Part shown: positions 1-64,000 of the stretch, in pieces | Numbering within the stretch: position 1 is the first letter of the stretch | Layout: every line of letters begins with the position of its first letter | NCBI GenBank assembly: GCA_025916675.1 | Contig: CP098402.1 | Location: 2,971,205 to 3,035,204 of the forward strand | Length of the DNA: 64,000 nucleotides | Source of the DNA: Phycisphaera sp. | GTDB taxonomy: Bacteria; Planctomycetota; Phycisphaerae; Phycisphaerales; UBA1924 | Reading direction: 5' to 3' | Notes under the pieces: generated by a model | What the model saw: only the letters and a program-made list of their open reading frames with translations | The model's database searches: none | What the model was told of the DNA's origin: nothing | Made by a program: the position numbers and the translations under genes

Positions 1-152
1 CGGAAACAAAAACACCCCAAAAAACACTGTTTTTTTAGGCTCAAAGCCCCGTAAGCCGAACAACTGTCGGCGAGCGGATGCGTACAGAGACTTGCCTGGA
101 GTATGGGCAAACCGCCCGGCACGAACGCCGGAACCCTCGCACGGAGTGCAAC

Positions 153-647
153 ATGGCCAAGAAAACGACGACTCGTTCACGCAAGAAGACCACCAAGAAG
201 ACCGTCCGCCGCGCGAAGACCACCGCCAGCAGCCGCAAGGCGCCGGCCCGCAAGACCACCCGCAAGACAACGCGCAAGGCACCCGCCCGCCGCGCCGGCA
301 CGGCCACCAAGTCCACCGGCACCAAGATCACCGGCGCCCGCGGCAAGCCCCGCACCAAGAGCGAGGTCCAGGCCCTCATCGCCGAGCACGTGGGCATCTC
401 CAAGAAGGAGGTCGCCCAGGTCTTCGACACCATGAGCACCATGATCGCCGCCGACCTCAAGAAGGGCAGCGTGGGCACGTTCAACGTGCCGGGCATGATG
501 AAGGTCACCGTCCAGCGCAAGCCCGCCACCAAGGCGCGCAAGGGCATCAACCCATTCACCAAGGAGCCCACCGTCTTCAAGGCCAAGCCCGCCCGCAACG
601 TGGTCAAGGTCCGCCCGCTCAAGGCCCTGAAGGACATGGTTGCCTAA
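153..647 (+). CDS. HU-family DNA-binding protein with histone H1-like N-terminal tail
   Basis: 164 aa nucleoid protein. Residues 1-66 are a Lys/Arg/Thr/Ala/Pro-rich tail with repeated KTTRK, KAPAR and KKTTKK motifs, as in histone H1 tails. Residues 68-161 are the HU/IHF fold: TKSEVQALIAEHVG, then VGTFNVPG, then the beta-arm with INPFTKEP, and a final KALKDMV helix. The ATG at 153 is chosen because the basic tail begins there; upstream in-frame sequence does not look like protein. HU bends and compacts DNA as a dimer. An N-terminal basic extension on HU is known from Deinococcus. Here the tail sits in front of the fold rather than behind it as in mycobacterial HupB. It is monocistronic, with psuG following after 50 bp. 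Confidence 0.9.
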   Translation: MAKKTTTRSRKKTTKKTVRRAKTTASSRKAPARKTTRKTTRKAPARRAGTATKSTGTKITGARGKPRTKSEVQALIAEHVGISKKEVAQVFDTMSTMIAADLKKGSVGTFNVPGMMKVTVQRKPATKARKGINPFTKEPTVFKAKPARNVVKVRPLKALKDMVA

Positions 648-697
648 GAGGGTTGCCTAAGACCGGTCGACAAGACGCCCGGCGCATAGCCTGAGCT

Positions 698-1603
698 ATG
701 CCCGACCACCAGCACGCCCCGACGCCTCGCACCCTTACCGTGCGGCGCGTTGCCGGGCGTGCGGCCGTTGCGCTCGAGACAACCCTGCTGGCCCACGGCC
801 TGCCCGCGGGCCAGGGCCTGCCACTGTCCCAAGAACTCGACGACATCATCGAGGGCCACAGGGCCCGCCCGGCCACCATCGGCGTGCTCGACGGCGTGCC
901 GATCGTCGGCATGACCAAGGACGAGCTGGCCGGCTTCCTCTCGCGCCCACGCATCGAGAAGGCCAACACCGCCAACCTCGGCCCGCTGATCCACCAGCGC
1001 GCCACCGCCGCCACCACGGTCAGCGCCACCGTGCAACTGGCCGCCGGCGCCGGTGTACGCGTGATGGCCACCGGCGGGCTGGGCGGCGTGCACCACAACA
1101 TGGACCAGCGCCTGGACATCAGCGCCGACCTCACCGCCCTCACGCAATACCCCGTCGCCGTGGTCTCCAGCGGCGTCAAGGCCATCCTCGACGTCGGCTC
1201 CACGCGAGAGCTGCTCGAGACCCTCGGCATCCCCGTCATCGGCTACAACACCGACACCTTCCCCGCCTTCTACCTCACCGATAGCGAGTCGGGCGTCGAT
1301 GCCACCTTCGACAACCCCCGCGACATCGCCGCCTTCGCGCGTCGCCACCTGGCACAAACTGGCAGAGGCGTGCTCGTCGTCCAACCCGTGCCCGCCAAGC
1401 ACGCCATCGAGCCCCACCAGTGGCACGACTGGCTCGAACAAGCCCAGCACGCGACCCCAGCCATGCAGGGCCGCGCCGCCACGCCGGCTATTCTCGATAC
1501 GCTGCACCGGATATCCGAGGGCAAGACGCTGGCCGCCAACCTCGCCCTGGTGCGCGCCAATGCGGGCCTGGCAGCCCAGATCGCCGTGGAAATCGCCCGC
1601 TAG
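698..1603 (+). CDS. psuG: Pseudouridine-5'-phosphate glycosidase
   Basis: 301 aa, the usual length for PsuG (YeiN/IndA family). The enzyme reversibly splits pseudouridine 5'-phosphate into uracil and ribose 5-phosphate, using a Mn2+ ion and a catalytic lysine. Family signatures present are ALETTLLAHGLP near the N-terminus, the TIGVLDG loop, KANTANLGP, the glycine-rich MATGGLGGVHH segment, SSGVKAILDVGSTRE and IPVIGYNTDTFPAFY. The partner kinase PsuK is not in the window. The TAG stop overlaps the stop of the convergent aminotransferase within the tetranucleotide CTAG at 1600-1603. The ATG at 698 lacks an obvious Shine-Dalgarno sequence and lies in a small CATAGC/GCTATG inverted repeat. Confidence 0.93.
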   Translation: MPDHQHAPTPRTLTVRRVAGRAAVALETTLLAHGLPAGQGLPLSQELDDIIEGHRARPATIGVLDGVPIVGMTKDELAGFLSRPRIEKANTANLGPLIHQRATAATTVSATVQLAAGAGVRVMATGGLGGVHHNMDQRLDISADLTALTQYPVAVVSSGVKAILDVGSTRELLETLGIPVIGYNTDTFPAFYLTDSESGVDATFDNPRDIAAFARRHLAQTGRGVLVVQPVPAKHAIEPHQWHDWLEQAQHATPAMQGRAATPAILDTLHRISEGKTLAANLALVRANAGLAAQIAVEIAR

Positions 1604-2856
1604 CGCAGGCCCTGCACGAACACATCCAGCCGCTCGATGCCCTTGCGGATATCGCTCTCGGAACACGCGTAGCTGATGCGCACGTGCTCATCGCCGCGCC
1701 CGCCGAAGGCACCGCCGGGCACCATCGCCACGCCATGCTCCTCGAGCAGCGCCTCGCAGAAGCTCAAAGAGTCCTGCACTGCCGCGCCGCCCGCGCTGGT
1801 CTTGCCATAGCTCTCGGCCACGCGCGGGAAGGCGTACATCGCCCCCTGCGGCCTGGCTGTTTCAATACCATTGACACCATCGAGCAACTCCATCACCAGG
1901 TCGCGCCGCGTCTCGAACGTGCTGCGGAATCGCTCGATGTCGTCGGCCGACTCGTCGAAGGCGGTCGAGATGGCCGGATACAGGAACGACGTGATGTTGG
2001 TGATGGTCTGCGCCTGGATGCGCGCCATCGCGGGGATCAGTTCATCGGCCAGCGTGCCGGTCGCCGCCGCATACCCCACGCGCCAGCCCGTCATGGCGTA
2101 GCTCTTGCTCAGCGCGTTGATGGTCAGCGTGCGTTCCGCGACCTGGGACATCGCACCGATCGAGACGTGCTCGAGCCCGTCGAACACCATCTTCTCGTAG
2201 ATCTCGTCGGTCACCACGACCATGTTCGGCGCGGTTGAATCGGCCGCATCGCCCAGCACGGTGGCGATCTCTTCCAGCGCCGCGCGGGAGTACACCGAGC
2301 CGCAGGGGTTGCTCGGCGTGTTGATCAGCACCATCCGCGTGCGCGGGGTGATGGCGCTGCGCAGCGCCTCGGGTTGCAACACGAAGCCGTCCTCGGGCTT
2401 CAGGTCAACCTCGACCACTTTGCCGCCGCACATCTTGGTGATGGGCTCGTAGCTCACCCACGCGGGCGTGGGGATGACGACCTCCCACGGCTGCCCGTCG
2501 GGGCTGGGGTCTCCCAACAGCGCGAAGCAGGCCTGGAAGAACGCCGCCTTGGCACCCGAGACGATCACCACACCCTTGGCGTCCACGGCGAGCCCGTTGT
2601 CGGCCTGTAACTTCCTGGCGATGGACTCGCGCGCGGGCTCGGGCCCGGCGGCCGCCTCGTACTTGGTCCTGCCGGCCTTCAACGCATCGATCGCGGCCCG
2701 CTTGATGACCTCGGGCGTGTCGAAGTCGGGCTCGCCCGCGCCGAAGCTCACGATGTCCTTGCCCTGGGCCTTCAGCGTCTTGGCCCGCGTGGCCACCGCC
2801 ACCGTCGCCGACCCCTCCAGGCTGTCCACACGCTCGGCGAGCTTCACCCAGGACAT
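1600..2856 (-). CDS. Pyridoxal-phosphate aminotransferase, class I (aspartate aminotransferase-like)
   Basis: 418 aa, fold-type I PLP enzyme of the AspC/PatA group; it would transaminate aspartate, glutamate or an aromatic amino acid in the cytosol. Visible landmarks are FGAGEPDFDTPE (about 38-49), the substrate/PLP site NTPSNPCG (179-186), DEIYE (217-221), the Schiff-base lysine in NALSKSYAMTGWR (K251) and a late HVRISYA arginine. The start MSWVKLAERV at 2856 matches the family N-terminus; the longer open frame upstream overlaps the divergent kdsC region and is not conserved-looking. It converges with psuG with overlapping stops. The exact amino donor cannot be told from sequence; a prephenate aminotransferase role is possible. 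Confidence 0.9.
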   Translation of the reverse strand: MSWVKLAERVDSLEGSATVAVATRAKTLKAQGKDIVSFGAGEPDFDTPEVIKRAAIDALKAGRTKYEAAAGPEPARESIARKLQADNGLAVDAKGVVIVSGAKAAFFQACFALLGDPSPDGQPWEVVIPTPAWVSYEPITKMCGGKVVEVDLKPEDGFVLQPEALRSAITPRTRMVLINTPSNPCGSVYSRAALEEIATVLGDAADSTAPNMVVVTDEIYEKMVFDGLEHVSIGAMSQVAERTLTINALSKSYAMTGWRVGYAAATGTLADELIPAMARIQAQTITNITSFLYPAISTAFDESADDIERFRSTFETRRDLVMELLDGVNGIETARPQGAMYAFPRVAESYGKTSAGGAAVQDSLSFCEALLEEHGVAMVPGGAFGGRGDEHVRISYACSESDIRKGIERLDVFVQGLR

Positions 2857-2977
2857 CTCGACCCTCCCAAACACGAATCTGAGCCAAAACCCGGCCCGAC
2901 GCCGGCCCAACCATACCGTTGCCGGCCAGCCGGAAGCCCCAACCATACGCCAAGCCAACGAAGGACCCACCCGCAGC

Positions 2978-3535
2978 ATGCCTCCACCAACGACCCAACC
3001 CAGCGACGACCTGCCCGCCGCCTTTCGCGAGAAGGCCGCCGGCGTCAAGCTGCTGTGCCTGGACGTGGACGGCACCCTGACCGATGGCGGGCTCTACTTG
3101 AACGAGGACAACGTCGAAACCCGCCGCTTCTGCGTCCACGACGGGCAGGGCATTACCGCCTGGCACCGGCTGGGCTACACCACCGCCATCGTCACCGCCC
3201 GCCCGGCTCGGGCCGTCCGCCGCCGGGCACGGGACCTGGATATCGCCCACCTGTTCGATAGCGTGGCCGACAAGCGGCAGACCATCCTCGAATTGGTCAA
3301 GGACCTCGGCCTGACGATCGACGAGGTTGCCTTTGTTGGGGACGACCTTTCCGACCTGCGCGCCATGCACACGGTGGGCTGCCCCATCGCTGTGGGCGAC
3401 GCCGACCAGGGCATCAAGGACCTCTGCGTGCTCACCACGCGGGCCGAGGGCGGCCGCGGCGCGGTCCGCGAGGCCATCTGGGCCATCCTGCGGGCCCAGG
3501 ACAAGCTGGACCACGTCATGGCCCTGTACAGCTAG
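2978..3535 (+). CDS. kdsC: 3-deoxy-D-manno-octulosonate 8-phosphate phosphatase (KdsC-type HAD)
   Basis: 185 aa, typical for KdsC (about 170-190). It dephosphorylates Kdo 8-phosphate to Kdo, the inner-core sugar of LPS. HAD motif I is CLDVDGTLTDGG (nucleophile Asp plus acid/base Asp), motif II is the Thr in IVTARP, motif III is the ADKRQ lysine, and motif IV is FVGDDLSDL. There is no cap domain, as expected for the tetrameric C0 HAD class. The ATG at 2978 gives the short leader usual in the family; the open frame continues upstream into the promoter region shared with the divergent aminotransferase. It lies 16 bp upstream of the LptC-like gene, the same kdsC-lptC order seen in E. coli. Confidence 0.9.
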   Translation: MPPPTTQPSDDLPAAFREKAAGVKLLCLDVDGTLTDGGLYLNEDNVETRRFCVHDGQGITAWHRLGYTTAIVTARPARAVRRRARDLDIAHLFDSVADKRQTILELVKDLGLTIDEVAFVGDDLSDLRAMHTVGCPIAVGDADQGIKDLCVLTTRAEGGRGAVREAIWAILRAQDKLDHVMALYS

Positions 3536-3551
3536 CTCTCTACAGTTAGCC

Positions 3552-6500
3552 ATGCCAAACACCCTCCCCGGCCCGAGCCGGCGCGGCAACGCCCCCAAAC
3601 GAATCCTCCTGGCCGTCGCCATCGCGGCGGTGGGCGTGGGCGTGCTCGTCTACGTCTTCGCCCAGAACTCGGGCGGCCCCACACCGGGCCCCCAGGGCCA
3701 GGGCCTGCCACCGGTCGGCAGCGAAGACGGCCTCCAGTTGGGCGGCGCGGGCGACCAGGTGGCCAGCAACGTCGACATCTCGTTCTTCAGCCGGGACGAC
3801 CAAGCCCGCCCGCAGGCCCGCATGGTCGCCAAGCAGATGGCGCCCCAGGGCCCTCGCGGCTACATCGCCACCACCCCGCGCATGGCCATCTCCCAGTCCT
3901 CGGGCCAGACCGTCCACGTGCAGGCCGATCGGGGCGACCTGGCCATGCCCACCCGCAACCAGCCGCCCGAGCGCGGCACGCTGACCGGCGACGTGCTCAT
4001 CCGAATTTATGAGATGGGTATTGAGGCCATCGATCCCGCGAACCCGGGCCCCGCGCCCGTGGCCACCTTCGCCACCCCAGCCCTCGACTTCAACGTCGAA
4101 CTCGGCACCGTCTCGACCCGGGAGACCGTCAAGGGCACCGCCGAGAACCTGGTCTTCGAGGTCGACGGCCTGGACATCCGCGGCAACCAGGTCACCAGCC
4201 AGCTCGAACGCCTCGAGAGCCAGCGCGGCGGCACGGCCACCTACACGCCCCCGCCATCGAAGCCGACCCAAGCCGGGCCCCAAGAGCCAGTCCGACCGCG
4301 CGGTGATCGTCCCGCCGGCCAGCCACGCACGCCGTCGCCGACACCCACGCAGGTTTCCCCCGACCCCACCCCGGCCGAGCCGGCGGCCGCTCTGACCGAC
4401 CAGTACTACCACCTCCAGATCCAGGACAACGTGACCATCGTGCGCGGCACTATGACCACCACCGCCGACACGCTCGACGCGTGGGTGCACCTGGTCGACA
4501 ACAGCCTGCCCGAAGGCGCGATCGCGCCCTTGGGCACGCGGACCGCCAGCGGCCAGCTCGACCTGACCGCGCGCCTGATGACGGCGCTCATGGCCGCCGT
4601 CGAGCAAGACCAAGCCACGAACCCCGACGACGCCGGCACATCGGGTGAACCCGGCGAGCCCATCACCCTCACCTGGGACGGCCCGCTCGTGGCGCGCCCG
4701 CTGGCCAACCGCCCCCGCGAGCTGGCAACCGACGACCTCGCCTTCCGCCTGAGCGCACCCGAGCGCGGGCTCGTGCAGATCGCCGACGCGGAAATGGGCG
4801 CCAAGGGCCACGCGGCCACCATCGACTACTACCCAACCACCCAGCGGGCCATCCTGCTCGGGCCGGCGGCCAATAGCGTGTTCGTCACCGCTCCGGGCGT
4901 GGGGGAGGCCCGCGGCATCCGCGTCGAGCTCGACCTGCTCTCCGAAACCGCCGCCCTCATCGGCCCGGGCCAGCTCACCGCGCTGGGCGAAGACCAGCAG
5001 GGCCGCATCGCCTGGGCCGAGCGCGCCGATATCGAGTTCCGCCGCGTTGCCGCCACCAACGACCAGAAAGAAAGCCTCACGCTCAAGAGCGCCAACTTCA
5101 AGGGCAAGGTCAACGGCGAGGCCCAGGACGCGTACCTCGCGGGCGAGACCGTCGATGCCGAGTTCTTCGATGTCGACGGCAACCGGCCGCTCATCCGGCG
5201 GCTCGTGATGGCGCGCGAGCCCAACGAGCCGGCGACGGCCAGCAGCGACCGCACCGGCAGCCTCTCGGGCGACCTGATCGAGGTCGACTTCGAGCTCGGC
5301 GAAGCCGAGCAACGCTCGTTGCCAAGCCGCCTGGTCGCCACCGGCAGCGTCGAAGGCCGGGGGCAGGAGGCCACCTTCAACGCCGACAAGCTCGATGCGA
5401 AGCTCAGCACCACCCTCGATGGCACGAAGATGCGCACCGAGGTGGACGAGGCCGAACTCACCGGCTCGGTCGACCTGGCCGCCACTGACAGCAACGGCGC
5501 GCGCGTGGCCGCCAAGGGCGAGCGCGTGCTCATCCGGCCCAACGAGCAGTACGCGGAGATCGTGGCCGCCGACGGCACCATCGCCACCGCCTCGCGCGCC
5601 GGCACCGAGATTGCCGGCCCGCAGATCCGCCTGGACGCACTCAACGGCAAGGCCGAGGTCTTCGGCCCCGGCACGCTAACCCACGAGCTGTACCGCGACG
5701 GCCAGACCCGCCCCAGTACGCTTACGTTGGGCTGGGACAACTTTATGCTGTTCAACGATCAAACCGGCAGCGCCGAGGCGGACGGCAACGCGCGCGTGAA
5801 CCTCACCGATAACCGCAACGAAGAAGACCGCATCGCCGCGGCCAACATCCAGCTCGCGTTCAGCATGCCGGAAGAACCCGACGAAGCCGTGCCGATGGAC
5901 CCCGACTTCGCCCAGGGGCAGCGCGAGCTGCTATGGGCGCGGGCCGAGGCCGACCCCGCGCCGGGCTCGGTGGTCATCATCGAGTCTCGCCGCTACCTCG
6001 GCACGTCGCCCCAAGACCGCACGCTGCAGTCGGCCCTCGTGCTCATGGTGCCCGAGGCCACCCTCGACGGGCCCACGAGCAACATCGAGGCCACCGGCCA
6101 GGGCCGGGCGATCATCTTGGAACGCCCCGACGCCACGCCGCTGGATGACGGCGCCACAACCGATCGTGCGCGGGGCTCGTTCACCGACATGGCGCGCGGC
6201 GGGTCGGGCGAGGCGCTCGTCGACTGGCTGGGCTCGATGGTCTTCGACCGCATGGCTCAGCAGCTCGTGCTCGAACGCGCCGTGCGCCTGAGCCACCGCA
6301 CCGACGCCGACTCGCCTCAGCTCGACCTCGACTGCGAGACGCTCACCATCACGCTCGAGGGCCTCGACCGATCACGCTCGGCCACCACCCTGCGCACGGC
6401 CCGGGCTGAGGGCGCGGTGTACGCCGCCACCGATGATCGGGAGTTGGTGTGCCGCAGCCTCGACTACGACGCGCGCACGGGCATCGTCATCGCGTCAGGA

Positions 6501-6647
6501 GACCCGATGGCCCCCGTGGTCGTCTTCGACAAGCGCAGCGCCCAGCCCGCCTCGGCCGCCAGCGTCCGCTGGAACATCAACACCGGCGAGTTCACCATCG
6601 TGCGGCCGCTGCCCGCGGGCGGGGCGATCCCGGCGGGTGGGCCCTGA
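3552..6647 (+). CDS. Giant LptC/LptA-like envelope protein
   Basis: 1031 aa. Residues about 17-38 form one N-terminal membrane anchor, ILLAVAIAAVGVGVLVYVFA, preceded by basic residues. The rest is predicted periplasmic and beta-rich, with alternating short hydrophobic strands, recurring ADRGDL/ADTLDA-type motifs and Pro-rich linkers (about residues 230-280). This pattern resembles the LptC and OstA/LptA beta-jellyroll, in which repeated strands form a slide for LPS. Position directly after kdsC supports a role in LPS transport. Known LptC is about 190 aa, so this protein is five times larger and may carry several jellyroll modules. lptA, lptB and lptFG are not in the window. The ATG at 3552 immediately follows the kdsC stop. 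The family assignment rests on topology and context, not on a diagnostic motif. Confidence 0.6.
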   Translation: MPNTLPGPSRRGNAPKRILLAVAIAAVGVGVLVYVFAQNSGGPTPGPQGQGLPPVGSEDGLQLGGAGDQVASNVDISFFSRDDQARPQARMVAKQMAPQGPRGYIATTPRMAISQSSGQTVHVQADRGDLAMPTRNQPPERGTLTGDVLIRIYEMGIEAIDPANPGPAPVATFATPALDFNVELGTVSTRETVKGTAENLVFEVDGLDIRGNQVTSQLERLESQRGGTATYTPPPSKPTQAGPQEPVRPRGDRPAGQPRTPSPTPTQVSPDPTPAEPAAALTDQYYHLQIQDNVTIVRGTMTTTADTLDAWVHLVDNSLPEGAIAPLGTRTASGQLDLTARLMTALMAAVEQDQATNPDDAGTSGEPGEPITLTWDGPLVARPLANRPRELATDDLAFRLSAPERGLVQIADAEMGAKGHAATIDYYPTTQRAILLGPAANSVFVTAPGVGEARGIRVELDLLSETAALIGPGQLTALGEDQQGRIAWAERADIEFRRVAATNDQKESLTLKSANFKGKVNGEAQDAYLAGETVDAEFFDVDGNRPLIRRLVMAREPNEPATASSDRTGSLSGDLIEVDFELGEAEQRSLPSRLVATGSVEGRGQEATFNADKLDAKLSTTLDGTKMRTEVDEAELTGSVDLAATDSNGARVAAKGERVLIRPNEQYAEIVAADGTIATASRAGTEIAGPQIRLDALNGKAEVFGPGTLTHELYRDGQTRPSTLTLGWDNFMLFNDQTGSAEADGNARVNLTDNRNEEDRIAAANIQLAFSMPEEPDEAVPMDPDFAQGQRELLWARAEADPAPGSVVIIESRRYLGTSPQDRTLQSALVLMVPEATLDGPTSNIEATGQGRAIILERPDATPLDDGATTDRARGSFTDMARGGSGEALVDWLGSMVFDRMAQQLVLERAVRLSHRTDADSPQLDLDCETLTITLEGLDRSRSATTLRTARAEGAVYAATDDRELVCRSLDYDARTGIVIASGDPMAPVVVFDKRSAQPASAASVRWNINTGEFTIVRPLPAGGAIPAGGP

Positions 6648-6650
6648 GCC

Positions 6651-8678
6651 TTACTCGCAGCCAGCATCAAATTCATTCTGGAACGCCAGGAAATCGAAGA
6701 TAGTCAACTCGCCGTCGCCATCAAAATCGGCACTCGGATCACCAGCGTCAAACTGATTCTGGAATGCCAGGAAGTCGAAGATCGTCAAGGCGCCATCGCC
6801 GTCGAGGTCGGCCCGGCACGAACCTCCAACGAGGATGACGTCCACGCCTTCGCTGTATGCCGATACCAGGATGTTGCCGGCGGCATCGACCGCCAAGTGC
6901 TCGATCTGGTGGTGCGAGATCGGCGTTTCATAGGCCATGTACCGTGTCCATGTCATGCCATCGAAACTCGCGACACCACCATACACGGGAGCGGGAGTCG
7001 TCCTACGCGCCCCAACCCAGATGAGCCCATCATGGCCGATGACCACGCCCGTCACGTTGTTAGCAGGGATATCCGAATTGGTCTCGTCGTAGATGGTACC
7101 GTCGACACCGTCCCATTGCACGAGTCCATCGCCCGTGCCGATCCACTGCGTACCGTCGGCGTCGATGGCGAGCTCGTGAACATGCCCGCTCGTCAGAGGC
7201 GCAGGCGAATCCGACCAACTCGTCCCGTCGAAGACTCGCAGCCCGCCACGCCCGCAGGCGTACACGTTTCCAGCATCGTCGGTGACTAGCCTGCCAACTG
7301 GAGTGGCCTGTAACGAGTACGTCCAGTCTATCCCGTCGAAGTATGACGCGCCAGTGGGTGAAGACACCCACACCCAGCCGCGGCTATCAACCGCGACGTC
7401 CTCAAGGAAGTAATCGTGGATGCCGCTGGTGTCGACATCGAAGACCTCCCACCCCACGCCGTCCCAGCGGCCGAGCCCGCGCCGCGTCGAAACCCACAGG
7501 TTGCCAGCATCGTCGCTGTCTGAGCCAGTTACCGGATTAGTTGCGAAAGGCCAGGGCTTGGCGTCTTGGTTGAATCGGTTGAAGCCGTTCCACACCGTAC
7601 CATCGAACTCGCAGAGCTGCCCGGCCCCGGCGCTGAACCAGTAATGCCCGTTCGGATCAACGTGGATATTATCCACGAAAAAATCGGTCATGCCGGTGTT
7701 GTACCCGTTGTACGCCGGGGAGATCTCGAAACCATCCAGCCAATGGCTGGTAAAGCGACCGATGATGAGCGGACGGCCACCGTCATCGAAGGCAATGGCC
7801 TCAACATAGTCGTCGATGTCCGTCCGGGGCGTCCACACGCCGTCGTAGGCGTACACATCGCCGCCGCCGGTACCCGCCCACACACGGTCATCCGCACCAA
7901 CAGACAAGGTGGACGCGTTCACACCGATCAGATCGCGCGTCCACACGCCGCCCTCGTACATCCACACGCCGTTGCTCGAGGCGACCCACACGCGGCCGGT
8001 ACTGTCGGCCACGGGATGGTCGAACCGCCCAAAGCTCGTGGGCGAGTGCAGTGTCCAACTCGTGCCGTCGTAGCTGCCGATGCCGGTGCTGCTGCCGTGC
8101 GTAGCCCACACGTTGCCAGAGGCGTCGACCGCGATGCCGCTAATGTTGTCCGAGAACGTCCAAGGCAACCCGCTCGCGCTTGTGAAGACCTCCCATCTGT
8201 CGCCGTCATAGTGTGCGACGCCGCCATCGACGCGACCGGTTGCGCTCAGGGCCACCCACACGTCCCCGTCGGGAGCGACCGCGATCGATCGTGCCTCGTT
8301 CGTCGGGAAAGGAGCTCTTGTCTGGTTGAAGAGCGTCCATTCGGCCCCGTCGAAACGGACAACGCCAGCCTCGGTCGCCAGCCAGGCAACGTCGCCATCG
8401 AACGCGATGTCATAGACCCACTGGCTGGGCATGGGCGAGTTTACGTTGGCGTAGGTTTGCCATGACGTGCCATCGAACACGCCAACCCCGCCCTCACCCC
8501 AGAACGGCCAGCGGGCCGAAACCCACAACCGCCCATCCGGCCCATACCCTCCGGTCACCATCGTCTCGCCCGGGATGCCCGTCGTGGAAGGCCGCAAGTG
8601 GTCAAACTCGACCGTCTGGGCCAGCGCCGCCCCCGCCACGAGTGTGCTCAACGCCAAGGTGTATGAAGCCGAAAGCAT
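6651..8678 (-). CDS. Secreted beta-propeller protein with C-terminal GC-type dockerin
   Basis: 675 aa. A Sec signal peptide (about residues 1-20, ending ALAQ) is followed by a long array of about 40-residue repeats of the two-component-regulator-propeller type. Each has a VWVAL/VWATH/LWVST strand followed by a YDGTSWTLH-like strand, suggesting one or two multi-bladed propellers. The C-terminus has two EF-hand-like calcium loops (DLDGDGALTIFDFLAF and DFDGDGELTIFDFLAF) and ends DAGCE, the GC-type dockerin of planctomycetes. No kinase or DNA-binding domain follows, so it is not a signalling receptor. The ATG at 8678 is set by a GGGAGA ribosome site 6-7 bases upstream and by the signal peptide. 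Its stop lies 3 bp from the convergent LptC-like stop. Function is unknown, probably surface binding. Confidence 0.85.
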   Translation of the reverse strand: MLSASYTLALSTLVAGAALAQTVEFDHLRPSTTGIPGETMVTGGYGPDGRLWVSARWPFWGEGGVGVFDGTSWQTYANVNSPMPSQWVYDIAFDGDVAWLATEAGVVRFDGAEWTLFNQTRAPFPTNEARSIAVAPDGDVWVALSATGRVDGGVAHYDGDRWEVFTSASGLPWTFSDNISGIAVDASGNVWATHGSSTGIGSYDGTSWTLHSPTSFGRFDHPVADSTGRVWVASSNGVWMYEGGVWTRDLIGVNASTLSVGADDRVWAGTGGGDVYAYDGVWTPRTDIDDYVEAIAFDDGGRPLIIGRFTSHWLDGFEISPAYNGYNTGMTDFFVDNIHVDPNGHYWFSAGAGQLCEFDGTVWNGFNRFNQDAKPWPFATNPVTGSDSDDAGNLWVSTRRGLGRWDGVGWEVFDVDTSGIHDYFLEDVAVDSRGWVWVSSPTGASYFDGIDWTYSLQATPVGRLVTDDAGNVYACGRGGLRVFDGTSWSDSPAPLTSGHVHELAIDADGTQWIGTGDGLVQWDGVDGTIYDETNSDIPANNVTGVVIGHDGLIWVGARRTTPAPVYGGVASFDGMTWTRYMAYETPISHHQIEHLAVDAAGNILVSAYSEGVDVILVGGSCRADLDGDGALTIFDFLAFQNQFDAGDPSADFDGDGELTIFDFLAFQNEFDAGCE

Positions 8679-9024
8679 GATGATCTCTCCCGGCACCCGC
8701 ATGGTGCCGTTATGTGATTGGTCCGAGAAGCGCCGCCAGCGTCCGACCGCTTTCATTGCCGTGGTCCAGGCACATACAAGCGCAGGTCATCCGACGGCAC
8801 TGGCGTTGCAACCAGCGTACCGGAAAATTGATGGCTGGTATAGTTTCCTGACGTGACTTCTCGACTTGTCACGGCCATCACTGGCCATCTCTTAGCCGTT
8901 GGTGGCCGCATGACACCCCACGCGCCGCCGCAAGCGAAACCAGTGCCTCGCCTGCTGCTACGAACTTGGTAGTGGTGTCGTGCGGCGCCCCAAATGCGGG
9001 GTCTGTCAGAAACCGGCGCAAGGG
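8679..9024. other. Intergenic region, no gene seen
   Basis: 346 bp between the start of the propeller gene and the end of the FliN-like gene, both on the minus strand. No reading frame here looks like protein and I find no convincing hairpin with a T-run. It should hold the promoter of the propeller gene, but no good -35/-10 pair was recognised. Confidence 0.5.
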
Positions 9025-9294
9025 CTACTCGCCCCCCAGCGCCTCCACCCGCGTCTCCTGGCTGCCGATCGACGCGATCCGCAGCCCGAAGTTCTCGCCC
9101 ACCTTCACGGCCGTGCCCGAGCCCACGTCGCGGTTGTTGATCCGCAGGGCCAGATCGTCGTCGGCGGTCTTGGCGACCTCCAGGATCGACCCCGGCCGCA
9201 GCCCCAGCACCTCGCCCACGGTCAGCGTGCGCTCGGCCAGCACCACCACCACGGGCACTTCCAGGCTCAGGATGCTCTTGACGTCTCGGGGCAC
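9025..9294 (-). CDS. Small FliN/YscQ-type (SpoA domain) protein
   Basis: 89 aa from a GTG start. Nearly the whole protein is one SpoA (FliMN C-terminal) domain: SLEVPVVVVLAERTLTVGEV, then LRPGSILEV, LRINNRDVGSGTAVKVGEN and FGLRIASI. FliN forms the lower C-ring of the flagellar motor and helps set rotation direction; the same domain occurs in type III secretion C-rings. The start is inferred. GTG 9294 is the only start codon between the fabF stop and the domain, and its Shine-Dalgarno is weak; a start inside fabF would give a longer protein. No other flagellar gene is in the window. It lies 71 bp downstream of fabF and may be co-transcribed. Confidence 0.7.
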   Translation of the reverse strand: MPRDVKSILSLEVPVVVVLAERTLTVGEVLGLRPGSILEVAKTADDDLALRINNRDVGSGTAVKVGENFGLRIASIGSQETRVEALGGE

Positions 9295-9365
9295 GCACAG
9301 GCCATCGGCCCGCCGGACCGGCCAACTTGAGCGCCACGGGGTTGGGGGGCGGGCTGGAAGGGGCG

Positions 9366-10649
9366 TCAGCCGTCGTAGCGGCCGGCGATGAGGCTCACGT
9401 TGTGCCCACCGAAGCCGAACGTGTTGTTCATGGCGTACTTGATGGGCGTCTTGCGGGCCTCGTTGGGCACCAGATCGATGTCGAACCCCTCCTCGGGGTT
9501 GTCCAGATTGATCGTGGGCGGCACCAGCCCCTCGCGAAGGGCATGGATGCAGCCGATGAGTTCCACCGCGCCAGAGGCGCCCAGGGCGTGCCCATGCACA
9601 CTCTTGGTCGAGCTCATGAGCAGCGGGCCGCCCTTGCTCTTGCGGGCGTGGTCGCCGAAGACTTCCAGCACCGCCGCCACCTCGGCGCTGTCGCCCAGGG
9701 GCGTGCTGGTGCCGTGGGCGTTGATGTAACCAATGTCGCTGGGCTTCAGCCCGGCGTCCTCCAGAGCCCAGGTCATGGCCTGCCGAGCGCCCCGGCCGGC
9801 CTCGTCTGGCGCGGTAATGTGGTAGGCATCGGCGCTGGCCGCCCAGCCCGAGAGTTCGGCAAGGATCGTCGCACCACGGGCCTTGGCGTGGGCCTCGGTC
9901 TCGAGCACGAACGCCGCCGCGCCCTCGGCCAGCACGAATCCATCGCGGCCGGCGTCGAAGGGCCGGCTGGCCTTGGCGGGTTCCTTGTTGCCGCTCAGGG
10001 CCTTCATGGCCTGGAACGCGCCCACGCACAGGGGCGTGATGGCCGCCTCGGTGCCGCCGGCGATCATCACGTCGGTCCGGCCGCGCCGCATGGTCTCGAG
10101 CGCCTCGCCGATGGCGTTGCCCGAGCTCGCACACGCGGTGGCCATCGCCGTTGCCGGCCCGCGGAGGCCGTAGGAGATCGAAACATTGCCCGCGGTGGCG
10201 TTCACCATGAGCTTGGGCACGGTCAGCGGGCCCAGCCGCTTCGGGCCGCGTTCGAGCAGGATGGAATGGCCGTCCTCGATGGTCGAGATGCCGCCCACGC
10301 CGGTGCCGAACGCCACGCCGGCCCGCTCGGGCTCCATGGCCGAGAAGTCGATGCCGGACATCTTGATGGCCTGGGAGACGGCGGCCATGCCGAACTGGGC
10401 CGAGCGGTCGAGCCGCTTGGCCTCGCGCGGGTCGAGGTGTTCGCCCGCCTTCCAGTCCTTCACCTGGCCCGCGACGTGGGCGCTCCACTGGCCCTCGAAG
10501 CGGGCGAACTCATCGCCCTCGAGCGGGGTGATGCCCGAGACGCCGTCGCGCATGGCCGCCCACGCCGACTGGGGATCCGGCCCCATGCACGTGATGGCCC
10601 CGACGCCGGTGATGACGATCTTCTGCTGGTTCGTGGCGTGGCTCCCCAT
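9366..10649 (-). CDS. fabF: Beta-ketoacyl-ACP synthase II
   Basis: 427 aa, close to the usual 410-415. It elongates acyl-ACP with malonyl-ACP in fatty-acid synthesis. The catalytic Cys is in TACASSGNAIG, and the two catalytic histidines are in NAHGTSTPLGD and GHALGASGAVE. The glycine-rich end NNTFGFGGHN is the family C-terminal loop, and the N-terminus has KIVITGVGAITCMG. ATG 10649 is preferred over an upstream in-frame TTG at 10670 that adds seven residues. It lies 34 bp after acpP on the same strand, the common acpP-fabF pair, so both are probably one transcript. Confidence 0.96.
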   Translation of the reverse strand: MGSHATNQQKIVITGVGAITCMGPDPQSAWAAMRDGVSGITPLEGDEFARFEGQWSAHVAGQVKDWKAGEHLDPREAKRLDRSAQFGMAAVSQAIKMSGIDFSAMEPERAGVAFGTGVGGISTIEDGHSILLERGPKRLGPLTVPKLMVNATAGNVSISYGLRGPATAMATACASSGNAIGEALETMRRGRTDVMIAGGTEAAITPLCVGAFQAMKALSGNKEPAKASRPFDAGRDGFVLAEGAAAFVLETEAHAKARGATILAELSGWAASADAYHITAPDEAGRGARQAMTWALEDAGLKPSDIGYINAHGTSTPLGDSAEVAAVLEVFGDHARKSKGGPLLMSSTKSVHGHALGASGAVELIGCIHALREGLVPPTINLDNPEEGFDIDLVPNEARKTPIKYAMNNTFGFGGHNVSLIAGRYDG

Positions 10650-10683
10650 GGAGGGCCCGCCGGCGGACAAACCGCCGGTGGGG

Positions 10684-10932
10684 TCACTCGACGCCGTGCG
10701 CCTGCTTGATGAACTCGATGGCCTGGCCGACGGTCTTGATCTGCTCGGCCTGCTCGTCGGGGATGGAGGTCTCGAACTCGTCCTCGAACTCCATCACCAG
10801 CTCGACCGTGTCGAGGCTATCGGCGTTCAGATCATCCACGAAGCTCGTCTCGCGGCTGATCTTCTCTTTTTCGGCGTGCATCTGCTCGGCGACGATATCG
10901 ATCACCTTCGACTCGATTTCAGCTTCGGTCAC
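10684..10932 (-). CDS. acpP: Acyl carrier protein
   Basis: 82 aa acidic carrier protein. The phosphopantetheine attachment serine is in [13 protein letters not shown], within the standard helix II of ACP. The protein carries the growing acyl chain for fatty-acid and lipid A synthesis. The start is a GTG (VTEAEIESK) rather than ATG, supported by a GGAGG seven bases upstream; a longer in-frame extension is GC-rich non-protein sequence. fabF follows directly. Residues DELE/FEDEFE give the recognition helix its usual negative charge. Confidence 0.96.
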
Positions 10933-11348
10933 CTGTAAGCCTCCAGTCCCCGGGGGTCGAACGCCCCCATGTGGCACCCCAGCGCGACGGGCGAGGGGAA
11001 GTCTGTTCACCCGGTTGGGCCCGCCCGCCGCCAGCAGCGGAAGGCCGAGACCCGTTCGGGTGGCGCGATTCTACCCGCAGGCGGCCCCCCGGGGCAATGG
11101 GGGCCGGATCGAACCTGCGAACCACCGAGCCCGGACCCGTTGCCCAGCGGGCTCGCCGGGGTCCGTCCGCCGGTTCTCGGGCATCGGGCTGTAGGGATTG
11201 CACTGGCCGGTGGGGCCCTGCCGGATAAACCTCGCCCGCTTGCACCTGTGCGGCTTGGGAGGCCCCTCCAGATCCCCGATCCCCCACAGGTCGCCGGTTG
11301 GTGTCGGTGGCGTGGACGGTGCCGGTCGAATCGAGGAAGCCGGGGGAA
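10933..11348. other. Divergent intergenic region, no gene seen
   Basis: 416 bp between acpP (minus) and the DUF1444 gene (plus). It must hold both promoters. The sequence is very GC-rich with many G/C runs; the open frames across it are low-complexity and lack conserved-looking protein. rpmF, often found near acpP and fab genes, is absent. No RNA gene was recognised. Confidence 0.5.
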
Positions 11349-12149
11349 ATGACCATGATGCCAGATAACCCGACCGAGTTCAGCCAGGAAGTCGCCCAGA
11401 TCCTGCGCCGCCTCCAGCCCGAGCTGACGATCGACTCGATCCGCGAGGACGAGCTGGTCATCGCCGGCCGCCGGCTCGACCTGATCAACCTCTACCGCAT
11501 CGTCCGCCACGACCCCCAGCGGGGCGTCGAGATCGTCGAGCACTACCTCGAGCAGCTCTTCGCCGGCGACCTGATGTACGTCAACGCGATGAATTTTGAT
11601 ATCGCCAAGGCCCGCATCATGCCGCGCATCCAGCCCGAGAGCATCTTCGAGAGCCTCAGCCGCCGCCTGGTGGCCCACACGCCGTTCGTGAACGGCGCCG
11701 TGGTGGTCTATGTGCTCGACCTGCCGCAGATGACCGTGAGCATCACCACCGAGCAGCTCGTCCAGTGGAACGTGGACATCGAAGAACTCGAGGACATCGC
11801 CCGCGAGAACCTCGACCTGTACGCCCCGGAGATGGACGTGCAACTCGTCGAGAGCCGCGAGGGCGGCATGGCGGCGATCCTTGCAGAGCAAGACGGCTAC
11901 GACGCCGCCCGCCTGTTGCTTGGCAAGCTGCACCCGCGGCTGGCCCCCTCGCTGGGCGGCGACTTCCTGGTGGCCATTCCCGCCCGTGACATGTTCGTGG
12001 CCCTCTCGCGCGAGCCGGCCGAGTTCGTCAATCGCATCCAGGACCGCGTGCGCCAGGACTACGAGCGGCTGCCGTACCCGATCACCGACCAGTTGTTCTA
12101 TGTGACCCGAGATGGTGTAGCGGGGACGGTGGATAGCAAGGCGGCGTAG
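11349..12149 (+). CDS. DUF1444 (YtpQ-like) protein
   Basis: 266 aa, cytosolic, no signal peptide or membrane segment. It matches the DUF1444/YtpQ family in overall pattern: an N-terminal LINLYRIV helix, a central HPRLAPSLGGDFLVAIPARDMF block and a C-terminal LPYPITDQLFYVTRDGV. The family's biochemical role is unknown. Three possible ATG codons occur at 11349, 11355 and 11358; the GGGGGA at 11342-11347 is best spaced for 11355, so the true protein may be two residues shorter. A heptad inverted-repeat element begins 10 bp after the stop. Confidence 0.8.
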   Translation: MTMMPDNPTEFSQEVAQILRRLQPELTIDSIREDELVIAGRRLDLINLYRIVRHDPQRGVEIVEHYLEQLFAGDLMYVNAMNFDIAKARIMPRIQPESIFESLSRRLVAHTPFVNGAVVVYVLDLPQMTVSITTEQLVQWNVDIEELEDIARENLDLYAPEMDVQLVESREGGMAAILAEQDGYDAARLLLGKLHPRLAPSLGGDFLVAIPARDMFVALSREPAEFVNRIQDRVRQDYERLPYPITDQLFYVTRDGVAGTVDSKAA

Positions 12150-12158
12150 GCGGAAAGA

Positions 12159-12262
12159 GAGAGGCATCAGGCACTGGGCATCAGGCACAAGGGCAAGAGC
12201 CTTTGGTCGCCAACTTCTTGCTCTTCTCTAATGCCTAGTGCCCGATGCCCGATGCCTCCTCT
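12159..12262. repeat. Heptad inverted-repeat element 1 (GGCAnnn)n
   Basis: The left arm is a run of seven-base units: GGCATCA, GGCACTG, GGCATCA, GGCACAA, GGGCAAG (12163-12197). The right arm (12229-12256) is the inverted set: TAATGCC, TAGTGCC, CGATGCC, CGATGCC. A GAGAG/CTCTT pair flanks each side. The whole can fold as one long imperfect hairpin of about 45-bp arms and a 30-nt loop. It fills the gap between the DUF1444 gene and the PabA-like gene. A related element occurs at 22057-22232. Confidence 0.75.
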
Positions 12263-12273
12263 ACTCTTCCCCC

Positions 12274-12972
12274 TTGATCCTCCTCATCGACAACTACGAC
12301 TCGTTCACCTGGAACCTCGTCCAACGCCTGGGCGAGGCCGCCCTCGTGCGCGGTGAAGCCCTCGAGCCCGGCGTTGGCCTCGTCGTCGCCCGCAACGACG
12401 AGATCACCCCTGGCGAGGCAATCGCCCTCAACCCAACGGGCATCGTCATCAGCCCCGGCCCCTGCACCCCTGCCGAGGCCGGTGTGTCGGCCGCCATCAT
12501 CGAACGCTTCGCCGGAGTCGTGCCCGTGCTGGGCGTCTGCTTGGGCTGCCAGGTGATGGCCCAGATGCACGGCCTGCCCGTCACCCGCCACGCCGTTCCG
12601 GTGCATGGCCGCGCGAGCATCGTCACCCACGACGGCCAAGGTGTGCTAGCCAACCTGCCCAGCCCGATGGAGGCCGCCCGCTACCACTCGCTGGTCGTCA
12701 CCGGCGAGATTCCCGAGCCATCACCCGATCGCGATGGCTGGGCCATCACCGCCCGGACCGACGAGCCGACACCCAACGGCGGCACCCGCCGCGTACTCAT
12801 GGGCCTGCGGCGAATCTGGGCAGACGGCACCAAGGCCCCGCTCGAGGGCGTGCAATTCCATCCCGAGAGTTATCTGACCCCCCACGGTTCGGCCTTACTG
12901 GACAACTTCTTGAGCATGATCGATCAATACCAAGCCAATCGATCGAAGGCCAGAGTTTTACCGATGAAATAG
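12274..12972 (+). CDS. Glutamine amidotransferase, PabA/TrpG type
   Basis: 232 aa from TTG. It releases ammonia from glutamine for chorismate amination, giving aminodeoxychorismate or anthranilate, and pairs with a PabB/TrpE subunit not in this window. Motifs are LLIDNYDSFTWN at the N-terminus, SPGPCTPAEAG oxyanion region, nucleophile C89 in GVCLGCQ and the His-Glu pair in VQFHPES. Most family members read GVCLGHQ; here His is Cys. The only other in-frame start, GTG 12238, lies inside the heptad repeat, so TTG 12274 right before the conserved LLIDNYDSF is preferred, although it has no clear ribosome site. A linker of about 15 residues (DEPTPNGGTRRV region) is longer than usual. Confidence 0.87.
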   Translation: MILLIDNYDSFTWNLVQRLGEAALVRGEALEPGVGLVVARNDEITPGEAIALNPTGIVISPGPCTPAEAGVSAAIIERFAGVVPVLGVCLGCQVMAQMHGLPVTRHAVPVHGRASIVTHDGQGVLANLPSPMEAARYHSLVVTGEIPEPSPDRDGWAITARTDEPTPNGGTRRVLMGLRRIWADGTKAPLEGVQFHPESYLTPHGSALLDNFLSMIDQYQANRSKARVLPMK

Positions 12973-13007
12973 CGGGAACAAAGCCGCGTCCTCGAGGTAT
13001 ACTCCCA

Positions 13008-13394
13008 ATGGTGACCCCGATCCGCGCCATCGTGTTGCTGGTGTCCCTGGCCGTTCTGCTGGCCGGGCCGGTGTCGTCGTTCGCGGCCACCGGCGACTGC
13101 TGCTGCACCCAAGCTGCAACACAGGCCGATGCCGGCGCAACCGACGCCTGCTGCGAGGTGCCGGGCGATCGGCCCGAGCACCAAGACTCGCGCGACGATG
13201 ACACGCCGAGCGAGTGCCCGAGCGAGTGCGACACGTGCGTGTCGTGTTCGGTCATGAGCCAGCCCGTGCAACTGAGCCGGCCCACGATGGGCCTCGAACT
13301 TCCCGATTCGCAACCCGACGCGTTCACGGCAATCGAACCGCAGAGCCACGCGATCGAGCCCCACTTCTCGCTGCTGCGTCCCCCGCGAAGCTGA
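13008..13394 (+). CDS. Cys-rich secreted small protein
   Basis: 128 aa. A signal peptide covers about residues 1-27 (hydrophobic IVLLVSLAVLLAG, cut near SFAAT). The mature part has nine cysteines (residues 31-33, 48, 49, 70, 74, 77 and 80) in CCC, CC and CxxxCxxCxxC patterns, with acidic DDD and His-containing stretches between. This arrangement suggests metal binding or multiple disulfides. It lies 84 bp ahead of the membrane-fusion protein of the ABC operon, so it may sense or carry the substrate. I recognise no family. Confidence 0.65.
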   Translation: MVTPIRAIVLLVSLAVLLAGPVSSFAATGDCCCTQAATQADAGATDACCEVPGDRPEHQDSRDDDTPSECPSECDTCVSCSVMSQPVQLSRPTMGLELPDSQPDAFTAIEPQSHAIEPHFSLLRPPRS

Positions 13395-13477
13395 GCGTCC
13401 GCACCCGTGTTGCGCGCCCGTCTTGAGATGGTGCGCGCCCTGGTCCATGCGCATCACTCAGCCGCGGAGCAACCGCA

Positions 13478-14995
13478 ATGCACTCGAAAGCACTCCTTGG
13501 GCGCATCCCGCCCTCCACCGCCGTCGCCGCGGGCGTCGCCATCATTCTGACGGGGGTGGTCGTCTGGACCGCCGGCGTGAGCTTCACCCCCGCCACTCCG
13601 GTGCGCGTTGCGCCGGTAGTGTTCGAGGCGTCCGCCGTCGAGACACAGGAAGCCGAACCGGGCGAACGCCAGCCCGCCGGCCAGGCCATCCAGGCCCCAG
13701 GCTGGCTCGAGGCCGCCCCCTACTACACCGCCGCCACCGCGCTGACCGACGGCGTGGTGGCCGAGGTGCTGGTGCTCGAGGGGCAGACCGTCGAGAAGGG
13801 CCAGCCCCTGGCACGCCTGGTGCCCGACGACGCGCACATCTCACTCGCCGCCGCCGAGGCCAACCTCACCAGCGCCCAAGCCGAACTGGCGGTCGCGCAA
13901 GCCAACCTTCGTGCCGCCGAGACCGACTGGAACAACCCCATCGAGCGCGAGCGGGCCGTGGCCGCGACCAAGGCCGCGCTGGCGGAAACCGAGGCCAACC
14001 TCACCCAACTCCCCGCCGTCACCGAGACGCAGCGGGCGATGGCCAAGCAGCTGCAGGCCGAGCTCGACCGCGCCAGCCGCGCGCAGCGGGGCGGCGCTGC
14101 GAACGAATTGGAAGTGATCGTGCTCACCCAGCGTGTGGCCGGCCAGCTAGCCACGGTTACCGCGACCGAGCAGCGGCAGGCCATCCTCGAAGCCCAGCGC
14201 GACCGCCTGCGGGCCGAGGTGCACGCCGCCGGGCGCAACTTCGAGCTCCGTATCGATGAGCAGCGCAGCCTCGACCTCTCGCGCGCCCACGAGCAGCGCG
14301 CCCGAGCCGCCGTCGCGATGGCCCAGGCCAAGCTCGACGAGGCCCAGCTCCGCGTCGACCGCCTGACCATCACCGCTCCCATCACCGGGGCCGTGCAGAA
14401 ACGCCTGAAAGTGCCCGGCGACAAGATCATGCTGGCCATGGACGAGGCCCACTCCGCGCATGTCGTTCACTTGTACGACCCCGCCAAGCTCCAGGTCCGC
14501 GTCGACGTGCCATTGGCCGACGCGCGGCACATGTTCGAGGGCCAGCGGTGCGAGGTTATCGTCGAGGTGCTGCCCGACCAGACGTTCGAGGGCGTGGTCG
14601 ACCGCATCACCTACGAGGCCGACCTGCAAAAGAACACGTTGCAGGCCAAGGTGCGCGTGATCGACCCCTCGCCCCTGCTGCGGCCCGAGATGCTCACGCG
14701 CGTGAAGTTCCTGCCGCGAGGCGGGGGCGGGCAGGAAGCCCCCGCATTGGGCGACACCGCCATGCTCGTGCCCAGCAGCGCCATCGACAACGGCCGCGTC
14801 TGGGTCGTTCGGAGTCGTCGCGGCGATACGGGCAAGGCTTTCGCACAGGGCATCGAGATCATCGAAGACCTCGGCGAGTACGCCCGCGTGCGCGGCAAGC
14901 TGCGATCGGGAGACCTGCTCGCGCTGAACGCCACCAACCTCAACGACGGCGCCCGAGTGCGCATCTCTACCGACAGCAAGGACGGCACCCCATGA
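13478..14995 (+). CDS. HlyD-family membrane-fusion (periplasmic adaptor) protein
   Basis: 505 aa. One N-terminal membrane segment (about 15-33) is followed by a biotinyl-lipoyl half (TDGVVAEVLVLEGQTVEKGQPL), a long Ala/Glu/Gln-rich alpha-helical hairpin (about 125-300), the second lipoyl half (ITAPITGAVQKRLKVPGDKI) and beta-barrel domains ending near 450. Adaptors of this kind connect an inner-membrane transporter to an outer-membrane channel or lift substrate in MacA-like pumps. The start ATG has GGAG eight bases upstream. The stop overlaps the ABC ATPase start (ATGA), so translation is coupled. No TolC gene is in the operon; a TolC-like gene lies at 60.5 kb. Confidence 0.88.
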   Translation: MHSKALLGRIPPSTAVAAGVAIILTGVVVWTAGVSFTPATPVRVAPVVFEASAVETQEAEPGERQPAGQAIQAPGWLEAAPYYTAATALTDGVVAEVLVLEGQTVEKGQPLARLVPDDAHISLAAAEANLTSAQAELAVAQANLRAAETDWNNPIERERAVAATKAALAETEANLTQLPAVTETQRAMAKQLQAELDRASRAQRGGAANELEVIVLTQRVAGQLATVTATEQRQAILEAQRDRLRAEVHAAGRNFELRIDEQRSLDLSRAHEQRARAAVAMAQAKLDEAQLRVDRLTITAPITGAVQKRLKVPGDKIMLAMDEAHSAHVVHLYDPAKLQVRVDVPLADARHMFEGQRCEVIVEVLPDQTFEGVVDRITYEADLQKNTLQAKVRVIDPSPLLRPEMLTRVKFLPRGGGGQEAPALGDTAMLVPSSAIDNGRVWVVRSRRGDTGKAFAQGIEIIEDLGEYARVRGKLRSGDLLALNATNLNDGARVRISTDSKDGTP

Positions 14996-15696
14996 CACTC
15001 ATCAAGTGCGAACAACTCACCCGCGAGTTCAAGAAGGGCGAGGAGATCATCCGCCCGCTCGACGGTCTCGACCTCGAAGTCCCCGCCGGCGAGTTCATGG
15101 CCCTCATGGGCCCCAGCGGCAGCGGCAAGACCACGCTGCTGAACCTCATCGCCGGCATCGACAAGCCCACCAGCGGCAAGCTCATCATCGACGGTGTGAA
15201 CATCGCCGAGCTCAGCCGCAACAAGCTGGCCGCCTGGCGCTCCGACAACGTCGGCTACGTCTTCCAGCTCTACAACCTCGTGCCGGTGCTCACGGCCTTC
15301 GAGAACGTCGAGCTGCCCCTGCTGCTGCACAAGCTCACCCGCGCCGAGCGGCGCGAGCGTGTGCAGAAGGCGCTTGAAGACGTGGGCATCGCCGACCGAA
15401 GCGACCACTTCCCCCGCCAGCTCTCGGGCGGGCAGGAGCAGCGCGTGGCCATCGCCCGCGCGATCGTGACCGACCCGACCATCCTGGTGGCCGACGAGCC
15501 CACGGGCGACCTGGACAAATCGTCGGCCAAGTCGATCATGGAACTGCTCAGCAGCCTGAATCGGGATCAGGGCAAGACCATCGTGATGGTGACCCACGAT
15601 CCGGGCACCACCGACTACGCAACACGCACGCTGCACCTGGACACCGGAAAGCTCGCCCGCGACCACGCGCACCAAACGGAAGAGGTGCTCGCATGA
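14992..15696 (+). CDS. ABC transporter ATPase, LolD/MacB type
   Basis: 234 aa. Walker A is [12 protein letters not shown], the Q-loop is [18 protein letters not shown], the signature is [14 protein letters not shown], Walker B is [12 protein letters not shown] and the H-loop is VMVTHDP. The text between Q-loop and signature is that of the LolD/MacB/FtsE group that drives mechanotransmission rather than lumenal transport. It overlaps the genes on both sides by four bases (ATGA), which shows tight operon coupling with the adaptor and the first permease. Confidence 0.95.
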
Positions 15697-16844
15697 ACCC
15701 CCTCAAGTTTGTCCCTTATATCGCAAAGCAAGCCTGGCGCCACCGCGTGCGCTCGGGCCTCACGCTCATGGGCATCGCCATCGCCATGTTCCTGTTCACC
15801 GCCGTCCAGGCCATGCGCACCGGCGTCGAGGCCGCAACGACCGCAACCGCCAACGACACCACGCTGGTCGTCTACCGCAAGGACCGCTTCTGCCCGGTCA
15901 CCAGCGAGCTGCCCCAGGACTACCAACGCCGCATCGAGTCGATCCCCGGCGTTGTGTCGGCCATCCCCATGAAGGTCGTCGTCAGCAACTGCCGAACAAG
16001 CCTGGACGTGGTCACCTTCCGCGGCGTGCCCAAAGACGACTTCATCGCCAGCCGCGGCGACAAGTTCGAGGTCATCGACGGCAGCCTCGAAGACTGGAAA
16101 CGCCGCACCGACGCCGCGCTGCTTGGCGAAACCCTCGCCACCCGGCGAGGCCTCAAGGCCGGGCAGACCTTCGACGCCGCGGGCATCACCGCCTACGTCG
16201 CCGGCGTCATTCGCTCGAAGGACCCCCAGGACCACAACGTCGCCTACACCGCGCTCGAGTTCGTGCAGCTCGCCGGGCGAGACCGGCTTGGCATCGTCAC
16301 GCAGTTCAACGTAAAGGTCGAAGACGCGAGCATGCTCGACGGCGTGGCCGAGGCCATCGACGATGAGTTCCGCCGCGCGCAAGACCCAACCCAGACCTTC
16401 GGCGAGAAGGCCTTCGTCGCGCGCATCGCCGACGACATCGTCGAGCTGGTGGGCTTCGCCAACTGGCTGGGCATCGGCGCCCTCATCGCCGTGCTGGCGT
16501 TGGTGGGTAATGCCATCATCCTGAGCGTCCAGAGCCGCATCGCCGAGCACGCCGTGCTGCAAACGCTGGGCTTCAACGGCCGCCTGGTCGCGATGCTCAT
16601 CGTGGCCGAGGGCGTGCTGCTGTCGCTCATCGGCGGCGTGCTGGGCGCGGCCGCCGCGATGCTCGTGGCCCGCTTCGGCAGCTTCGCCTTGTCGGTCGAG
16701 GGCCAATCCATCCCCATCACCGCGGGCTGGCGGGTGCTGGCCATCGGCGTGCTGGTGTGCGTGGCGCTGGGCGTATTGGCGGGCCTCGTGCCCGCGTGGC
16801 AGGCCTCGCGCCGCGAGATCGCTACGTGCTTCCGGGCCGTCTAA
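15693..16844 (+). CDS. ABC transporter permease, FtsX/MacB type (first)
   Basis: 383 aa. Topology is one N-terminal membrane segment (about 20-40), a large periplasmic MacB-PCD domain (about 45-250) and three C-terminal membrane segments within about 255-375, the FtsX layout. It would act with the ATPase upstream and probably pairs with the second permease at 17248 as a heterodimer. The periplasmic part contains two cysteines (FCPVT and NCRTS), in line with the thiol-rich context. ATGA overlap with the ATPase; 11 bp gap to the next lipoprotein. Confidence 0.9.
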   Translation: MNPLKFVPYIAKQAWRHRVRSGLTLMGIAIAMFLFTAVQAMRTGVEAATTATANDTTLVVYRKDRFCPVTSELPQDYQRRIESIPGVVSAIPMKVVVSNCRTSLDVVTFRGVPKDDFIASRGDKFEVIDGSLEDWKRRTDAALLGETLATRRGLKAGQTFDAAGITAYVAGVIRSKDPQDHNVAYTALEFVQLAGRDRLGIVTQFNVKVEDASMLDGVAEAIDDEFRRAQDPTQTFGEKAFVARIADDIVELVGFANWLGIGALIAVLALVGNAIILSVQSRIAEHAVLQTLGFNGRLVAMLIVAEGVLLSLIGGVLGAAAAMLVARFGSFALSVEGQSIPITAGWRVLAIGVLVCVALGVLAGLVPAWQASRREIATCFRAV

Positions 16845-16855
16845 GTAGGAAAGCC

Positions 16856-17251
16856 ATGAAACTCGTACAAATTCTCAGCATCTCGCTCACGCTGGCCTTC
16901 CTTGTCGCGTGCTCTGAGCCGGAGACTCCCAAGATGACCGTTCAATATCCCATGACACTCGAACTGGTCGGCTTCGACGGCTGTCCAAACACGCCTTCGC
17001 TGCGCCAAGAGCTCTTCAATGCTCTCGAACTCGGCGGCTGGAGCACACAATTCGAAGACATCGACCTTACACAATTGAATGAGGACGATCCCCGCCGTCG
17101 GTTCGCGGCCCCCTCGATCTTGGTCGACTCCAAGGACCTCTTTGGAGAACTCCCTTCGGCGTCGGGGGAGTTGGGATGCAGGATCTATCAGGACGGGCTC
17201 CCCACTGCCGACCAGATCGCAGACCAATTGAGGGGCTTGGTGGGCAGTTGA
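16856..17251 (+). CDS. Small lipoprotein with thioredoxin-like GCPN motif
   Basis: 131 aa. The signal peptide ends in a lipobox LVAC (lipidated C19). Mature residues 35-48 read ELVGFDGCPNTPSLR, a strand-turn-helix with a single cysteine C43 as in thioredoxin-fold proteins, followed by a FEDIDL strand and a cis-Pro-like AAPSILVDSKDLFG segment. A second cysteine comes late (ELGCRIYQDG). The protein is probably an outer- or inner-membrane-anchored redox or metal-binding protein. It sits between the two permeases, and its stop overlaps the next start (TTGA). An atypical single-Cys active site makes ordinary disulfide exchange uncertain. Confidence 0.7.
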   Translation: MKLVQILSISLTLAFLVACSEPETPKMTVQYPMTLELVGFDGCPNTPSLRQELFNALELGGWSTQFEDIDLTQLNEDDPRRRFAAPSILVDSKDLFGELPSASGELGCRIYQDGLPTADQIADQLRGLVGS

Positions 17252-18426
17252 AACTACGACAACTCCCATTCGAGTACGCCTACCGGAACCTCGGCCGCAG
17301 CCGCATGCGCATGCTGGCCAGCATCATCGGCGCCACGCTCGTGGTGCTGCTCGTGCTGTCGGCCGCCGGCTTTGTGCGCGGCATGCAGCTGACCCTGACC
17401 CAAAGCGAAGGCCTGCACGAGAACGTCATCATCATGAGCACCGGCAGCGAGGAGGCCCTCGAGCGCAGCCAGATCGACGCCTCCACAGCGGGCCAGGCCA
17501 TCGCCAGCATCCCGGGGTTGGCCGAGCGCGGCGGGGTCACCTACGCCTCGCCCGAGATCAATATCGCTCTGCCCGTCAACACCGACGCGAGCGACACCAC
17601 GCCCCGCCAGGCCGTCATCCGCGGCGTGCGTCCGGTCGCGTTCCTGGTCCACAGCGAGGTCGAGATCGTCGAGGGCCGCCAGCCCAGGGCCGGCCAGGAC
17701 GAGATCATCGTCGGCTCGCTCGCCGCCACGCGCCTAGGCCTGCCCGACGAACGCCTCGCCGTCGGCAAGACCCTGCACTTCGACAACCGCGATTGGTCGA
17801 TCGTCGGCCGATTCCGTGCGTCCAACACCGTGATGGACGCCGAGATCTGGATGCCCATCATCGACCTGCAGGTGGCCACCAAGCGCGAGGCCACGCTCTC
17901 GGCCGTCGTGGTGAGCCTCGACACCGCACGCTTCTCCGAGGTGGACCTCTTCGCCAAGGGCCGGCTCGACCTGGAGATCACCGCCATGCGCGAGGCGGAC
18001 TACTACGCCTCGATCGCCGCGTTCTACCGCCCCATCCGCATCATGGTCATCGTCACCGCCTCGCTCATCGCGCTGGGCGGGCTGCTCGGCGGGCTCAACA
18101 CCATGTACGCGTCCTTCGCAGCCCGCGTGCGCGAGATCGGCACGCTGCAGTCGTTCGGCTTCACGCGCCTGGCCATCGTCACCAGCCTCAGCGAAGAATC
18201 GCTCTTCGCCGCCGCCATCGGCACCATCTTCGGTGCCATCCTGGGCCTATTGCTTCTCGATGGCCTGGCCGTCAAGTTCTCGATGGGCGCCTTCGCGCTC
18301 ACGCTCGACGCCCCGGTCATGCTCTCCGGGCTCGCCGGCGGCGTGCTCGTTGGCCTCGTCGGCGCAATCCCACCGGCGATCCGTTGTTTGCGTTTACCCA
18401 TTCCCCAAGCCCTCAAGATGCACTGA
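17248..18426 (+). CDS. ABC transporter permease, FtsX/MacB type (second)
   Basis: 392 aa from TTG. It has an N-terminal membrane segment (MLASIIGATLVVLLVLSAAG, about 20-40), a large periplasmic domain and three C-terminal segments including ALGGLLGGLNTMYASF and LFAAAIGTIFGAILGLLLLD. The short stretch RVREIGTLQSFGF before the second segment is the coupling helix typical of MacB/LolE. TTG is chosen because it overlaps the previous stop as TTGA and the protein homology starts there. With the first permease it would complete the transporter. Confidence 0.87.
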   Translation: MKLRQLPFEYAYRNLGRSRMRMLASIIGATLVVLLVLSAAGFVRGMQLTLTQSEGLHENVIIMSTGSEEALERSQIDASTAGQAIASIPGLAERGGVTYASPEINIALPVNTDASDTTPRQAVIRGVRPVAFLVHSEVEIVEGRQPRAGQDEIIVGSLAATRLGLPDERLAVGKTLHFDNRDWSIVGRFRASNTVMDAEIWMPIIDLQVATKREATLSAVVVSLDTARFSEVDLFAKGRLDLEITAMREADYYASIAAFYRPIRIMVIVTASLIALGGLLGGLNTMYASFAARVREIGTLQSFGFTRLAIVTSLSEESLFAAAIGTIFGAILGLLLLDGLAVKFSMGAFALTLDAPVMLSGLAGGVLVGLVGAIPPAIRCLRLPIPQALKMH

Positions 18427-18457
18427 GTATCATCATCCAACCGAAAGGAAACTCCCC

Positions 18458-19000
18458 ATGAGTCTTATCCGCACCATCGCTACCGCGTCCATCGCCGGCC
18501 TCGCGTTCGGCGTCGTGGCCTGCCAGGAAGAAGCCGCCCCAACCACGGGTGACTCAACCAGCAGCGCCGCCCCCACCACCGCCAACTGGCAGCTCGCGTC
18601 CATGCCCGCCGATGCCCAGGGCGTCAAGGCCATCAAGGACACCGCCGCCGAGGGCGACACCGTCACCGTCCGCGGCATCATCGGCGGCCGCAAGGACGCG
18701 CTCAGCACCGACTCGGCCTTCTTCGTGATGGTCGATCCCGGCCTCGAGAACATCTGCACAAGCGAGGACGACCACTGCGCCACGCCCTGGGACTACTGCT
18801 GCGCCATGCCCGAGGACGTCCAGGCCAACAGCGCCACCGTCCAGCTCGTCGACGCCGACGGCAACCCGCTCGAGTTCGATCTCTCGGCCCAGGGCGTCTC
18901 GCCTTTGGACGAAGTCGTGGTCGTGGGCACCGTCGCCGCCCGGCCGACGCCGCAGGTACTCACGATCCGCGCGACGGGGCTGCACCGCGTGGGCCAGTAG
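18458..19000 (+). CDS. Secreted lipoprotein with OB-like fold and Cys cluster
   Basis: 180 aa. A lipoprotein signal peptide ends GVVAC (C22). After a Ser/Thr/Ala linker the segment DTVTVRGIIGGRKDALST through FFVMVDP resembles an OB-fold strand pair, followed by the cysteine cluster CTSEDDHCATPWDYCC and a final VVVVGTVAARP strand. The cluster has four cysteines, one histidine and one tryptophan, which fits metal binding. It ends the ABC operon, 31 bp after the second permease, with GAAAGGAA as ribosome site. I do not know its function; it may deliver or sense the transported substrate. Confidence 0.75.
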   Translation: MSLIRTIATASIAGLAFGVVACQEEAAPTTGDSTSSAAPTTANWQLASMPADAQGVKAIKDTAAEGDTVTVRGIIGGRKDALSTDSAFFVMVDPGLENICTSEDDHCATPWDYCCAMPEDVQANSATVQLVDADGNPLEFDLSAQGVSPLDEVVVVGTVAARPTPQVLTIRATGLHRVGQ

Positions 19001-19013
19001 GCCATAATGCCCC

Positions 19014-20078
19014 ATGTCCGACGCCCAAAAGATCATCGCCGCAATTTCCGAATTACATAAGCGCTACGCCGACCTCGATGAGGGCGAACTCGCCGACTAC
19101 ATCCCCGAACTGGCCAACGTCGATCCTTCGCTGTTCTCCATCGCCGTGGTGACCGCCGACGGCCAGGTCTGCTCGGTGGGCGACGACGCGGTGCCCTTTA
19201 CGATCCAGTCGTCGTCCAAGCCCTTCACCTATGGCCACGCCCTGGGCCTGCACGGCCGCAGCGCCGTGCTGGGCCGCGTGGGCGTCGAGCCCACCGGCGA
19301 CGCGTTCAACTCGATCATCAAGCTCGACGCGGCCAACCGCCCGCACAACCCGTGCGTGAACAGCGGCGCGATCGCCGTCACCAGCCTGCTTCGCGAGATG
19401 GACGCCACCGCAAGCGTCAAGCAACTGCTCGACAGCTTCAACCGTTTCGCCGGCCGCAAGCTCAGCGTCGACCTGCCCGTCTTCACCAGCGAACGCACCC
19501 ACGGCAACCGCAACCGCGCCATCGCCTATCTCATGCTGCACTTCGGCATGATCGAGGGCGACGTCGACGCCATCCTCGACCTCTACTTCCAGCAATGCGC
19601 CATCCAGGTCACCTGCACCGATCTGGCCGCCATGGCGGGCACGCTGGCCAACGGCGGCATCAACCCCCTCACGGGCGAGCGGGCCCTCGACGCCGCCTAC
19701 GTCCGCGACGTGCTTACCGTCATGCAGACCTGCGGCATGTACGACTACTCCGGACAGTGGGCCTACACCGTGGGCCTGCCGGCCAAGAGCGGCATCTCGG
19801 GCGGCATCTTCGCCGTCGTGCCAGGGCGGCTTGGCATCGCGTGCTACTCGCCAAAGGTCGATCACCACGGCCACAGCGTACGGGGGCTGCGCGTGTTCGA
19901 GGATCTTTCGCACGAGTTCGGGTTGCACCTCTTCGAGGTCGATCAGCCGGACGAATCGGCCGCCATCGACACGATGTTCGAGAAGCGTGACGCCGAGGAC
20001 GAGCCCCCCGCGGCCTTGCCCGAGAGCCCAACGGCATACACGCCCGATCGCGGGCGTGCTCCGGAACACTCAGAGTGA
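19014..20078 (+). CDS. glsA: Glutaminase
   Basis: 354 aa. It hydrolyses glutamine to glutamate and ammonia. The beta-lactamase-like fold shows the SxxK nucleophile in QSSSKPFTYGHAL, the RNPCVNSGAI-like segment NPCVNSGAIAV, ERTHGNRNRAIAY and PAKSGISGGIFAVVPG near the C-terminus, all standard for glutaminase A. It is about 45 residues longer at the C-terminus than the usual 308, with a polar Pro/Glu-rich tail. It begins 13 bp after the ABC operon lipoprotein and may be read from the same transcript. It converges with the Xer recombinase gene. Confidence 0.95.
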   Translation: MSDAQKIIAAISELHKRYADLDEGELADYIPELANVDPSLFSIAVVTADGQVCSVGDDAVPFTIQSSSKPFTYGHALGLHGRSAVLGRVGVEPTGDAFNSIIKLDAANRPHNPCVNSGAIAVTSLLREMDATASVKQLLDSFNRFAGRKLSVDLPVFTSERTHGNRNRAIAYLMLHFGMIEGDVDAILDLYFQQCAIQVTCTDLAAMAGTLANGGINPLTGERALDAAYVRDVLTVMQTCGMYDYSGQWAYTVGLPAKSGISGGIFAVVPGRLGIACYSPKVDHHGHSVRGLRVFEDLSHEFGLHLFEVDQPDESAAIDTMFEKRDAEDEPPAALPESPTAYTPDRGRAPEHSE

Positions 20079-20101
20079 TGGAGGGCCGAGTCCGAGCGTG
20101 C

Positions 20102-21103
20102 TCAGCTCGCCTCGGCCCGGGGGTGCGCCTTGTCGTAGCTCTCACGCAGACGCTGCCCGCTCAGGTGCGTGTACACCTGTGTGGTGCTCAGCGACTGGTG
20201 GCCCAAGAGCGCCTGCACGGCCCGCAGATCGGCGCCGTTGTCCAGCAGGTGTGTGGCAAAGGTGTGCCGCAGCGTGTGCGGGCTGATCGTCGAGTCGAGC
20301 CCCACCATGCCAAGGTACTTGTCGAGCTTCCGACGCACCGAGCGGCTGCTCAGACGCTTGCCGTGCTTGTTAATAAACAGCGGAGTCTGGTTGGCCTCGC
20401 CCTTCAGGACGCCCGAGAATCGCGGGTCGGTGCGCAGGCGTTCGACGTAACGGCCCATGGTGTCCATGGCGCGCTGGCCCAGCGGCACCAGGCGTTCCTT
20501 GTTGCCCTTGCCCTTCACCCGCAGCACCTTCTGCTCGAAGTCGACATCGGCGAAGCTGAGCCCCACGAGCTCGCTCACACGCAACCCCGTGGAGTACAGC
20601 GTCTGCAGGATCGCACGATCACGAGTGCCCAGCACATCTTTCTCGTCTGGAGCACTCAAGAGCTGCTCGACCTGCTCGATGGTGATGGCCTTGGGCAGCC
20701 GCTTGGTCTGGCGCGGCGTGCGGATCTGGACCATGGGGTTGCTGCTGGCAACCTTGCCCCGCACGGCCCACTTGAAGAACGATCGCAGCGTGGCGATCTT
20801 TCGCGCCAGCGTGGCCGCCGAATAGTGGTGCGCGTCCAGGTGCTCCAGGAAGCTGCGGATCAGCTCGCTGTCGGCCTCGCAGATCGCGTCGGTCAGCGTG
20901 GGGCCCTCGCCCTTCTGGCCGGCAAGCCGGCGATCGAACGCCGCCTGCTCGGCGGCCACGACGGGCTCGGTCTTGAGGTGGCCGATCAAGAACTCGATGA
21001 ACTGCTTCAGGTCGGCCCCATAGCACCGGGCGGTGTAGGGGCTGAACTGACGCTCATCGGTCAGGTAGCTGCTGAAAGCGTCGGTGAGCGGCAATGCCGT
21101 CAT
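20102..21103 (-). CDS. Tyrosine recombinase XerC/XerD
   Basis: 333 aa. It would resolve chromosome dimers at dif. The N-terminal SAM-like DNA-binding domain covers about 1-150 and the catalytic domain the rest. Catalytic residues visible are Arg in STGLRVSELVG, Lys in KGKGNKERLVP, the HTLRHTFATHLL block (His and Arg), and GHQSLSTTQVYTH with the nucleophilic tyrosine. An insertion of about 40 residues (EQAAFDRRLAGQKGEG region) makes the N-terminal domain longer than E. coli XerD. ATG 21103 is set by AAGGAG upstream; a GTG six codons earlier is less likely. XerC and XerD cannot be separated here. Confidence 0.92.
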   Translation of the reverse strand: MTALPLTDAFSSYLTDERQFSPYTARCYGADLKQFIEFLIGHLKTEPVVAAEQAAFDRRLAGQKGEGPTLTDAICEADSELIRSFLEHLDAHHYSAATLARKIATLRSFFKWAVRGKVASSNPMVQIRTPRQTKRLPKAITIEQVEQLLSAPDEKDVLGTRDRAILQTLYSTGLRVSELVGLSFADVDFEQKVLRVKGKGNKERLVPLGQRAMDTMGRYVERLRTDPRFSGVLKGEANQTPLFINKHGKRLSSRSVRRKLDKYLGMVGLDSTISPHTLRHTFATHLLDNGADLRAVQALLGHQSLSTTQVYTHLSGQRLRESYDKAHPRAEAS

Positions 21104-21260
21104 ATCTGCACTCCTTCGCACGAGCCCACTGCGGGCCCCTGCCGGCGTTCATCGCGAGGTCCGACTCGCACGCCCGACTTAGAGATATCGGCCAGTTTCG
21201 AGGGCGGGTTTCCTCCGCACCAATGTTTCTGGACGACTTTTTGTTCCATATTAATTGGGG

Positions 21261-22064
21261 TTATCCCCCTATGCCCTCCGAAGGCGGGCCACCAGAGGCC
21301 CGATCCCGCGCCAATCGCACCCATTCGCGCTGTAAGAGCAACCCAACGGCCTCGAACGCCACGAATCGTTCATATTCGGGCATGCTCCGCAGGTACCGCT
21401 CCCACCGCAACGAAGACACTGCCTCGCTGCGACCCTGGGCATACCGCCGCACCCGCATCTTCACGTCGTGGTCGCGCCCGTCGAGCACGAGCATCACCGA
21501 ACTGGCCGGCCCGCGGCCCAGGGACCGCTGCGAGCCGAAGTGGTCGTACTCGGTCGGCTGCTCACGGAGTTGCCTGGTGTCGAAGACCAACTCCTCTGCC
21601 CCAGCGTTTTCAAGGGCACCCGGCCGGGCGTAGATACCAAGCGCGATGCCCATGACCGGCTCGTACGGGTCGTATGCCGTAACGCTGCCCACGATGACAC
21701 CGTCGGCACCCAGCGTTCGGGCCAGGCGATCCAGGTCCGCCGGGGTCTCTGGATAGCCCATCCCCATCGCCGCCATCGCGTCCAGTGTGCGATTCAGCGG
21801 CAACGCCCGCAGCCCCCGCGCCTGGGTGATGGTCGCCACCAGCGTGTCGCTCACTTCCATGGGATTGACAGCCGACGTCCCACTCTCGTTGCGTAGCGGC
21901 ACCACCGCCCACACCGGCTCGGCCGGGGTGCTGGCGTACGGCGACAACAATTGCTGCGGCGGACGCAACGGGTCTTGCTTCGCGCAGCCCGCGATGACAA
22001 CGCAAAGGGCCAGCACCCAACCAAGCCGCGTGCCTACGCACGCGGACCAACGGGGGAATGGCAA
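21261..22064 (-). CDS. Putative lipoprotein, unknown function
   Basis: About 267 aa. The N-terminus has a hydrophobic stretch WVLALCVVIAGC ending in a lipobox. The mature part has VWAVVPLRNESGT, then LVATITQARGLRALPLNRTL and LARTLGADGVIVGSVTAYD. This is the pattern of outer-membrane assembly-type lipoproteins of the CsgG/TolB-N class that open with AVxPxxNxSG. The second half contains a long charged helix. The start is uncertain: TTG 22064 gives a credible lipoprotein signal but lies within heptad element 2; GTG 22016 would remove the basic n-region. It may be an old gene whose 5' end was altered by the repeat. Confidence 0.68.
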   Translation of the reverse strand: MPFPRWSACVGTRLGWVLALCVVIAGCAKQDPLRPPQQLLSPYASTPAEPVWAVVPLRNESGTSAVNPMEVSDTLVATITQARGLRALPLNRTLDAMAAMGMGYPETPADLDRLARTLGADGVIVGSVTAYDPYEPVMGIALGIYARPGALENAGAEELVFDTRQLREQPTEYDHFGSQRSLGRGPASSVMLVLDGRDHDVKMRVRRYAQGRSEAVSSLRWERYLRSMPEYERFVAFEAVGLLLQREWVRLARDRASGGPPSEGIGG

Positions 22065-22232
22065 TTGGCAATTGGCAGTTGGCAATTGGCCCGAAACCGG
22101 GTGCCACGGCTTCTCGTCTTCGCAAGCCGTGGTCGGGCACCCGCACGGAGCACCGCTTGCCGAAGACGGACAAGCCGTGGCACCCAGCAGCCCAACTCTT
22201 CTCCATTGCCTATCGCCCAATGCCCATTGCCC
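22057..22232. repeat. Heptad inverted-repeat element 2 with nested inner inverted repeat
   Basis: The left arm is GGCAATT, GGCAATT, GGCAGTT, GGCAATT (22060-22087). The right arm, inverted, is CATTGCC, TATCGCC, CAATGCC, CATTGCC (22204-22231). Inside are GGGTGCCACGGCTT (22099-22112) and its exact reverse complement AAGCCGTGGCACCC (22172-22185), plus CGTCTTCGCAAGC facing GCTTGCCGAAGACG. An extra AAGCCGTGG occurs at 22124-22132. The nested arrangement could form a cruciform or a branched RNA. It overlaps the unclear 5' end of the lipoprotein gene. Confidence 0.75.
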
Positions 22233-22263
22233 TCTTCTCATCCCCCATTGTTGCACCAAAAGA

Positions 22264-22288
22264 CAACGCCCGGAGTTACCGGGCGTTG
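22264..22288 (-). terminator. Rho-independent terminator of the TolB-like gene
   Basis: A perfect 10-bp stem CAACGCCCGG with a 5-nt loop. On the minus strand it is followed by TCTTTTGG. It sits about 40 bp past the stop of the TolB-like gene. Confidence 0.8.
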
Positions 22289-22326
22289 AGTAGGGGTAAG
22301 TTAAGGCTTCAGCCTGAAGTACAGGC

Positions 22327-23721
22327 TCAGTTGCCGCTGTCGGGCACGCCGGTGTAGGTCGGGCCCTGGCCGGTCGGGTTGGTCAGGCTCGGATCGATGC
22401 CGGTGGCCGCCAGGATGGCGTTATTGGCGCTCATCGACCAGATGTTGTCCACACCACCGCGATCGGAGATGTAGTAGATCTCGTTGCCCGGGCCCCACGC
22501 GGGCATCAGGTTCACAGCGTTGTCGTCGGTCAGCTCGACCAGGGCGGTGCCGTTCTGGGCGACCATCCAGAGCTGGGCCGAGGTCGGGCGGGTCTCTTCC
22601 ATCTTGGCCCACTGGGTGGGGTTGGGCACGGTGGCGAAGGTAATCCACTTGCCGTCACGGCTCCAGGCCGGGTTGATGCACGCGGCGTAGGGGCTCGAGG
22701 CGACCTGGGTCAGGTTGCTGGCGGTCATGCCGCTGAAGTCCAGGCTCCACACGGTGAACGAGCGGTCACCACGCTCCTTGCTCTGCTGGAACAAGATGCG
22801 CTCGCCGTTGCCGTTGGCGCTGTTGCCGGCCACGGGCGACCACTGCGGGAACAGGCCGTAGGTGAGGAACTTGCTCACGCCCGGGTTGCTCACGTCGGTG
22901 ACCCAGATCTCCCACTTGCCGCTCACCTCGCCCAGGCGGCTGAACGACAGGTACTGGCCGTCGGGCGACCAGGTGGGGTGCAGCTCGTGGCTGCTCTCGG
23001 TGGTGATCTGCACGGCCTTGCCACCGGTGGTGGGCATGACGAACAGGTCCCAGTTGCCCGAGCGGTTGCTGGCAAAGGCCACGCGGTTGCCGTCGGGGCT
23101 GAACTTGGGCATCACGTCGTTGCCCTCGCTCTTGGTCAGGCGGGTGATGACGCGGCTGTCGACCGGCTTGATGAAGATGTCGCTGGTCAGGCTGTGCTGC
23201 GTGCTGGCAAAGGTGATGTAGCCGCCGTCGGGCGACACGTCGGGGTCGAAGTCGGCGCCTTCGACGCTGAAGCTGACCTGGGCCAGGTTGTTGCCGCCGA
23301 TGCGATCGGGATCGAGCGCCACCAGGCCGGCGTTATCGGTAAAGACCTCACCATAGAAACCATGCACCTCGTCGGTTGGCTGGAACTGGTGGGGAGTCTT
23401 GGGGCTCAGGCTCAGACGCTCGCCCGCCTGAGGGGCCGTGCCGGTGCGCTGGAAGCCCTGCGAGTCGTCAGCGGTCAGGCCGATGGCGTACGGATCGATG
23501 GGAGTCGCCGTCGAGGGCGCACGCTGGCTGTCGTATCCGTTGCCGCGAGTCAATGGCTGGCGGTAGGTGCTGGGCGTGGTCCGGCCAGTCTGGGTGCCGC
23601 TCTCACCACTACGCACCAGCGGGCCGTTGCCGCTGGTGGTCGTGCAGGCCGTGGTCATGCCGGCAACCGCGATCAGCGCCGCGGCGGCCAGGACGGTCGT
23701 GTTCGTGCTGCGAGTCATCAT
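22327..23721 (-). CDS. TolB-like beta-propeller lipoprotein (PD40 repeats)
   Basis: 464 aa. The signal peptide ends AVAGMTTAC (lipidated Cys about 26). A Ser/Thr/Gly-rich linker of about 100 residues leads into six or so PD40/TolB propeller blades, each with SPDG or SRDG followed by an ITFAS/VAFAS strand (DVSPDGGYITFAS, KFSPDGNRVAFAS, TWSPDGQYLSFS, AWSRDGKWITFA). Propellers of this kind mediate protein binding in the envelope. TolA, TolQ, TolR and Pal are not adjacent, so a Tol-Pal role is unproven. ATG 23721 is preferred because GGAG lies nine bases upstream; ATG 23718 and 23736 are alternatives. A clear terminator follows. Confidence 0.85.
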   Translation of the reverse strand: MMTRSTNTTVLAAAALIAVAGMTTACTTTSGNGPLVRSGESGTQTGRTTPSTYRQPLTRGNGYDSQRAPSTATPIDPYAIGLTADDSQGFQRTGTAPQAGERLSLSPKTPHQFQPTDEVHGFYGEVFTDNAGLVALDPDRIGGNNLAQVSFSVEGADFDPDVSPDGGYITFASTQHSLTSDIFIKPVDSRVITRLTKSEGNDVMPKFSPDGNRVAFASNRSGNWDLFVMPTTGGKAVQITTESSHELHPTWSPDGQYLSFSRLGEVSGKWEIWVTDVSNPGVSKFLTYGLFPQWSPVAGNSANGNGERILFQQSKERGDRSFTVWSLDFSGMTASNLTQVASSPYAACINPAWSRDGKWITFATVPNPTQWAKMEETRPTSAQLWMVAQNGTALVELTDDNAVNLMPAWGPGNEIYYISDRGGVDNIWSMSANNAILAATGIDPSLTNPTGQGPTYTGVPDSGN

Positions 23722-24058
23722 TGTTCGAGTCTCCATCCCTGGTTCACAAGCCCGTAGGCCTGCGGGCCAACCGCGGCCCGATGTTGCGCCCCCCGGCACA
23801 CGCCGCGGCTGGGCAGTTTCGCGTGTTCGGGCGGTCGGCCGGAGGGGTCCGGTCGCACCACCCATGCCGGTTGTTTCGGCGGTCCGACAAGCCGGCTGAA
23901 GCCCAACCCATGCAAACGGACCAAAATCCCCGCACGCGATTTCACCTAGACGGTTATGGGGCGCACCGCCGCGACGAAATAGACACAACAAAGCCCCGTG
24001 CGATCACACGGGGCTTTGCACCACGGCTCCGGGAGTCCCGGGTCGTTTCTGTTCTTGC
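23722..24058. other. Intergenic region with a terminator
   Basis: 337 bp between the TolB-like gene and the small minus-strand gene upstream of it. It holds the terminator hairpin at 23989-24018; the rest should contain the TolB-like promoter, but I could not identify one. The open frames here are not protein-like. Confidence 0.5.
23989..24018 (-). terminator. Rho-independent terminator
   Basis: A perfect 12-bp stem CAAAGCCCCGTG with a 6-nt loop. On the minus strand it is followed by TTGTGTC. It lies 41 bp after the stop of the small gene at 24059 and separates it from the TolB-like gene. Confidence 0.8.
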
Positions 24059-24334
24059 TTATCGCGTGTGGCTGTCGGCCGACCGGCCCACGATCGCGGG
24101 GGTCTCACCGCGGCGCACCCAAGGAACCTCGCGCCGCTCGTCGGTGTGGGTCAGGTGCTCCAGATAGTGGCGGAGCTGCGGTTCGGCGAATCTATCCAGG
24201 AATGCGGGCGAAGCCGAGCGGTTGATGGTGATGATGCGATCGACGACCTGCTCCCGGGTCAATCGCGTTGAAGTGACAGGCGAGTGGATCTCCGCCAGCT
24301 CGCACGACTCGGGCATCGCAGCCAGGTCGCGCAT
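24059..24334 (-). CDS. Small protein of unknown function
   Basis: 91 aa, charged, no signal peptide or membrane segment. It has a helical-looking middle, REQVVDRIITINRSASPAFL followed by DRFAEPQLRHYLEHLTHTD, and a basic tail ending VPWVRRGETPAIVG. The ATG has a GGAG ten bases upstream and a strong terminator follows, which both argue that it is a real gene. I do not recognise the family. Confidence 0.6.
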   Translation of the reverse strand: MRDLAAMPESCELAEIHSPVTSTRLTREQVVDRIITINRSASPAFLDRFAEPQLRHYLEHLTHTDERREVPWVRRGETPAIVGRSADSHTR

Positions 24335-24491
24335 CGATTCGTCTCCGGTTTTCGACCCATTCCCACCCTACTCAACAAACGGGATGGGTTATGGGGCGGG
24401 CTTCGAGGCCGGGTGGTTTCGGCCCTTCCCACGCGCACCATTCACATTTTGGAACGCGCCGGGCACCCCTTTACGCGGCGTAAACTCAGGC

Positions 24492-25205
24492 ATGCTGCTC
24501 TTCGGCCCAAGGTCTAGTGGTGGGTGGTTGCTCCGCTCACAAAGTGGTGAGCTTCGCTGGCAGGTGTCCGCCGCCAACATTTTTTCGGACGCTCCAACGC
24601 CCGAACCCGACCAAACACAGATCACATGGAGCGGCTGGTTCGACGACGCCGCGGCCCCCGAATCGGGCGTCTTCCACCACGACCCGCGCACCTGGACGGC
24701 CCAGGGCTGGGAAACCCTGGAAGCCCGCTTGGCCGAGATCCTGCCCGGGTTCGAGGCCGTCGGCGCCCGGCTGCTGCTTCGCCCCCACGTCCGCCACGTG
24801 GTCTCCGACGCCCCCTCGGTCCGCCGCATCCTGGGCATGTTCGAGACCCCCGCCCTGGGCATCCTCTTCGAGCCCGCGGCCATGCTGACCGCCGGCATGG
24901 CCGATGACGCCAGCGACCACCTCACCCGCCTGCTCGAGGCCCTGGCCCACCACGAGCGCGTGGCCGCCGTGCTGCTGACCGGGGCCGAGCGGCCGGCCCT
25001 GGGCGAGGCCGACCCCGAGCACGACGAGATCCTGGTGCCCGCCCCCCTCACCCGCGGCTCGCTCGACTACCACGACCTGCTCGCGGTCCTCAAGGAACAC
25101 GGGCCATTCCATCGCCCGCTGGCCCTGTACGACGAGGACGTGCCCGCCCAGCTCGACATGCTCCGCGAGGCCGGCGTCCTACCCTCCCAGCCCGCGAACG
25201 CCTGA
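24492..25205 (+). CDS. TIM-barrel-like protein (sugar isomerase/AP endonuclease-like), unknown substrate
   Basis: 237 aa. The pattern of alternating strands and helices suggests part of a xylose-isomerase-like TIM barrel: LEARLAEILPGFEAVGARLLLRPH, then APSVRRILGMF, ALGILFEPAAMLTAG, VAAVLLTGAERP and a final PLALYDEDVPAQLDML. H, E and D residues at strand ends could bind metal, but no single diagnostic motif is present. The start ATG 24492 is inferred; the open frame reaches further upstream. Its stop lies 15 bp before nuoC, so the two are probably co-transcribed. Confidence 0.6.
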   Translation: MLLFGPRSSGGWLLRSQSGELRWQVSAANIFSDAPTPEPDQTQITWSGWFDDAAAPESGVFHHDPRTWTAQGWETLEARLAEILPGFEAVGARLLLRPHVRHVVSDAPSVRRILGMFETPALGILFEPAAMLTAGMADDASDHLTRLLEALAHHERVAAVLLTGAERPALGEADPEHDEILVPAPLTRGSLDYHDLLAVLKEHGPFHRPLALYDEDVPAQLDMLREAGVLPSQPANA

Positions 25206-25220
25206 CTTGAGGGAGCCAGA

Positions 25221-25772
25221 ATGCCCGACGCGCCCACGCTCGACCATCCCAACTTCAAGGCCATCAAGGCCGCCTTCCCCGGCGCCACCCTCAACGGCAC
25301 CGAGTTCCGCGGGCAGTCGAGCCTCATCGTGCAGCCCAAGGACCTGCACGCCCTCATGGCCTTCCTCAAGAACGACCGCGGCTACGACTTCCTCTCGGAC
25401 GTCACCGCCGTGGACTATCTCAACTACCCCGGCGACATGCCCGGCCGCTTCGCCGTCGTGTACAACATGATCAACACGAGCACCGAGGATCGCTTCTTCG
25501 TCAAGACCTACGTCGACCCCACGCTGCCCACCGACGGCATCCTGGACGACCCGGGCCTCTACGTCGACACCGTCACCGACCTCTGGCCCGGGGCCGAGTG
25601 GCCCGAGCGCGAGGTGTTCGACATGTACGGCATCCGCTTCAACAACCACCCCGACCTGCGCCGCATCCTGACGTGGGAGGAATACCCCGCCCACCCCCTG
25701 CGCAAGGACTACCCCGTGCGAGGCCGTGGTGAGCGGGAGAGCTACAAGATCGTGGATCGCAGCGACGCGTAA
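25221..25772 (+). CDS. nuoC: NADH-quinone oxidoreductase subunit C
   Basis: 183 aa. It belongs to the 30-kDa subunit of respiratory complex I, in the peripheral arm near the iron-sulfur chain. The signature is WPEREVFDMYGIRFNNHPDLRRIL, followed by the conserved HPLRKDYP near the C-terminus. The N-terminal half has the usual LHALMAFLKNDRGYDFLSDV segment. GGGAGCC precedes the ATG. No other nuo gene is in the window, so this subunit is separated from the main nuo cluster or belongs to a split operon. Confidence 0.94.
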   Translation: MPDAPTLDHPNFKAIKAAFPGATLNGTEFRGQSSLIVQPKDLHALMAFLKNDRGYDFLSDVTAVDYLNYPGDMPGRFAVVYNMINTSTEDRFFVKTYVDPTLPTDGILDDPGLYVDTVTDLWPGAEWPEREVFDMYGIRFNNHPDLRRILTWEEYPAHPLRKDYPVRGRGERESYKIVDRSDA

Positions 25773-25991
25773 CGAGCTTCCGCGGGTTCACGTTGTTATT
25801 TGTGAGCCGTGGAATTTTCAGAACCAGAACCCAGATCCATTTCGCAACGGCTTCTCACAGTTATCAATGAGAAGTAGGCCATAGTTGAATTCGTCGAGAA
25901 ATTTCGAGTGGACGACTCGCTGCACGACGCAATGGTTTTGCGTTTCGCAACAAACCGACACCAGATTCCGTGGATGGCGCAACACTCGGTC

Positions 25992-26318
25992 TTAGAAGAT
26001 CGCCCACGCCGCGATCACCACCGCCAGCCCCACCCCCGCCACGATGGCCCACACCGGCACGCCCCGGCGGGGGCCGCCGCCCGGGCCGACGCTGGCCTGG
26101 CAGTTCCAGCACACCGTCGCGTCGTCGTAGAGCTCGGTGCCGCAGCGCCAGCAGTTCTGGGTGACACCCCCGAAGCGGTCCAGGTCGTCGTCGCTGGGGC
26201 CGTCGTCGGGCAGGCCATACTCGGGGGCGTGGTCCAGCACGTCACCCCGCCGGGCCTCGGCCCGCTTGGCGATGGTCGTGTCGGGCATGTCGTCCAGCGG
26301 ACGGTTCTCGCGGGCCAT
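25992..26318 (-). CDS. Zinc-ribbon tail-anchored protein
   Basis: 108 aa. An acidic N-terminal region (DHAPEYGLPDDGPSDDDLD) leads into a zinc ribbon CWRCG...CWNC with CxxC pairs 13 residues apart, then a Gly-rich linker and one C-terminal membrane helix VWAIVAGVGLAVVIAAWAIF that ends the protein. It should be membrane-anchored with the ribbon in the cytosol. The ATG at 26318 lacks a clear ribosome site. The role is unknown; similar small zinc-ribbon proteins are common in bacteria. Confidence 0.7.
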   Translation of the reverse strand: MARENRPLDDMPDTTIAKRAEARRGDVLDHAPEYGLPDDGPSDDDLDRFGGVTQNCWRCGTELYDDATVCWNCQASVGPGGGPRRGVPVWAIVAGVGLAVVIAAWAIF

Positions 26319-26524
26319 GATAAGGGAATGGTATCGCAGGGCTTGGGCGCACATCCCCGGCCGACACGGCGGGCGGGCTTCTCCCAATAACCCCCGGGAA
26401 AGGGGCCAAAAACCGCCCCCAACGGACGGGCGGCGGGCGGTTGGTCGTCTCGATGCCCAAGGGTCGATAGACATGATCCGGACGCGCATACTTTGGGCGA
26501 CCGAGGCCCCCAAGGAGGACACCC

Positions 26525-27421
26525 ATGGCCCACGACCCACACCTCACAGCCCGCCAGCGCACAGGCCTGAGCGTGCCCCCGCTGCTGCTGCGCCTCGCGC
26601 TGGCGATCATCTTCATCTGGGCGGGCTACACCAAGGTCTTCGGTACGTTCGCGGTCACCGACGAGAACCGGGCGCAACTGGTCGCCGCGGGCGTGCTACC
26701 CAAGGGGCAAACCGTTCCCGATCCGGTGATCCCCGACCCGGTGGACGAGGAACCGGTCCCAGAGCCGGAGCCCGACCTCATCCCCGAAGAAGAGCCCCTG
26801 CCCGAAGAGAATCCGGCGTCCGACCCCGATCCGGTATCCCCGGTCGAGCCGGCCCCGCAGCCCGAAGACCCCGTCGCAGAGCCCGACCCAGTCGCAGACG
26901 ACCCAACCGAGGTGATCCTCGTCGCCCAGACGCAGCCCGCCCCTCAGAAGGTGCGTAAGGCGAACCAGATCGCCCTGATGCTGCACGCCGGTGCCAACCC
27001 CGAACCCGTGGTCGCCGAAGATGGCACCACGAGCACACCCCTGGCGATCGTGCCGCAGGGGCTGGGCGCACCACCCTGGCCGAAGTACCTGGCGTGGGCC
27101 GCGGCGATCACCGAGCTGGTCGCCGGCGGGTTCCTGCTCATCGGCGCCCTCACCCGCCTGAGCGGGCTGGCGGTCGCCGGCGTGATGGGCGTGGCGCTGT
27201 GGCTCACCCAGATCGGGCCGGCCATCTCGAGCGGCAACGCCTGGCTGGGCTTCCTGCCCATAAACGACCCGTACGACCCGATGAACCCCGCGACCTACAC
27301 CACGATGCTGTACCAGCTTGCCCTGCTGGCCATGGGCCTGGCGCTGCTGTTCTCGGGCCCGGGCATGCTGTCGATCGACCGCTTTGTCATGGGCAGAGGT
27401 CGCGCAGACGACGAGGACTAA
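26525..27421 (+). CDS. DoxX-like membrane protein with acidic Pro-rich insertion
   Basis: 298 aa. Membrane segments are near 19-37, 185-205, 208-230 and 262-282, the four-helix DoxX layout, with RLALAIIFIWAGYTKVFG the typical first helix. Between helices 1 and 2 lies a stretch rich in Pro, Glu, Asp and Val (about 64-128, PDPVIPDPVDEEPVPEPEP and so on), absent in DoxX from other bacteria. It may form an extended periplasmic or cytosolic spacer. The start follows a textbook AAGGAGGA ribosome site. Confidence 0.78.
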   Translation: MAHDPHLTARQRTGLSVPPLLLRLALAIIFIWAGYTKVFGTFAVTDENRAQLVAAGVLPKGQTVPDPVIPDPVDEEPVPEPEPDLIPEEEPLPEENPASDPDPVSPVEPAPQPEDPVAEPDPVADDPTEVILVAQTQPAPQKVRKANQIALMLHAGANPEPVVAEDGTTSTPLAIVPQGLGAPPWPKYLAWAAAITELVAGGFLLIGALTRLSGLAVAGVMGVALWLTQIGPAISSGNAWLGFLPINDPYDPMNPATYTTMLYQLALLAMGLALLFSGPGMLSIDRFVMGRGRADDED

Positions 27422-27525
27422 CCCCGACGGCTCCCGAATCTGCGGAACCCAAGGCGGTTTCTGGACGAAGGTCTCTGGTGGCAGGAGCCCCCTATGGTGG
27501 GACCGAGCGACTGGAGGCCTTTCTC

Positions 27526-27921
27526 GTGCCAGCAACCGATACTTCCGCCCTGCGTGACGCGACCATCCTCATCGTCGACGACGACCGTGACGTGCTGCTG
27601 GCTATGGAAACGGCCTTTAAGGCCGAGGGTGCCATCACCCACACCGCGGGCGACGGCAACACCGCCATCACCCTAACGCTGGACGCCAAGCCCGACTTGG
27701 TGGTACTCGACATGATGCTGCCGGCCCGCTCTGGCTTTCTGGCCCTCGAGAAGATCAAGGGCAACGACGACAGCCCGCTGGTGATCATGGTAACCGCCAA
27801 CGACGGCAAGCGGCACCAGGCCTACGCCCAATCGCTTGGGGTCGATGGGTACATGATCAAGCCCGTGCCGCTGGGCCAACTGATGGAGACGGCCGCCGAG
27901 TTGCTGGCCGCCCGAGCCTGA
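27526..27921 (+). CDS. Single-domain response regulator
   Basis: 131 aa receiver domain with no output domain. Acidic pocket DDD in ILIVDDDRDV, phospho-acceptor Asp in LVVLDMMLP, conserved Thr in VIMVTAND and Lys in YMIKPVP. Such CheY-like proteins act by binding partners. GTG 27526 is chosen because GGAGG lies nine bases upstream (27512-27516) and the receiver fold begins just after. A small unknown gene follows 13 bp later. No histidine kinase is nearby. Confidence 0.92.
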   Translation: MPATDTSALRDATILIVDDDRDVLLAMETAFKAEGAITHTAGDGNTAITLTLDAKPDLVVLDMMLPARSGFLALEKIKGNDDSPLVIMVTANDGKRHQAYAQSLGVDGYMIKPVPLGQLMETAAELLAARA

Positions 27922-27934
27922 GGGATCTGGACCC

Positions 27935-28258
27935 ATGCCCAAACGCCAGATCGTCATCGTGTCGTCGAATGAGCCCGCCGAAGAGGGCCTGCCGCCCCTG
28001 GGCACCATTGATGAGGTGTCGGCCAAGCTGGCCGACTTCAACACCGCCCCCGACGGTTCGGAGCGCAGCGCGTCGGCCGGGACGATCGTCCTGCACGGCC
28101 CGGGCCTGGTGGTCGAGCTCCCGATGGGCATCGACCGCGTGACGCAGGGCCTGGTGACCCTGATCGACGAGGACACGGCCTGGCCCGTGCTCATGCGGCT
28201 GGTGAAGAACCTGCCCTGGAAGCTACTCGACCTCGAGACCGGCCGCAGCTTCGGCTGA
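27935..28258 (+). CDS. Small conserved-looking protein, unknown function
   Basis: 107 aa, cytosolic. The C-terminal half has GTIVLHGPGLVVELPMG and ITQGLVTLIDED-like segments followed by AWPVLMRLVKNLPWKLLDL, compatible with a small alpha-beta fold. It is 13 bp after the response regulator, so probably co-transcribed and perhaps its partner. No family recognised. A hairpin at 28270-28302 follows its stop. Confidence 0.65.
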   Translation: MPKRQIVIVSSNEPAEEGLPPLGTIDEVSAKLADFNTAPDGSERSASAGTIVLHGPGLVVELPMGIDRVTQGLVTLIDEDTAWPVLMRLVKNLPWKLLDLETGRSFG

Positions 28259-28269
28259 TCCGCCCGCCC

Positions 28270-28302
28270 GGGCACCCGATCGCGCGCCGCTATCGGGTGC
28301 CC
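28270..28302 (+). terminator. GC-rich hairpin after the small unknown gene
   Basis: An 11-bp perfect stem GGGCACCCGAT with an 11-nt loop, starting 12 bp after the stop. There is no T-run, so termination is weak or factor-aided. Confidence 0.5.
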
Positions 28303-28507
28303 CTGGCGTCAAGCTAGGTGGATTCTGGCGCTTATTGGTTGGATGCCGGGGGCTGGACAGCCAAGAACCGCGATGAATCATGGCCCGTCTCGCGATGGGC
28401 GGCATGTTGCAGTTCGGCCGCCCGACGCGGGCCCCATCGGAACAGCCGCTCTCGACCGGTGGCTCGCCGGGGTTTGGGTCGACCGTCAGAGTCTGCTTGG
28501 CTCATCG

Positions 28508-28540
28508 CACGCTCCCGGGGTGCCGGGGGCGTGTCTTTTT
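28508..28540 (+). terminator. Terminator or attenuator hairpin ahead of hldE
   Basis: The stem CACGCTCCCGG/CCGGGGGCGTG (11 bp, one G-T pair, 4-nt loop) is followed by TCTTTTTG. It is a textbook intrinsic terminator on the plus strand placed 52 bp before the hldE GTG. Confidence 0.75.
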
Positions 28541-28592
28541 GATACGCCCATGGCCCCCGGGCCCAGACCGCCCGCACACCCTAAACTCGCCC

Positions 28593-30074
28593 GTGGACAC
28601 CCTCCTCGACGCCCTTGCCAATTGGAAGCCCTTCAACGCGCTGGTCTTGGGCGACTTCATGCTCGACCAGCAGCTCTACGGCGATGCCGAGCGGCTGAGC
28701 GCTGACGCGCCGGTGCCGGTCCTTCGGGTTACGCGGCAGGATTCCATGTCGGGCGGCGCGGGGAATCTGGCCGAGGATCTCATTGCGCTCGGTGGCGGTG
28801 TCAAGGTGTTCGGCGTAACCGGCGAGGACGCCGAGGGTGAGTTGCTCCGCCGCCACCTTGGCAAGTCGAAGATCGATACCACCGGGCTGATCGCCGACGC
28901 GGCGCGCCCGACGACGGTCAAACGCAACCTCATCGGCCTGGCCCAGCACCGACATCCGCAGAAGATGTTCCGCGTGGACTTCGAGTCTCGCGATGCTCTA
29001 TCGGCAGATGTTTCGGGGCGACTGCTCGCGGCCCTCGAGGCCGCGCTCCCGACCGCCGACGTGTTGTGCCTCGAAGACTACGACAAGGGTGTGTGCGACG
29101 AAGCGACCTGCCGGGCGGTGATTGAGTTGGCGCGCAAGCACGGTGTGCCACTGCTGGTCGATCCGGCGTCGCGTGACGACTTCGCGCGGTATCGCGGCTG
29201 CACGTCGATCACGCCAAACCGCAGCGAGGCCGAACGGGCGACCGGGCGTCGCCACGCCATGACGTCGGCCGAGCAACGCCAGGAGCTTGCGCACGAGCTG
29301 GCCCGACAACTCGACTGCGATGCCGTGGTGCTCACGCTCGACCGGGATGGCGCGCTGCTGCTCGAACGCCATGCCGAGCCGGTGTCGGTGCCCACGGTCG
29401 CGCGTGAGGTGTATGACGTCACGGGCGCTGGCGACATGATGCTGGCCGGCCTGGCCGCCGCCCGCGCCAATGGGCTGTCGTGGCCCGACTCGGTGCGCTT
29501 TGCCAACGCGGCGGCGGGGCTGGAAGTCCAGATCTTCGGCGTCAAGCCCATCCCGCTGGCCGACGTGCATCGGGAATTGATGCGGCAGGCCGGACGATTG
29601 ACCGGCAAGCTGCGCACGATCGAAGAATTGTGCGACGAGATCGCTGGCGTCCGGCGCCACGGCGGCACCGTCGTGTTCACCAACGGCTGCTTCGACGTGT
29701 TGCACGCGGGCCACGTCTCGCTGCTCGAGAAGTCGGCCGAGTTGGGCGACTTCCTGGTCGTCGGCCTGAACAACGACGACTCGGTGCGGCGGCTCAAGGG
29801 CGAGGGGCGGCCCGTCCACAGCGCCCTGGACCGCGCGCGCGTGCTGGGGGCGCTCGAACCCGTGGGCGCGGTCGTGCTGTTCGAGGAAGACACCCCCATC
29901 AAGCTCATCGAGGCGATCAAGCCCGAGGTGCTGGTGAAGGGTGCCGACTACGCGGGCAAGGAGGTCGTGGGGCAGAAGGTCGTCGAGGCGGCCGGCGGAC
30001 GCGTGGAATTGGTCGACCTCGTGCAAGGACTGAGCACGACCAGCGCGCTGTCGCGGCTCGGGGCCGGCCGGTGA
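28593..30074 (+). CDS. hldE: Bifunctional heptose kinase/adenylyltransferase
   Basis: 493 aa, the fused form. The N-terminal ribokinase-like domain (about 1-320) phosphorylates D-glycero-D-manno-heptose 7-phosphate: DFMLDQQLYG, SGGAGNLAEDLIALGG and the catalytic DVTGAGDMMLAG. The C-terminal cytidylyltransferase-like domain (about 345-493) makes ADP-heptose: FTNGCFDVLHAGHVSLLEK (HxGH), then VLVKGADY and GLSTTSAL. It supplies ADP-heptose for the LPS inner core, in line with kdsC elsewhere in the window. GTG 28593 matches the family start. Its stop overlaps the next start as GTGA. Confidence 0.95.
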   Translation: MDTLLDALANWKPFNALVLGDFMLDQQLYGDAERLSADAPVPVLRVTRQDSMSGGAGNLAEDLIALGGGVKVFGVTGEDAEGELLRRHLGKSKIDTTGLIADAARPTTVKRNLIGLAQHRHPQKMFRVDFESRDALSADVSGRLLAALEAALPTADVLCLEDYDKGVCDEATCRAVIELARKHGVPLLVDPASRDDFARYRGCTSITPNRSEAERATGRRHAMTSAEQRQELAHELARQLDCDAVVLTLDRDGALLLERHAEPVSVPTVAREVYDVTGAGDMMLAGLAAARANGLSWPDSVRFANAAAGLEVQIFGVKPIPLADVHRELMRQAGRLTGKLRTIEELCDEIAGVRRHGGTVVFTNGCFDVLHAGHVSLLEKSAELGDFLVVGLNNDDSVRRLKGEGRPVHSALDRARVLGALEPVGAVVLFEEDTPIKLIEAIKPEVLVKGADYAGKEVVGQKVVEAAGGRVELVDLVQGLSTTSALSRLGAGR

Positions 30075-30493
30075 CACCGCCCAAGGCGACCACCGCCGTG
30101 CGCGAGCACGTGGCCATCGTGCATCCGTGGGTGGCCGAGGCGTTGCTGGCGGGCACGAAGACCATCGAGAGCCGGTTCTCGCGAGACAAACGCCCGCCGT
30201 TCGGGCGGATCGCCAAGGGCGCGGACGTCTACTTCCGCGTCGCCGGCGGGGGCTATGCCGTCCGGGCGAGCGTCGGGCGGGTGCAATCCTGGGAGAACCT
30301 GACGCCCCAGCGCGTCGGGGAGATCGAGGCGGAGCACCGCGACCAGATCGGCGGCGATGATGCGTACTGGGACGCCGCAAGGAACGCCAGGTGTGCCACG
30401 CTGGTCCATTTGGAACGGTGCGAGCCGGTGAGCCAAGGGCCAACCCTCGACCGCCAGCGGGGAGACCGCCGGGCTTGGTTCGTGCTGGGGTAG
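30071..30493 (+). CDS. ASCH/PUA-like domain protein
   Basis: 140 aa. HVAIVHPWVAEALLAGTKTI followed by ESRFSRDKRPPFG and GADVYFRVAGGG is the ASCH beta-barrel pattern, a fold that binds RNA or modified nucleotides. A charged helix and a beta strand finish the domain. The GTG start overlaps the hldE stop (GTGA), so the two are translationally coupled; a functional link with heptose synthesis is not obvious. Whether it is a nuclease or a binding protein cannot be told. Confidence 0.72.
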   Translation: MTPPKATTAVREHVAIVHPWVAEALLAGTKTIESRFSRDKRPPFGRIAKGADVYFRVAGGGYAVRASVGRVQSWENLTPQRVGEIEAEHRDQIGGDDAYWDAARNARCATLVHLERCEPVSQGPTLDRQRGDRRAWFVLG

Positions 30494-30518
30494 GGTCGCG
30501 GCCGTACACTGGCAGCCA

Positions 30519-32417
30519 ATGGAAGCACATGGGGCGGTACAAAGCCTGGCGTTGGCCTTCGGAGCGGGAGCGCTCGTCACCCTGGCGAGCGATCGGCTGC
30601 GCCAGCCGCCCATCCTGTTCCTGCTGCTCGTCGGCTTCGGGCTCGGTGTCGACGGGCTCGGCTTGGTCGACGGCGACGCCCTGGGCACCTCGGGGCTGCT
30701 GGCCATTGTGTCGGTCTCGGTCGGTTTGCTGGTGTTCGAGGGGGGGCTCGGGCTCGACCGCGACACCATCGCGCGCGCACCGGGCGCGGTCCGCGGGCTG
30801 CTGACCGTTGGTGTTATCGTGAGTTGGATGCTCACGGCCCTGCTTGGGCACTATCTCATCGGCCTGCCGCTCGACCTGTCCATTTTGCTCGGCGCGATGC
30901 TGGTGGTTACGGGCCCCACGGTGATCCAGCCCATCCTGCGTCGCACGCCGCTGAGCCCCAGGCTGCACTCGGCCCTGATGACCGAGGGCATCCTGATCGA
31001 TCCGATCGGCGTGGTCGCGGCCGTATCGACGCTCGAGATCGTGCGCCTTGGCATCGAGCAGCCCGGTGAGGCGGGGCCGATGGCCATCTTGGTCCAGTTC
31101 CTGGTGCCTGCCGTCACCGGTGTTGGGCTGGGCGTGATCTTCGGGTACGGGGCCTCCCGTGTGCTTCGCATCATCCGCGGCGATCGCAAGGCCGACACGC
31201 AGACCGTGGTGCTGGTGGGCCTGGCGGCGTGCATGGTGTCGTTCGGCCTGGCTGAGGCCGTGTCGAGCGAGGCCGGACTCGTAGCGGCCACGCTGTGTGG
31301 GCTTGTGCTGGCCAACGCCGCCCGGCCGAGCGCCGAGGAGATGCGCCGGTTCAAGGAGACCACGGCGGTCATGCTCGTGGGCGCGCTCTTCATCCTGCTG
31401 GCCTCACGCGTGCAGCTCGACCGGCTGTGGAACGTGGGTTGGGAGGAGATCGCCTTCGTCGCGGCCATGGTGTTGCTGGTCAGGCCGGCCTCGGTGTTTG
31501 CCAGCACGTTCCGAACGGGCCTGAACTTTCGCGAGCGCATGTACACGGCGCTTATTGCCCCGCGTGGGATCGTGGCCATCGCGCTGGGTGCCATCGTGGC
31601 CATCGAGATGACGCGCACGGCCGCAGCCGTGGAAGGGCGGCCCGATCTCGTCACCAACGCGGAGAAATTGGAGACGCTCGTCATCCTGGTCATCGTGGTT
31701 ACGGTCACCCTCGCAGGCCTGACCGCCGGGCCGCTGGCCACGCTCTTGAAGGTGCGGGCGGGGCGGCCCAATGGCGTGATCATCGTGGGCGGGCATCGCC
31801 TGGGCCGGGACTTGGCCGCCCACCTCCGGGCGCTCAGCGTGCCAGTACGGCTGGTGGATACGAACGCCGCGAACATCGCGGCGGCAGCCAGCGAGGGCAT
31901 CGGCACGAGCATGGGCAGTGCCACCGACATCCGCTGGATGGACCAGGAGGTCGCGTCGACCGGCTACGGCAACGTGCTGGCGCTCTCGGACAACAACGAG
32001 GTGGACGGCGCGGTATCGCTGTGGGCGGCGCAGCGCTTTGGCGTGCCGCACGTGCTTCGGTGGCGGCGAGATAAGCCGGTGCCATCGCCCAAGGGCCAGC
32101 CGCAACCGGGCACGGCCATGAAGTGGGGCCGGCCGATCCGGCACATGCTCTTCCAGATGGACGCGGGCCTGGCGCGCGTGGCCACCTGGGAAGACGCGGG
32201 CGTCGGGGCGGTGGCCATCGTGGGCGTCGACGAGCAGGGCCAGGTCCACATGATCGACGATGGCGACGTCGAGAAGGCCTTCCCCGACGGGCCCCCCGAG
32301 GGCATGCACTTCATCGGGGTCGAGATCGGACCGGCCAAGAACAAGGCCGCGGCCGGCGAAGGCGAAGAGGCTAACGGCGACGAGGAATCGGAGGAGTCGG
32401 TTGAGAAATCGGACTAA
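30519..32417 (+). CDS. Cation:proton antiporter with RCK (TrkA-N-like) domain
   Basis: 632 aa. About twelve membrane segments fill residues 1-410, including GALVTLASDRLRQPPILFLL and the LLVFEGGLGLD motif of NhaP/CPA1-type transporters. A Rossmann-like RCK domain follows (about 420-530) with VIIVGGHRLGRDLAAHL and VRLVDTNAANI, then an acidic Glu-rich tail (EGEEANGDEESEES). It would exchange Na+ or K+ for H+, gated by nucleotide or ion binding to the RCK part. ATG 30519 is 25 bp after the ASCH gene. Confidence 0.88.
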   Translation: MEAHGAVQSLALAFGAGALVTLASDRLRQPPILFLLLVGFGLGVDGLGLVDGDALGTSGLLAIVSVSVGLLVFEGGLGLDRDTIARAPGAVRGLLTVGVIVSWMLTALLGHYLIGLPLDLSILLGAMLVVTGPTVIQPILRRTPLSPRLHSALMTEGILIDPIGVVAAVSTLEIVRLGIEQPGEAGPMAILVQFLVPAVTGVGLGVIFGYGASRVLRIIRGDRKADTQTVVLVGLAACMVSFGLAEAVSSEAGLVAATLCGLVLANAARPSAEEMRRFKETTAVMLVGALFILLASRVQLDRLWNVGWEEIAFVAAMVLLVRPASVFASTFRTGLNFRERMYTALIAPRGIVAIALGAIVAIEMTRTAAAVEGRPDLVTNAEKLETLVILVIVVTVTLAGLTAGPLATLLKVRAGRPNGVIIVGGHRLGRDLAAHLRALSVPVRLVDTNAANIAAAASEGIGTSMGSATDIRWMDQEVASTGYGNVLALSDNNEVDGAVSLWAAQRFGVPHVLRWRRDKPVPSPKGQPQPGTAMKWGRPIRHMLFQMDAGLARVATWEDAGVGAVAIVGVDEQGQVHMIDDGDVEKAFPDGPPEGMHFIGVEIGPAKNKAAAGEGEEANGDEESEESVEKSD

Positions 32418-32478
32418 GCGGCCTCCGGACAAAACCCGTCTATGACTCGATCCTTCTCCGCCCGATCGAGCCTTCGTG

Positions 32479-32507
32479 TTGACGCCAAGTGGGTTGGTCG
32501 ATATCCT
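32479..32507 (+). promoter_or_regulatory. Sigma70-like promoter of tRNA-Gly(GCC)
   Basis: -35 TTGACG (32479-32484), a 17-bp spacer and -10 TATCCT (32502-32507), ending 12 bp before the tRNA. Confidence 0.5.
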
Positions 32508-32519
32508 TGAGGCCCTGAC

Positions 32520-32591
32520 GCGGGTGTAGCTCAGTGGTAGAGCGTCACGTTGCCAACGTGAATGTCGACGGTTCGAATCCGTTCACCCGCT
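32520..32591 (+). tRNA. tRNA-Gly (GCC anticodon)
   Basis: 72 nt. The acceptor stem GCGGGTG (32520-32526) pairs with CACCCGC (32584-32590), discriminator T. The D-arm is GCTC AGTGGTA GAGC, the anticodon stem is TCACG/CGTGA with loop TTGCCAA (anticodon GCC), and the T-arm is GACGG TTCGAAT CCGTT. CCA is not encoded. Confidence 0.96.
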
Positions 32592-32617
32592 TTCGAGAAC
32601 TTTTGCCTGCAAATGAC

Positions 32618-32643
32618 AAGCCGCCCCCGATTGGGAGCGGCTT
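32618..32643. terminator. Bidirectional terminator between tRNA-Gly and dockerin gene
   Basis: The stem AAGCCGC-C-CCC/GGG-A-GCGGCTT has one mismatch and a short loop. ATTCCTTT follows on plus and TTGTCATTT on minus. It would serve the tRNA on the plus strand and the gene ending at 32669 on the minus strand. Confidence 0.65.
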
Positions 32644-32668
32644 ATTCCTTTCGTGGTTTTGCAGTTGT

Positions 32669-34258
32669 TTACGCGCAGCCGGCGTCGAACTCGTTCTGGA
32701 AGGCCAGGAAATCGAAGATCGTCAGGCTGCCGTCGCCGTCGAAGTCGGCGGTGGTGAGGTCGCCGGCATCGAAGGCGTTCTGGAAGGCCAGGAAGTCGAA
32801 GATGGTCAGGTCGCCATCGCCGTCGATGTCGGCGCGGCACGCGTCCTCGAGGCTGATGGGCGTCTCGAAATCGCTGTAGAGGAAATAGAAGCTGGCGTCA
32901 CGGAGCTCGCAGGCCTCGCCGAACACATCGTCGCCGAAGGTCAGGAAGCGGGTATTGACGACGAAGACGCCCTTGGCGCTGTCGTAGTCGAAGTTGGCGA
33001 ATGTGATGTCGGGTACGCCAGCCGAGCCGGGTAGGTTGTCGGCGATCTGCAGGCTGACGCTGCCGGTGGTCTTGTCCTTGCCAGGGATTTCGATCTCGTA
33101 GACACCTGCCTCGACGCGGGTGACGGTGATACCGCTGCCGTCGATCACGCGTCCGCTGATGCCATCAATGAAGCCGCCAACGAAGTTGCTGGCACCGTAG
33201 GGCACGAACACGAAGCCGAAACGTGACTGGCCATCGAGCTCGCGGATGCCACCGCCGCTGCTGTCGATGGTGTCGTCGCGACGCATGGCAAAGTTCCAGC
33301 CGTCGGCGTCGGGGAGGACGGCAATGAGGCTGGCGTCGTTGGTGTCGCCAGCGTAGCAGGTGAAGAGCATGCCGTCGTCGGGCGTGACACCCGGGAGGTC
33401 GATGCGGCCGCTGGTCTGGCTGAAGGTGGACTCCCAAGTGACCACGTCGGGGCTTAGCCCGGCGGTGGCGTACTCACCACCTGAGCCCGAGACCCAGGCG
33501 GCGGTGCCGGTGCCGGTGGCCTGCTCGGTGCGGACCCAGCCACCCAGCCAGCCCTGCTCGAAGGGAAACATGGTGGCGCTGAAGTCGACCACGGCCTCGG
33601 TGGCGGTGCCGACTGAGAAGAAGCCCAGGTAGCCCGAGCCATCGCCGTTGCGGTGGGTGCCGTCGATGGGGCTGTAGGCCTGGCCGCTCCGGAAGCTATC
33701 GATCGCGAAGCCGCCGTGCGCGTACAGCGTGCCGACCGGCAAGCCGAAGACGGTGTTGTCGTTGTCGCGCCCGTTGTTGGCGATGGCGACGGTCATGACG
33801 CCAATGAAGGGGTGGGCGGCCCAGGCATAGGTGGGCAGGCCGTTGTTCAGGCGCAGCGGGCCGGCGCCCGGGGTGGAGCCGGGCGGGTTGCCGCGATAAT
33901 CATCCCAGAAGCCGCCCGCGCCGTCGAGGTAGCTGCGAGGGTCGTCGACCAAGCCGGGGCCGAAATTGGCGTCGAAGTCGCCCTCGTTGGTCCAGCCGCT
34001 GGTCCAGCGGACGGGGCCGCTGGCTTGGTCATCGACGAGCAGGCGATCGGAGCCCGCGCCATCGAGGACGGTGCCGGGGGCCAGGTTCAAGTTGAACCAC
34101 GCGCCCGAGACGGTGGCGCCGGGCCAGGCGCCGGGGGCCTGAAACGACTCGCCAAGCACGTCGGTGCCGGTGGGAACGGTGACGGCGGGGGCCTGGGCCA
34201 TCGCGGTGGCGGCGGCACCGACGACGGCAAGGACGGAGATCACGCTGTTATGCTGCAT
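32669..34258 (-). CDS. Secreted protein with C-terminal GC-type dockerin (A)
   Basis: 529 aa. The signal peptide spans about 1-21 (VISVLAVVGAAATAMAQ). The long middle is beta-rich, with no enzyme motif I can name; segments such as GGYGEYATAG-like and FGFVFVPYG look like a jelly-roll or concanavalin-like fold. The C-terminus has CRADIDGDGDLTIFDFLAF and DFDGDGSLTIFDFLAF, two EF-hand-like calcium loops, ending DAGCA. A 53-bp run in the dockerin code (32787-32839) is identical to 35467-35519 in the next dockerin gene, which suggests recent copying or gene conversion. AGAGAGG lies before the ATG at 34258. Confidence 0.8.
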   Translation of the reverse strand: MQHNSVISVLAVVGAAATAMAQAPAVTVPTGTDVLGESFQAPGAWPGATVSGAWFNLNLAPGTVLDGAGSDRLLVDDQASGPVRWTSGWTNEGDFDANFGPGLVDDPRSYLDGAGGFWDDYRGNPPGSTPGAGPLRLNNGLPTYAWAAHPFIGVMTVAIANNGRDNDNTVFGLPVGTLYAHGGFAIDSFRSGQAYSPIDGTHRNGDGSGYLGFFSVGTATEAVVDFSATMFPFEQGWLGGWVRTEQATGTGTAAWVSGSGGEYATAGLSPDVVTWESTFSQTSGRIDLPGVTPDDGMLFTCYAGDTNDASLIAVLPDADGWNFAMRRDDTIDSSGGGIRELDGQSRFGFVFVPYGASNFVGGFIDGISGRVIDGSGITVTRVEAGVYEIEIPGKDKTTGSVSLQIADNLPGSAGVPDITFANFDYDSAKGVFVVNTRFLTFGDDVFGEACELRDASFYFLYSDFETPISLEDACRADIDGDGDLTIFDFLAFQNAFDAGDLTTADFDGDGSLTIFDFLAFQNEFDAGCA

Positions 34259-34338
34259 GGGAATACCTCTCTCTTGGAACGGTGCTGGGAGACGAATGGG
34301 GACCTCGATCGACGCTGGGGAGAAGCGACCGACCGTGG

Positions 34339-35169
34339 TCACTTGGGGTTGTTGATCCAGCCCCAGCCTCGGCCGGAAACCCCGCCGTCGAACTGGTGCC
34401 AGAACGGGTCATTGGGATGGCCCTTGACGTAGAAGTCGTTGGCCTCAAAGTCCTCGTCTTCCTGGAAGGCCTCGCCGCGCGGGCCCTTGGGGGAGACGAA
34501 CCTCGTGACGCTGCCGTCGAACATGGCGATATGCCCACCGCCGTCGTGGCGGTTGGTCACCTGGTCGCGGTTGCCCCAGAGGCCGTCGACGATCTTGTCG
34601 CCGTACCACTCGAGGCTCTCTTCCACGAATAGGGGCGTGCCGTCAAAGGGCAGGAGTACGTTCTTTGCCAGTTCGTCACGCACGCGGGGCAGGCCACCTC
34701 CCAGCTTCGGATCGGCGTACTTGAACTGCACGTCGGTGTGTGGGGTAGCGCCGGCCATCCTGGCGGCCATGGTGTAGTCGAAGTCGATGTCGGAGTAGAA
34801 CAGCGTCGACTTGTCGGCCCCGTCGCTGCTGCGACGCTTGTTCTTGGGGCAGGCGGTGCACTCGTCAGCGGCCTCGAGGTACTCGTAGAGCAAGCCGGGC
34901 GTGGCCTCACCCTCGGGCGTGTCGTAGCGGGGCAGGCGGGCCCACTGGGCGGGCGGCCAGAACTCGTCCTTACGGTCGTCCTGGGCGTAGAGCAGGCTGG
35001 CCATAGCGATCTGCTTGCAGTTGCTGCTGCACACGGCGGTCATGCCCAACTCTCGGGCCGCTCCGAGGCTGGGCAGCAGGATGCCGATGAGGATCGCAAT
35101 GATGGCGATGACGACAAGCAGCTCGATGAGCGTGAAGGCATGGCGTGCGAGGCGTGACTTGGCTTGCAT
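34339..35169 (-). CDS. Prepilin-like protein (N-terminal methylation motif), DUF1559-type
   Basis: 276 aa. A short basic leader [11 protein letters not shown] precedes the type IV prepilin motif [20 protein letters not shown], with the cleavage before Phe and Glu at +5. The globular part has [15 protein letters not shown], a YDGDGxV-like segment [14 protein letters not shown] and a C-terminal WINNPK, as in the planctomycete DUF1559/prepilin family. These proteins are thought to be pseudopilin-like surface or secretion components. ATG 35169 is chosen because the leader is then of normal length; ATG 35214 would add 15 residues. It lies upstream of dockerin gene A on the same strand. Confidence 0.87.
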
Positions 35170-35300
35170 GTCCGATGTAAGCGGGGCGACGTGGGCAAGA
35201 CAATCAGCGTTCATGGGTTTCGCGCAGTCCTCTCGCAATGTTGATGGCGGCGTGGCGCGTTCTTCGCTTCCTTTGCGAAATCTGCACAGGACATGAAGAA

Positions 35301-35320
35301 GCCCGGGCTTGCGCCCGGGC
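35301..35320 (-). terminator. Hairpin after the second dockerin gene
   Basis: A GCCCGGGC/GCCCGGGC stem with a 4-nt loop, 29 bp past the stop of the gene at 35349; TTCTTCATG follows on the minus strand. Confidence 0.6.
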
Positions 35321-35348
35321 CTCGTTCAGGCTTCAGTTGGTGCTGGCT

Positions 35349-36641
35349 TTATGGGCAGCCGGCGTCGAACTCGTTCTGGAATTCCAGGAAGTCGAAGATG
35401 GTCAGGCTGCCGTCGCCGTCGAAGTCGGCGATGGCCAGGTCGCCCGAGTCGAAGGCGTTCTGGAACGCCAGGAAGTCGAAGATGGTCAGGTCGCCATCGC
35501 CGTCGATGTCGGCGCGGCAGGGCATGGAGCCGTCCAGATCGACGAAGTAGAGCGCGAGCTCGCCGTCGAAGTCGCGGTCGCGGATGAAGTAGATGCGGCT
35601 GCTGTCGGCCGACCAGCGGATGTCGCCGTAGCCGCCGGTGACGTCGGCGTAGACGGGAAGGTCGGGGGTCAGGTTCCGCAGGCCCGTGCCGTCGATGTTG
35701 ACGACGTATAGCGCGTCGACGGTATCAACGTCGATATCACCGCTGAAGGCCACCATGGTGCCGTCGGGAGAAACGGCCAGGCCGTCGATGTCCTGGAACT
35801 CGCCATCGAGGGACACGATGGGCTCGACCTGGACGTCGCCGATGGTCGTGGGGATGCGGACGAGGCTCTGGGTGTCGACGAAGTCGAAGTCGGCCGTGCA
35901 AACGAAGAACTCGCCGTCGGGCGTCAGCTCGCCATCAACGATCTCCCAGAAGTCGGGCACGTCGATGGGGGTGATGAACTGCGGGTCGAACGAGGAGCCG
36001 TCGGTGGGCAAGACGCCCAACACCTGGGGCTGTGGGCCGCCGGCGAACTGGCTGCCGTAGATGAGGGTCTCGCCATCCTCGGTCACGTCCCACTGGAACT
36101 GGTCGATGTCGACGTCGAGCGGCGTGATGCCGAAGATGTCGAACGAGCCGTCGGTCAGGGCGTTGAAGATGCCGTCGCTGGACTCGTCGTTGAGGTAGAT
36201 CAGTTCGGTGCCGCCCTTGATGAGCACGCCGTCGCCGGCGATGCCGGTACCGTCGGTGATCTGGAGCTGGTCTCCACCACCGATGGGCAGGCGGAACCAC
36301 TCGTTGCTCGGGTTGCCGATGGTCTGGTCACCCTTGAAGTAGACGAAGTCGGTGCCGACGATGGGCGCCTCATCCACGTCGTTGTGCAGCGTCGGGTCGT
36401 TCCAGATCTCGGCGGTGCCGCCGGCGATGGGGATGCGGTAGAGGTGGTCGCCACTGACACCGTCGTCGACCGAGCCTACGAAGAAGATGAACTGGCCATC
36501 GAGCGACAAGGTAAAGGCATCAACGTCGCCGGTCGTGGTCGCCGGGGATATGGGAACCAGCGTGCCTTCCTGCGCGAGGGTCGTGGCGGTGGCGGCGAGC
36601 GCGAGGCCAGCGGCAAGGGCGAGCGTGCGTGTGCGGTTCAT
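35349..36641 (-). CDS. Secreted TolB-like propeller with C-terminal GC-type dockerin (B)
   Basis: 430 aa. The signal peptide spans about 1-23 (LALAAGLALAATATTLAQ). The body has PD40-type blades: DGQFIFFVGS, DEAPIVGTDFVYF, EDGETLIYGS, TPDGEFFVCT, SPDGTMVAFSG and DIRWSADSSRIYFIRD. The C-terminus has CRADIDGDGDLTIFDFLAF and DFDGDGSLTIFDFLEF, ending DAGCP. A role in extracellular binding or sensing is likely. It shares its dockerin DNA closely with gene A. The start ATG 36641 opens the signal peptide directly. Confidence 0.83.
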   Translation of the reverse strand: MNRTRTLALAAGLALAATATTLAQEGTLVPISPATTTGDVDAFTLSLDGQFIFFVGSVDDGVSGDHLYRIPIAGGTAEIWNDPTLHNDVDEAPIVGTDFVYFKGDQTIGNPSNEWFRLPIGGGDQLQITDGTGIAGDGVLIKGGTELIYLNDESSDGIFNALTDGSFDIFGITPLDVDIDQFQWDVTEDGETLIYGSQFAGGPQPQVLGVLPTDGSSFDPQFITPIDVPDFWEIVDGELTPDGEFFVCTADFDFVDTQSLVRIPTTIGDVQVEPIVSLDGEFQDIDGLAVSPDGTMVAFSGDIDVDTVDALYVVNIDGTGLRNLTPDLPVYADVTGGYGDIRWSADSSRIYFIRDRDFDGELALYFVDLDGSMPCRADIDGDGDLTIFDFLAFQNAFDSGDLAIADFDGDGSLTIFDFLEFQNEFDAGCP

Positions 36642-36874
36642 GGGTATCTCTCCGTGTGTGGTGTCTTGATGCGCGTCTTATCCTCGGATCCAACCGTAGA
36701 AAGCGAATGCATCCGCAATGTCAGCACCGCAATAAGCGTGCAACAAGACGGTATGAAGAGTGCGCGAACACGCACAACGGCGCATGACGGAGATGATCCG
36801 CGCCGGAATGATCGAAAGCGGCATCACACTCGCATCGCCTCGCCACACCCTGTCTGATATTGAGAGGACACGCC

Positions 36875-37738
36875 ATGCCCACACCGCGACCCCGCGCATT
36901 CACACTGATCGAGTTGCTCGTTGTCATCGCCATCATTGCGCTGCTCATCGGCATCCTGCTCCCCTCGCTGGGCGCCGCACGCGAGGCGGCCAAGAAGGTC
37001 CAGTGCCAATCGCAGATGAAGCAGATCATGACCGCGTGGACCGCGTACACGCTGGACTACAACGAGTACCACCACGGCAGCCGGCAGAACTTTTCCTCCC
37101 GCATGGAGGTACGAGGCGGCCGTGGCTCGGAGATCAACTTCCTGCTGCCATATTACGAGGACTATCGCGTGCCCGGCGTTTCCAGCGGCCTGGGTCAGTG
37201 GGGTTATTGGGGCGGGCTGTATGACAGCTACCTTGGCGTTGAGGTGGCCGATCACATGTTCGATCAGAGCGTCGGCATCGGCAATCGCAGCCACCTCTCG
37301 GGCTGGGACGTGTGGGCCTGCCCGAGCGCTAAACAGATCGATCGCTACGGCATCACCGGTCGTGGAGCCGAGGGCAACTTTGACTACGCGACCATGTGCT
37401 TCAACGGCGTCTTCCGCGACGGCCCGGGCAGCGAGGGCGCGCTGTGGAAGGCCGGCAGCTACAACACCGCCAGGCCTAAGCGCGTCACCGAAGTCGGCCA
37501 TCCGTCCAAGCTCATCGTCTTCCAGGACGGCTACGAGCAGATGATCGACGGCAATGGGGACACGCTGAACGACCTGTACCAGCACGGCGACGAGAAGGAC
37601 AAGGAGTACTTCCGCCACGGCCATAGCTGCAACACGTGCTGGCTCGATGGGCACGTCTCGGACATCCCGAAGAAGAACCTGCCCGACACCCTGCCGTGGT
37701 ACACCGACCAGTGGGAAGAGCCCGGCCGGCCGCGATAG
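36875..37738 (+). CDS. Prepilin-like protein (N-terminal methylation motif), DUF1559-type
   Basis: 287 aa. The leader MPTPRPRA is followed by [20 protein letters not shown] and [21 protein letters not shown]. The C-terminal part has a [11 protein letters not shown] motif, typical of this planctomycete family. GAGAGG precedes the ATG. It is the only plus-strand gene among the dockerin genes and is divergent from dockerin gene B. A bidirectional hairpin follows at 37771-37796. Confidence 0.88.
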
Positions 37739-37770
37739 ATCGGTCTCGCCGCGAGCATGAGAAATGAAAC

Positions 37771-37796
37771 AGGCCGTGCCCCGGTGGGCACGGCCT
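37771..37796. terminator. Bidirectional terminator between prepilin and beta-helix genes
   Basis: A perfect 11-bp stem AGGCCGTGCCC with a CGGT loop. The minus-strand side is followed by GTTTCATTTCTC. It sits between the convergent genes ending at 37738 and 37820. Confidence 0.75.
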
Positions 37797-37819
37797 CTGT
37801 GCGTGATATGGCCCCGGGC

Positions 37820-39571
37820 TCAGCCGCAGCCCGCGTCGAACTCGGTCTGGTACACCAGGAAGTCGAAGATGGTCAGCGCACCGTCGCCGTCGAAGTCGGC
37901 CTGCATATCGCTCAGGCCGAAGAGGCCGGTGAAGGCGAGGTAGTCGAACAGGGTGAGGGCGCCGTCGCCGTCGAGATCGGTGCGGCAGGTGTCGCAGATG
38001 GTGGCGACGGGGTCGAACGAAACGATGCCCAGGCCCGGCTCGTCGCGGCCGTCGTGGATGCGGTTGGCAATGGCGGCGGGGAGGGGCGTGCCCCAGCAGA
38101 CGCCGGTGGCGTCGATGTCAACGGGGCTGGCGTGGTAGATGTTGTCGCCGAGTTGGGCGGTGTTGTTGCGGAAGGTGTTGATCAGGCCATCGCGCTCGGC
38201 GAAGCTGAAGGTGGAGACGTCGTCATCGATGTTGGTGGTGTAGACGGCCCCGCCGAGGCGGGCGATGTTGCCCTCGAGGGTGTTGCCGGTGAAGGTGACG
38301 GATTCGTGGAGGTCGGAATCTATTAAGCTAACGGCCCCGCCGGCACCAGCGGTCGTGTTGTTGATGAAGTTGTTGCTGGTGAACGTGATCTGGCTCTCGC
38401 CTCGGAAGAATCGAACCGCCCCGCCGTCGCTGGTGGATTGGTTCCCCACGAAATCGCAGTGTTCGACGTTGGCGACTCCGAACGAGAGAGACATCGCGCC
38501 ACCTCGGCCCGCTTCATTCTCACGAAACTCACACCTGCGCATGGTCAACGAACGGCTGTCAAATCCGAGGTAACCCCCAGCCGATCGCTCGGCCCTGTTG
38601 TCCGTGAACGCGCAGTCCTCAATGACCATGTCGGCATCGAAGTCCATACCACCGCCGGCTTCTCCGGCGTAATTGCCACTGAACTGACAGTTCGTGAAGC
38701 TTGCTTCGGCGGCGAAGCCCCAGATCCCGCCACCGTTGGTGTGGGCCGAATTCGCGGCAAACACGCACTCGCTGAAGTCTACCCCTCCGATGCCCAAAAA
38801 CACCACCCCCCCGCCACGGAGTGAAGGGGCGGCTGCAATACCGTTTCGTACGAACACGCACCGCTCGATGCGATCCCGCGGAAAATCAGGCGGCACCCTG
38901 GCAATCGCCTGGATTGCGGCTCCAGTGCCGTTGCGGTCGAATGTGCAGTCTTCTAAGATGTGTCCTGCTCCGCCGATGATAAACAGCCCGTAGCCGTCCG
39001 AACCGATTACCTCGACATCGCGCATACGCACACGCTTCACGGTCGGTACACGCAGTTCCGCGAAGATCCCCGAGCCCGTAGGGTCCTGCGGCCCATACAC
39101 GATGACCGATTCGAGGTATGCCGACGCGCCTTCCATGTTGATGGGTGCCTTGGCCTGCTGCACGACCGCCCCGCGGATGATCGATCCGCCCAGGAACTCC
39201 CCGCTCGCCGAGAAGACCGCGTCCGAGGCATTCTGGCGGAACACGATGCCCACCCACGGTTCGTCCGGATCGTGCGCTCGGAAGCCGACGCGCAGTGCTC
39301 CCTCGCCCGGAATATGGAGCGTGCCGATGTCGCCGTCGGCTACCCCTCCGATCATCAGCCGCGCACTCGCCATGCCCTCGACGCTGACACCCGCCTCAAC
39401 CGTCAGCGTCGCCCCACCCACCACCTCCACATCCCCCGTCAGCACGTACGGGCTGCCCGCGATGGTCCAGGTCGTGTCGGTGTCGATGCGGCCCTCGACG
39501 GGCGTTTGGGCCGACGCCAGGGCGGCCACCACCGAGCAGAAGAATAACGCGATGTAGATTGGTCGGGGCAT
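37820..39571 (-). CDS. Secreted parallel beta-helix protein with C-terminal GC-type dockerin (C)
   Basis: 583 aa. The signal peptide covers about 1-21 (IALFFCSVVAALASAQ). The body has many right-handed beta-helix turns with the pattern xxxNxxxGGAxxxxx and paired Cys/Phe: NSAHTNGGGIWGFAAEASF, NCQFSGNYAGEAGGGM, NEAGRGGAMSLSF, NNTTAGAGGAVSL, LGGAVYT, like chlamydial polymorphic outer-membrane proteins. The dockerin pair CRTDLDGDGALTLFDYLAF and DFDGDGALTIFDFLVY ends DAGCG. The start has a strong AGGAGGT ribosome site and a promoter at 39619-39647. It may be a surface-exposed adhesin or substrate binder. Confidence 0.85.
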   Translation of the reverse strand: MPRPIYIALFFCSVVAALASAQTPVEGRIDTDTTWTIAGSPYVLTGDVEVVGGATLTVEAGVSVEGMASARLMIGGVADGDIGTLHIPGEGALRVGFRAHDPDEPWVGIVFRQNASDAVFSASGEFLGGSIIRGAVVQQAKAPINMEGASAYLESVIVYGPQDPTGSGIFAELRVPTVKRVRMRDVEVIGSDGYGLFIIGGAGHILEDCTFDRNGTGAAIQAIARVPPDFPRDRIERCVFVRNGIAAAPSLRGGGVVFLGIGGVDFSECVFAANSAHTNGGGIWGFAAEASFTNCQFSGNYAGEAGGGMDFDADMVIEDCAFTDNRAERSAGGYLGFDSRSLTMRRCEFRENEAGRGGAMSLSFGVANVEHCDFVGNQSTSDGGAVRFFRGESQITFTSNNFINNTTAGAGGAVSLIDSDLHESVTFTGNTLEGNIARLGGAVYTTNIDDDVSTFSFAERDGLINTFRNNTAQLGDNIYHASPVDIDATGVCWGTPLPAAIANRIHDGRDEPGLGIVSFDPVATICDTCRTDLDGDGALTLFDYLAFTGLFGLSDMQADFDGDGALTIFDFLVYQTEFDAGCG

Positions 39572-39618
39572 GCGGACCTCCTTGGATGTTCGGCCGATGC
39601 TGGGCGTCCAGAATGTCC

Positions 39619-39647
39619 AGCATACCAGAAACCGGTCCGGCAAACAA
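39619..39647 (-). promoter_or_regulatory. Sigma70-like promoter of the beta-helix gene
   Basis: -35 TTGTTT (39642-39647) and -10 TATGCT (39619-39624) on the minus strand, with a 17-bp spacer; the start codon is about 40 bp downstream of the expected transcription start. Confidence 0.55.
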
Positions 39648-39662
39648 GGGGAATCGCGCTGG

Positions 39663-39706
39663 CGCACGATCGAAGCCCGGGCGTGCGCCCGGGCTTCGAT
39701 CGTGCG
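39663..39706 (-). terminator. Very long hairpin after the PEP-CTERM-like gene
   Basis: A perfect 21-bp inverted repeat, 39663-39683 and 39686-39706, with two bases between (core GAAGCCCGGGCG). It starts 14 bp past the stop of the gene at 39720. There is no good T-run. Confidence 0.65.
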
Positions 39707-39719
39707 AATGGCTGTCGAA

Positions 39720-40421
39720 TCAGGCCGAGCGGCGGCGGCGGACGGCCACCAGGCCCAGGCCGGCCATCGCCAGGCCCGCGCTGCCGGGCAGCGGGACGGC
39801 GACGAACAGGAAGTCCTGCGTGCCGGCCGAGTTGCTGCCATCGCTGTTGAAGGTCATCCAACCGCGGCCGACCAAGCCCCCAAAGCCGGGGTAGCGGTGG
39901 GCGTCACGGAGCAACGCGAAGTCCTTGGCCATCGCGTCGGCCTGCTGGTAGAAGTCGAACGACGTGCCCTCGGCGATGTCGGCGTTGCCGGCCAGCGCGG
40001 TCAGCGAGCCGCTGTTGGTCGCGAAGCTGCTGGCCTTCCAACCATCGGTCTCGGTCGACACGCCCATCGAGAACGTGAAGTCGAGGTCGTAGAGGCCTTC
40101 GCCGAAGCCGTAGCTCGAGCCTGTGTCCACGCCGCCGTACATCTTGCCCGAGATGTTGATGGCGTCGGCGGTCCCATCGCTGTTCATGTCCAGAATCTTG
40201 AGGAAGACGCTGGCCCCGCTCTGCTGGAACGAGAAGGTGGTCACGCCGCTGGCGCCTTGGTCCGCGAAGACGTTGTCGAGCCGGAGCCCGTAGGCCGGCG
40301 GGCGCTTGGCGCCGTCGGGGTGGTCGCCCAGCTTCGACTGGAAGAGGACCACCGGGTCGGCCAGCGCGCTGCTGGCCAGGCCCACGCCTGCCAGCACGCT
40401 CAGGAGTACTGCTCTGCTCAT
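39720..40421 (-). CDS. PEP-CTERM-like secreted protein
   Basis: 233 aa. The signal peptide is about 1-21 (LLSVLAGVGLASSALA). The mature part is beta-rich and polar with no enzyme motif. The C-terminus VPLPGSAGLAMAGLGLVAVRRRRSA has a Pro-containing turn, a hydrophobic helix and an Arg cluster, the layout of PEP-CTERM-type sorting signals handled by an exosortase. No exosortase is in the window. The ATG at 40421 has GGAGAG upstream. The role is unknown; such proteins are often surface or matrix components. Confidence 0.8.
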   Translation of the reverse strand: MSRAVLLSVLAGVGLASSALADPVVLFQSKLGDHPDGAKRPPAYGLRLDNVFADQGASGVTTFSFQQSGASVFLKILDMNSDGTADAINISGKMYGGVDTGSSYGFGEGLYDLDFTFSMGVSTETDGWKASSFATNSGSLTALAGNADIAEGTSFDFYQQADAMAKDFALLRDAHRYPGFGGLVGRGWMTFNSDGSNSAGTQDFLFVAVPLPGSAGLAMAGLGLVAVRRRRSA

Positions 40422-40517
40422 CTCATCTCTCCAATACAACAACCGTCGTCGGTTCAGGGCGACCTCGAACGATGGTATAGCTACAGCCACTCGCCACAGC
40501 GGCGAGATGGGCAGGAT

Positions 40518-40545
40518 AAACATACCGCAACTGGCCTGTAGATCA
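40518..40545 (-). promoter_or_regulatory. Possible promoter of the PEP-CTERM-like gene
   Basis: -35 TTGATC (40540-40545) and -10 TATGTT (40518-40523) on the minus strand with a 16-bp spacer, about 100 bp before the start codon. Confidence 0.35.
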
Positions 40546-40646
40546 AGTGTTACGGGCGGCCTCGCTTGCCTTGATCGCGCCCTTTTGCGGGATCAGGACT
40601 TATGGGGCCAGCACGAGAATGCCCAGTTTCCCAAGCGCGTATGGCG

Positions 40647-41198
40647 CTACTTCGGCTCCCACCCGTTCGCCCCACCCTCGAGCAGGTCAAACAAGGGCCA
40701 GATCGCGCAGAAATCGTCACCGGGGCCGAACAACGATGAGCCGGTTCGGGTGATCTCGCCGGCCTCGTTCTTATGGAAGGCCGAGACGCCCGGCATGTAG
40801 CCGTGGTCTGAGACGTAGCCCATGTCGTGGGCGAAGCGGTTGCCCTTGACCGACACCATCTGGTATGGCCAGCCGCGCTTGGATTTCACCTCGGCCTGGG
40901 TGTCGGGCGCATCGGGGCTCGAGAGCGCCAGCGCGCACCGCTCGGTGATCATGGGCTCCAGGCTGGCCAGCCCGTCGGCCCAGAGCGTGCAGTAGTTGCA
41001 ACTGCGGCCCATGTTGTGGATCACGAGAAGGTCGTCGTGCTCGCCGAAGAGCTCGCTGAGCTTGACCTGCCCCTGTTCGGTTTGGAACTCGTAGTCCTCC
41101 TTCACCTCGGGGCCGTAGGCCTCTTTCATCACGGTGCGCATCTCGGCCTTGGCGTTCAGGAGATTCTCATACGCCTTGTTGAAGCGATCGCTGGGCAT
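40647..41198 (-). CDS. DUF899-family thioredoxin-like protein
   Basis: 183 aa. The fold is thioredoxin-like: LSELFGEHDDLLVIHNMG, then the C-x-x-C-like RSCNYCTLWADGL, and later MVSVKGNRFAHDMGYVS, with GPGDDFCAIWPLFDLL at the end. DUF899 proteins are cytosolic and of uncertain function. The ATG at 41198 follows AGGAGGG. It is divergent from the DUF58 operon with about 100 bp between the starts. Confidence 0.82.
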   Translation of the reverse strand: MPSDRFNKAYENLLNAKAEMRTVMKEAYGPEVKEDYEFQTEQGQVKLSELFGEHDDLLVIHNMGRSCNYCTLWADGLASLEPMITERCALALSSPDAPDTQAEVKSKRGWPYQMVSVKGNRFAHDMGYVSDHGYMPGVSAFHKNEAGEITRTGSSLFGPGDDFCAIWPLFDLLEGGANGWEPK

Positions 41199-41302
41199 GG
41201 GTTTCCCTCCTGTTGGGTTGGGCTGGGGTTTCCCAACAGTAAGGCCGGTTTCTACGGGCATCTACGGGATTCCCGGGTGAGAAACGCCCGATACCATCGG
41301 CT

Positions 41303-42355
41303 GTGGCCGACACCCCCACCACAACCCCCGCGCCAGCCAACCCGGCCTCGGTCGCCACCCCGGCAGCCAAGCCCGCAGCGATGCCCGAGCGGATCGACCC
41401 GACGCTCTACCTGCACCCGGCCACGCTGGCCCGGCTGGGCAGCCTTGAGCTTCGGGCCAAGATGATCGTCGAGGGCGTGATGAGCGGGGCCCACCGCTCA
41501 CCCTATCAAGGCCAATCCGTCGAGTTCGCCCAGCACCGCCAGTATGTGGCCGGGGACGACCTGCGGCACCTGGACTGGAAGGTCTACGGCCGCAGCGACA
41601 AGCTGTACCTCAAGCAGTACCAGCAGGAGACCAACCTGGACCTGGTGGTCTTGGTCGATGCCTCGGGGTCGATGGCGTATGGCAGCCGAACATTCGCCGA
41701 CGCGGCGGCCACGGGCGAATCGACCGGGCCGAGCGGGCAGAACAACTGGCGCAAGATCGATCATGCCACGGCCCTCGCGGCCGCGCTGAGCTACGTGACG
41801 CTGCGGCAGGGCGACCGTGTTGGGCTGTACACGTTCGCCGACGGCATCCTGGGCGGTGTCGAGCGTTCGAGCAGCCAGGGGAGCTGGCGGCGTATCGTGT
41901 CGGCGCTCGCGCAGGCGCCGGTCGATGGCCAGGCCGACTTCGCACGCGTGTTCGATCAGGCGTTGGGCAAGCTGAACAACAAGTGCCTGCTGGTGGTCAT
42001 CAGCGACTTCTTCACCGATACGAGCGTGCTTGAGGCCGGGTGGGCCCGGGCCAAGCACCGCGGGCACGACGCCATCGCGTTCCAGGTGCTCGACCAGAGC
42101 GAGACGGACTTTGCCTTCAAGGATCCGGCACCGTTCGAGGGATTGGAAGGCGAGGGCAAGCTGCGCATCGATCCGCGTGCCCTCCGCCCTGCTTACTTGG
42201 AAGCGATGGCCGACCACTCGCGCGCACTCGATCGAGGGCTGCGCCGCGTTGGCTTCGATCTGCACCGCCTGAGCACGCACGACTGGCTGGGCCCACCGCT
42301 GGCTGCCTACGCGGCGCGGCGTGAGAGTTTGCTGAAGCGGAGCAAGATGGGGTGA
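41303..42355 (+). CDS. DUF58 protein (VWA-like)
   Basis: 350 aa. An Ala/Pro/Thr-rich N-terminal stretch (about 1-27) leads to the DUF58 domain: GVMSGAHRSPYQGQSVEFA, then YVAGDDLRHLDWKVYGRSD and YLKQYQQETNLDLVVLVD, followed by the MIDAS-like motif DASGSMAYG. DUF58 proteins usually work with a MoxR ATPase in assembly of envelope proteins. No MoxR gene is next to it here. The start is a GTG. The stop is 7 bp before the next gene. Confidence 0.9.
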   Translation: MADTPTTTPAPANPASVATPAAKPAAMPERIDPTLYLHPATLARLGSLELRAKMIVEGVMSGAHRSPYQGQSVEFAQHRQYVAGDDLRHLDWKVYGRSDKLYLKQYQQETNLDLVVLVDASGSMAYGSRTFADAAATGESTGPSGQNNWRKIDHATALAAALSYVTLRQGDRVGLYTFADGILGGVERSSSQGSWRRIVSALAQAPVDGQADFARVFDQALGKLNNKCLLVVISDFFTDTSVLEAGWARAKHRGHDAIAFQVLDQSETDFAFKDPAPFEGLEGEGKLRIDPRALRPAYLEAMADHSRALDRGLRRVGFDLHRLSTHDWLGPPLAAYAARRESLLKRSKMG

Positions 42356-42362
42356 TGGGCGC

Positions 42363-44738
42363 ATGACCTTCCTCAACCCCCTCATCCTCGCGGCCGGCCT
42401 GGCGGCGATCGCGATCCCGATCGCCATCCACCTGCTCATGCGGCGGCGGCGCAAGCCCACGCCCTGGGCGGCCATGCGCTTCCTGATGGAGGCCATCCGG
42501 CGACGTCGGCGGAGGTTGCAGCTCGAAAGGCTGCTATTGCTGGCTGTGCGGTGCCTGCTTGTTGCCGCCATCGCGCTGGCACTCGGGCGGCCGACGCTGC
42601 GAGGGCTGGCGGGCAACTCGCCCTTCGGCTCGTCGGCCGTCACGCTAGCCATCGTCATCGATGACTCGATCGCATCGGGGGCGCCCGATGGTGGCGATAC
42701 CACCGCTCTCGACCGGCACAAGGCCATGGCCGTCGAGCTGCTGGAGAGCCTGAGGCCCGACCGTGGTGATCGGGCGATCCTCATCCCGCTCTCGGGGCCT
42801 TTAGCCTCGGAAGCCGACCTGCCGGCAGCGAGCGCGCTCGCTCCAACCAGCGACCTCGGCACGATCAGCCAGTTCCTTGAAGACCTTGCGCCAACCAGCA
42901 CCGCGGCCGATACGGCCGGCGCACTGGCGTTGGTCGCCGAGCGATTGTCCGCGGCCGCACGCGATGACGTAGTTGGTGGGCGTTGGGTTGTCGCCGTGCT
43001 GGCCGACGGCGTCGCGGGCGTGTTTCCCGATGCGTCGGCGACGCCGGGCGCGATCGCCGAGGGTGATGGGCGGGGCCCGCGCGTCTCCGTGCTGGTGAGC
43101 GATCCGGCGCTGTCAGGCACCGGCCCCACGAGCGACGTCGGCATCGCGTCGCTCACTCCAGTGCGCCCCGTGCTGGTCGTAGGGCAGGGCGAAGCGGTGG
43201 CCGTGAGCGCCCCCGCACGCGTGCTCGTCGGCCGGTCCGGGGCGGGGCTGGACACCGAGGCAACCATCGGCGTGCGTCTGCGGTTCGTGGACGACGGCGG
43301 GCCCGGCCCGTGGTCGACCGCCGCGGCGCGCCTGCGGCCGGGCGAGCGCACCGCGTCGGTCGTGCTCGACGCGCAGGTGGTCGGCCGGCCGCGGGGGCTG
43401 GCCTACCTCGAGGCGCAGATCGATCCGGACGCGACCCGGGATGGTGTTCCGGGCAACGACTCTGCGGTGGCCATCGTCGCCCTCCGCCGGCAATTGTCGG
43501 TGGCGATCATCGACACCGCCGACACGCTTGGGTCACCAGCCAGCGGCTTGGACCCCGACGACCCGGCCGCGTGGCTGCGCGTGGCGCTGGCCCCCGACGC
43601 CATGGGCGAGGGCGATCCGCTGGCCGATATCGCCGCAACGACGCTCGACCCCTCGGTGGTCGACGTGCCCCGGCTCGCGCGCGTCGACGCGGCGTTCGTG
43701 CTGGCGCCCAACGACCTCCGCGCGGGCGGCTGGCGTGCGCTCGCCGGCTTCGCACGCGGCGGCGGGCTGGTCGCGGTGTTCCCCGATCCCGCGAGTTCGC
43801 TCGCGCCGTGGGCCGACCGCTTCACCGAGGCCTTCGGCGTGCCGTGGACCATCGGGCCCGAGGCCCTGGCCCACGAGGCCCCCCTGGGCGTTTCGCGCGC
43901 GCCGGGTGACGACCCGCTCGGCCTGCTGCGCCTCATCGAGGGCGAGCTCGAATCGCTGTTGCGCCCGGTCACGGTGAGCAGGAGCCTGCCGCTGGCCACA
44001 GAGCCCGGCAGCGGATCGGGCAGCCTGCTGACCCTGGCCGATGGCTCGCCCGCCGCGCTGGTGTCCCGGCCCGGTGGTGCCAACGGCGATGGTTTGGTGA
44101 TCGTGTTTGCCATGCCGCTGGCCGCGAGTTGGACCGACCTGCCCGCGCGCCCGGCGATCGTGCCGCTCGTCCAGGAACTGGCACGCTCGGGCGTGGGGCT
44201 GGCCGTCGGATCACACCCGTCGATCGCGGGCGCGCGTCCGGCGGCCCCGAGCGTGGCCGTGCAGCTGCGCCCGGGCTGGAACGTGGCCGCCGGTGGTTCG
44301 ATCGCGCCGGTTGCGGTCGGCGACGAGGGCCGGAGCCTCCGGCCGCTCCGCCGCGCCGGCCCGTGGCTGGCGCTCGACGGCGCGGGCCGGCCCGTGGGTG
44401 TCGTCGCCGTCGCTCCCGATCACCGCGGCGCCGCGCGCGAGGCCGTCGCCCGCGAGCGGGTCCGCGAGGGTGTGGCCGATGCCCTTGGGGTTGAGTTGGC
44501 CGACGACGACACCCTGTCCTGGCTCGACCGGCCCGGCGGCGCGACCGAGGGCGCGGTCGCACCCACACAGGCGATGGCCCGGACCGAGCCGAGCCTCGCC
44601 CTCGGGGCGATCCTCTTGGGTGTTGCCCTGGCGCTGGCCATGCTCGAAGCGGTCCTGGCGCGGGTGTTCAGCCACGCGCAGGTGCCCGGCGCCGCGGGCG
44701 TGAGCACATCGACCAACACGAGGCGGGAGGCGGCCTGA
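42363..44738 (+). CDS. BatA-like membrane protein with VWA-type domain
   Basis: 791 aa. The N-terminal BatA domain MTFLNPLILAAGLAAIAIPI through IHLLMRRRRK has one membrane segment, then a second one (RCLLVAAIALALGRP) and a VWA-like part with VTLAIVIDDSIASG. Large periplasmic beta-rich and Rossmann-like parts follow and a last membrane segment lies near 760-780. It forms the core of the DUF58/BatA operon. The start follows the DUF58 stop by 7 bp and the stop directly abuts the next start, so expression is coupled. Confidence 0.85.
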   Translation: MTFLNPLILAAGLAAIAIPIAIHLLMRRRRKPTPWAAMRFLMEAIRRRRRRLQLERLLLLAVRCLLVAAIALALGRPTLRGLAGNSPFGSSAVTLAIVIDDSIASGAPDGGDTTALDRHKAMAVELLESLRPDRGDRAILIPLSGPLASEADLPAASALAPTSDLGTISQFLEDLAPTSTAADTAGALALVAERLSAAARDDVVGGRWVVAVLADGVAGVFPDASATPGAIAEGDGRGPRVSVLVSDPALSGTGPTSDVGIASLTPVRPVLVVGQGEAVAVSAPARVLVGRSGAGLDTEATIGVRLRFVDDGGPGPWSTAAARLRPGERTASVVLDAQVVGRPRGLAYLEAQIDPDATRDGVPGNDSAVAIVALRRQLSVAIIDTADTLGSPASGLDPDDPAAWLRVALAPDAMGEGDPLADIAATTLDPSVVDVPRLARVDAAFVLAPNDLRAGGWRALAGFARGGGLVAVFPDPASSLAPWADRFTEAFGVPWTIGPEALAHEAPLGVSRAPGDDPLGLLRLIEGELESLLRPVTVSRSLPLATEPGSGSGSLLTLADGSPAALVSRPGGANGDGLVIVFAMPLAASWTDLPARPAIVPLVQELARSGVGLAVGSHPSIAGARPAAPSVAVQLRPGWNVAAGGSIAPVAVGDEGRSLRPLRRAGPWLALDGAGRPVGVVAVAPDHRGAAREAVARERVREGVADALGVELADDDTLSWLDRPGGATEGAVAPTQAMARTEPSLALGAILLGVALALAMLEAVLARVFSHAQVPGAAGVSTSTNTRREAA

Positions 44739-47213
44739 ATGGACATGCTGCTTTCGCTTGCCACTATCGCGCCCGACGGCCTGTTCAGCCGCGTGTTCGC
44801 GCTGCGCGAGCTCGGGTTCGGCCAGGACGGCGTGACGCTCGGATTCGAGCGACCGCTGCCCACGTGGGGCTGGGCCCTCGTGGTCATGGGGTGCATTGCG
44901 CTGGGCTGGTGGGGCTACCGAAAGCTCGAGGGCCCCAAGGCGGCGCGGTGGTCGCTCGCGCTCGTGCGATCCCTCCTGCTGTTCATCCTGGTGGTGCTGG
45001 CCCTCGGCCCGCGACTGGAGCGTGTGAACGAAAGGCTGGAACCCGATTGGGTGCTGGTGCTCGTCGACCGCTCCGTATCGATGCGCGTAGCCGATGCCCC
45101 CATCACGATCGACGGCAACGCGCGCGCCACGCGCGACGAGCAAGCCCGTGTCCTCCTCGACCGTCACGCGCCGATGTTCGCCGAGCTCGCCGGCGATCGC
45201 GAGATGGTCTGGCTCGGCTTCGACGCGGCCGCTTTCGATTTACGCGCGCGATCGGCAATCGACGACGAAGGCGTGGGGCCGCCCGCACTCCCCGAAGCTG
45301 ACGGCCGGCGGACCGCGCTGGGCGCCGCCATCTCGGGTGCGCTCACGCGCGCCGCGGCGCGCCCGCTGTCGGCGGTGGTCGTGCTGAGCGATGGCCGGTC
45401 GATCGACGAGCCATCGGCCGCGGTGCTCCGGCGGCTCGTCGGCGAGCGCGTGCCAGTGCATGTCGTGCCGCTGGGCAGCCCGCAGGCGGCAACGGATGTG
45501 GCGATCGTGCAGGCCGTCGCGCCCGAGGCGGCGTTCGCCGGCGATCAGGCACCCGTGAACGTGCGGCTCGATCGCCGGGGACCGGCTTCGGGCTCGTCGG
45601 GTGTGCTGCGACTCGAAGATCGCACAACGGGCGAGGTCATCGATCAGGTCCGCATCGAAGCGGACGACGAGCGTTGGCAGGATGATGCGGGCGAGGTCAT
45701 CGATCAGGTCCGCATCGAAGCGGACGACGAGCGTTGGCAGGATGATGCGGCCGAGGCATCGCTCGTGGCCGGCGAGCTCGCCGCGGGCGAGGCCGATTGG
45801 GTGGTGCGGTTCGTGCCCGACACGCCCGACCTCTTGAGCGAGAACGACCAGGCCAACCTGCGCGTCCGCGTCGTCGATCGGCCGCTGCGGGTGCTGTATA
45901 TCGATGGCGGCCCGCGATGGGAGCGGCGCTACATCACCAGCATGCTGCTGCGAGAACCGAGCGTGCGGTCGAGCTCGCTGCTGCTGGCCGCGCGGCGGAG
46001 CTTCATCGAAGAGGGCAACGTCACCATCGGCTACCCGCCCACGAGCGACGAGGAGTGGGCCGAGTACGACGTGGTCATCATCGGCGATGTCCGTTCAGGA
46101 CTGTTCAGTGCCGAGCAGCTCGACCAGCTCCGCGAGCACGTGGCCAGCCGGGGTGCGGGGCTGTTGTGGATCGGCGGCACGAGCAACACGCCCGCGAGCT
46201 GGCGCGGCACGCCGCTGGAAGACCTGCTGCCTTTCCGCATGGACCAGGGGTCGGGCATTGCCACCTCAAGCCAGCCCGTCGTGCTGGATCGGACCGCTTC
46301 GGGCGAGCGCCTGGGTGTGCTGCGTCTCGATGAGACGCTGTCGACGTGGCCCGAGTATCTGAGCGACCCGCGGACGGGATGGAACCGCTTCTGGTGGTGG
46401 CAGCGCATCGAAGAGGGCGCGCTCAAGCCCACGACCGAGGTGCTGGCGCGCTTCGAGCCGGCCGAGCAGGCCGGCGCGGCGATGCCCGCCGTCATGACGA
46501 TGCCCTACGGCGCGGGACGTGTGGTGTATGTTGCCACCGACGAGGTGTGGCGGTACCGCTACGCGCGAGGCGAGCCGCTGTTCGAGCGGTTCTATCTTCC
46601 CTTGGTCCGCATGCAGGCGCGCGGGCGGCTGGCACGCACCGGGGCCGAGGCGGCCCTGAGCGTGTCGCCCAGGCCCGCGCTCGTGGAGCGACCGGCACGC
46701 GTCGAGGTGCGGCTGCTCGACCAGTCGCTGGTCGACCGGCGTTTGCCGTCGGTCCGCGCGCAGGTGCGGCCCATCGACGACGACAGCCAGTCGGGCATGG
46801 CCCAGACGCTGACCCTGGGTGTCGAAGACACCGGCGCGCGGAGGGCGCTGTCGCAGGGATACGCGGCCTCGTGGCTGCCGACCGAGCCGGGCACGTACGA
46901 GATCATCGTCGACGAGCCGTTGCTGGCGCCGCTGGGATTGCGAATCGAGTTGGAAGTGCTCGCCGATAGCGACGAGCTGCGCGACCCGATGGCCGACCAC
47001 GAGTTACTGGCCTCGCTGGCCGAACGCACCGGGGGGCGCGTGCTGGGGATGGACACGCTCGGCGAGCTCCCCCAAGCGTTGCCCAGGCGAGAGGTGGTCA
47101 TCGCCGGGCAGCCCCAGGTAGAGCCGTTGTGGGACCGGCCCATCGTGCTCGTGGTGCTGCTCGTGCTGCTCGCGATGGAGTGGGTGGGCCGGCGGCTGAT
47201 CCGACTCATCTGA
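44739..47213 (+). CDS. VWA-domain membrane protein with in-frame 60-bp tandem duplication
   Basis: 824 aa. Two N-terminal membrane segments (about 45-62 and 72-90) are followed by a VWA domain with the MIDAS motif VDRSVSMRV, SAVVVLSDGRS and IPVHVVPLG-like segments, and later a glutamine-amidotransferase-like fold (VLYIDGGPRWERRYI through GLLWIGG). A final membrane segment is near 805-820. Residues 298-317 (GEVIDQVRIEADDERWQDDA) occur again at 318-337 with identical DNA, 45631-45690 and 45691-45750. The copy adds 20 residues in frame and breaks no visible motif. The ATG directly follows the upstream gene's stop. Confidence 0.88.
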   Translation: MDMLLSLATIAPDGLFSRVFALRELGFGQDGVTLGFERPLPTWGWALVVMGCIALGWWGYRKLEGPKAARWSLALVRSLLLFILVVLALGPRLERVNERLEPDWVLVLVDRSVSMRVADAPITIDGNARATRDEQARVLLDRHAPMFAELAGDREMVWLGFDAAAFDLRARSAIDDEGVGPPALPEADGRRTALGAAISGALTRAAARPLSAVVVLSDGRSIDEPSAAVLRRLVGERVPVHVVPLGSPQAATDVAIVQAVAPEAAFAGDQAPVNVRLDRRGPASGSSGVLRLEDRTTGEVIDQVRIEADDERWQDDAGEVIDQVRIEADDERWQDDAAEASLVAGELAAGEADWVVRFVPDTPDLLSENDQANLRVRVVDRPLRVLYIDGGPRWERRYITSMLLREPSVRSSSLLLAARRSFIEEGNVTIGYPPTSDEEWAEYDVVIIGDVRSGLFSAEQLDQLREHVASRGAGLLWIGGTSNTPASWRGTPLEDLLPFRMDQGSGIATSSQPVVLDRTASGERLGVLRLDETLSTWPEYLSDPRTGWNRFWWWQRIEEGALKPTTEVLARFEPAEQAGAAMPAVMTMPYGAGRVVYVATDEVWRYRYARGEPLFERFYLPLVRMQARGRLARTGAEAALSVSPRPALVERPARVEVRLLDQSLVDRRLPSVRAQVRPIDDDSQSGMAQTLTLGVEDTGARRALSQGYAASWLPTEPGTYEIIVDEPLLAPLGLRIELEVLADSDELRDPMADHELLASLAERTGGRVLGMDTLGELPQALPRREVVIAGQPQVEPLWDRPIVLVVLLVLLAMEWVGRRLIRLI
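45631..45750. repeat. Perfect 60-bp tandem duplication
   Basis: Two identical 60-bp units lie head to tail inside the VWA gene. No base differs between copies and the frame is kept. Confidence 0.97.
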
Positions 47214-47244
47214 TACCTTGGACCCGAGCCTTGGAGGGCGAATC

Positions 47245-48444
47245 ATGATGACAATACAGCGAGTAGCAACCATCGCCTGCGTGCTCGCCGCGAGTTCGAT
47301 ATCGCTCGCGCAAACCGGAGGCAAGCCGAGCGATGCGCAGCTCGACCAGGCCAGGCAGATGCGTGATCGGGCGGCGGCGTTCTTGCTGAGCAAGCAGGAC
47401 GGCGACACCGGCGGATGGAACGTGCGCCCCGATGGCCCGAACCTGCCCGCGATTACCGGCCTAGTGCTCCTTGGTATGACCGCCGACGAGGCCTTCTCCC
47501 AGCGCGACCAAGCGACGGGGCGCGCTCTGGATCGCGGATACGAGTACGTGCTCGCGATGCAACAGAACGATGGCGGCATCTATGACCGCATCCTGCCTCA
47601 GTATAACACGGCCATCTCGCTGGCGGCGCTGGCACGCCGTGACACCCAGCGCGCCGATGCTGCCGTCAAGAAGGCCCTCGGCTTCTTGCGTGGCATGCAA
47701 TACAGCGAGGTCGCACCCGAAGAAGAGCTGCGCGTGCAACAAGAGCACCCGTTCTATGGCGGCGTGGGATATGGCAGCCACGGCCGGCCCGACAACAGCA
47801 ATCTGCACATGTTCATGTGGGCGCTCCAGGAGGCGGGCGTGCCCGGCGACGACCCGGCGGTGCGGCGGGCGTTGGTCTTCCTCGAGCGCACGCAGATGGA
47901 CGATCGCATCAACGACATGGAGTACGCCGATCGCTCCCGGCAGGGTGGCTTCGTGTACGCCACGAGCCCCAGCGGTGAAGCCATGGGCCAGGGCGAGAGC
48001 AAGGCCGCGATGATCGAGGAGACCCTCGACGACGGCACGAAGATCAGCCGCTTACGCGCGTACGGCTCGATGACCTACGCGGGCTTCAAGAGCTACGTGT
48101 ACGCCGACCTGGCCACCGACGACCTCCGCGTCACGGCCGCACGCGAGTGGATCTCGAGGAACTACACGCTCGAGCACAACCCGGGCCTGGGGGCCGAGGG
48201 CACGTACTACTTCCTGCTGACATTCGCCCGGGCCTTGGACGCCTTCGGCGAGCCCTCGCTTGAGGTCGTGAACGCCGACGGCTCGACGCGCGAGGCCAAC
48301 TGGGCCGACGACCTCGTCGACCGGCTGGCCGAATTGCAGCAGCCCGACGGCTCGTTCCGCTCGGTGAACGACCGCTGGATGGAGAGCGATCCCGTACTCA
48401 TCACCGCCTACGCGATGGTGGCGCTCGGCGAGGTGCTCGATTGA
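47245..48444 (+). CDS. Secreted prenyltransferase/squalene-oxidase-type alpha-toroid protein
   Basis: 399 aa. The signal peptide is about 1-25 (VATIACVLAASSISLAQ). The rest has QNDGG/QQPDGS repeats typical of alpha/alpha barrels: FLLSKQDGDTGGWN, AMQQNDGGIYD, GGFVYATSP and LAELQQPDGSFRSVND. The catalytic DxDD of squalene cyclases is absent, so it may be a structural or binding toroid like those found after VWA operons in planctomycetes. TTGGAGGG precedes ATG 47245. It is 31 bp after the VWA gene and probably the last gene of that operon. Confidence 0.85.
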   Translation: MMTIQRVATIACVLAASSISLAQTGGKPSDAQLDQARQMRDRAAAFLLSKQDGDTGGWNVRPDGPNLPAITGLVLLGMTADEAFSQRDQATGRALDRGYEYVLAMQQNDGGIYDRILPQYNTAISLAALARRDTQRADAAVKKALGFLRGMQYSEVAPEEELRVQQEHPFYGGVGYGSHGRPDNSNLHMFMWALQEAGVPGDDPAVRRALVFLERTQMDDRINDMEYADRSRQGGFVYATSPSGEAMGQGESKAAMIEETLDDGTKISRLRAYGSMTYAGFKSYVYADLATDDLRVTAAREWISRNYTLEHNPGLGAEGTYYFLLTFARALDAFGEPSLEVVNADGSTREANWADDLVDRLAELQQPDGSFRSVNDRWMESDPVLITAYAMVALGEVLD

Positions 48445-48551
48445 CGGCGCCCGCGCTCGCGTTGGTTTGGACCCCGGCTGGCCGTTTGGCTACACTCCCC
48501 ATGGCCCGGGGACCGCACTGGGTCGCGAAATTATCGTGCAAATCGTGCCTT

Positions 48552-48623
48552 GCGGGCGTAGCTCAATGGTAGAGCGTCAGCCTTCCAAGCTGAATGTTGA
48601 CGGTTCGAGTCCGTTCGCCCGCT
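48552..48623 (+). tRNA. tRNA-Gly (TCC anticodon)
   Basis: 72 nt. The acceptor stem GCGGGCG (48552-48558) pairs with CGCCCGC (48616-48622), discriminator T. The anticodon stem is TCAGC/GCTGA with loop CTTCCAA (anticodon TCC). The D and T arms match the GCC isoacceptor at 32520 almost base for base. CCA is not encoded. Confidence 0.96.
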
Positions 48624-48644
48624 TTCTTCATTCTCTGCTCTCCG

Positions 48645-49775
48645 CTAGCCGAACAGCCCCATTTGCCCGCTCACGTCGGGTTTTACGAAGTGGGCGCCTG
48701 AGAGCGGCCGGACGTCGCGATTCAGCCCGTACCGGCGGCTGAACACGTCGAAGTTCTGCTTGATCTGCCGGACGATGGGGCCCTCACCCCGCCCCCGATT
48801 CTTGCTCGCGTCGTAGAGCTTGCCGCCGCGGCCCTGGCGGATGAGCGACTCGACCTTGCGCGCCCGATCGGGGTGGACGTTCCGTGTCAGCCACTCCAGG
48901 AACAGCTCCTTCACCTGATACGGCAGGCGCAGCAGCACCCACGCCGCCCGCTTCGCGCCCGCGTCGGCGATGGCTTCCAATATCCTCGGCACTTCGGTGT
49001 CGGTCAGCCCCGGAATGATCGGCGCGATGTTCACCGACACCGGCACGCCCGCGTCGGTCAGCTCGCGGATCGTGCGTAACCGGCCGGCCGGCGCACTCGC
49101 CCGTGGCTCGAGCGTGCGCGCCAATTCGGCATCAAGGGTCACCAGCGTCACGATCACACGGCCGGCATTTTTGGCCGCGAGCCGCTGCCATAAGTCGACA
49201 TCGCGCAGCACCATCGCGCTCTTGGTCATCGTGCTCACCGGCTGGTTGCATTCGGCCATGACCTCTAGGCACTGCCGCGTGATGCGCATCTCGTGCTCGA
49301 TGGGCTGGTACACGTCGGTGATGGCCGACATCACGATGGGCTCGCCCTTCCAACTCCTTTTCGCCAGCTCCCGCTTGAGCAACTCGGGAGCTTCGGGCTT
49401 GGCCATGATCTTGGTCTCGAAGTCGAGCCCGCAACTGAACCCCAGATACTCGTGGTACGGCCGAGCGAAGCAGTAGATGCACCCGTGCTCGCAGCCGCGA
49501 TACGGGTTCACCGTCCAATCGAACGGCACGTCGCTGGTCCTGGCCACGCGGTTGATGATGGTCTTCGTGCGGTCCCGGAAGACCTGCCGCTGCACCCTCT
49601 GGGGCGCGCCTTCATCACCCTCGGCCTCCCGCTCCACCCACCGCCGATCGAGTTCCTCGCCAAGCACGTGCAGGCGTATGTCGTCAAACCGGTTGCCCGG
49701 ATTCAGCCCGGCCCCACGCCGGTGGGCGGGGCCATCCGGCAGCGCATCCCGGTATGAGGGCTCGTATTGCTCCAT
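48645..49775 (-). CDS. PA0069-family radical SAM protein
   Basis: 376 aa. The iron-sulfur cluster motif is CEHGCIYC (CxxxCxxC), preceded by WTVNPYRGCEHG, and followed by GLDFETKIMAKP. The SAM-binding pieces are MSAITDVYQPIE and VNIAPIIPGLTDTE. It resembles the DNA-repair-like SplB/PA0069 group, whose substrate is not known. The ATG at 49775 is chosen by conservation of the short GAGLNPGNRF N-terminus; the reading frame extends a little upstream. It is separated from the tRNA at 48552 by 21 bp. Confidence 0.92.
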   Translation of the reverse strand: MEQYEPSYRDALPDGPAHRRGAGLNPGNRFDDIRLHVLGEELDRRWVEREAEGDEGAPQRVQRQVFRDRTKTIINRVARTSDVPFDWTVNPYRGCEHGCIYCFARPYHEYLGFSCGLDFETKIMAKPEAPELLKRELAKRSWKGEPIVMSAITDVYQPIEHEMRITRQCLEVMAECNQPVSTMTKSAMVLRDVDLWQRLAAKNAGRVIVTLVTLDAELARTLEPRASAPAGRLRTIRELTDAGVPVSVNIAPIIPGLTDTEVPRILEAIADAGAKRAAWVLLRLPYQVKELFLEWLTRNVHPDRARKVESLIRQGRGGKLYDASKNRGRGEGPIVRQIKQNFDVFSRRYGLNRDVRPLSGAHFVKPDVSGQMGLFG

Positions 49776-49824
49776 ACCAGACACAATACAAACATATTGG
49801 CACAAGTCAAGAGAGGAAAGGCCC

Positions 49825-50388
49825 TTACGACTTCCAAACTTCTACCAGGCATCTCCCCACCGCCTCCACCGCCAGATCCCCCACCTCTAGCACTTCACCC
49901 GCCAGCGCCTGGTATACGCTGTCGCGCTTCTCGTACACACCCCGCACCTCATCGGGCAGGTCGGCGTCGCCCAGCGGCGGGCGGTCGCCGGGCGATGCCA
50001 GCAGACGCCCGGCCAGCACTTCGGGCGGGGCATGCAGGTAGACCGGCCCCACCACCGCACCGGCGACCACCGCCGCTTGCAGGTCGTGCCTGGCGGCGTT
50101 GATCATGGGCGTGCCGCCGCCGAGGGCCAGCACGTCCTCGCGATGGCGCCTGAGGGCGGTCTTGAGGCACGCCGCCTCGGCCGCGCGGAAGGCCCACTCG
50201 CCGTGCTCGGCCCAGGCTTCGGTAACGCTGCGCGCGCCCAGCTCTCGCAGCACGAGCGCGTCCAGGTCAATGAATGCGATGTTGAGCGATTGGGCGGCCA
50301 GGCGGCCCGCGGTGCTCTTGCCGCTGGCGCGCAGGCCCATGAGCACCAGGTGCCGGCCGGCGTAGGGCAGCTCGGCGGCCGGGGGCAC
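49825..50388 (-). CDS. aroK: Shikimate kinase
   Basis: 187 aa. It phosphorylates shikimate in aromatic amino-acid synthesis. Walker A is GLRASGKSTAGR, the shikimate-binding DLD is in FIDLDALV, the LALGGGTPM loop follows and an Arg in the lid is in DRPPLGDADL. The GTG start is supported by AAGGAGT. The gene is 4 bp downstream of efp on the same strand. Confidence 0.93.
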   Translation of the reverse strand: MPPAAELPYAGRHLVLMGLRASGKSTAGRLAAQSLNIAFIDLDALVLRELGARSVTEAWAEHGEWAFRAAEAACLKTALRRHREDVLALGGGTPMINAARHDLQAAVVAGAVVGPVYLHAPPEVLAGRLLASPGDRPPLGDADLPDEVRGVYEKRDSVYQALAGEVLEVGDLAVEAVGRCLVEVWKS

Positions 50389-50392
50389 GGTG

Positions 50393-50953
50393 CTACTCCT
50401 TGGCGCGGGCGAGGTAGCGGCCGTCTTCGGTGGCGACCTTGATCTTCTCGCCGATGGTGATAAACGGCGGAACGCGGGTCTTCAGGCCGGTCTCGCACTC
50501 GGCTTCCTTGAGCTGGTTGGTCGCGGTCGCGCCCTTGATACCCGGGGTGGTGTCGGTGACCTCCACCTCGACACTCGCGGGTAGCTCGATGCTCAGCGGG
50601 TTCTCTTCGTACACCAGCACGGTGCAGGTGGTGTTGGGTGCCAGGTATAGCAGCGCGTCGCCCAGTAACTCGGCCGACAGGATCACCTGGTCATAGTTCT
50701 CGGTGTCCATGAACGTGGCGCCGGTCTGGTCGCTGTAGAGATACTCCATCTCGCGGCGGTCGAGCGGGGCGCTCTCGACCGAGTCGCCACCGGTGTATCG
50801 CTTGTCGATGTGCAGGCCGCTGGACACGTCCTTGAGCTTCACCTGGTAGTAGGCCGGGCCCTTGCCGGGCTTGGTGTGGTCGACCTTGACGACGATGTAG
50901 ACCTTGCCGTCGATCTGGATGGCGTTGCCCTGGCGGATCTCGTTGGCCTTCAT
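50393..50953 (-). CDS. efp: Translation elongation factor P
   Basis: 186 aa, the normal length. EF-P relieves ribosome stalling at Pro-Pro sequences. Three OB-like domains are present: N-terminal with DHTKPGKGPAYYQVKLKD, where the modifiable Lys is the GKG lysine, a middle part with YLYSDQTGATFMDTENYDQ, and the C-terminal domain with IKVATEDGRYLARAKE. The modification enzymes EpmA/EpmB are not in the window. ATG 50953 (MKANEIRQG) is the family start. Confidence 0.95.
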   Translation of the reverse strand: MKANEIRQGNAIQIDGKVYIVVKVDHTKPGKGPAYYQVKLKDVSSGLHIDKRYTGGDSVESAPLDRREMEYLYSDQTGATFMDTENYDQVILSAELLGDALLYLAPNTTCTVLVYEENPLSIELPASVEVEVTDTTPGIKGATATNQLKEAECETGLKTRVPPFITIGEKIKVATEDGRYLARAKE

Positions 50954-51158
50954 AGCGTGATTCCCATTCCTTGCTTCGAGTCGCTGCATCGGGCGGCCGG
51001 GCGCGGGGGCCGCTTGGGGCTCCGCGCGGTTTGATTCGGCTCGTGCCACCCATGCCGCGGGGCCGATGGTAGGCTGGGCCCACCAGCGGCCGACCGCCCC
51101 AGCCGCGTTCGAAGGCCCCAGAACCGAACCCGAGACCCGCCCGAGGCCTACTGCCACG

Positions 51159-52775
51159 ATGCCCCCGCCGTCCGACTCCCACCCAGCACGAACACCGGCC
51201 ACCGACCGGAGTCAGGCGGGCCCCCGGAAGCAGGCCCAGGCCATGGGCCGCCAGGTGGGCGGCGGGCTTACGTGGCTCATGGTCGCCACGGCCGTGGTCA
51301 AGATCGCCAGCCTGGCCAACATCGCCATCCTGGGTGTCCTCTTGGGCAAGGACGACTTCGGCATCTTCGGCACGGCCATCGGGGTCGCCGCCCTGGTCAA
51401 TGTCCTGCGCGACGGCGGCGTCCGCCGAATCCTCATCCAGAAGGGCATCCACCGCTACGACGGGCTCGTCGGCCCGGTGTACGCATGGACGCTCATGCTC
51501 AACCTGGTGGCGGCGGCCATCCTGTGCGCACTCGGCCCCGTGCTCGCGTACATCCATCAAAATGACGAGTATGTGATGGTCATGGTCACGCTCGGTATCG
51601 CCGCGGGCATCTATGGGCCAAGCATGATCTACCGATCGAAGCTGGCGATGGGTTATCGCTTCAAGGCGGCCGCGGCGATGAACGCGAGCAGCTCCATCGT
51701 GCGCTACATCGCCATGGTCGCGCTCGCGCTGGCCGGCGCCGGTCCGCTCACGTTTACATGGTCGTTGGTCATCATGGCCGCGTTCGAGTGGTTGTATGGC
51801 CTCTACCTCACGCGCGACCCATTGATACGCTTCCAGCCCAAGGTGCGCCTCTGGCCCGCCATCTGGGCGCGCACGAAGTGGCTGCTGCTCGGCGCGGTCG
51901 CGCTCGCGCTGCTGCGCCAGGGCGACTACCTCGTGCTGGGCTTCCTGCTCGATGAGAGCGTCATGGGCGTGTACGTGTTCGCCTACATGATCGGCGACCA
52001 GGTCATGGCGCTGCTGGCAAGCAACCTCCGCCAGGTACTCATGCCGACGATGGCCGCCTTCCAGCACGACACCAAACGCCACGCCGCCTCGGTGCTGCGC
52101 GTCAGCGGCGCCCTTACCCTGATCGCCGCAGGGTTCGCCGGCGGCATCGCGGTGACCTTCGACCCATTACAGCAGATCATCTGGCAGGGCAAGTGGGACG
52201 GGGCCGTCCCTGCAGTGCAAGCGCTCTCGCTGTGCTTCGCGCTCCGCCTGCTGGTGACGGTGCAGGAATCCGCCCTCTCGAGCACCGGACGCTTTCGCAC
52301 GCAGTTCTGGTCGCTGCTCGCCCAAGGCACGGGCATGGTCGCCATCGCCGGCGTGGGTGGGCTGCTCTATCCAAACGAGCCCGGCATGATCGCCGCGGGC
52401 GTGGGGCTGTACTTCGTCGTGGGTGTTACGGGCGTGGCCGCGTGGAGCCTGCGCGGCGCTGGGGTTCCGGTCGCATCATTTCTCGGGGTCGTGCTCAAGC
52501 CCTGGGGCATGCTCACGATCCTCGCGCTCATGGTCATCGTGGGAGACTTGTGGATCCAGAACGGCATGCTGCAGAACCCGCAAAGACTGCCGGGCCAAGC
52601 GGGCATCCTCGAAACCGTGGAACGCCTCGCGCTTTCGGCGTGCGTGTACGCCCTATCGGCGTGCGTCCTCGTACGGATAGTGCTGCCGGACACGTTACGA
52701 AGCATTTTTTCGATCGCGCCGGGCAAAGCGGCGCGCATAGCCGGGACGGTTCTCCGCCTCCGGCCAGTGCCTTGA
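51159..52775 (+). CDS. Polysaccharide flippase (MATE/Wzx-like)
   Basis: 538 aa. About twelve to fourteen membrane segments occur, starting with GGGLTWLMVATAVVKIASLANIAI and GVLLGKDDFGIFGTAIGVAALV (typical of oligosaccharide flippases), with RFRTQFWSLLAQ and LFLYF-like segments towards the end. It would move a lipid-linked sugar chain across the inner membrane. The N-terminal 55 residues are polar and Pro-rich. ATG 51159 is inferred. It is divergent from efp and 24 bp before a sulfotransferase gene, suggesting sulfated surface glycan. Confidence 0.87.
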   Translation: MPPPSDSHPARTPATDRSQAGPRKQAQAMGRQVGGGLTWLMVATAVVKIASLANIAILGVLLGKDDFGIFGTAIGVAALVNVLRDGGVRRILIQKGIHRYDGLVGPVYAWTLMLNLVAAAILCALGPVLAYIHQNDEYVMVMVTLGIAAGIYGPSMIYRSKLAMGYRFKAAAAMNASSSIVRYIAMVALALAGAGPLTFTWSLVIMAAFEWLYGLYLTRDPLIRFQPKVRLWPAIWARTKWLLLGAVALALLRQGDYLVLGFLLDESVMGVYVFAYMIGDQVMALLASNLRQVLMPTMAAFQHDTKRHAASVLRVSGALTLIAAGFAGGIAVTFDPLQQIIWQGKWDGAVPAVQALSLCFALRLLVTVQESALSSTGRFRTQFWSLLAQGTGMVAIAGVGGLLYPNEPGMIAAGVGLYFVVGVTGVAAWSLRGAGVPVASFLGVVLKPWGMLTILALMVIVGDLWIQNGMLQNPQRLPGQAGILETVERLALSACVYALSACVLVRIVLPDTLRSIFSIAPGKAARIAGTVLRLRPVP

Positions 52776-52799
52776 CATGATCGGGGGTAGGATGCGATC

Positions 52800-53756
52800 A
52801 TGCCTCGTTTCTTCTTCATAACTGGAACCCCCCGATCGGGAACAACGCTCTTGCAAGCCATGCTCTCGCGTGGCCAGGGCGTGTTTATTCCTCCCGAGAC
52901 ACACTTCATGGGCCTCCTTTGGCGACAACGAAAGAAGCTCGGCCCGATCGCGAGCGATGACGGGTGGAACGCCGCCAAGCGGGCCCTCATACGGCGCAAT
53001 GAACTCGCAACAATTGCTCTAGAACGCGCACGGTTCGAAGAATTGGCCGAATCGGGCCCCAGGCACTACGGGACGCTGATGTCCGCGTGGCTCCGTGCCG
53101 CCGCAGAAGCGCACGCGTCCTACGACGATCAAACACCCGCCATCATCGGTGAAAAGAGCCCGGCCCACGCTCAGGACATACTCGAGTTGCTGGCGATGAT
53201 GCCCGATTCGAGCGTCGTACACATCATCAGAGATCCGCGTGATGTCGCCGCCAGCCAGCGAGAGGCTTGGAATACCCCGACGATGTCCGCGGCAATCCGA
53301 TGGACGCTCGATCAAAAGCTCCAGGGCGACCTCGAAACGATCGTCTCGCCGTCGCGCTTCGTGACGGTGCATTACGAGGATCTCGTGACCGATCCAGAGT
53401 CCCAGCTACGCCGCATCTGCGACGTGCTCCCAATGGAGTACACGGCCGAGATGCTCGAGCCCCACAAACGGACCGCCAAGGGGTACGCCGATCACGAGAC
53501 TCACAAGAAGCGCACGCTCGAGCCCGTCACCAACTCACGCGTCGGTCGGTTTCGCCAGAAACTCCCGTATTGGAAGATCGGTGCCATCGAGCGCATTTGC
53601 GGCCAGCAGATGGACCGACTCGGATACGAAAGAGTGGGAGCTCGCCGGCCGATCCCCGAACTCGGCGTGGCAACCCTGGCCCTGCCCATGGTGTGGCACA
53701 AGGCGATCACACTGACCCCAGCCAACCGCATCGCCAAGCAGGCCCGCAACGCATGA
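52800..53756 (+). CDS. Sulfotransferase family protein
   Basis: 318 aa. The 5'-phosphosulfate loop is GTPRSGTTLLQAML near the N-terminus and the 3'-phosphate motif is IIRDPRDVAASQREAW. These are the PAPS-binding motifs of cytosolic-type sulfotransferases. The middle shows YEDLVTDPESQLRRICDVL. It would transfer sulfate onto a carbohydrate, perhaps the polymer exported by the adjacent flippase. ATG 52800; no other sulfation gene is in the window. Confidence 0.92.
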   Translation: MPRFFFITGTPRSGTTLLQAMLSRGQGVFIPPETHFMGLLWRQRKKLGPIASDDGWNAAKRALIRRNELATIALERARFEELAESGPRHYGTLMSAWLRAAAEAHASYDDQTPAIIGEKSPAHAQDILELLAMMPDSSVVHIIRDPRDVAASQREAWNTPTMSAAIRWTLDQKLQGDLETIVSPSRFVTVHYEDLVTDPESQLRRICDVLPMEYTAEMLEPHKRTAKGYADHETHKKRTLEPVTNSRVGRFRQKLPYWKIGAIERICGQQMDRLGYERVGARRPIPELGVATLALPMVWHKAITLTPANRIAKQARNA

Positions 53757-53975
53757 TCCGGTTGTTCGAGCACAAAGCACGGCAGTGCTCGGTCCGAGCA
53801 CTCCGGAATAAACCCGCCCCCCGAGTTCTTGTTTTGTTTGGAATGCCGCCGAGGCCGTCTCAGACCGGTCGGGCTACAGTGGACGCTCATCACACGAGAA
53901 CCAGCAATCGGACGCTCCCGATTTCTGGATGACGCCCATTATCCGAAGACCCTTCACGGAGGACCCACCCCTCGT

Positions 53976-54203
53976 ATGGCCAAACAAGACGACAAATTTA
54001 CGATGGAAGCCATCGTCGTCGAGGCGCTCCCCAACGCCATGTTCAAGGTGCGCCTGCCTAACGAGCAGCAGACCGAGATCCTCGCCTACGTGTCCGGCAA
54101 GATGCGCAAGCACTACATCCGCATCACCCCGGGCGACACCGTCACCGTCGAGATGTCGCCCTACGACCTCACCAAGGGTCGCATCACCTTCCGCGGCCGC
54201 TGA
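53976..54203 (+). CDS. infA: Translation initiation factor IF-1
   Basis: 75 aa, normal length. An S1/OB-fold protein that binds the ribosomal A site during initiation. It has [52 protein letters not shown] split around the RNA-binding face and [12 protein letters not shown] at the C-terminus. The GGAGG upstream is 12 bases from the ATG, a longer spacing than usual. It stands alone rather than in a ribosomal-protein operon. Confidence 0.96.
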
Positions 54204-54329
54204 CGCCCCTGCAACCAAACGCATAACAACTAACCCCCCGCGTCCGCGTCATCAAGGGGCAGTTTTGATGGTCTGTGAACTCCCTTCGGGCGAGCCCGTA
54301 CAGTTGCGGGAACCCCGAGGAGGATCGCC

Positions 54330-55388
54330 ATGACAATGCGCGTACGAATCGTGAAGTTGCTGACACTCTCGATCGTGGCGGCCGCCATGATCGCCCGACC
54401 GCAAGCGGCGTCCGCCCAGGACCAAACGACCTTGTTGGAATTGGCGGACAGGCTCCAGTCCGATGAAACCTACCCCAGCGTGCAACATTACAAACTGGTG
54501 CACCCGGTGCTGCGATACCCCGCGCGTGTGCAGCGCCTCGAACGGCAACCGGACGCTCGACGGCTCTTGTCCGAAACAACCGAGCAGCTCTACGCCGAGC
54601 TCATTCTCGGCACCCAGGAAGGCCCCTACACACCGACCCAGCCCATCGAGCCGCGCCGCTGGGGCGACATGAACCGCGAGTACGAGCTCCGCTACGAGCA
54701 CGACGGCACCGATCTGCGTGGGCTCGTGGTCGAGCCCGCGGGCGGCGAGCTGCGCGGCACCGTGCTCATCGTCCACCAATGGCGAGGCCTGGGCGACGAA
54801 GAGAAGGAACGCGCCCGCATGCTCGCCAAGCTCGGCTACCGCGCCTTCGCGCTCGACATGTACGGCGACGGCGTCCGAGCCGAGAACAACGAAGAGGCCT
54901 CCGAGCTCGCCGGCAAGTACTACGAAGACCGCCCGCTCATGCGCGGCCGCGTGCAGGCCGCCATCGATGCCCTCGAGAGCGAGGGCAAGCTCACCGACAA
55001 CCTCGCCGCCATCGGCTACTGCTTCGGCGGCACCGTCGTGCTCGAGTGCGCCCGCAATGGTTTCGACCTCGACGCCGTTGTCAGCTTCCACGGCGGGTTG
55101 GAGTTCGAGAGCGCCCCGCGCCGCGATCAGGTGAAGGCAAGCGTCTTGGTCTGCAACGGCTACGCCGATCCCTACGTGCCCATCGAAGACCGCCAGGACT
55201 TCAAGCGTGAGATGGAGCAGGCCGAGGCCGACTTCGTGTTCATCGACTACGCCGACGCCGTCCACAGCTTCACCAGCAAGGCCGCCGGCCCGCCCGCCGA
55301 GGGCAAGGGTGCGGCCTACGACGAGACCGCCGACAAGCGTTCATGGACGGCGATGAAGGGCTTCTTCGAGGAAGCCATGCCGAATTAA
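54330..55388 (+). CDS. Secreted dienelactone-hydrolase-family protein
   Basis: 352 aa. The signal peptide is about 1-30 (ending ASAQD). An N-terminal extension of about 80 residues precedes the alpha/beta-hydrolase domain. Catalytic triad candidates are Cys in IGYCFGG, Asp in NGYADPYVP and His in ADAVHSFT. HQWRGLGDEEK is the usual oxyanion-turn block. It would hydrolyse an ester or lactone in the periplasm. GAGGATCGCC precedes the ATG. The TAA stop overlaps the convergent MscS stop as TTAA. Confidence 0.85.
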   Translation: MTMRVRIVKLLTLSIVAAAMIARPQAASAQDQTTLLELADRLQSDETYPSVQHYKLVHPVLRYPARVQRLERQPDARRLLSETTEQLYAELILGTQEGPYTPTQPIEPRRWGDMNREYELRYEHDGTDLRGLVVEPAGGELRGTVLIVHQWRGLGDEEKERARMLAKLGYRAFALDMYGDGVRAENNEEASELAGKYYEDRPLMRGRVQAAIDALESEGKLTDNLAAIGYCFGGTVVLECARNGFDLDAVVSFHGGLEFESAPRRDQVKASVLVCNGYADPYVPIEDRQDFKREMEQAEADFVFIDYADAVHSFTSKAAGPPAEGKGAAYDETADKRSWTAMKGFFEEAMPN

Positions 55389-56377
55389 TCGCCCTCACTC
55401 GCTTCCGCCTCACGCTGCTCGATACCCAACGCGTGCTTGAACGTGAGCGTCCGATACGGGAAGGGGATCTCAATGCCCGCGTTGTCGAGCGCACTCTTGA
55501 TGGCCTCGACCACCTCGTCGCGGCTCTTGCGCTGGTCCAGCGGCGTCGCGCCCGTCCACCACGCCACCTCGAAGTTGATGCTGCTGCTGGCAAACTCCTG
55601 GGCGAATACCTGGACGCCCAGACGCTTCTGGATGGTCTCGCAGCCTTGCACGGCTTCTTCGATCACCGCACGCGAGTCGGCGACGCTCTCGCCATACGCC
55701 ACGCCCACGATCACCTCCAGGCGGCGGTGCGACCGGTCGGTCAGCACGTCGACCGGATTCTTATAGATCGTCACGTTCGGCACAATCACAAGCTCGCCCC
55801 GCACCGTTCGCAGCACGGTGTTGCGGACGGTGACGTTCACGACGCGGCCGGTAATGCCGTTGCACGAGATCCAGTCGCCGTTCTCGAAGGGGAAGCGCCA
55901 CAAAATCAGTACGCCGGCAAAGAAGTTCTCGAAGATGTCCTTGAACGCCAGGCCTATGGCGATCGAGCCCACGCCCAGAGCGGTCAGCGCCTTGGTAGGT
56001 GTGAGCCCGGGAAACGTGACCATCGCCGCGATCATCAGGCCAACACCCCAGACGCCGAGGACGACGAACCGGACGATGAGTTCCTTCAATGAGTCACGCA
56101 TCCGAACGCCCGAAAGTAATCGCCGGGCGATGAAGCGGGCCAACTGCCCCACGACGAGCGTGGCCAGAACCACGAGCACGCCGGCAACTATCAGCGGCAG
56201 ATGGGCCAGGAAGCTCTCGGCGATCGACCGGAGGGTGTCCATCACGGTCGCGGAGGGATCTCCCAGGGCCGAATCGCCCGGTGATGCCGCCGCATCAACT
56301 GTCCCGTCGGCCCGCGTTCCATCACCTTCAGGGGCCGCAGGATCGCTCGGAGTCTCTTGGGCTTGGAGCATGCTCAT
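55385..56377 (-). CDS. Small-conductance mechanosensitive channel (MscS family)
   Basis: 330 aa. A polar N-terminal part (about 1-47) leads to three membrane segments (about 48-130), the third with ALTALGVGSIAIGLAFKDIFENFFAGVL, followed by the beta domain PFENGDWISCNGITGRVVNVTVRNT and the cytoplasmic vestibule. It opens under membrane tension to release solutes on osmotic downshift. The first ATG fits. It shares the TTAA stop overlap with the gene at 54330. Confidence 0.9.
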   Translation of the reverse strand: MSMLQAQETPSDPAAPEGDGTRADGTVDAAASPGDSALGDPSATVMDTLRSIAESFLAHLPLIVAGVLVVLATLVVGQLARFIARRLLSGVRMRDSLKELIVRFVVLGVWGVGLMIAAMVTFPGLTPTKALTALGVGSIAIGLAFKDIFENFFAGVLILWRFPFENGDWISCNGITGRVVNVTVRNTVLRTVRGELVIVPNVTIYKNPVDVLTDRSHRRLEVIVGVAYGESVADSRAVIEEAVQGCETIQKRLGVQVFAQEFASSSINFEVAWWTGATPLDQRKSRDEVVEAIKSALDNAGIEIPFPYRTLTFKHALGIEQREAEASEGD

Positions 56378-56425
56378 GGATCGAGCCTAGGGACCAAAAA
56401 CCCGCATAGCACCAGAGAGGAACGC

Positions 56426-57307
56426 TCAGTCCGGCACGATCTGGATGAGCAAAACTTCATACAATCGCTCGCGTCGCTCCTCATCCAGTTCGCGATAGAT
56501 CGCGAGCATCGCCTCGCGTCGCCGCTGCGGTGTGGCCTGCAATCGCGTGTCCTTGATGTGCTCGAGCACGACGTCTCGGATCGCCGCCCGCTGCGCCTCG
56601 GTCGGCTCGACGCCGTCGTAGATGCTCTCGAGCAGTTCGCGGTATCGCCGCAGCGTCTGGTCGTACGCCGTGCGCAGCTCCGCCTGGAACAGCTCGAACG
56701 CCAGACGCTCCCGGGCCGCGACAATGATGGGGTCGTCGCTCTCGACCGGCGACCCCGCGCCATCCATCCGATCCGCAAGCCGATCGCCCAAGCGCTCGCG
56801 CAGCATCGCATCGAAGTATTCCGACACCATCGAACGCAGCTTGGGAGCGTGCTCCGCCCCGATGGCGTCTGCCAGGTCATCCAGAAGCGGCGCATGGGAT
56901 TGGCCGGGCTCGAACCGCTCCCACATCGCCCGCATCTCGTCACGCGCGGCGTCGGCCTCGCCGGCGGTAATAAGATCCGTCACGACGCGCACGGTGTCGA
57001 GCTCGTCAACCAGCAGCATCCGCATCGCCTCGCTGCGGGCCGCAACGACGCCCCGCACACGCTCGGACACCCCGGCCGGCAACCCCGACGCCGGCACCAG
57101 CGCCTGCACTGCCGCGACCTCGGGCCGCCCCTCGACGCGGATCAGCCGGCCGTCCATGCCATGCCGAACGATCGTGGCCTGGGCATCGACCGTTGGCCCC
57201 GCCAGCAGATCTGGCGCGGTGTCCTGGGCCATGGCCATGTGTGGCACCAAGACCAACGCAACCACAGCGAGCGAGACAACGAACTCTGGGAACCGGCAAC
57301 CGAGCAT
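56426..57307 (-). CDS. Secreted protein of unknown function, helical
   Basis: 293 aa. The signal peptide is about 1-28 (EFVVSLAVVALVLVPHMAMAQ). The mature part is highly charged and helical, rich in Arg, Glu and Ala, with RRYRELLESIYDGVEPTEAQRAAI-like segments and a C-terminal EERRERLYEVLLIQIVPD. No enzymatic motif is seen. GGAGGTG precedes the ATG. The thioredoxin-like lipoprotein gene lies upstream on the same strand, so the pair may be co-transcribed. Confidence 0.6.
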   Translation of the reverse strand: MLGCRFPEFVVSLAVVALVLVPHMAMAQDTAPDLLAGPTVDAQATIVRHGMDGRLIRVEGRPEVAAVQALVPASGLPAGVSERVRGVVAARSEAMRMLLVDELDTVRVVTDLITAGEADAARDEMRAMWERFEPGQSHAPLLDDLADAIGAEHAPKLRSMVSEYFDAMLRERLGDRLADRMDGAGSPVESDDPIIVAARERLAFELFQAELRTAYDQTLRRYRELLESIYDGVEPTEAQRAAIRDVVLEHIKDTRLQATPQRRREAMLAIYRELDEERRERLYEVLLIQIVPD

Positions 57308-57370
57308 GGCGCACCTCCACACAGGTGTACGCCGCTCCCGCGGTGTTCGTTTGGGATCGGCCCGCAATGC

Positions 57371-57961
57371 TCAGCCGCCGGTGCCTGGCTCGGCTTTCTC
57401 GCCACGGAGCGTCTGGAGCAACGCGGCAACTTCGATCGCCTGCGAGGCCGAGTAGCCCCGATCGGTGAACCACCCAACCCGTCCCTGGCGATCGAGCACC
57501 AGCACACGCGCGTTGCGGCCATTCTCGGTGCCGGTGAACTCGGCGACCGGATCGGCCGCCCCGCCGTAGAGCGTGACCACCGCGCCCCAGTCCTCCCGCG
57601 GGATGCCCGATCGCATGCCGTCGTCGATCCAGCCCGATGCGAGCGACGTCACCAACCCCGGGATGGTCGGCACCTCAACGATCCGCGCCGTCACGCCCGC
57701 CTGCAATAAGCCGAGGATCCAGCGATCGATGTCGAACTGTGTGCCCTGGCGATAGCCAACGAACAAGACCACCGGCTCGCCCGCGAACGCATCGGGCAGC
57801 GTGACCTCGTTCTCTTCGAGCGATTCGCCCGTGACGGCCGGGAACACCTCGCCCGTCGGGTCGCGGTTGGGCACCGTCGACGCGCACCCGTGCATGACCA
57901 GCAAGGTTGGCACCAGAATCACAACGACCGCCAGCGGCACGATCCAACGAAGGCGTCGCAT
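57371..57961 (-). CDS. Thioredoxin-fold lipoprotein
   Basis: 196 aa. The signal ends VMHGC (lipobox, Cys about 26). The mature part has FPAVTGESLEENEVTLPDAFAG and VVLFVGYRQGTQFDIDRWI, then RVLVLDRQGRVGWF, the AhpC/TSA or YtfJ-like pattern without a catalytic CxxC. It may act as a structural thioredoxin-like binding protein. It stops 63 bp before the helical secreted gene and starts next to the isocitrate dehydrogenase stop. Confidence 0.7.
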   Translation of the reverse strand: MRRLRWIVPLAVVVILVPTLLVMHGCASTVPNRDPTGEVFPAVTGESLEENEVTLPDAFAGEPVVLFVGYRQGTQFDIDRWILGLLQAGVTARIVEVPTIPGLVTSLASGWIDDGMRSGIPREDWGAVVTLYGGAADPVAEFTGTENGRNARVLVLDRQGRVGWFTDRGYSASQAIEVAALLQTLRGEKAEPGTGG

Positions 57962-57962
57962 C

Positions 57963-59465
57963 CTACTGCCCCTGCGCCAGCGAATACCCGGGCTTCCCGT
58001 CGTAATACTTCAGCGGTTGAAAGTCCGTCACCCCAAACTTCTCGGCGATACGACCGAGCAACTTAATGAGCGTTGCCTGGTCCATGCCCGCCGCCTGACC
58101 CATGTCTCGTAGCTCGAAGCGGCAGCGGTAGTAATCGACGATGTCCGTGTACACGCTACCACTGGGCCACACCTGCGTGCCGCGGTTGCTCATCATGGTC
58201 AGCTTGAAGGGCGTGCCCTCGCAGATGCTCCCGAGCTGATCGCCAAGCGGCTTGGGCTCGAGGATCGTGTCGAGGTAGATATCACATCCCACCAGCTCGC
58301 TCTTCGCATCGGCGAACGTGCGCATGAGCGTGTGCCCTTCGGGCCGCGAGGGCCGGCTGTGCTCGACCTTCGCGCTCACGCCCTCGGTCGGCCGCACGAC
58401 GTGCGTGCTTGGTTCCTTGCCGAGATTCTCCGCGATCGCGGCACCGTACTCACGTGTGCCCACGGCCGGCTTGCCGGAATTCGCGCCAAAGTCCCCGGTA
58501 TGCACGCCCTGCTCGAGCGTGTGCATCAGCGCGTTCTCGATCGAGTTGGCCTGGGCCAGCAGCCCGATATGCCGCAACATCAGGATGCCGCTCAGCAGCA
58601 GGCTCGTCGGGTTGGCGATGCCCTTGCCGGCAATATCGGGTGCCGTGCCGTGGACCGCCTCGAAGATGCTCACGTTCTTGCCGATGTTCGCGCTCGGCGC
58701 AAAACCAAGCCCGCCCACGAGCCCGGCGGCCAGATCGCTCACGATATCGCCCTGCAGATTTGGCAGCACCACCATGTCGTAGGCTTGGGGCTTGAGCACC
58801 AGGTTCATGCACAGCGCGTCGATGATCACGTCGCCGATCTCGATCTCGGGGTACTCCTTGGCGACCGTCTTGAACCGTTCGAGGAACAGGCCGTCGCTCA
58901 TCTTCATGATGTTGGCCTTGTGCCCGCAGTGCACCTTGGTGATGCCAAGCCGCCGCGCCGTCTCGAACGCCTCGTGGTGCACCTGATCGCACCCCGGAGC
59001 GCTGATCAGCCGCTTGCACTCCACCACGTCGGCGGTCAGCCGGTGCTCGATACCGCCGTAGGTGTCCTCGATGTTCTCACGCACGATCACAACATCGATC
59101 GGCACGCCCGCCTTGCTGTACACCGTCTCGACGTTGGGCAGCGTCTGGAAGTGCCGGATGTTGGCGAACGCGCCGTACATCTTCCGCAGCGTCACGTTGA
59201 TGCTCTTGCCGCCCTTGCCCACCGGCGTGCCCATCGGCCCCTTGTACACCAGGCCCGTCTCCTCGACGATCCGCATCCCGCCTTCGCTGATGCCCATCGA
59301 GTTGCCGGCCTCGAACACCCGCTCGCCCATCTCGGCGGGCACGAACTCGACGTGCTCCATCACGCCAGCGGCCTCGAAGATGCCCAGGCACGCGGCCATG
59401 ATCTCGGGACCGATGCCATCACCCTCGGCCAGGGCGATCTTCAGTTTTTGCGACGATTGCGACAT
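57963..59465 (-). CDS. Isocitrate dehydrogenase, NADP-type
   Basis: 500 aa. It converts isocitrate to 2-oxoglutarate and CO2 in the TCA cycle. Motifs are [12 protein letters not shown] at the N-terminus, [36 protein letters not shown], a metal-binding [10 protein letters not shown] with VVLPNLQGD, and the NAD(P)-binding [18 protein letters not shown]. It belongs to the longer type with an extra C-terminal domain of about 140 residues that includes VGCDIYLDT, rather than the E. coli form. The ATG at 59465 starts MSQSSQK. It stops within two bases of the lipoprotein gene downstream. Confidence 0.94.
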
Positions 59466-59578
59466 GCGGCGGCCACCTCTCCCGTGCGAACCAGTGAGCG
59501 AGAATTCACGAACAAACCCCGCCACAGATCGCTCGGCGGGGGTGCAGGGTAGGGCCTCAGACGCACTTCGGACAGCAG

Positions 59579-60517
59579 CTATCGCGCGGCGGCCGCCCGC
59601 CGCAACCGCTCGCGGACGGCGTCCCACACCGGGCCCTCGCCCCGGGGCTCGCACACCGCGATGACCGAAGCTCCCGCGCCATCCGCCCCGCGCAAGGCCG
59701 CGTACAACTCCCGGGCGTACGCCAAGGCCCCGGCGGGCATCGACACACCAGCACCCGACGAATCGCCCGGCGGCGGCAGCACCACGGCGTGCCCATCTGC
59801 CATCGCCGCATCGATCTCATCTCTCGTGCGCACCAGCACCACCCTCGCCCGCGGCTGGTAGTGCGGCCCGATCATCCCCGGGCTGGCAACCGCCCCACCC
59901 GCTTCTTCGGTGCCAAGGACCGGAACCGACGCGACCCGCTCCAACGCCCCCGCGCCGATCACGCCCGGCCTGAGCACCCTCAACCCATCATCACCCACCG
60001 ACACCACGGTCGATTCCAGCCCCACCTCGCACGCCCCGCCGTCGAGCACGAACACCTCGGCGTCGCTCCACACACCACGCACGTGCTCCACCCTCGTCGG
60101 CGACACATACCCCGATCGGTTCGCGCTCGGCGCTACCAGCGGCTCCCCAACCGAATCGATGAGCGCCAGCGCCACCGGATGCCGTGGTACCCGCACCGCC
60201 ACGGTGCCGCCGCCCGCCGTCACGACATCGGGCACCCACTCCGCCCTGGGCAACACCAGCGTCAAAGGCCCGGGCCAGAACGCCCGCGCGAGCGCATCGG
60301 CCTCTGCCGGCCACAGCGCACAACACCCGCGCGCCATCTCCAGCGTGCCGGCATGCACGATCAACGGATTGGTCCCCGGCCGGCCCTTCGCAGCAAACAC
60401 ACGCCCGACCGCATCAGCATCCCGCGCGACCGCCGCCAGCCCGTACACCGTCTCGGTGGGCATCACCACCAGCCCGCCCGCGCGCAAGTGCGCCGCCGCG
60501 TGGGCGATCGCGTCCAT
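59579..60517 (-). CDS. Threonylcarbamoyl-AMP synthase (Sua5/YrdC/YwlC family)
   Basis: 312 aa. It makes threonylcarbamoyl-AMP for the t6A37 modification of tRNAs that read ANN codons. VMPTETVYGLAAVARD, AAKGRPGTNPLIVH, LTLVLPRA and VAPSANRSGYVSPT are the YrdC domain signatures, and the C-terminal GPHYQPRARVVLV block is the Sua5 domain that separates the long form from E. coli TsaC. The start is the first ATG and lies 2 bp after the stop of the TolC-like gene upstream, so the two are probably one transcript. Confidence 0.93.
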   Translation of the reverse strand: MDAIAHAAAHLRAGGLVVMPTETVYGLAAVARDADAVGRVFAAKGRPGTNPLIVHAGTLEMARGCCALWPAEADALARAFWPGPLTLVLPRAEWVPDVVTAGGGTVAVRVPRHPVALALIDSVGEPLVAPSANRSGYVSPTRVEHVRGVWSDAEVFVLDGGACEVGLESTVVSVGDDGLRVLRPGVIGAGALERVASVPVLGTEEAGGAVASPGMIGPHYQPRARVVLVRTRDEIDAAMADGHAVVLPPPGDSSGAGVSMPAGALAYARELYAALRGADGAGASVIAVCEPRGEGPVWDAVRERLRRAAAAR

Positions 60518-60519
60518 CG

Positions 60520-62373
60520 CTACTTGCTCGCGTCGGGATCGTACGTGTACGGCCCGAGCCGGCCATCGCCGTAGAGTTCCTCACTCTGCCCCGCGTCGGG
60601 CACGATGAACCGGACGCCGTTGCGCTCCAGCGCCGTGCCCATCGCCGCGTGCAGGTTGGCGATGCCGATCATGTAGTCGACCAGCGCGCCGATCTCCGCC
60701 TGCTCGGCCGCCGCCAGCCGCTCCTGGGCCTGGAACTCGAGGTTCAGGCGCTCGGGCGTGTTGACCGCGATGGTCTCACGCTGGATGTCGAGCACGCGCA
60801 CGCGGTTGGCCGCCGCCAAGCGGTTGCTCTGGGCCTGCCCGATGCGCTCGAAGGCCTCCTTGGCCCGACGCAGGCTCGTGCGCACCTCGGCGATCACGCC
60901 CTGCACCGTGTTCTGGTACGCGATGGTCGCCTGGTACTGCTGGATGCGCCGCTCGTTGCGCGTCGCTTCCGCCGCCCGGTTGCCGATCGGCAGCTCGAAG
61001 TTCAACCCCAGCAGCCAGCTCTGGCGGCTGAAGCCGTACGCGTTCGTGATCGAATCGCCGAACGTGTCGTCCAGGTCACTGATCGCAAACTGCGCCCGAA
61101 GGTCGAGCTGGGGCAACAGCCCGTTCTCGGCCACACGCCGGCGGATAGACGTGTTATCCAGGCTCAAGAGCGCTTGATAGATCTCGGGCCGCCGCCGGAG
61201 CGCCGACTGGTACGCATCGAACAATCCGTACTCGATAGCCTGGTCCACCGGCCCATCGGCAGGCAGCAGCAGCAACTCGCCGGCCACCGGATACCTCGGA
61301 TCGCTCATCGCTGTCTTCAGCCGATCGTTGGCCTCGCGCACGGCCGTCTGGCTCTGGATCACCGTCTGGCGGCGCTCTTGCACGCGCGCGTCGGCGTCGG
61401 CGACCTCGGCCGGATCGGCATCAACATCGGCGCGGATGCGGATCTCCCGCTGCGTCTCGTTGCCGCGATCGAGCAGCCGTTGCACGATCCGCAGGTTGTG
61501 CCTCGCCCGGAAGAGCTCCCAGTACGCCGTCTCGGTCTCGAGCACCGTGTTGATGGCCTGGGCCTTCAGGTTGGCCAGCGAGTCACGCTCAGTGTTGCGC
61601 GCCAGCAGCAGCCCCTCGCGCGCCACGTCGGTGCCAAAACCGCGCAGCAAGGGCTGGTCGGCCCGGACCGTCAGCGTGCTCTGCCACGCGGGGTCGGGCG
61701 TGAAGGTCAGGTTCGGATTGTCGGTCAGCACGTCGGTGTACTGGAAGTCCTGCTGGATGGTCAGCGTGCCGCCGGTGGCCATCTGTCGCCGCAGGCCCAG
61801 CGAGCTCTGCCAGATGTTCCGCTCGTCGCGCGACGGCACGAACGCGCTGGACGAGATCTGCTCGCTCTCGCTGCTGTTGTACTGCGTGGTCGCGAAGAAC
61901 ACCCAATCGAACGCCGCCTCGGCCCGCACCACGCCGGCCTCGGCCACAACGGGGTCGAGCCGCGAGAACTGCAACGCGAAGTTGTGCTCGACCGCAGAGC
62001 GGATGGCGCTCTGCAACTCGATCGGAGCCGTGGCCTGCGGCCGGCCCAGCAAATCGGGCCCGAACTCGTCGGGCACGCCCTCATAACTCTCGTAGCCCGC
62101 GATCGACCGCACGTCGTCCATGAACCGTCGGTCGATGTCGATCTCGACCGGCGTGCGCTCGAACGTTCGCACGCCCTCGCCGCTGTCGCGCGCCTCGCGC
62201 AGCTCGATCATCAGTTGGTCCACGAGCGCCCGCTGCGTCGCGGAACTCCCCCGATCCAAGGGCGAGGCGCACCCCGAGGCCACCAGCAACGCGGCGGCCC
62301 CACCCAGCAAGAAACCGGCCCGCCGGGGACCACCGAGGCAACGCGAGCAGGGACGGCTGGCACGATCGATCAT
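60520..62373 (-). CDS. TolC-family outer-membrane protein
   Basis: 617 aa. The lipoprotein-like signal ends VASGC (Cys about 35). Two OEP repeats follow, each with long coiled-coil helices rich in Ala, Arg, Glu and Gln (TAYWELFRARHNLRIVQRLL; LRRAKEAFERIGQAQSNRL) and beta segments with FNFELPIG-like GLNFELPIGNRA. It would form a trimeric channel through the outer membrane, a possible exit for pumps such as the ABC operon at 13 kb. ATG 62373 is chosen over an upstream TTG. Confidence 0.88.
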   Translation of the reverse strand: MIDRASRPCSRCLGGPRRAGFLLGGAAALLVASGCASPLDRGSSATQRALVDQLMIELREARDSGEGVRTFERTPVEIDIDRRFMDDVRSIAGYESYEGVPDEFGPDLLGRPQATAPIELQSAIRSAVEHNFALQFSRLDPVVAEAGVVRAEAAFDWVFFATTQYNSSESEQISSSAFVPSRDERNIWQSSLGLRRQMATGGTLTIQQDFQYTDVLTDNPNLTFTPDPAWQSTLTVRADQPLLRGFGTDVAREGLLLARNTERDSLANLKAQAINTVLETETAYWELFRARHNLRIVQRLLDRGNETQREIRIRADVDADPAEVADADARVQERRQTVIQSQTAVREANDRLKTAMSDPRYPVAGELLLLPADGPVDQAIEYGLFDAYQSALRRRPEIYQALLSLDNTSIRRRVAENGLLPQLDLRAQFAISDLDDTFGDSITNAYGFSRQSWLLGLNFELPIGNRAAEATRNERRIQQYQATIAYQNTVQGVIAEVRTSLRRAKEAFERIGQAQSNRLAAANRVRVLDIQRETIAVNTPERLNLEFQAQERLAAAEQAEIGALVDYMIGIANLHAAMGTALERNGVRFIVPDAGQSEELYGDGRLGPYTYDPDASK

Positions 62374-62641
62374 CTTGATTCCGCTTTCTCGTTTCAAGTC
62401 CGGCTCGCGCGCCGGGAGGGCTGGCAGGGGAGGCTGGCGGGAGGGGTTCGACCGGCGGCACGCCGGCGAGCCTCGAAGGCGCTAAGCCCCTCGCCCGTGG
62501 GGAGCCGATGCTAGGAGGCTGGGACCGCCGCCCCAAGCGGTCTATCTTTCTATTGTCAGACCCAGGGATCCGGCGCATCGACGCGTCCGGGCCCGCAAGC
62601 ACGACGATTTGCCCCCGGGGCCCCGTTCAACGGAGGGAACG

Positions 62642-64000
62642 ATGCTCACCGCACGCCAAAACCCGCTCACAACCATCACCCTGGCCGCCCTGGCCCTGCT
62701 GGCCACCATGCTCGCCCCGGGCGCCCAAGCCCAGACCCGCGACGTCGAGCCCTACTTCATCACCATCACGGCCGAGCAGAGCTTCCTCCGCTCGGGCAAC
62801 CTGCGGAGCTATTACCCCATCGCCACCCTCCGGCCCGGTGCCGTGCTCCGGGTGACCGGCGAGAGCGAGCGCTGGCTCCGGGTGGAGTACCCCAAGGGCG
62901 TCCTGGCCCTCGTCAGGGCCGACCACGCCACCCTCGATCAGGCCGAGGGCGTCGTGACGCTCAGCCGCTCTGGTGCCCTCAAGGCCCTCAGCGACACCCG
63001 CTACGGCGTCGATGGCTCCTTCCGCGACGTGCAGGGCCCCGACACCCCCGCCACCACCCAGCTCAAGCACCACCGCACCGAGACCAGCAGCCGCGGCTTG
63101 GTCTTCTACGTCGTCGACGCCCCCAAGGGTGCCGCCGGCTTCATCGAGGCCGCCCACGCCCGCCGGGCCGTGCCAAGCGAGATCCAGGCCTACCGCGACA
63201 GCCTCGCCCAGGAGCCCGGCTCCCAGCCGGCTACCCAGCCCACTCAGGCCGAGGCCGATCCAACCCAGCCCCAGGGCGAGCTGCCGGTCGAGGTTCCAGG
63301 CGAGCAAGAGCAGGAAGCCAGGCAGCCCGCCGGCGAAGCCCCGGTGCCCACCGTGATGGAGCCGATGCGCATCGAGCCGGGCCGCACGCCCACGCAAGAT
63401 GCCCCAGCCATCACCAACCCGACGCCCGAGCAGAACCCCGCACCGGCCGAAATCGAGACGCGTAGCGATCCAGCCCGCCCGGCTGGTGCCCTGGATCGGA
63501 TGCCCAGCCTTGAGGCGCTCTCGGCGGCCTTCGACGCCGTCCGCCGCCAGGACACCCTTGGCGCCGAGGTCGACGAGCTGGTCGCCGCCTTCGAGCGCGT
63601 GCTGGCCAACACCCCCGATTCGGTGGATAACGAGTCCACCCGCGCTTGGCTCCAGCAGCGCCTCACCCTGCTGGACATCCGCAAGCAGCTCCAGAAGAGC
63701 CTGCAGGACGTCGCCGCCGCCCAGGCCCGCCTCAAGGAGGGAAACCAGCAGAGCGCCGAGGCCATGGCCAGGCTCGAAGCCTCGGCCATCTACGACTACG
63801 TCGGCAAGCTCGAGAAGAGCGCCGTCTACAACGGCAACCGCCTGCCCCTCATGTACCGCCTGGTCTCCATCGGCGAGGGCGTCCCCCGCACCCTGGGCTA
63901 CATCGAGCCCAAGGAAGGCCTCAACCTCGACCGCAAGCTGGGCGTGCTCGTGGGCGTCAGCGGCGGCGGCAGCCAACGCGCCGACCTTCGCCTGAGCACC
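62642..64000 (+). CDS. Secreted protein with SH3-like N-terminal domain, partial at right edge
   Basis: At least 453 codons; the frame is still open at the window end. The signal peptide is about 1-30 (LAALALLATMLAPGAQAQ). Next is an SH3-like part with SFLRSGNLRSYYPIATLRPG, VLRVTGESERWLRV and YPKGVLALVRADH, then a Pro/Gln/Glu/Thr-rich linker (about 195-275) and a helical segment with AAFERVLANTPD and LLDIRKQLQKSL. The C-terminal visible part, LPLMYRLVSIGEGVPRTLGY, looks like another SH3-like domain. Function unknown, possibly peptidoglycan-associated. GGAGGG precedes the ATG. It is not broken; only the window cuts it. Confidence 0.75.
   Translation, partial: MLTARQNPLTTITLAALALLATMLAPGAQAQTRDVEPYFITITAEQSFLRSGNLRSYYPIATLRPGAVLRVTGESERWLRVEYPKGVLALVRADHATLDQAEGVVTLSRSGALKALSDTRYGVDGSFRDVQGPDTPATTQLKHHRTETSSRGLVFYVVDAPKGAAGFIEAAHARRAVPSEIQAYRDSLAQEPGSQPATQPTQAEADPTQPQGELPVEVPGEQEQEARQPAGEAPVPTVMEPMRIEPGRTPTQDAPAITNPTPEQNPAPAEIETRSDPARPAGALDRMPSLEALSAAFDAVRRQDTLGAEVDELVAAFERVLANTPDSVDNESTRAWLQQRLTLLDIRKQLQKSLQDVAAAQARLKEGNQQSAEAMARLEASAIYDYVGKLEKSAVYNGNRLPLMYRLVSIGEGVPRTLGYIEPKEGLNLDRKLGVLVGVSGGGSQRADLRLST

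Follow-up and report, generated by a model that had tools for sequence, protein, structure and literature searches.

Element 2, at positions 22057 to 22232 of the window (the whole 64,000-nucleotide stretch analysed here, from the 3.6-Mb genome of a Phycisphaera sp., G000), is a composite of a gene-less, IVS-like palindrome built of heptad repeats, a REP-type BIME in the loop of that palindrome, and a REP-A-like palindrome adjoining it. The outer heptad palindrome probably belongs to an IVS-like mobile family, as a member without the gene. We favour this reading because the only PF05635 (S23p) gene of the genome sits between heptad arms and inverted arms surround this gene at most other loci sampled, because the elements are mostly absent in close relatives at the sites compared and heptad counts are higher in genomes with PF05635, and because the IVS of Coxiella shares the plan and the predicted fold of the gene-bearing copy in G000 closes through its arms.

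Results

Anatomy of element 2

The first-pass annotation described four GGCAnnn heptads per arm around an exact 14-bp inverted repeat and a second, imperfect one. Each arm does hold four units, one of those on the right reading GGCG instead (Table 1), and together they form inverted repeats at the two ends, about 28 bp long and with mismatches. The 14-bp repeat is indeed exact; at 94% it can be lengthened to 17 nt (22099-22115 and 22169-22185). The imperfect repeat CGTCTTCG.CAAGC is also found, with a 1-nt bulge when read by eye. Element 1 has arms of the same design, as had been noted. The predicted RNA folds are strong for element 2 on both strands (z = -6.1 plus, -5.9 minus) and for element 1 (z = -6.6).

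Table 1. Coordinates in the window of element 2, its parts and its sister element
Feature	Position	Strand	Remarks
Sister element 1	12162-12257	+	arms of the same kind as those of element 2
Open frame, lipoprotein-like (by eye)	21261-22259	-	no Pfam match; open across all of element 2
REP-A-like palindrome left of the arm	22023-22047	+	beyond the two-mismatch limit of the REP-A count
Left heptad arm, four GGCAnnn units	22059-22090	+	GGCAATT GGCAATT GGCAGTT GGCAATT
REP-B-like hairpin, half of the BIME core	22099-22138	-	ends counted by eye; layout repeated at G000 2347113, 86% identity
REP-B-like hairpin, other half of the BIME core	22148-22185	+	ends counted by eye; shorter matches at G000 2175106, 663777 and 1320821
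Right heptad arm, inverted, four units	22203-22232	-	GGCAATG GGCATTG GGCGATA GGCAATG; one unit GGCG

No S23p/PF05635 ORF lies within 22057-22232, and we therefore file the element as IVS-like and not as an IVS. The minus-strand frame that runs through it has no Pfam match, and its passage through the element was set aside as chance. The insertion point corresponds to the orthologous start of the same frame. Element 2 adjoins protein frames and does not lie in a 23S rRNA helix; Rfam at gathering scores returned two tRNAs and no rRNA match over the window. By the insertion point is another hairpin, CAACGCCCGG...CCGGGCGTTG (window 22269-22293), which is conserved in G001, G003, G004 and G005 and is perhaps a terminator. 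Farther along the window, 45628-45761 is a 60-bp tandem repeat of 2.2 copies at 97%.

Heptad repeats in the genome and at orthologous sites

The window contains 11 heptad-triplet matches (at most one mismatch) versus 1.0 expected, the largest of 100 shuffles giving 4, and the whole genome has 69 exact matches versus one for the reversed pattern. These fall into at least 32 loci, a figure that counts stretches around matches and leaves out match 3503650 (there are 33 clusters, two being the arms of one gene-bearing locus), which bears out the dispersed family with differing cores proposed from the two elements. The units belong to two classes, AT (GGCAATN) and TC (GGCATCR, GGCACYG), and the sequence outside the first unit is G+A-rich, 16 of 37 arms having AGA no more than 8 nt away and 8 of 37 having GAAGA no more than 12 nt away. 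A script pattern recovers the arm order GGCA...TGCC at 11 gene-less loci, the remainder being single-armed or in another order.

The first-pass annotation had also proposed a comparison of orthologous loci as a check on mobility. The outcome is mostly absence from close relatives (G001-G006, which include the genus members compared), except that G006 carries degenerate heptads at the place of element 2. The same site is a short gap without heptad arrays in G001, G003, G004 and G005, and holds unrelated sequence in G002; because of the heptads in G006, element 2 may instead be older, once shared and since lost in some of these genomes. Among the part of the heptad loci at which empty sites were read, element 1 is absent from all four genus members examined (G001-G004), its gap in G001 and G002 holding other sequence, and G004 lacks elements 345 and 763, its empty sites for elements 1, 345 and 763 being free of heptads. 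For element 1836, G003, G004 and G005 show no comparable array, and the stretch in G001 is shorter and partly similar. Inspection by eye of elements 1 and 763 revealed no target-site duplication. Heptad matches vary widely among the close relatives, with 198 in G006, 69 in G000, 39 in G002, 12 in G004, 4 in G005 and 2 in G003, G001 standing outside the samples used for this count and for the Y1_Tnp, PF05635 and RVT_1 searches.

Many of the G000 heptad elements begin a few nucleotides past an apparent stop codon (by eye), a placement that, together with the strong folds, would suit palindromes selected as bidirectional 3'-end signals, either terminators or mRNA stabilisers. However, a signal under selection fits poorly with absence at most orthologous sites compared and with gene-less arms lacking paired changes (see below); moreover, no U-run was seen at element 1 or 2, and both element 345 and element 2 precede an apparent start codon. 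We consider this explanation very improbable.

The REP/BIME core and the RAYT genes

The core of element 2 is a separate module, a BIME made of two inverted REP-like hairpins. Each half has GAGC or GACC at one end and a GAAGAC loop, and the two are inverted with respect to each other (by eye). The 103-nt core is matched by G000 2347113-2347202, with 86% identity along one strand and 80% along the opposite one; the sequence printed around this copy shows no heptads. Dispersed short palindromes in inverted pairs, with copies elsewhere and a palindrome resembling REP-A nearby, are features shared with RAYT-associated REP/BIME elements. Unlike these, the core carries GAGC or GACC at its ends (by eye) and neither GTAG nor CGTC, the published REP end tags according to the accessible part of PMC3733652, and heptads occur where Y1_Tnp is absent.

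REP-A is present in 46 copies in G000 (at most two mismatches), versus none for the reversed control, and stands in inverted orientation on both sides of a RAYT-like Y1_Tnp gene at 1762330. The genome also has a second Y1_Tnp gene, at 97170 (L088, G000:C1:95670-98897), this one flanked by a different inverted palindrome, GAGCCCCTCGC...GCGAGGGG. The search for a RAYT-like transposase suggested by the first-pass annotation thus found the gene, its REP-A flanks and a REP/BIME core in element 2, and left the heptad arms unexplained. It could be argued that the whole element is a RAYT-mobilised miniature element of REP/BIME type, the heptads having been acquired with it as flanks: besides the BIME core, the adjoining REP-A-like palindrome and the gene between inverted REP-A copies, six other loci have a REP-A copy no more than about 60 bp from a heptad array, and across 121 genomes of the order the heptad count rises with the presence of Y1_Tnp (p 6e-5, ignoring phylogeny). 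But profile searches for Y1_Tnp (PF01797) gave no match in G006, G002, G004 or G005, all of which bear heptads and the first of which is the most heptad-rich genus member sampled; REP-A counts (46 in G000, 1 in G006) do not track heptad counts (69 and 198); and the BIME core occurs without nearby heptads at 2347113. We therefore reject RAYT as the driver of the heptad arms, which go with PF05635 instead, and regard a RAYT origin of the whole element as improbable.

The PF05635 gene and its arms

The sole PF05635 match of G000, at 3452891-3453331, lies between heptad arms with a GAAGA edge. This sister locus has the S23p/PF05635 ORF of a 23S rRNA IVS and sits in groES|groEL, between the Cpn10 and Cpn60 genes, and not in a 23S rRNA helix. 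Its product, P0001, matches PF05635 at 1.4e-37 and TIGR02436 at 1.9e-36 and has a solved relative in 2gsc (5e-29), and in the predicted RNA fold the arms close the insert (z = -4.0). The accessible part of PMC10053308 relates PF05635 to Avd of diversity-generating retroelements, and P0001 does match the Avd model weakly, at 27 bits, but below the 80-bit cut-off. A profile search for the reverse transcriptase of such retroelements (RVT_1, PF00078) found no match in G000 or G002-G006, which removes RVT_1 as a resident helper, and among the 121 genomes RVT_1 does not go with heptad count (p 0.75, ignoring phylogeny).

PF05635 matches are found in 67 of the 121 genomes, in 63 above the curated cut-off. 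For 29 of the best 30 loci, one per genome (L287, which lacked the motif used, was dropped), the median score of the locus's own inverted flanks is 47, versus 17 for mismatched pairs (n=174; flanks of other PF05635 loci and not of other gene families) and 16 in direct orientation. The own score exceeds the 95th percentile of the mismatched pairs (25.7) at 27 of the 29 loci and their maximum (49) at 11; the two misses are L293 and L300, the latter with a stop codon inside the gene. At least 17 of 21 positions match at lag 7 in 27 of 58 flanks, at lag 14 in 15, at lag 8 in 8 and at the other lags from 3 to 15 in none; period 7 is dominant, period 8 is found in some arms, and units differ by locus. 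A set of 16 plasmid loci (14 cyanobacterial, plus Gemmatirosa and Azospirillum), which we picked from 38 hits, mainly from their top half, gave a similar median of 48 versus 16. All except L312 and L323 exceed the 95th percentile (27), just two of the 16 exceed the highest mismatched pair (59), and strong lag 7 appears in 18 of 32 flanks. The association of heptad arms with PF05635 is general across the loci sampled, in the order and on plasmids.

At 13 of the 14 annotated plasmid loci the two neighbouring genes share one direction (in an incomplete gene table); the PF05635 gene has that direction in 10 of them and the opposite one in 3. Three are in cas operons, cas6|cas4 twice and cmr2|cmr3 once (L312, L315 and L317, the first being one of the arm misses), which may explain why the 23S rRNA IVP is listed among CRISPR-linked proteins in the accessible part of PMC10910872. 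For order loci, neighbour frames were sought on the strand of the gene, so that they are no test of direction; by Pfam, the delta and alpha subunits of ATP synthase flank L278, one per side, and one-sided neighbours are class II ribonucleotide reductase (L279), DnaJ (L285) and HisRS (L296). The element at L305 (G005:C1:100571-103876) has 8-nt units and is apparently inside a DNA polymerase III alpha-type gene, of which the downstream part matches the finger domain and the upstream part was assigned by eye only. On the well-supported branches of a protein tree (bootstrap not settled, 17 rows unlabelled), the groES|groEL copies and the ribonucleotide reductase copies each require at least two label changes, pointing to repeated entry, or to entry and loss.

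Where PF05635 loci share a site, their arms pair better within than across loci, with scores of 39-50 versus 13-42 for groES|groEL, 42-68 versus 12-14 for atpA and 17-51 versus 13-16 for ribonucleotide reductase, and hence pairing is mostly kept while the sequence changes. The 12 gene-less elements analysed have an own-partner median of 30 versus 23 overall, but within each class the own partner is no better than the others (own scores of 28-36 for TC and 24-37 for AT; cross medians of 35.5 and 28.5), which gives no sign of compensatory changes. The earlier suggestion of a structured RNA is therefore borne out by the fold, but not by any excess of paired changes in gene-less arms.

Among the 29 PF05635 loci of the order, the best match to the arms of element 1 is the G000 locus itself (46 and 44; shuffled maximum 21 and 22). 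The left arm of element 2 matches L281 (39) and L306 (35), where the shuffled maximum is 19, and the right arm matches L306 (40; shuffled maximum 25) and, only just better than shuffles, L281 (26); the two loci come from one family. The arms of element 2 are unlike those of the PF05635 gene of G000 (12 and 18), and thus its tie to PF05635 comes via the architecture and via arms in other genomes, not via its own genome's copy.

Heptads and PF05635 across genomes

Heptad count is higher in genomes with PF05635 (p 2e-7 over the 121 genomes, ignoring phylogeny; 0.024 in the 36 of the family). At least 20 matches are found in 20 of the 67 genomes with the gene versus 4 of the 54 without, so that 4 of the 24 heptad-rich genomes lack it. 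A pattern scan of named genomes gave at least 118 heptad stretches in many phyla. The profile finds a PF05635 gene in only two of the 118 loci listed, with 20 and 105 nt between gene and array, and L146 reads by eye as a third, its gene cut by the end of the stretch; most heptad arrays therefore stand without PF05635, and we discarded the named loci as a source of such genes.

This scarcity of the gene (116 of the 118 listed loci without a profile match) would be expected if the palindromes arose in place, by 7-nt replication slippage and fold-back templating, with PF05635 genes merely tolerating or attracting them. According to the accessible part of PMC4679880, long simple repeats are most often heptanucleotides in the majority of the genomes surveyed, and slippage has been proposed for them; the long arrays in G006 and G082, the many single-armed loci and the absence of covariation in gene-less arms also agree with this explanation. 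Slippage alone, however, does not readily account for the direction of the partners: among the 118 listed loci, exact inverted partners lie downstream in 13 and upstream in none, and with one mismatch allowed in 29 and 16 (10 and 9 in reversed-motif controls), with examples in Rhizobium, Methylocystis, Bauldia, Chitinophagaceae and Saprospiraceae. Nor does it account for inverted arms around PF05635 at 27 of 29 and 14 of 16 loci, or for the heptad-free empty sites of elements 1, 345 and 763 in G004. We find this explanation unlikely. Arrays of at least 10 units are found at G082:C2:25017-25097, where the listed units are nearly all GGCAATC, and at G006:C16:50213-50450, the arrays of G006 being mixed.

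Discussion

Cyanobacterial STRR heptanucleotide repeats were reportedly described by Mazel in 1990. Like the heptads studied here, STRR and TAACTGA repeats are 7-nt intergenic tandem units, but the accessible part of PMC4679880 describes heptamers as direct repeats, with polymerase slippage cited and one inverted case, whereas our heptads form inverted arms tied to PF05635. The closer likeness is to the 23S rRNA IVS of Coxiella, Leptospira and others. As far as the accessible part of PMC4990558 goes, the IVS is sporadic in distribution and has terminal inverted repeats forming a 28-bp stem, an S23p ORF with AGAAGA and then heptamers at its start (GACAGAT in Coxiella, in numbers that differ between strains), and excision by RNase III. 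Unlike the IVS, heptad elements lie in gaps between protein genes, and the G000 copies are mostly gene-less. A literature search that left subscription journals largely outside its scope found PF05635 and heptamers together in PMC4990558 only, and neither heptad-armed PF05635 elements in protein operons nor gene-less relatives of them.

In the IVS-like reading, the complete form of the element would sit in a short intergenic gap and consist of an edge often rich in G and A, some four 7-nt units forming a stem of about 28 bp, an S23p gene (PF05635/TIGR02436, coding for a four-helix-bundle protein) and the same units inverted. In the RNA, the arms would pair into a long hairpin that encloses the insert, like the stem that RNase III cuts in the 23S rRNA IVS; placed between stop and start codons, such an insert might therefore do little harm. 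The heptad elements described here may likewise be cut by RNase III. Recognition or maintenance of the arms would probably fall to the S23p protein. Copies without the gene could arise by its loss, or by spread in trans, and the number and triplets of the heptads would then drift by slippage. Element 2 would probably descend from such a gene-bearing element; at 22057-22232 a separate REP-type BIME would have come into the loop, with the REP-A-like palindrome beside the left arm. Several results weigh against the IVS-like reading: no mobility enzyme was found, gene-less arms lack paired changes, the arms of element 2 differ from those of the gene-bearing copy in G000, the profile finds the gene in only 2 of the 118 listed loci, 4 of the 24 heptad-rich genomes lack a match to it, and Y1_Tnp also tracks heptad count.

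More tentatively, the IVS of rRNA might be the best-known corner of a widespread family of mobile hairpins in operon gaps (groESL, atp, ribonucleotide reductase, cas), with the heptad palindromes that lack the gene, and perhaps also cyanobacterial heptanucleotide repeats, as its non-autonomous remains, and with S23p as a nucleic-acid-binding protein of mobility or maintenance that needs neither RAYT nor RVT_1. Such a family would offer one explanation for the function of S23p/TIGR02436, for the origin of the rRNA IVS and for inverted heptanucleotide repeats across bacterial genomes and, if this is true, the common annotation 'four helix bundle protein' would become a testable family of mobile elements.
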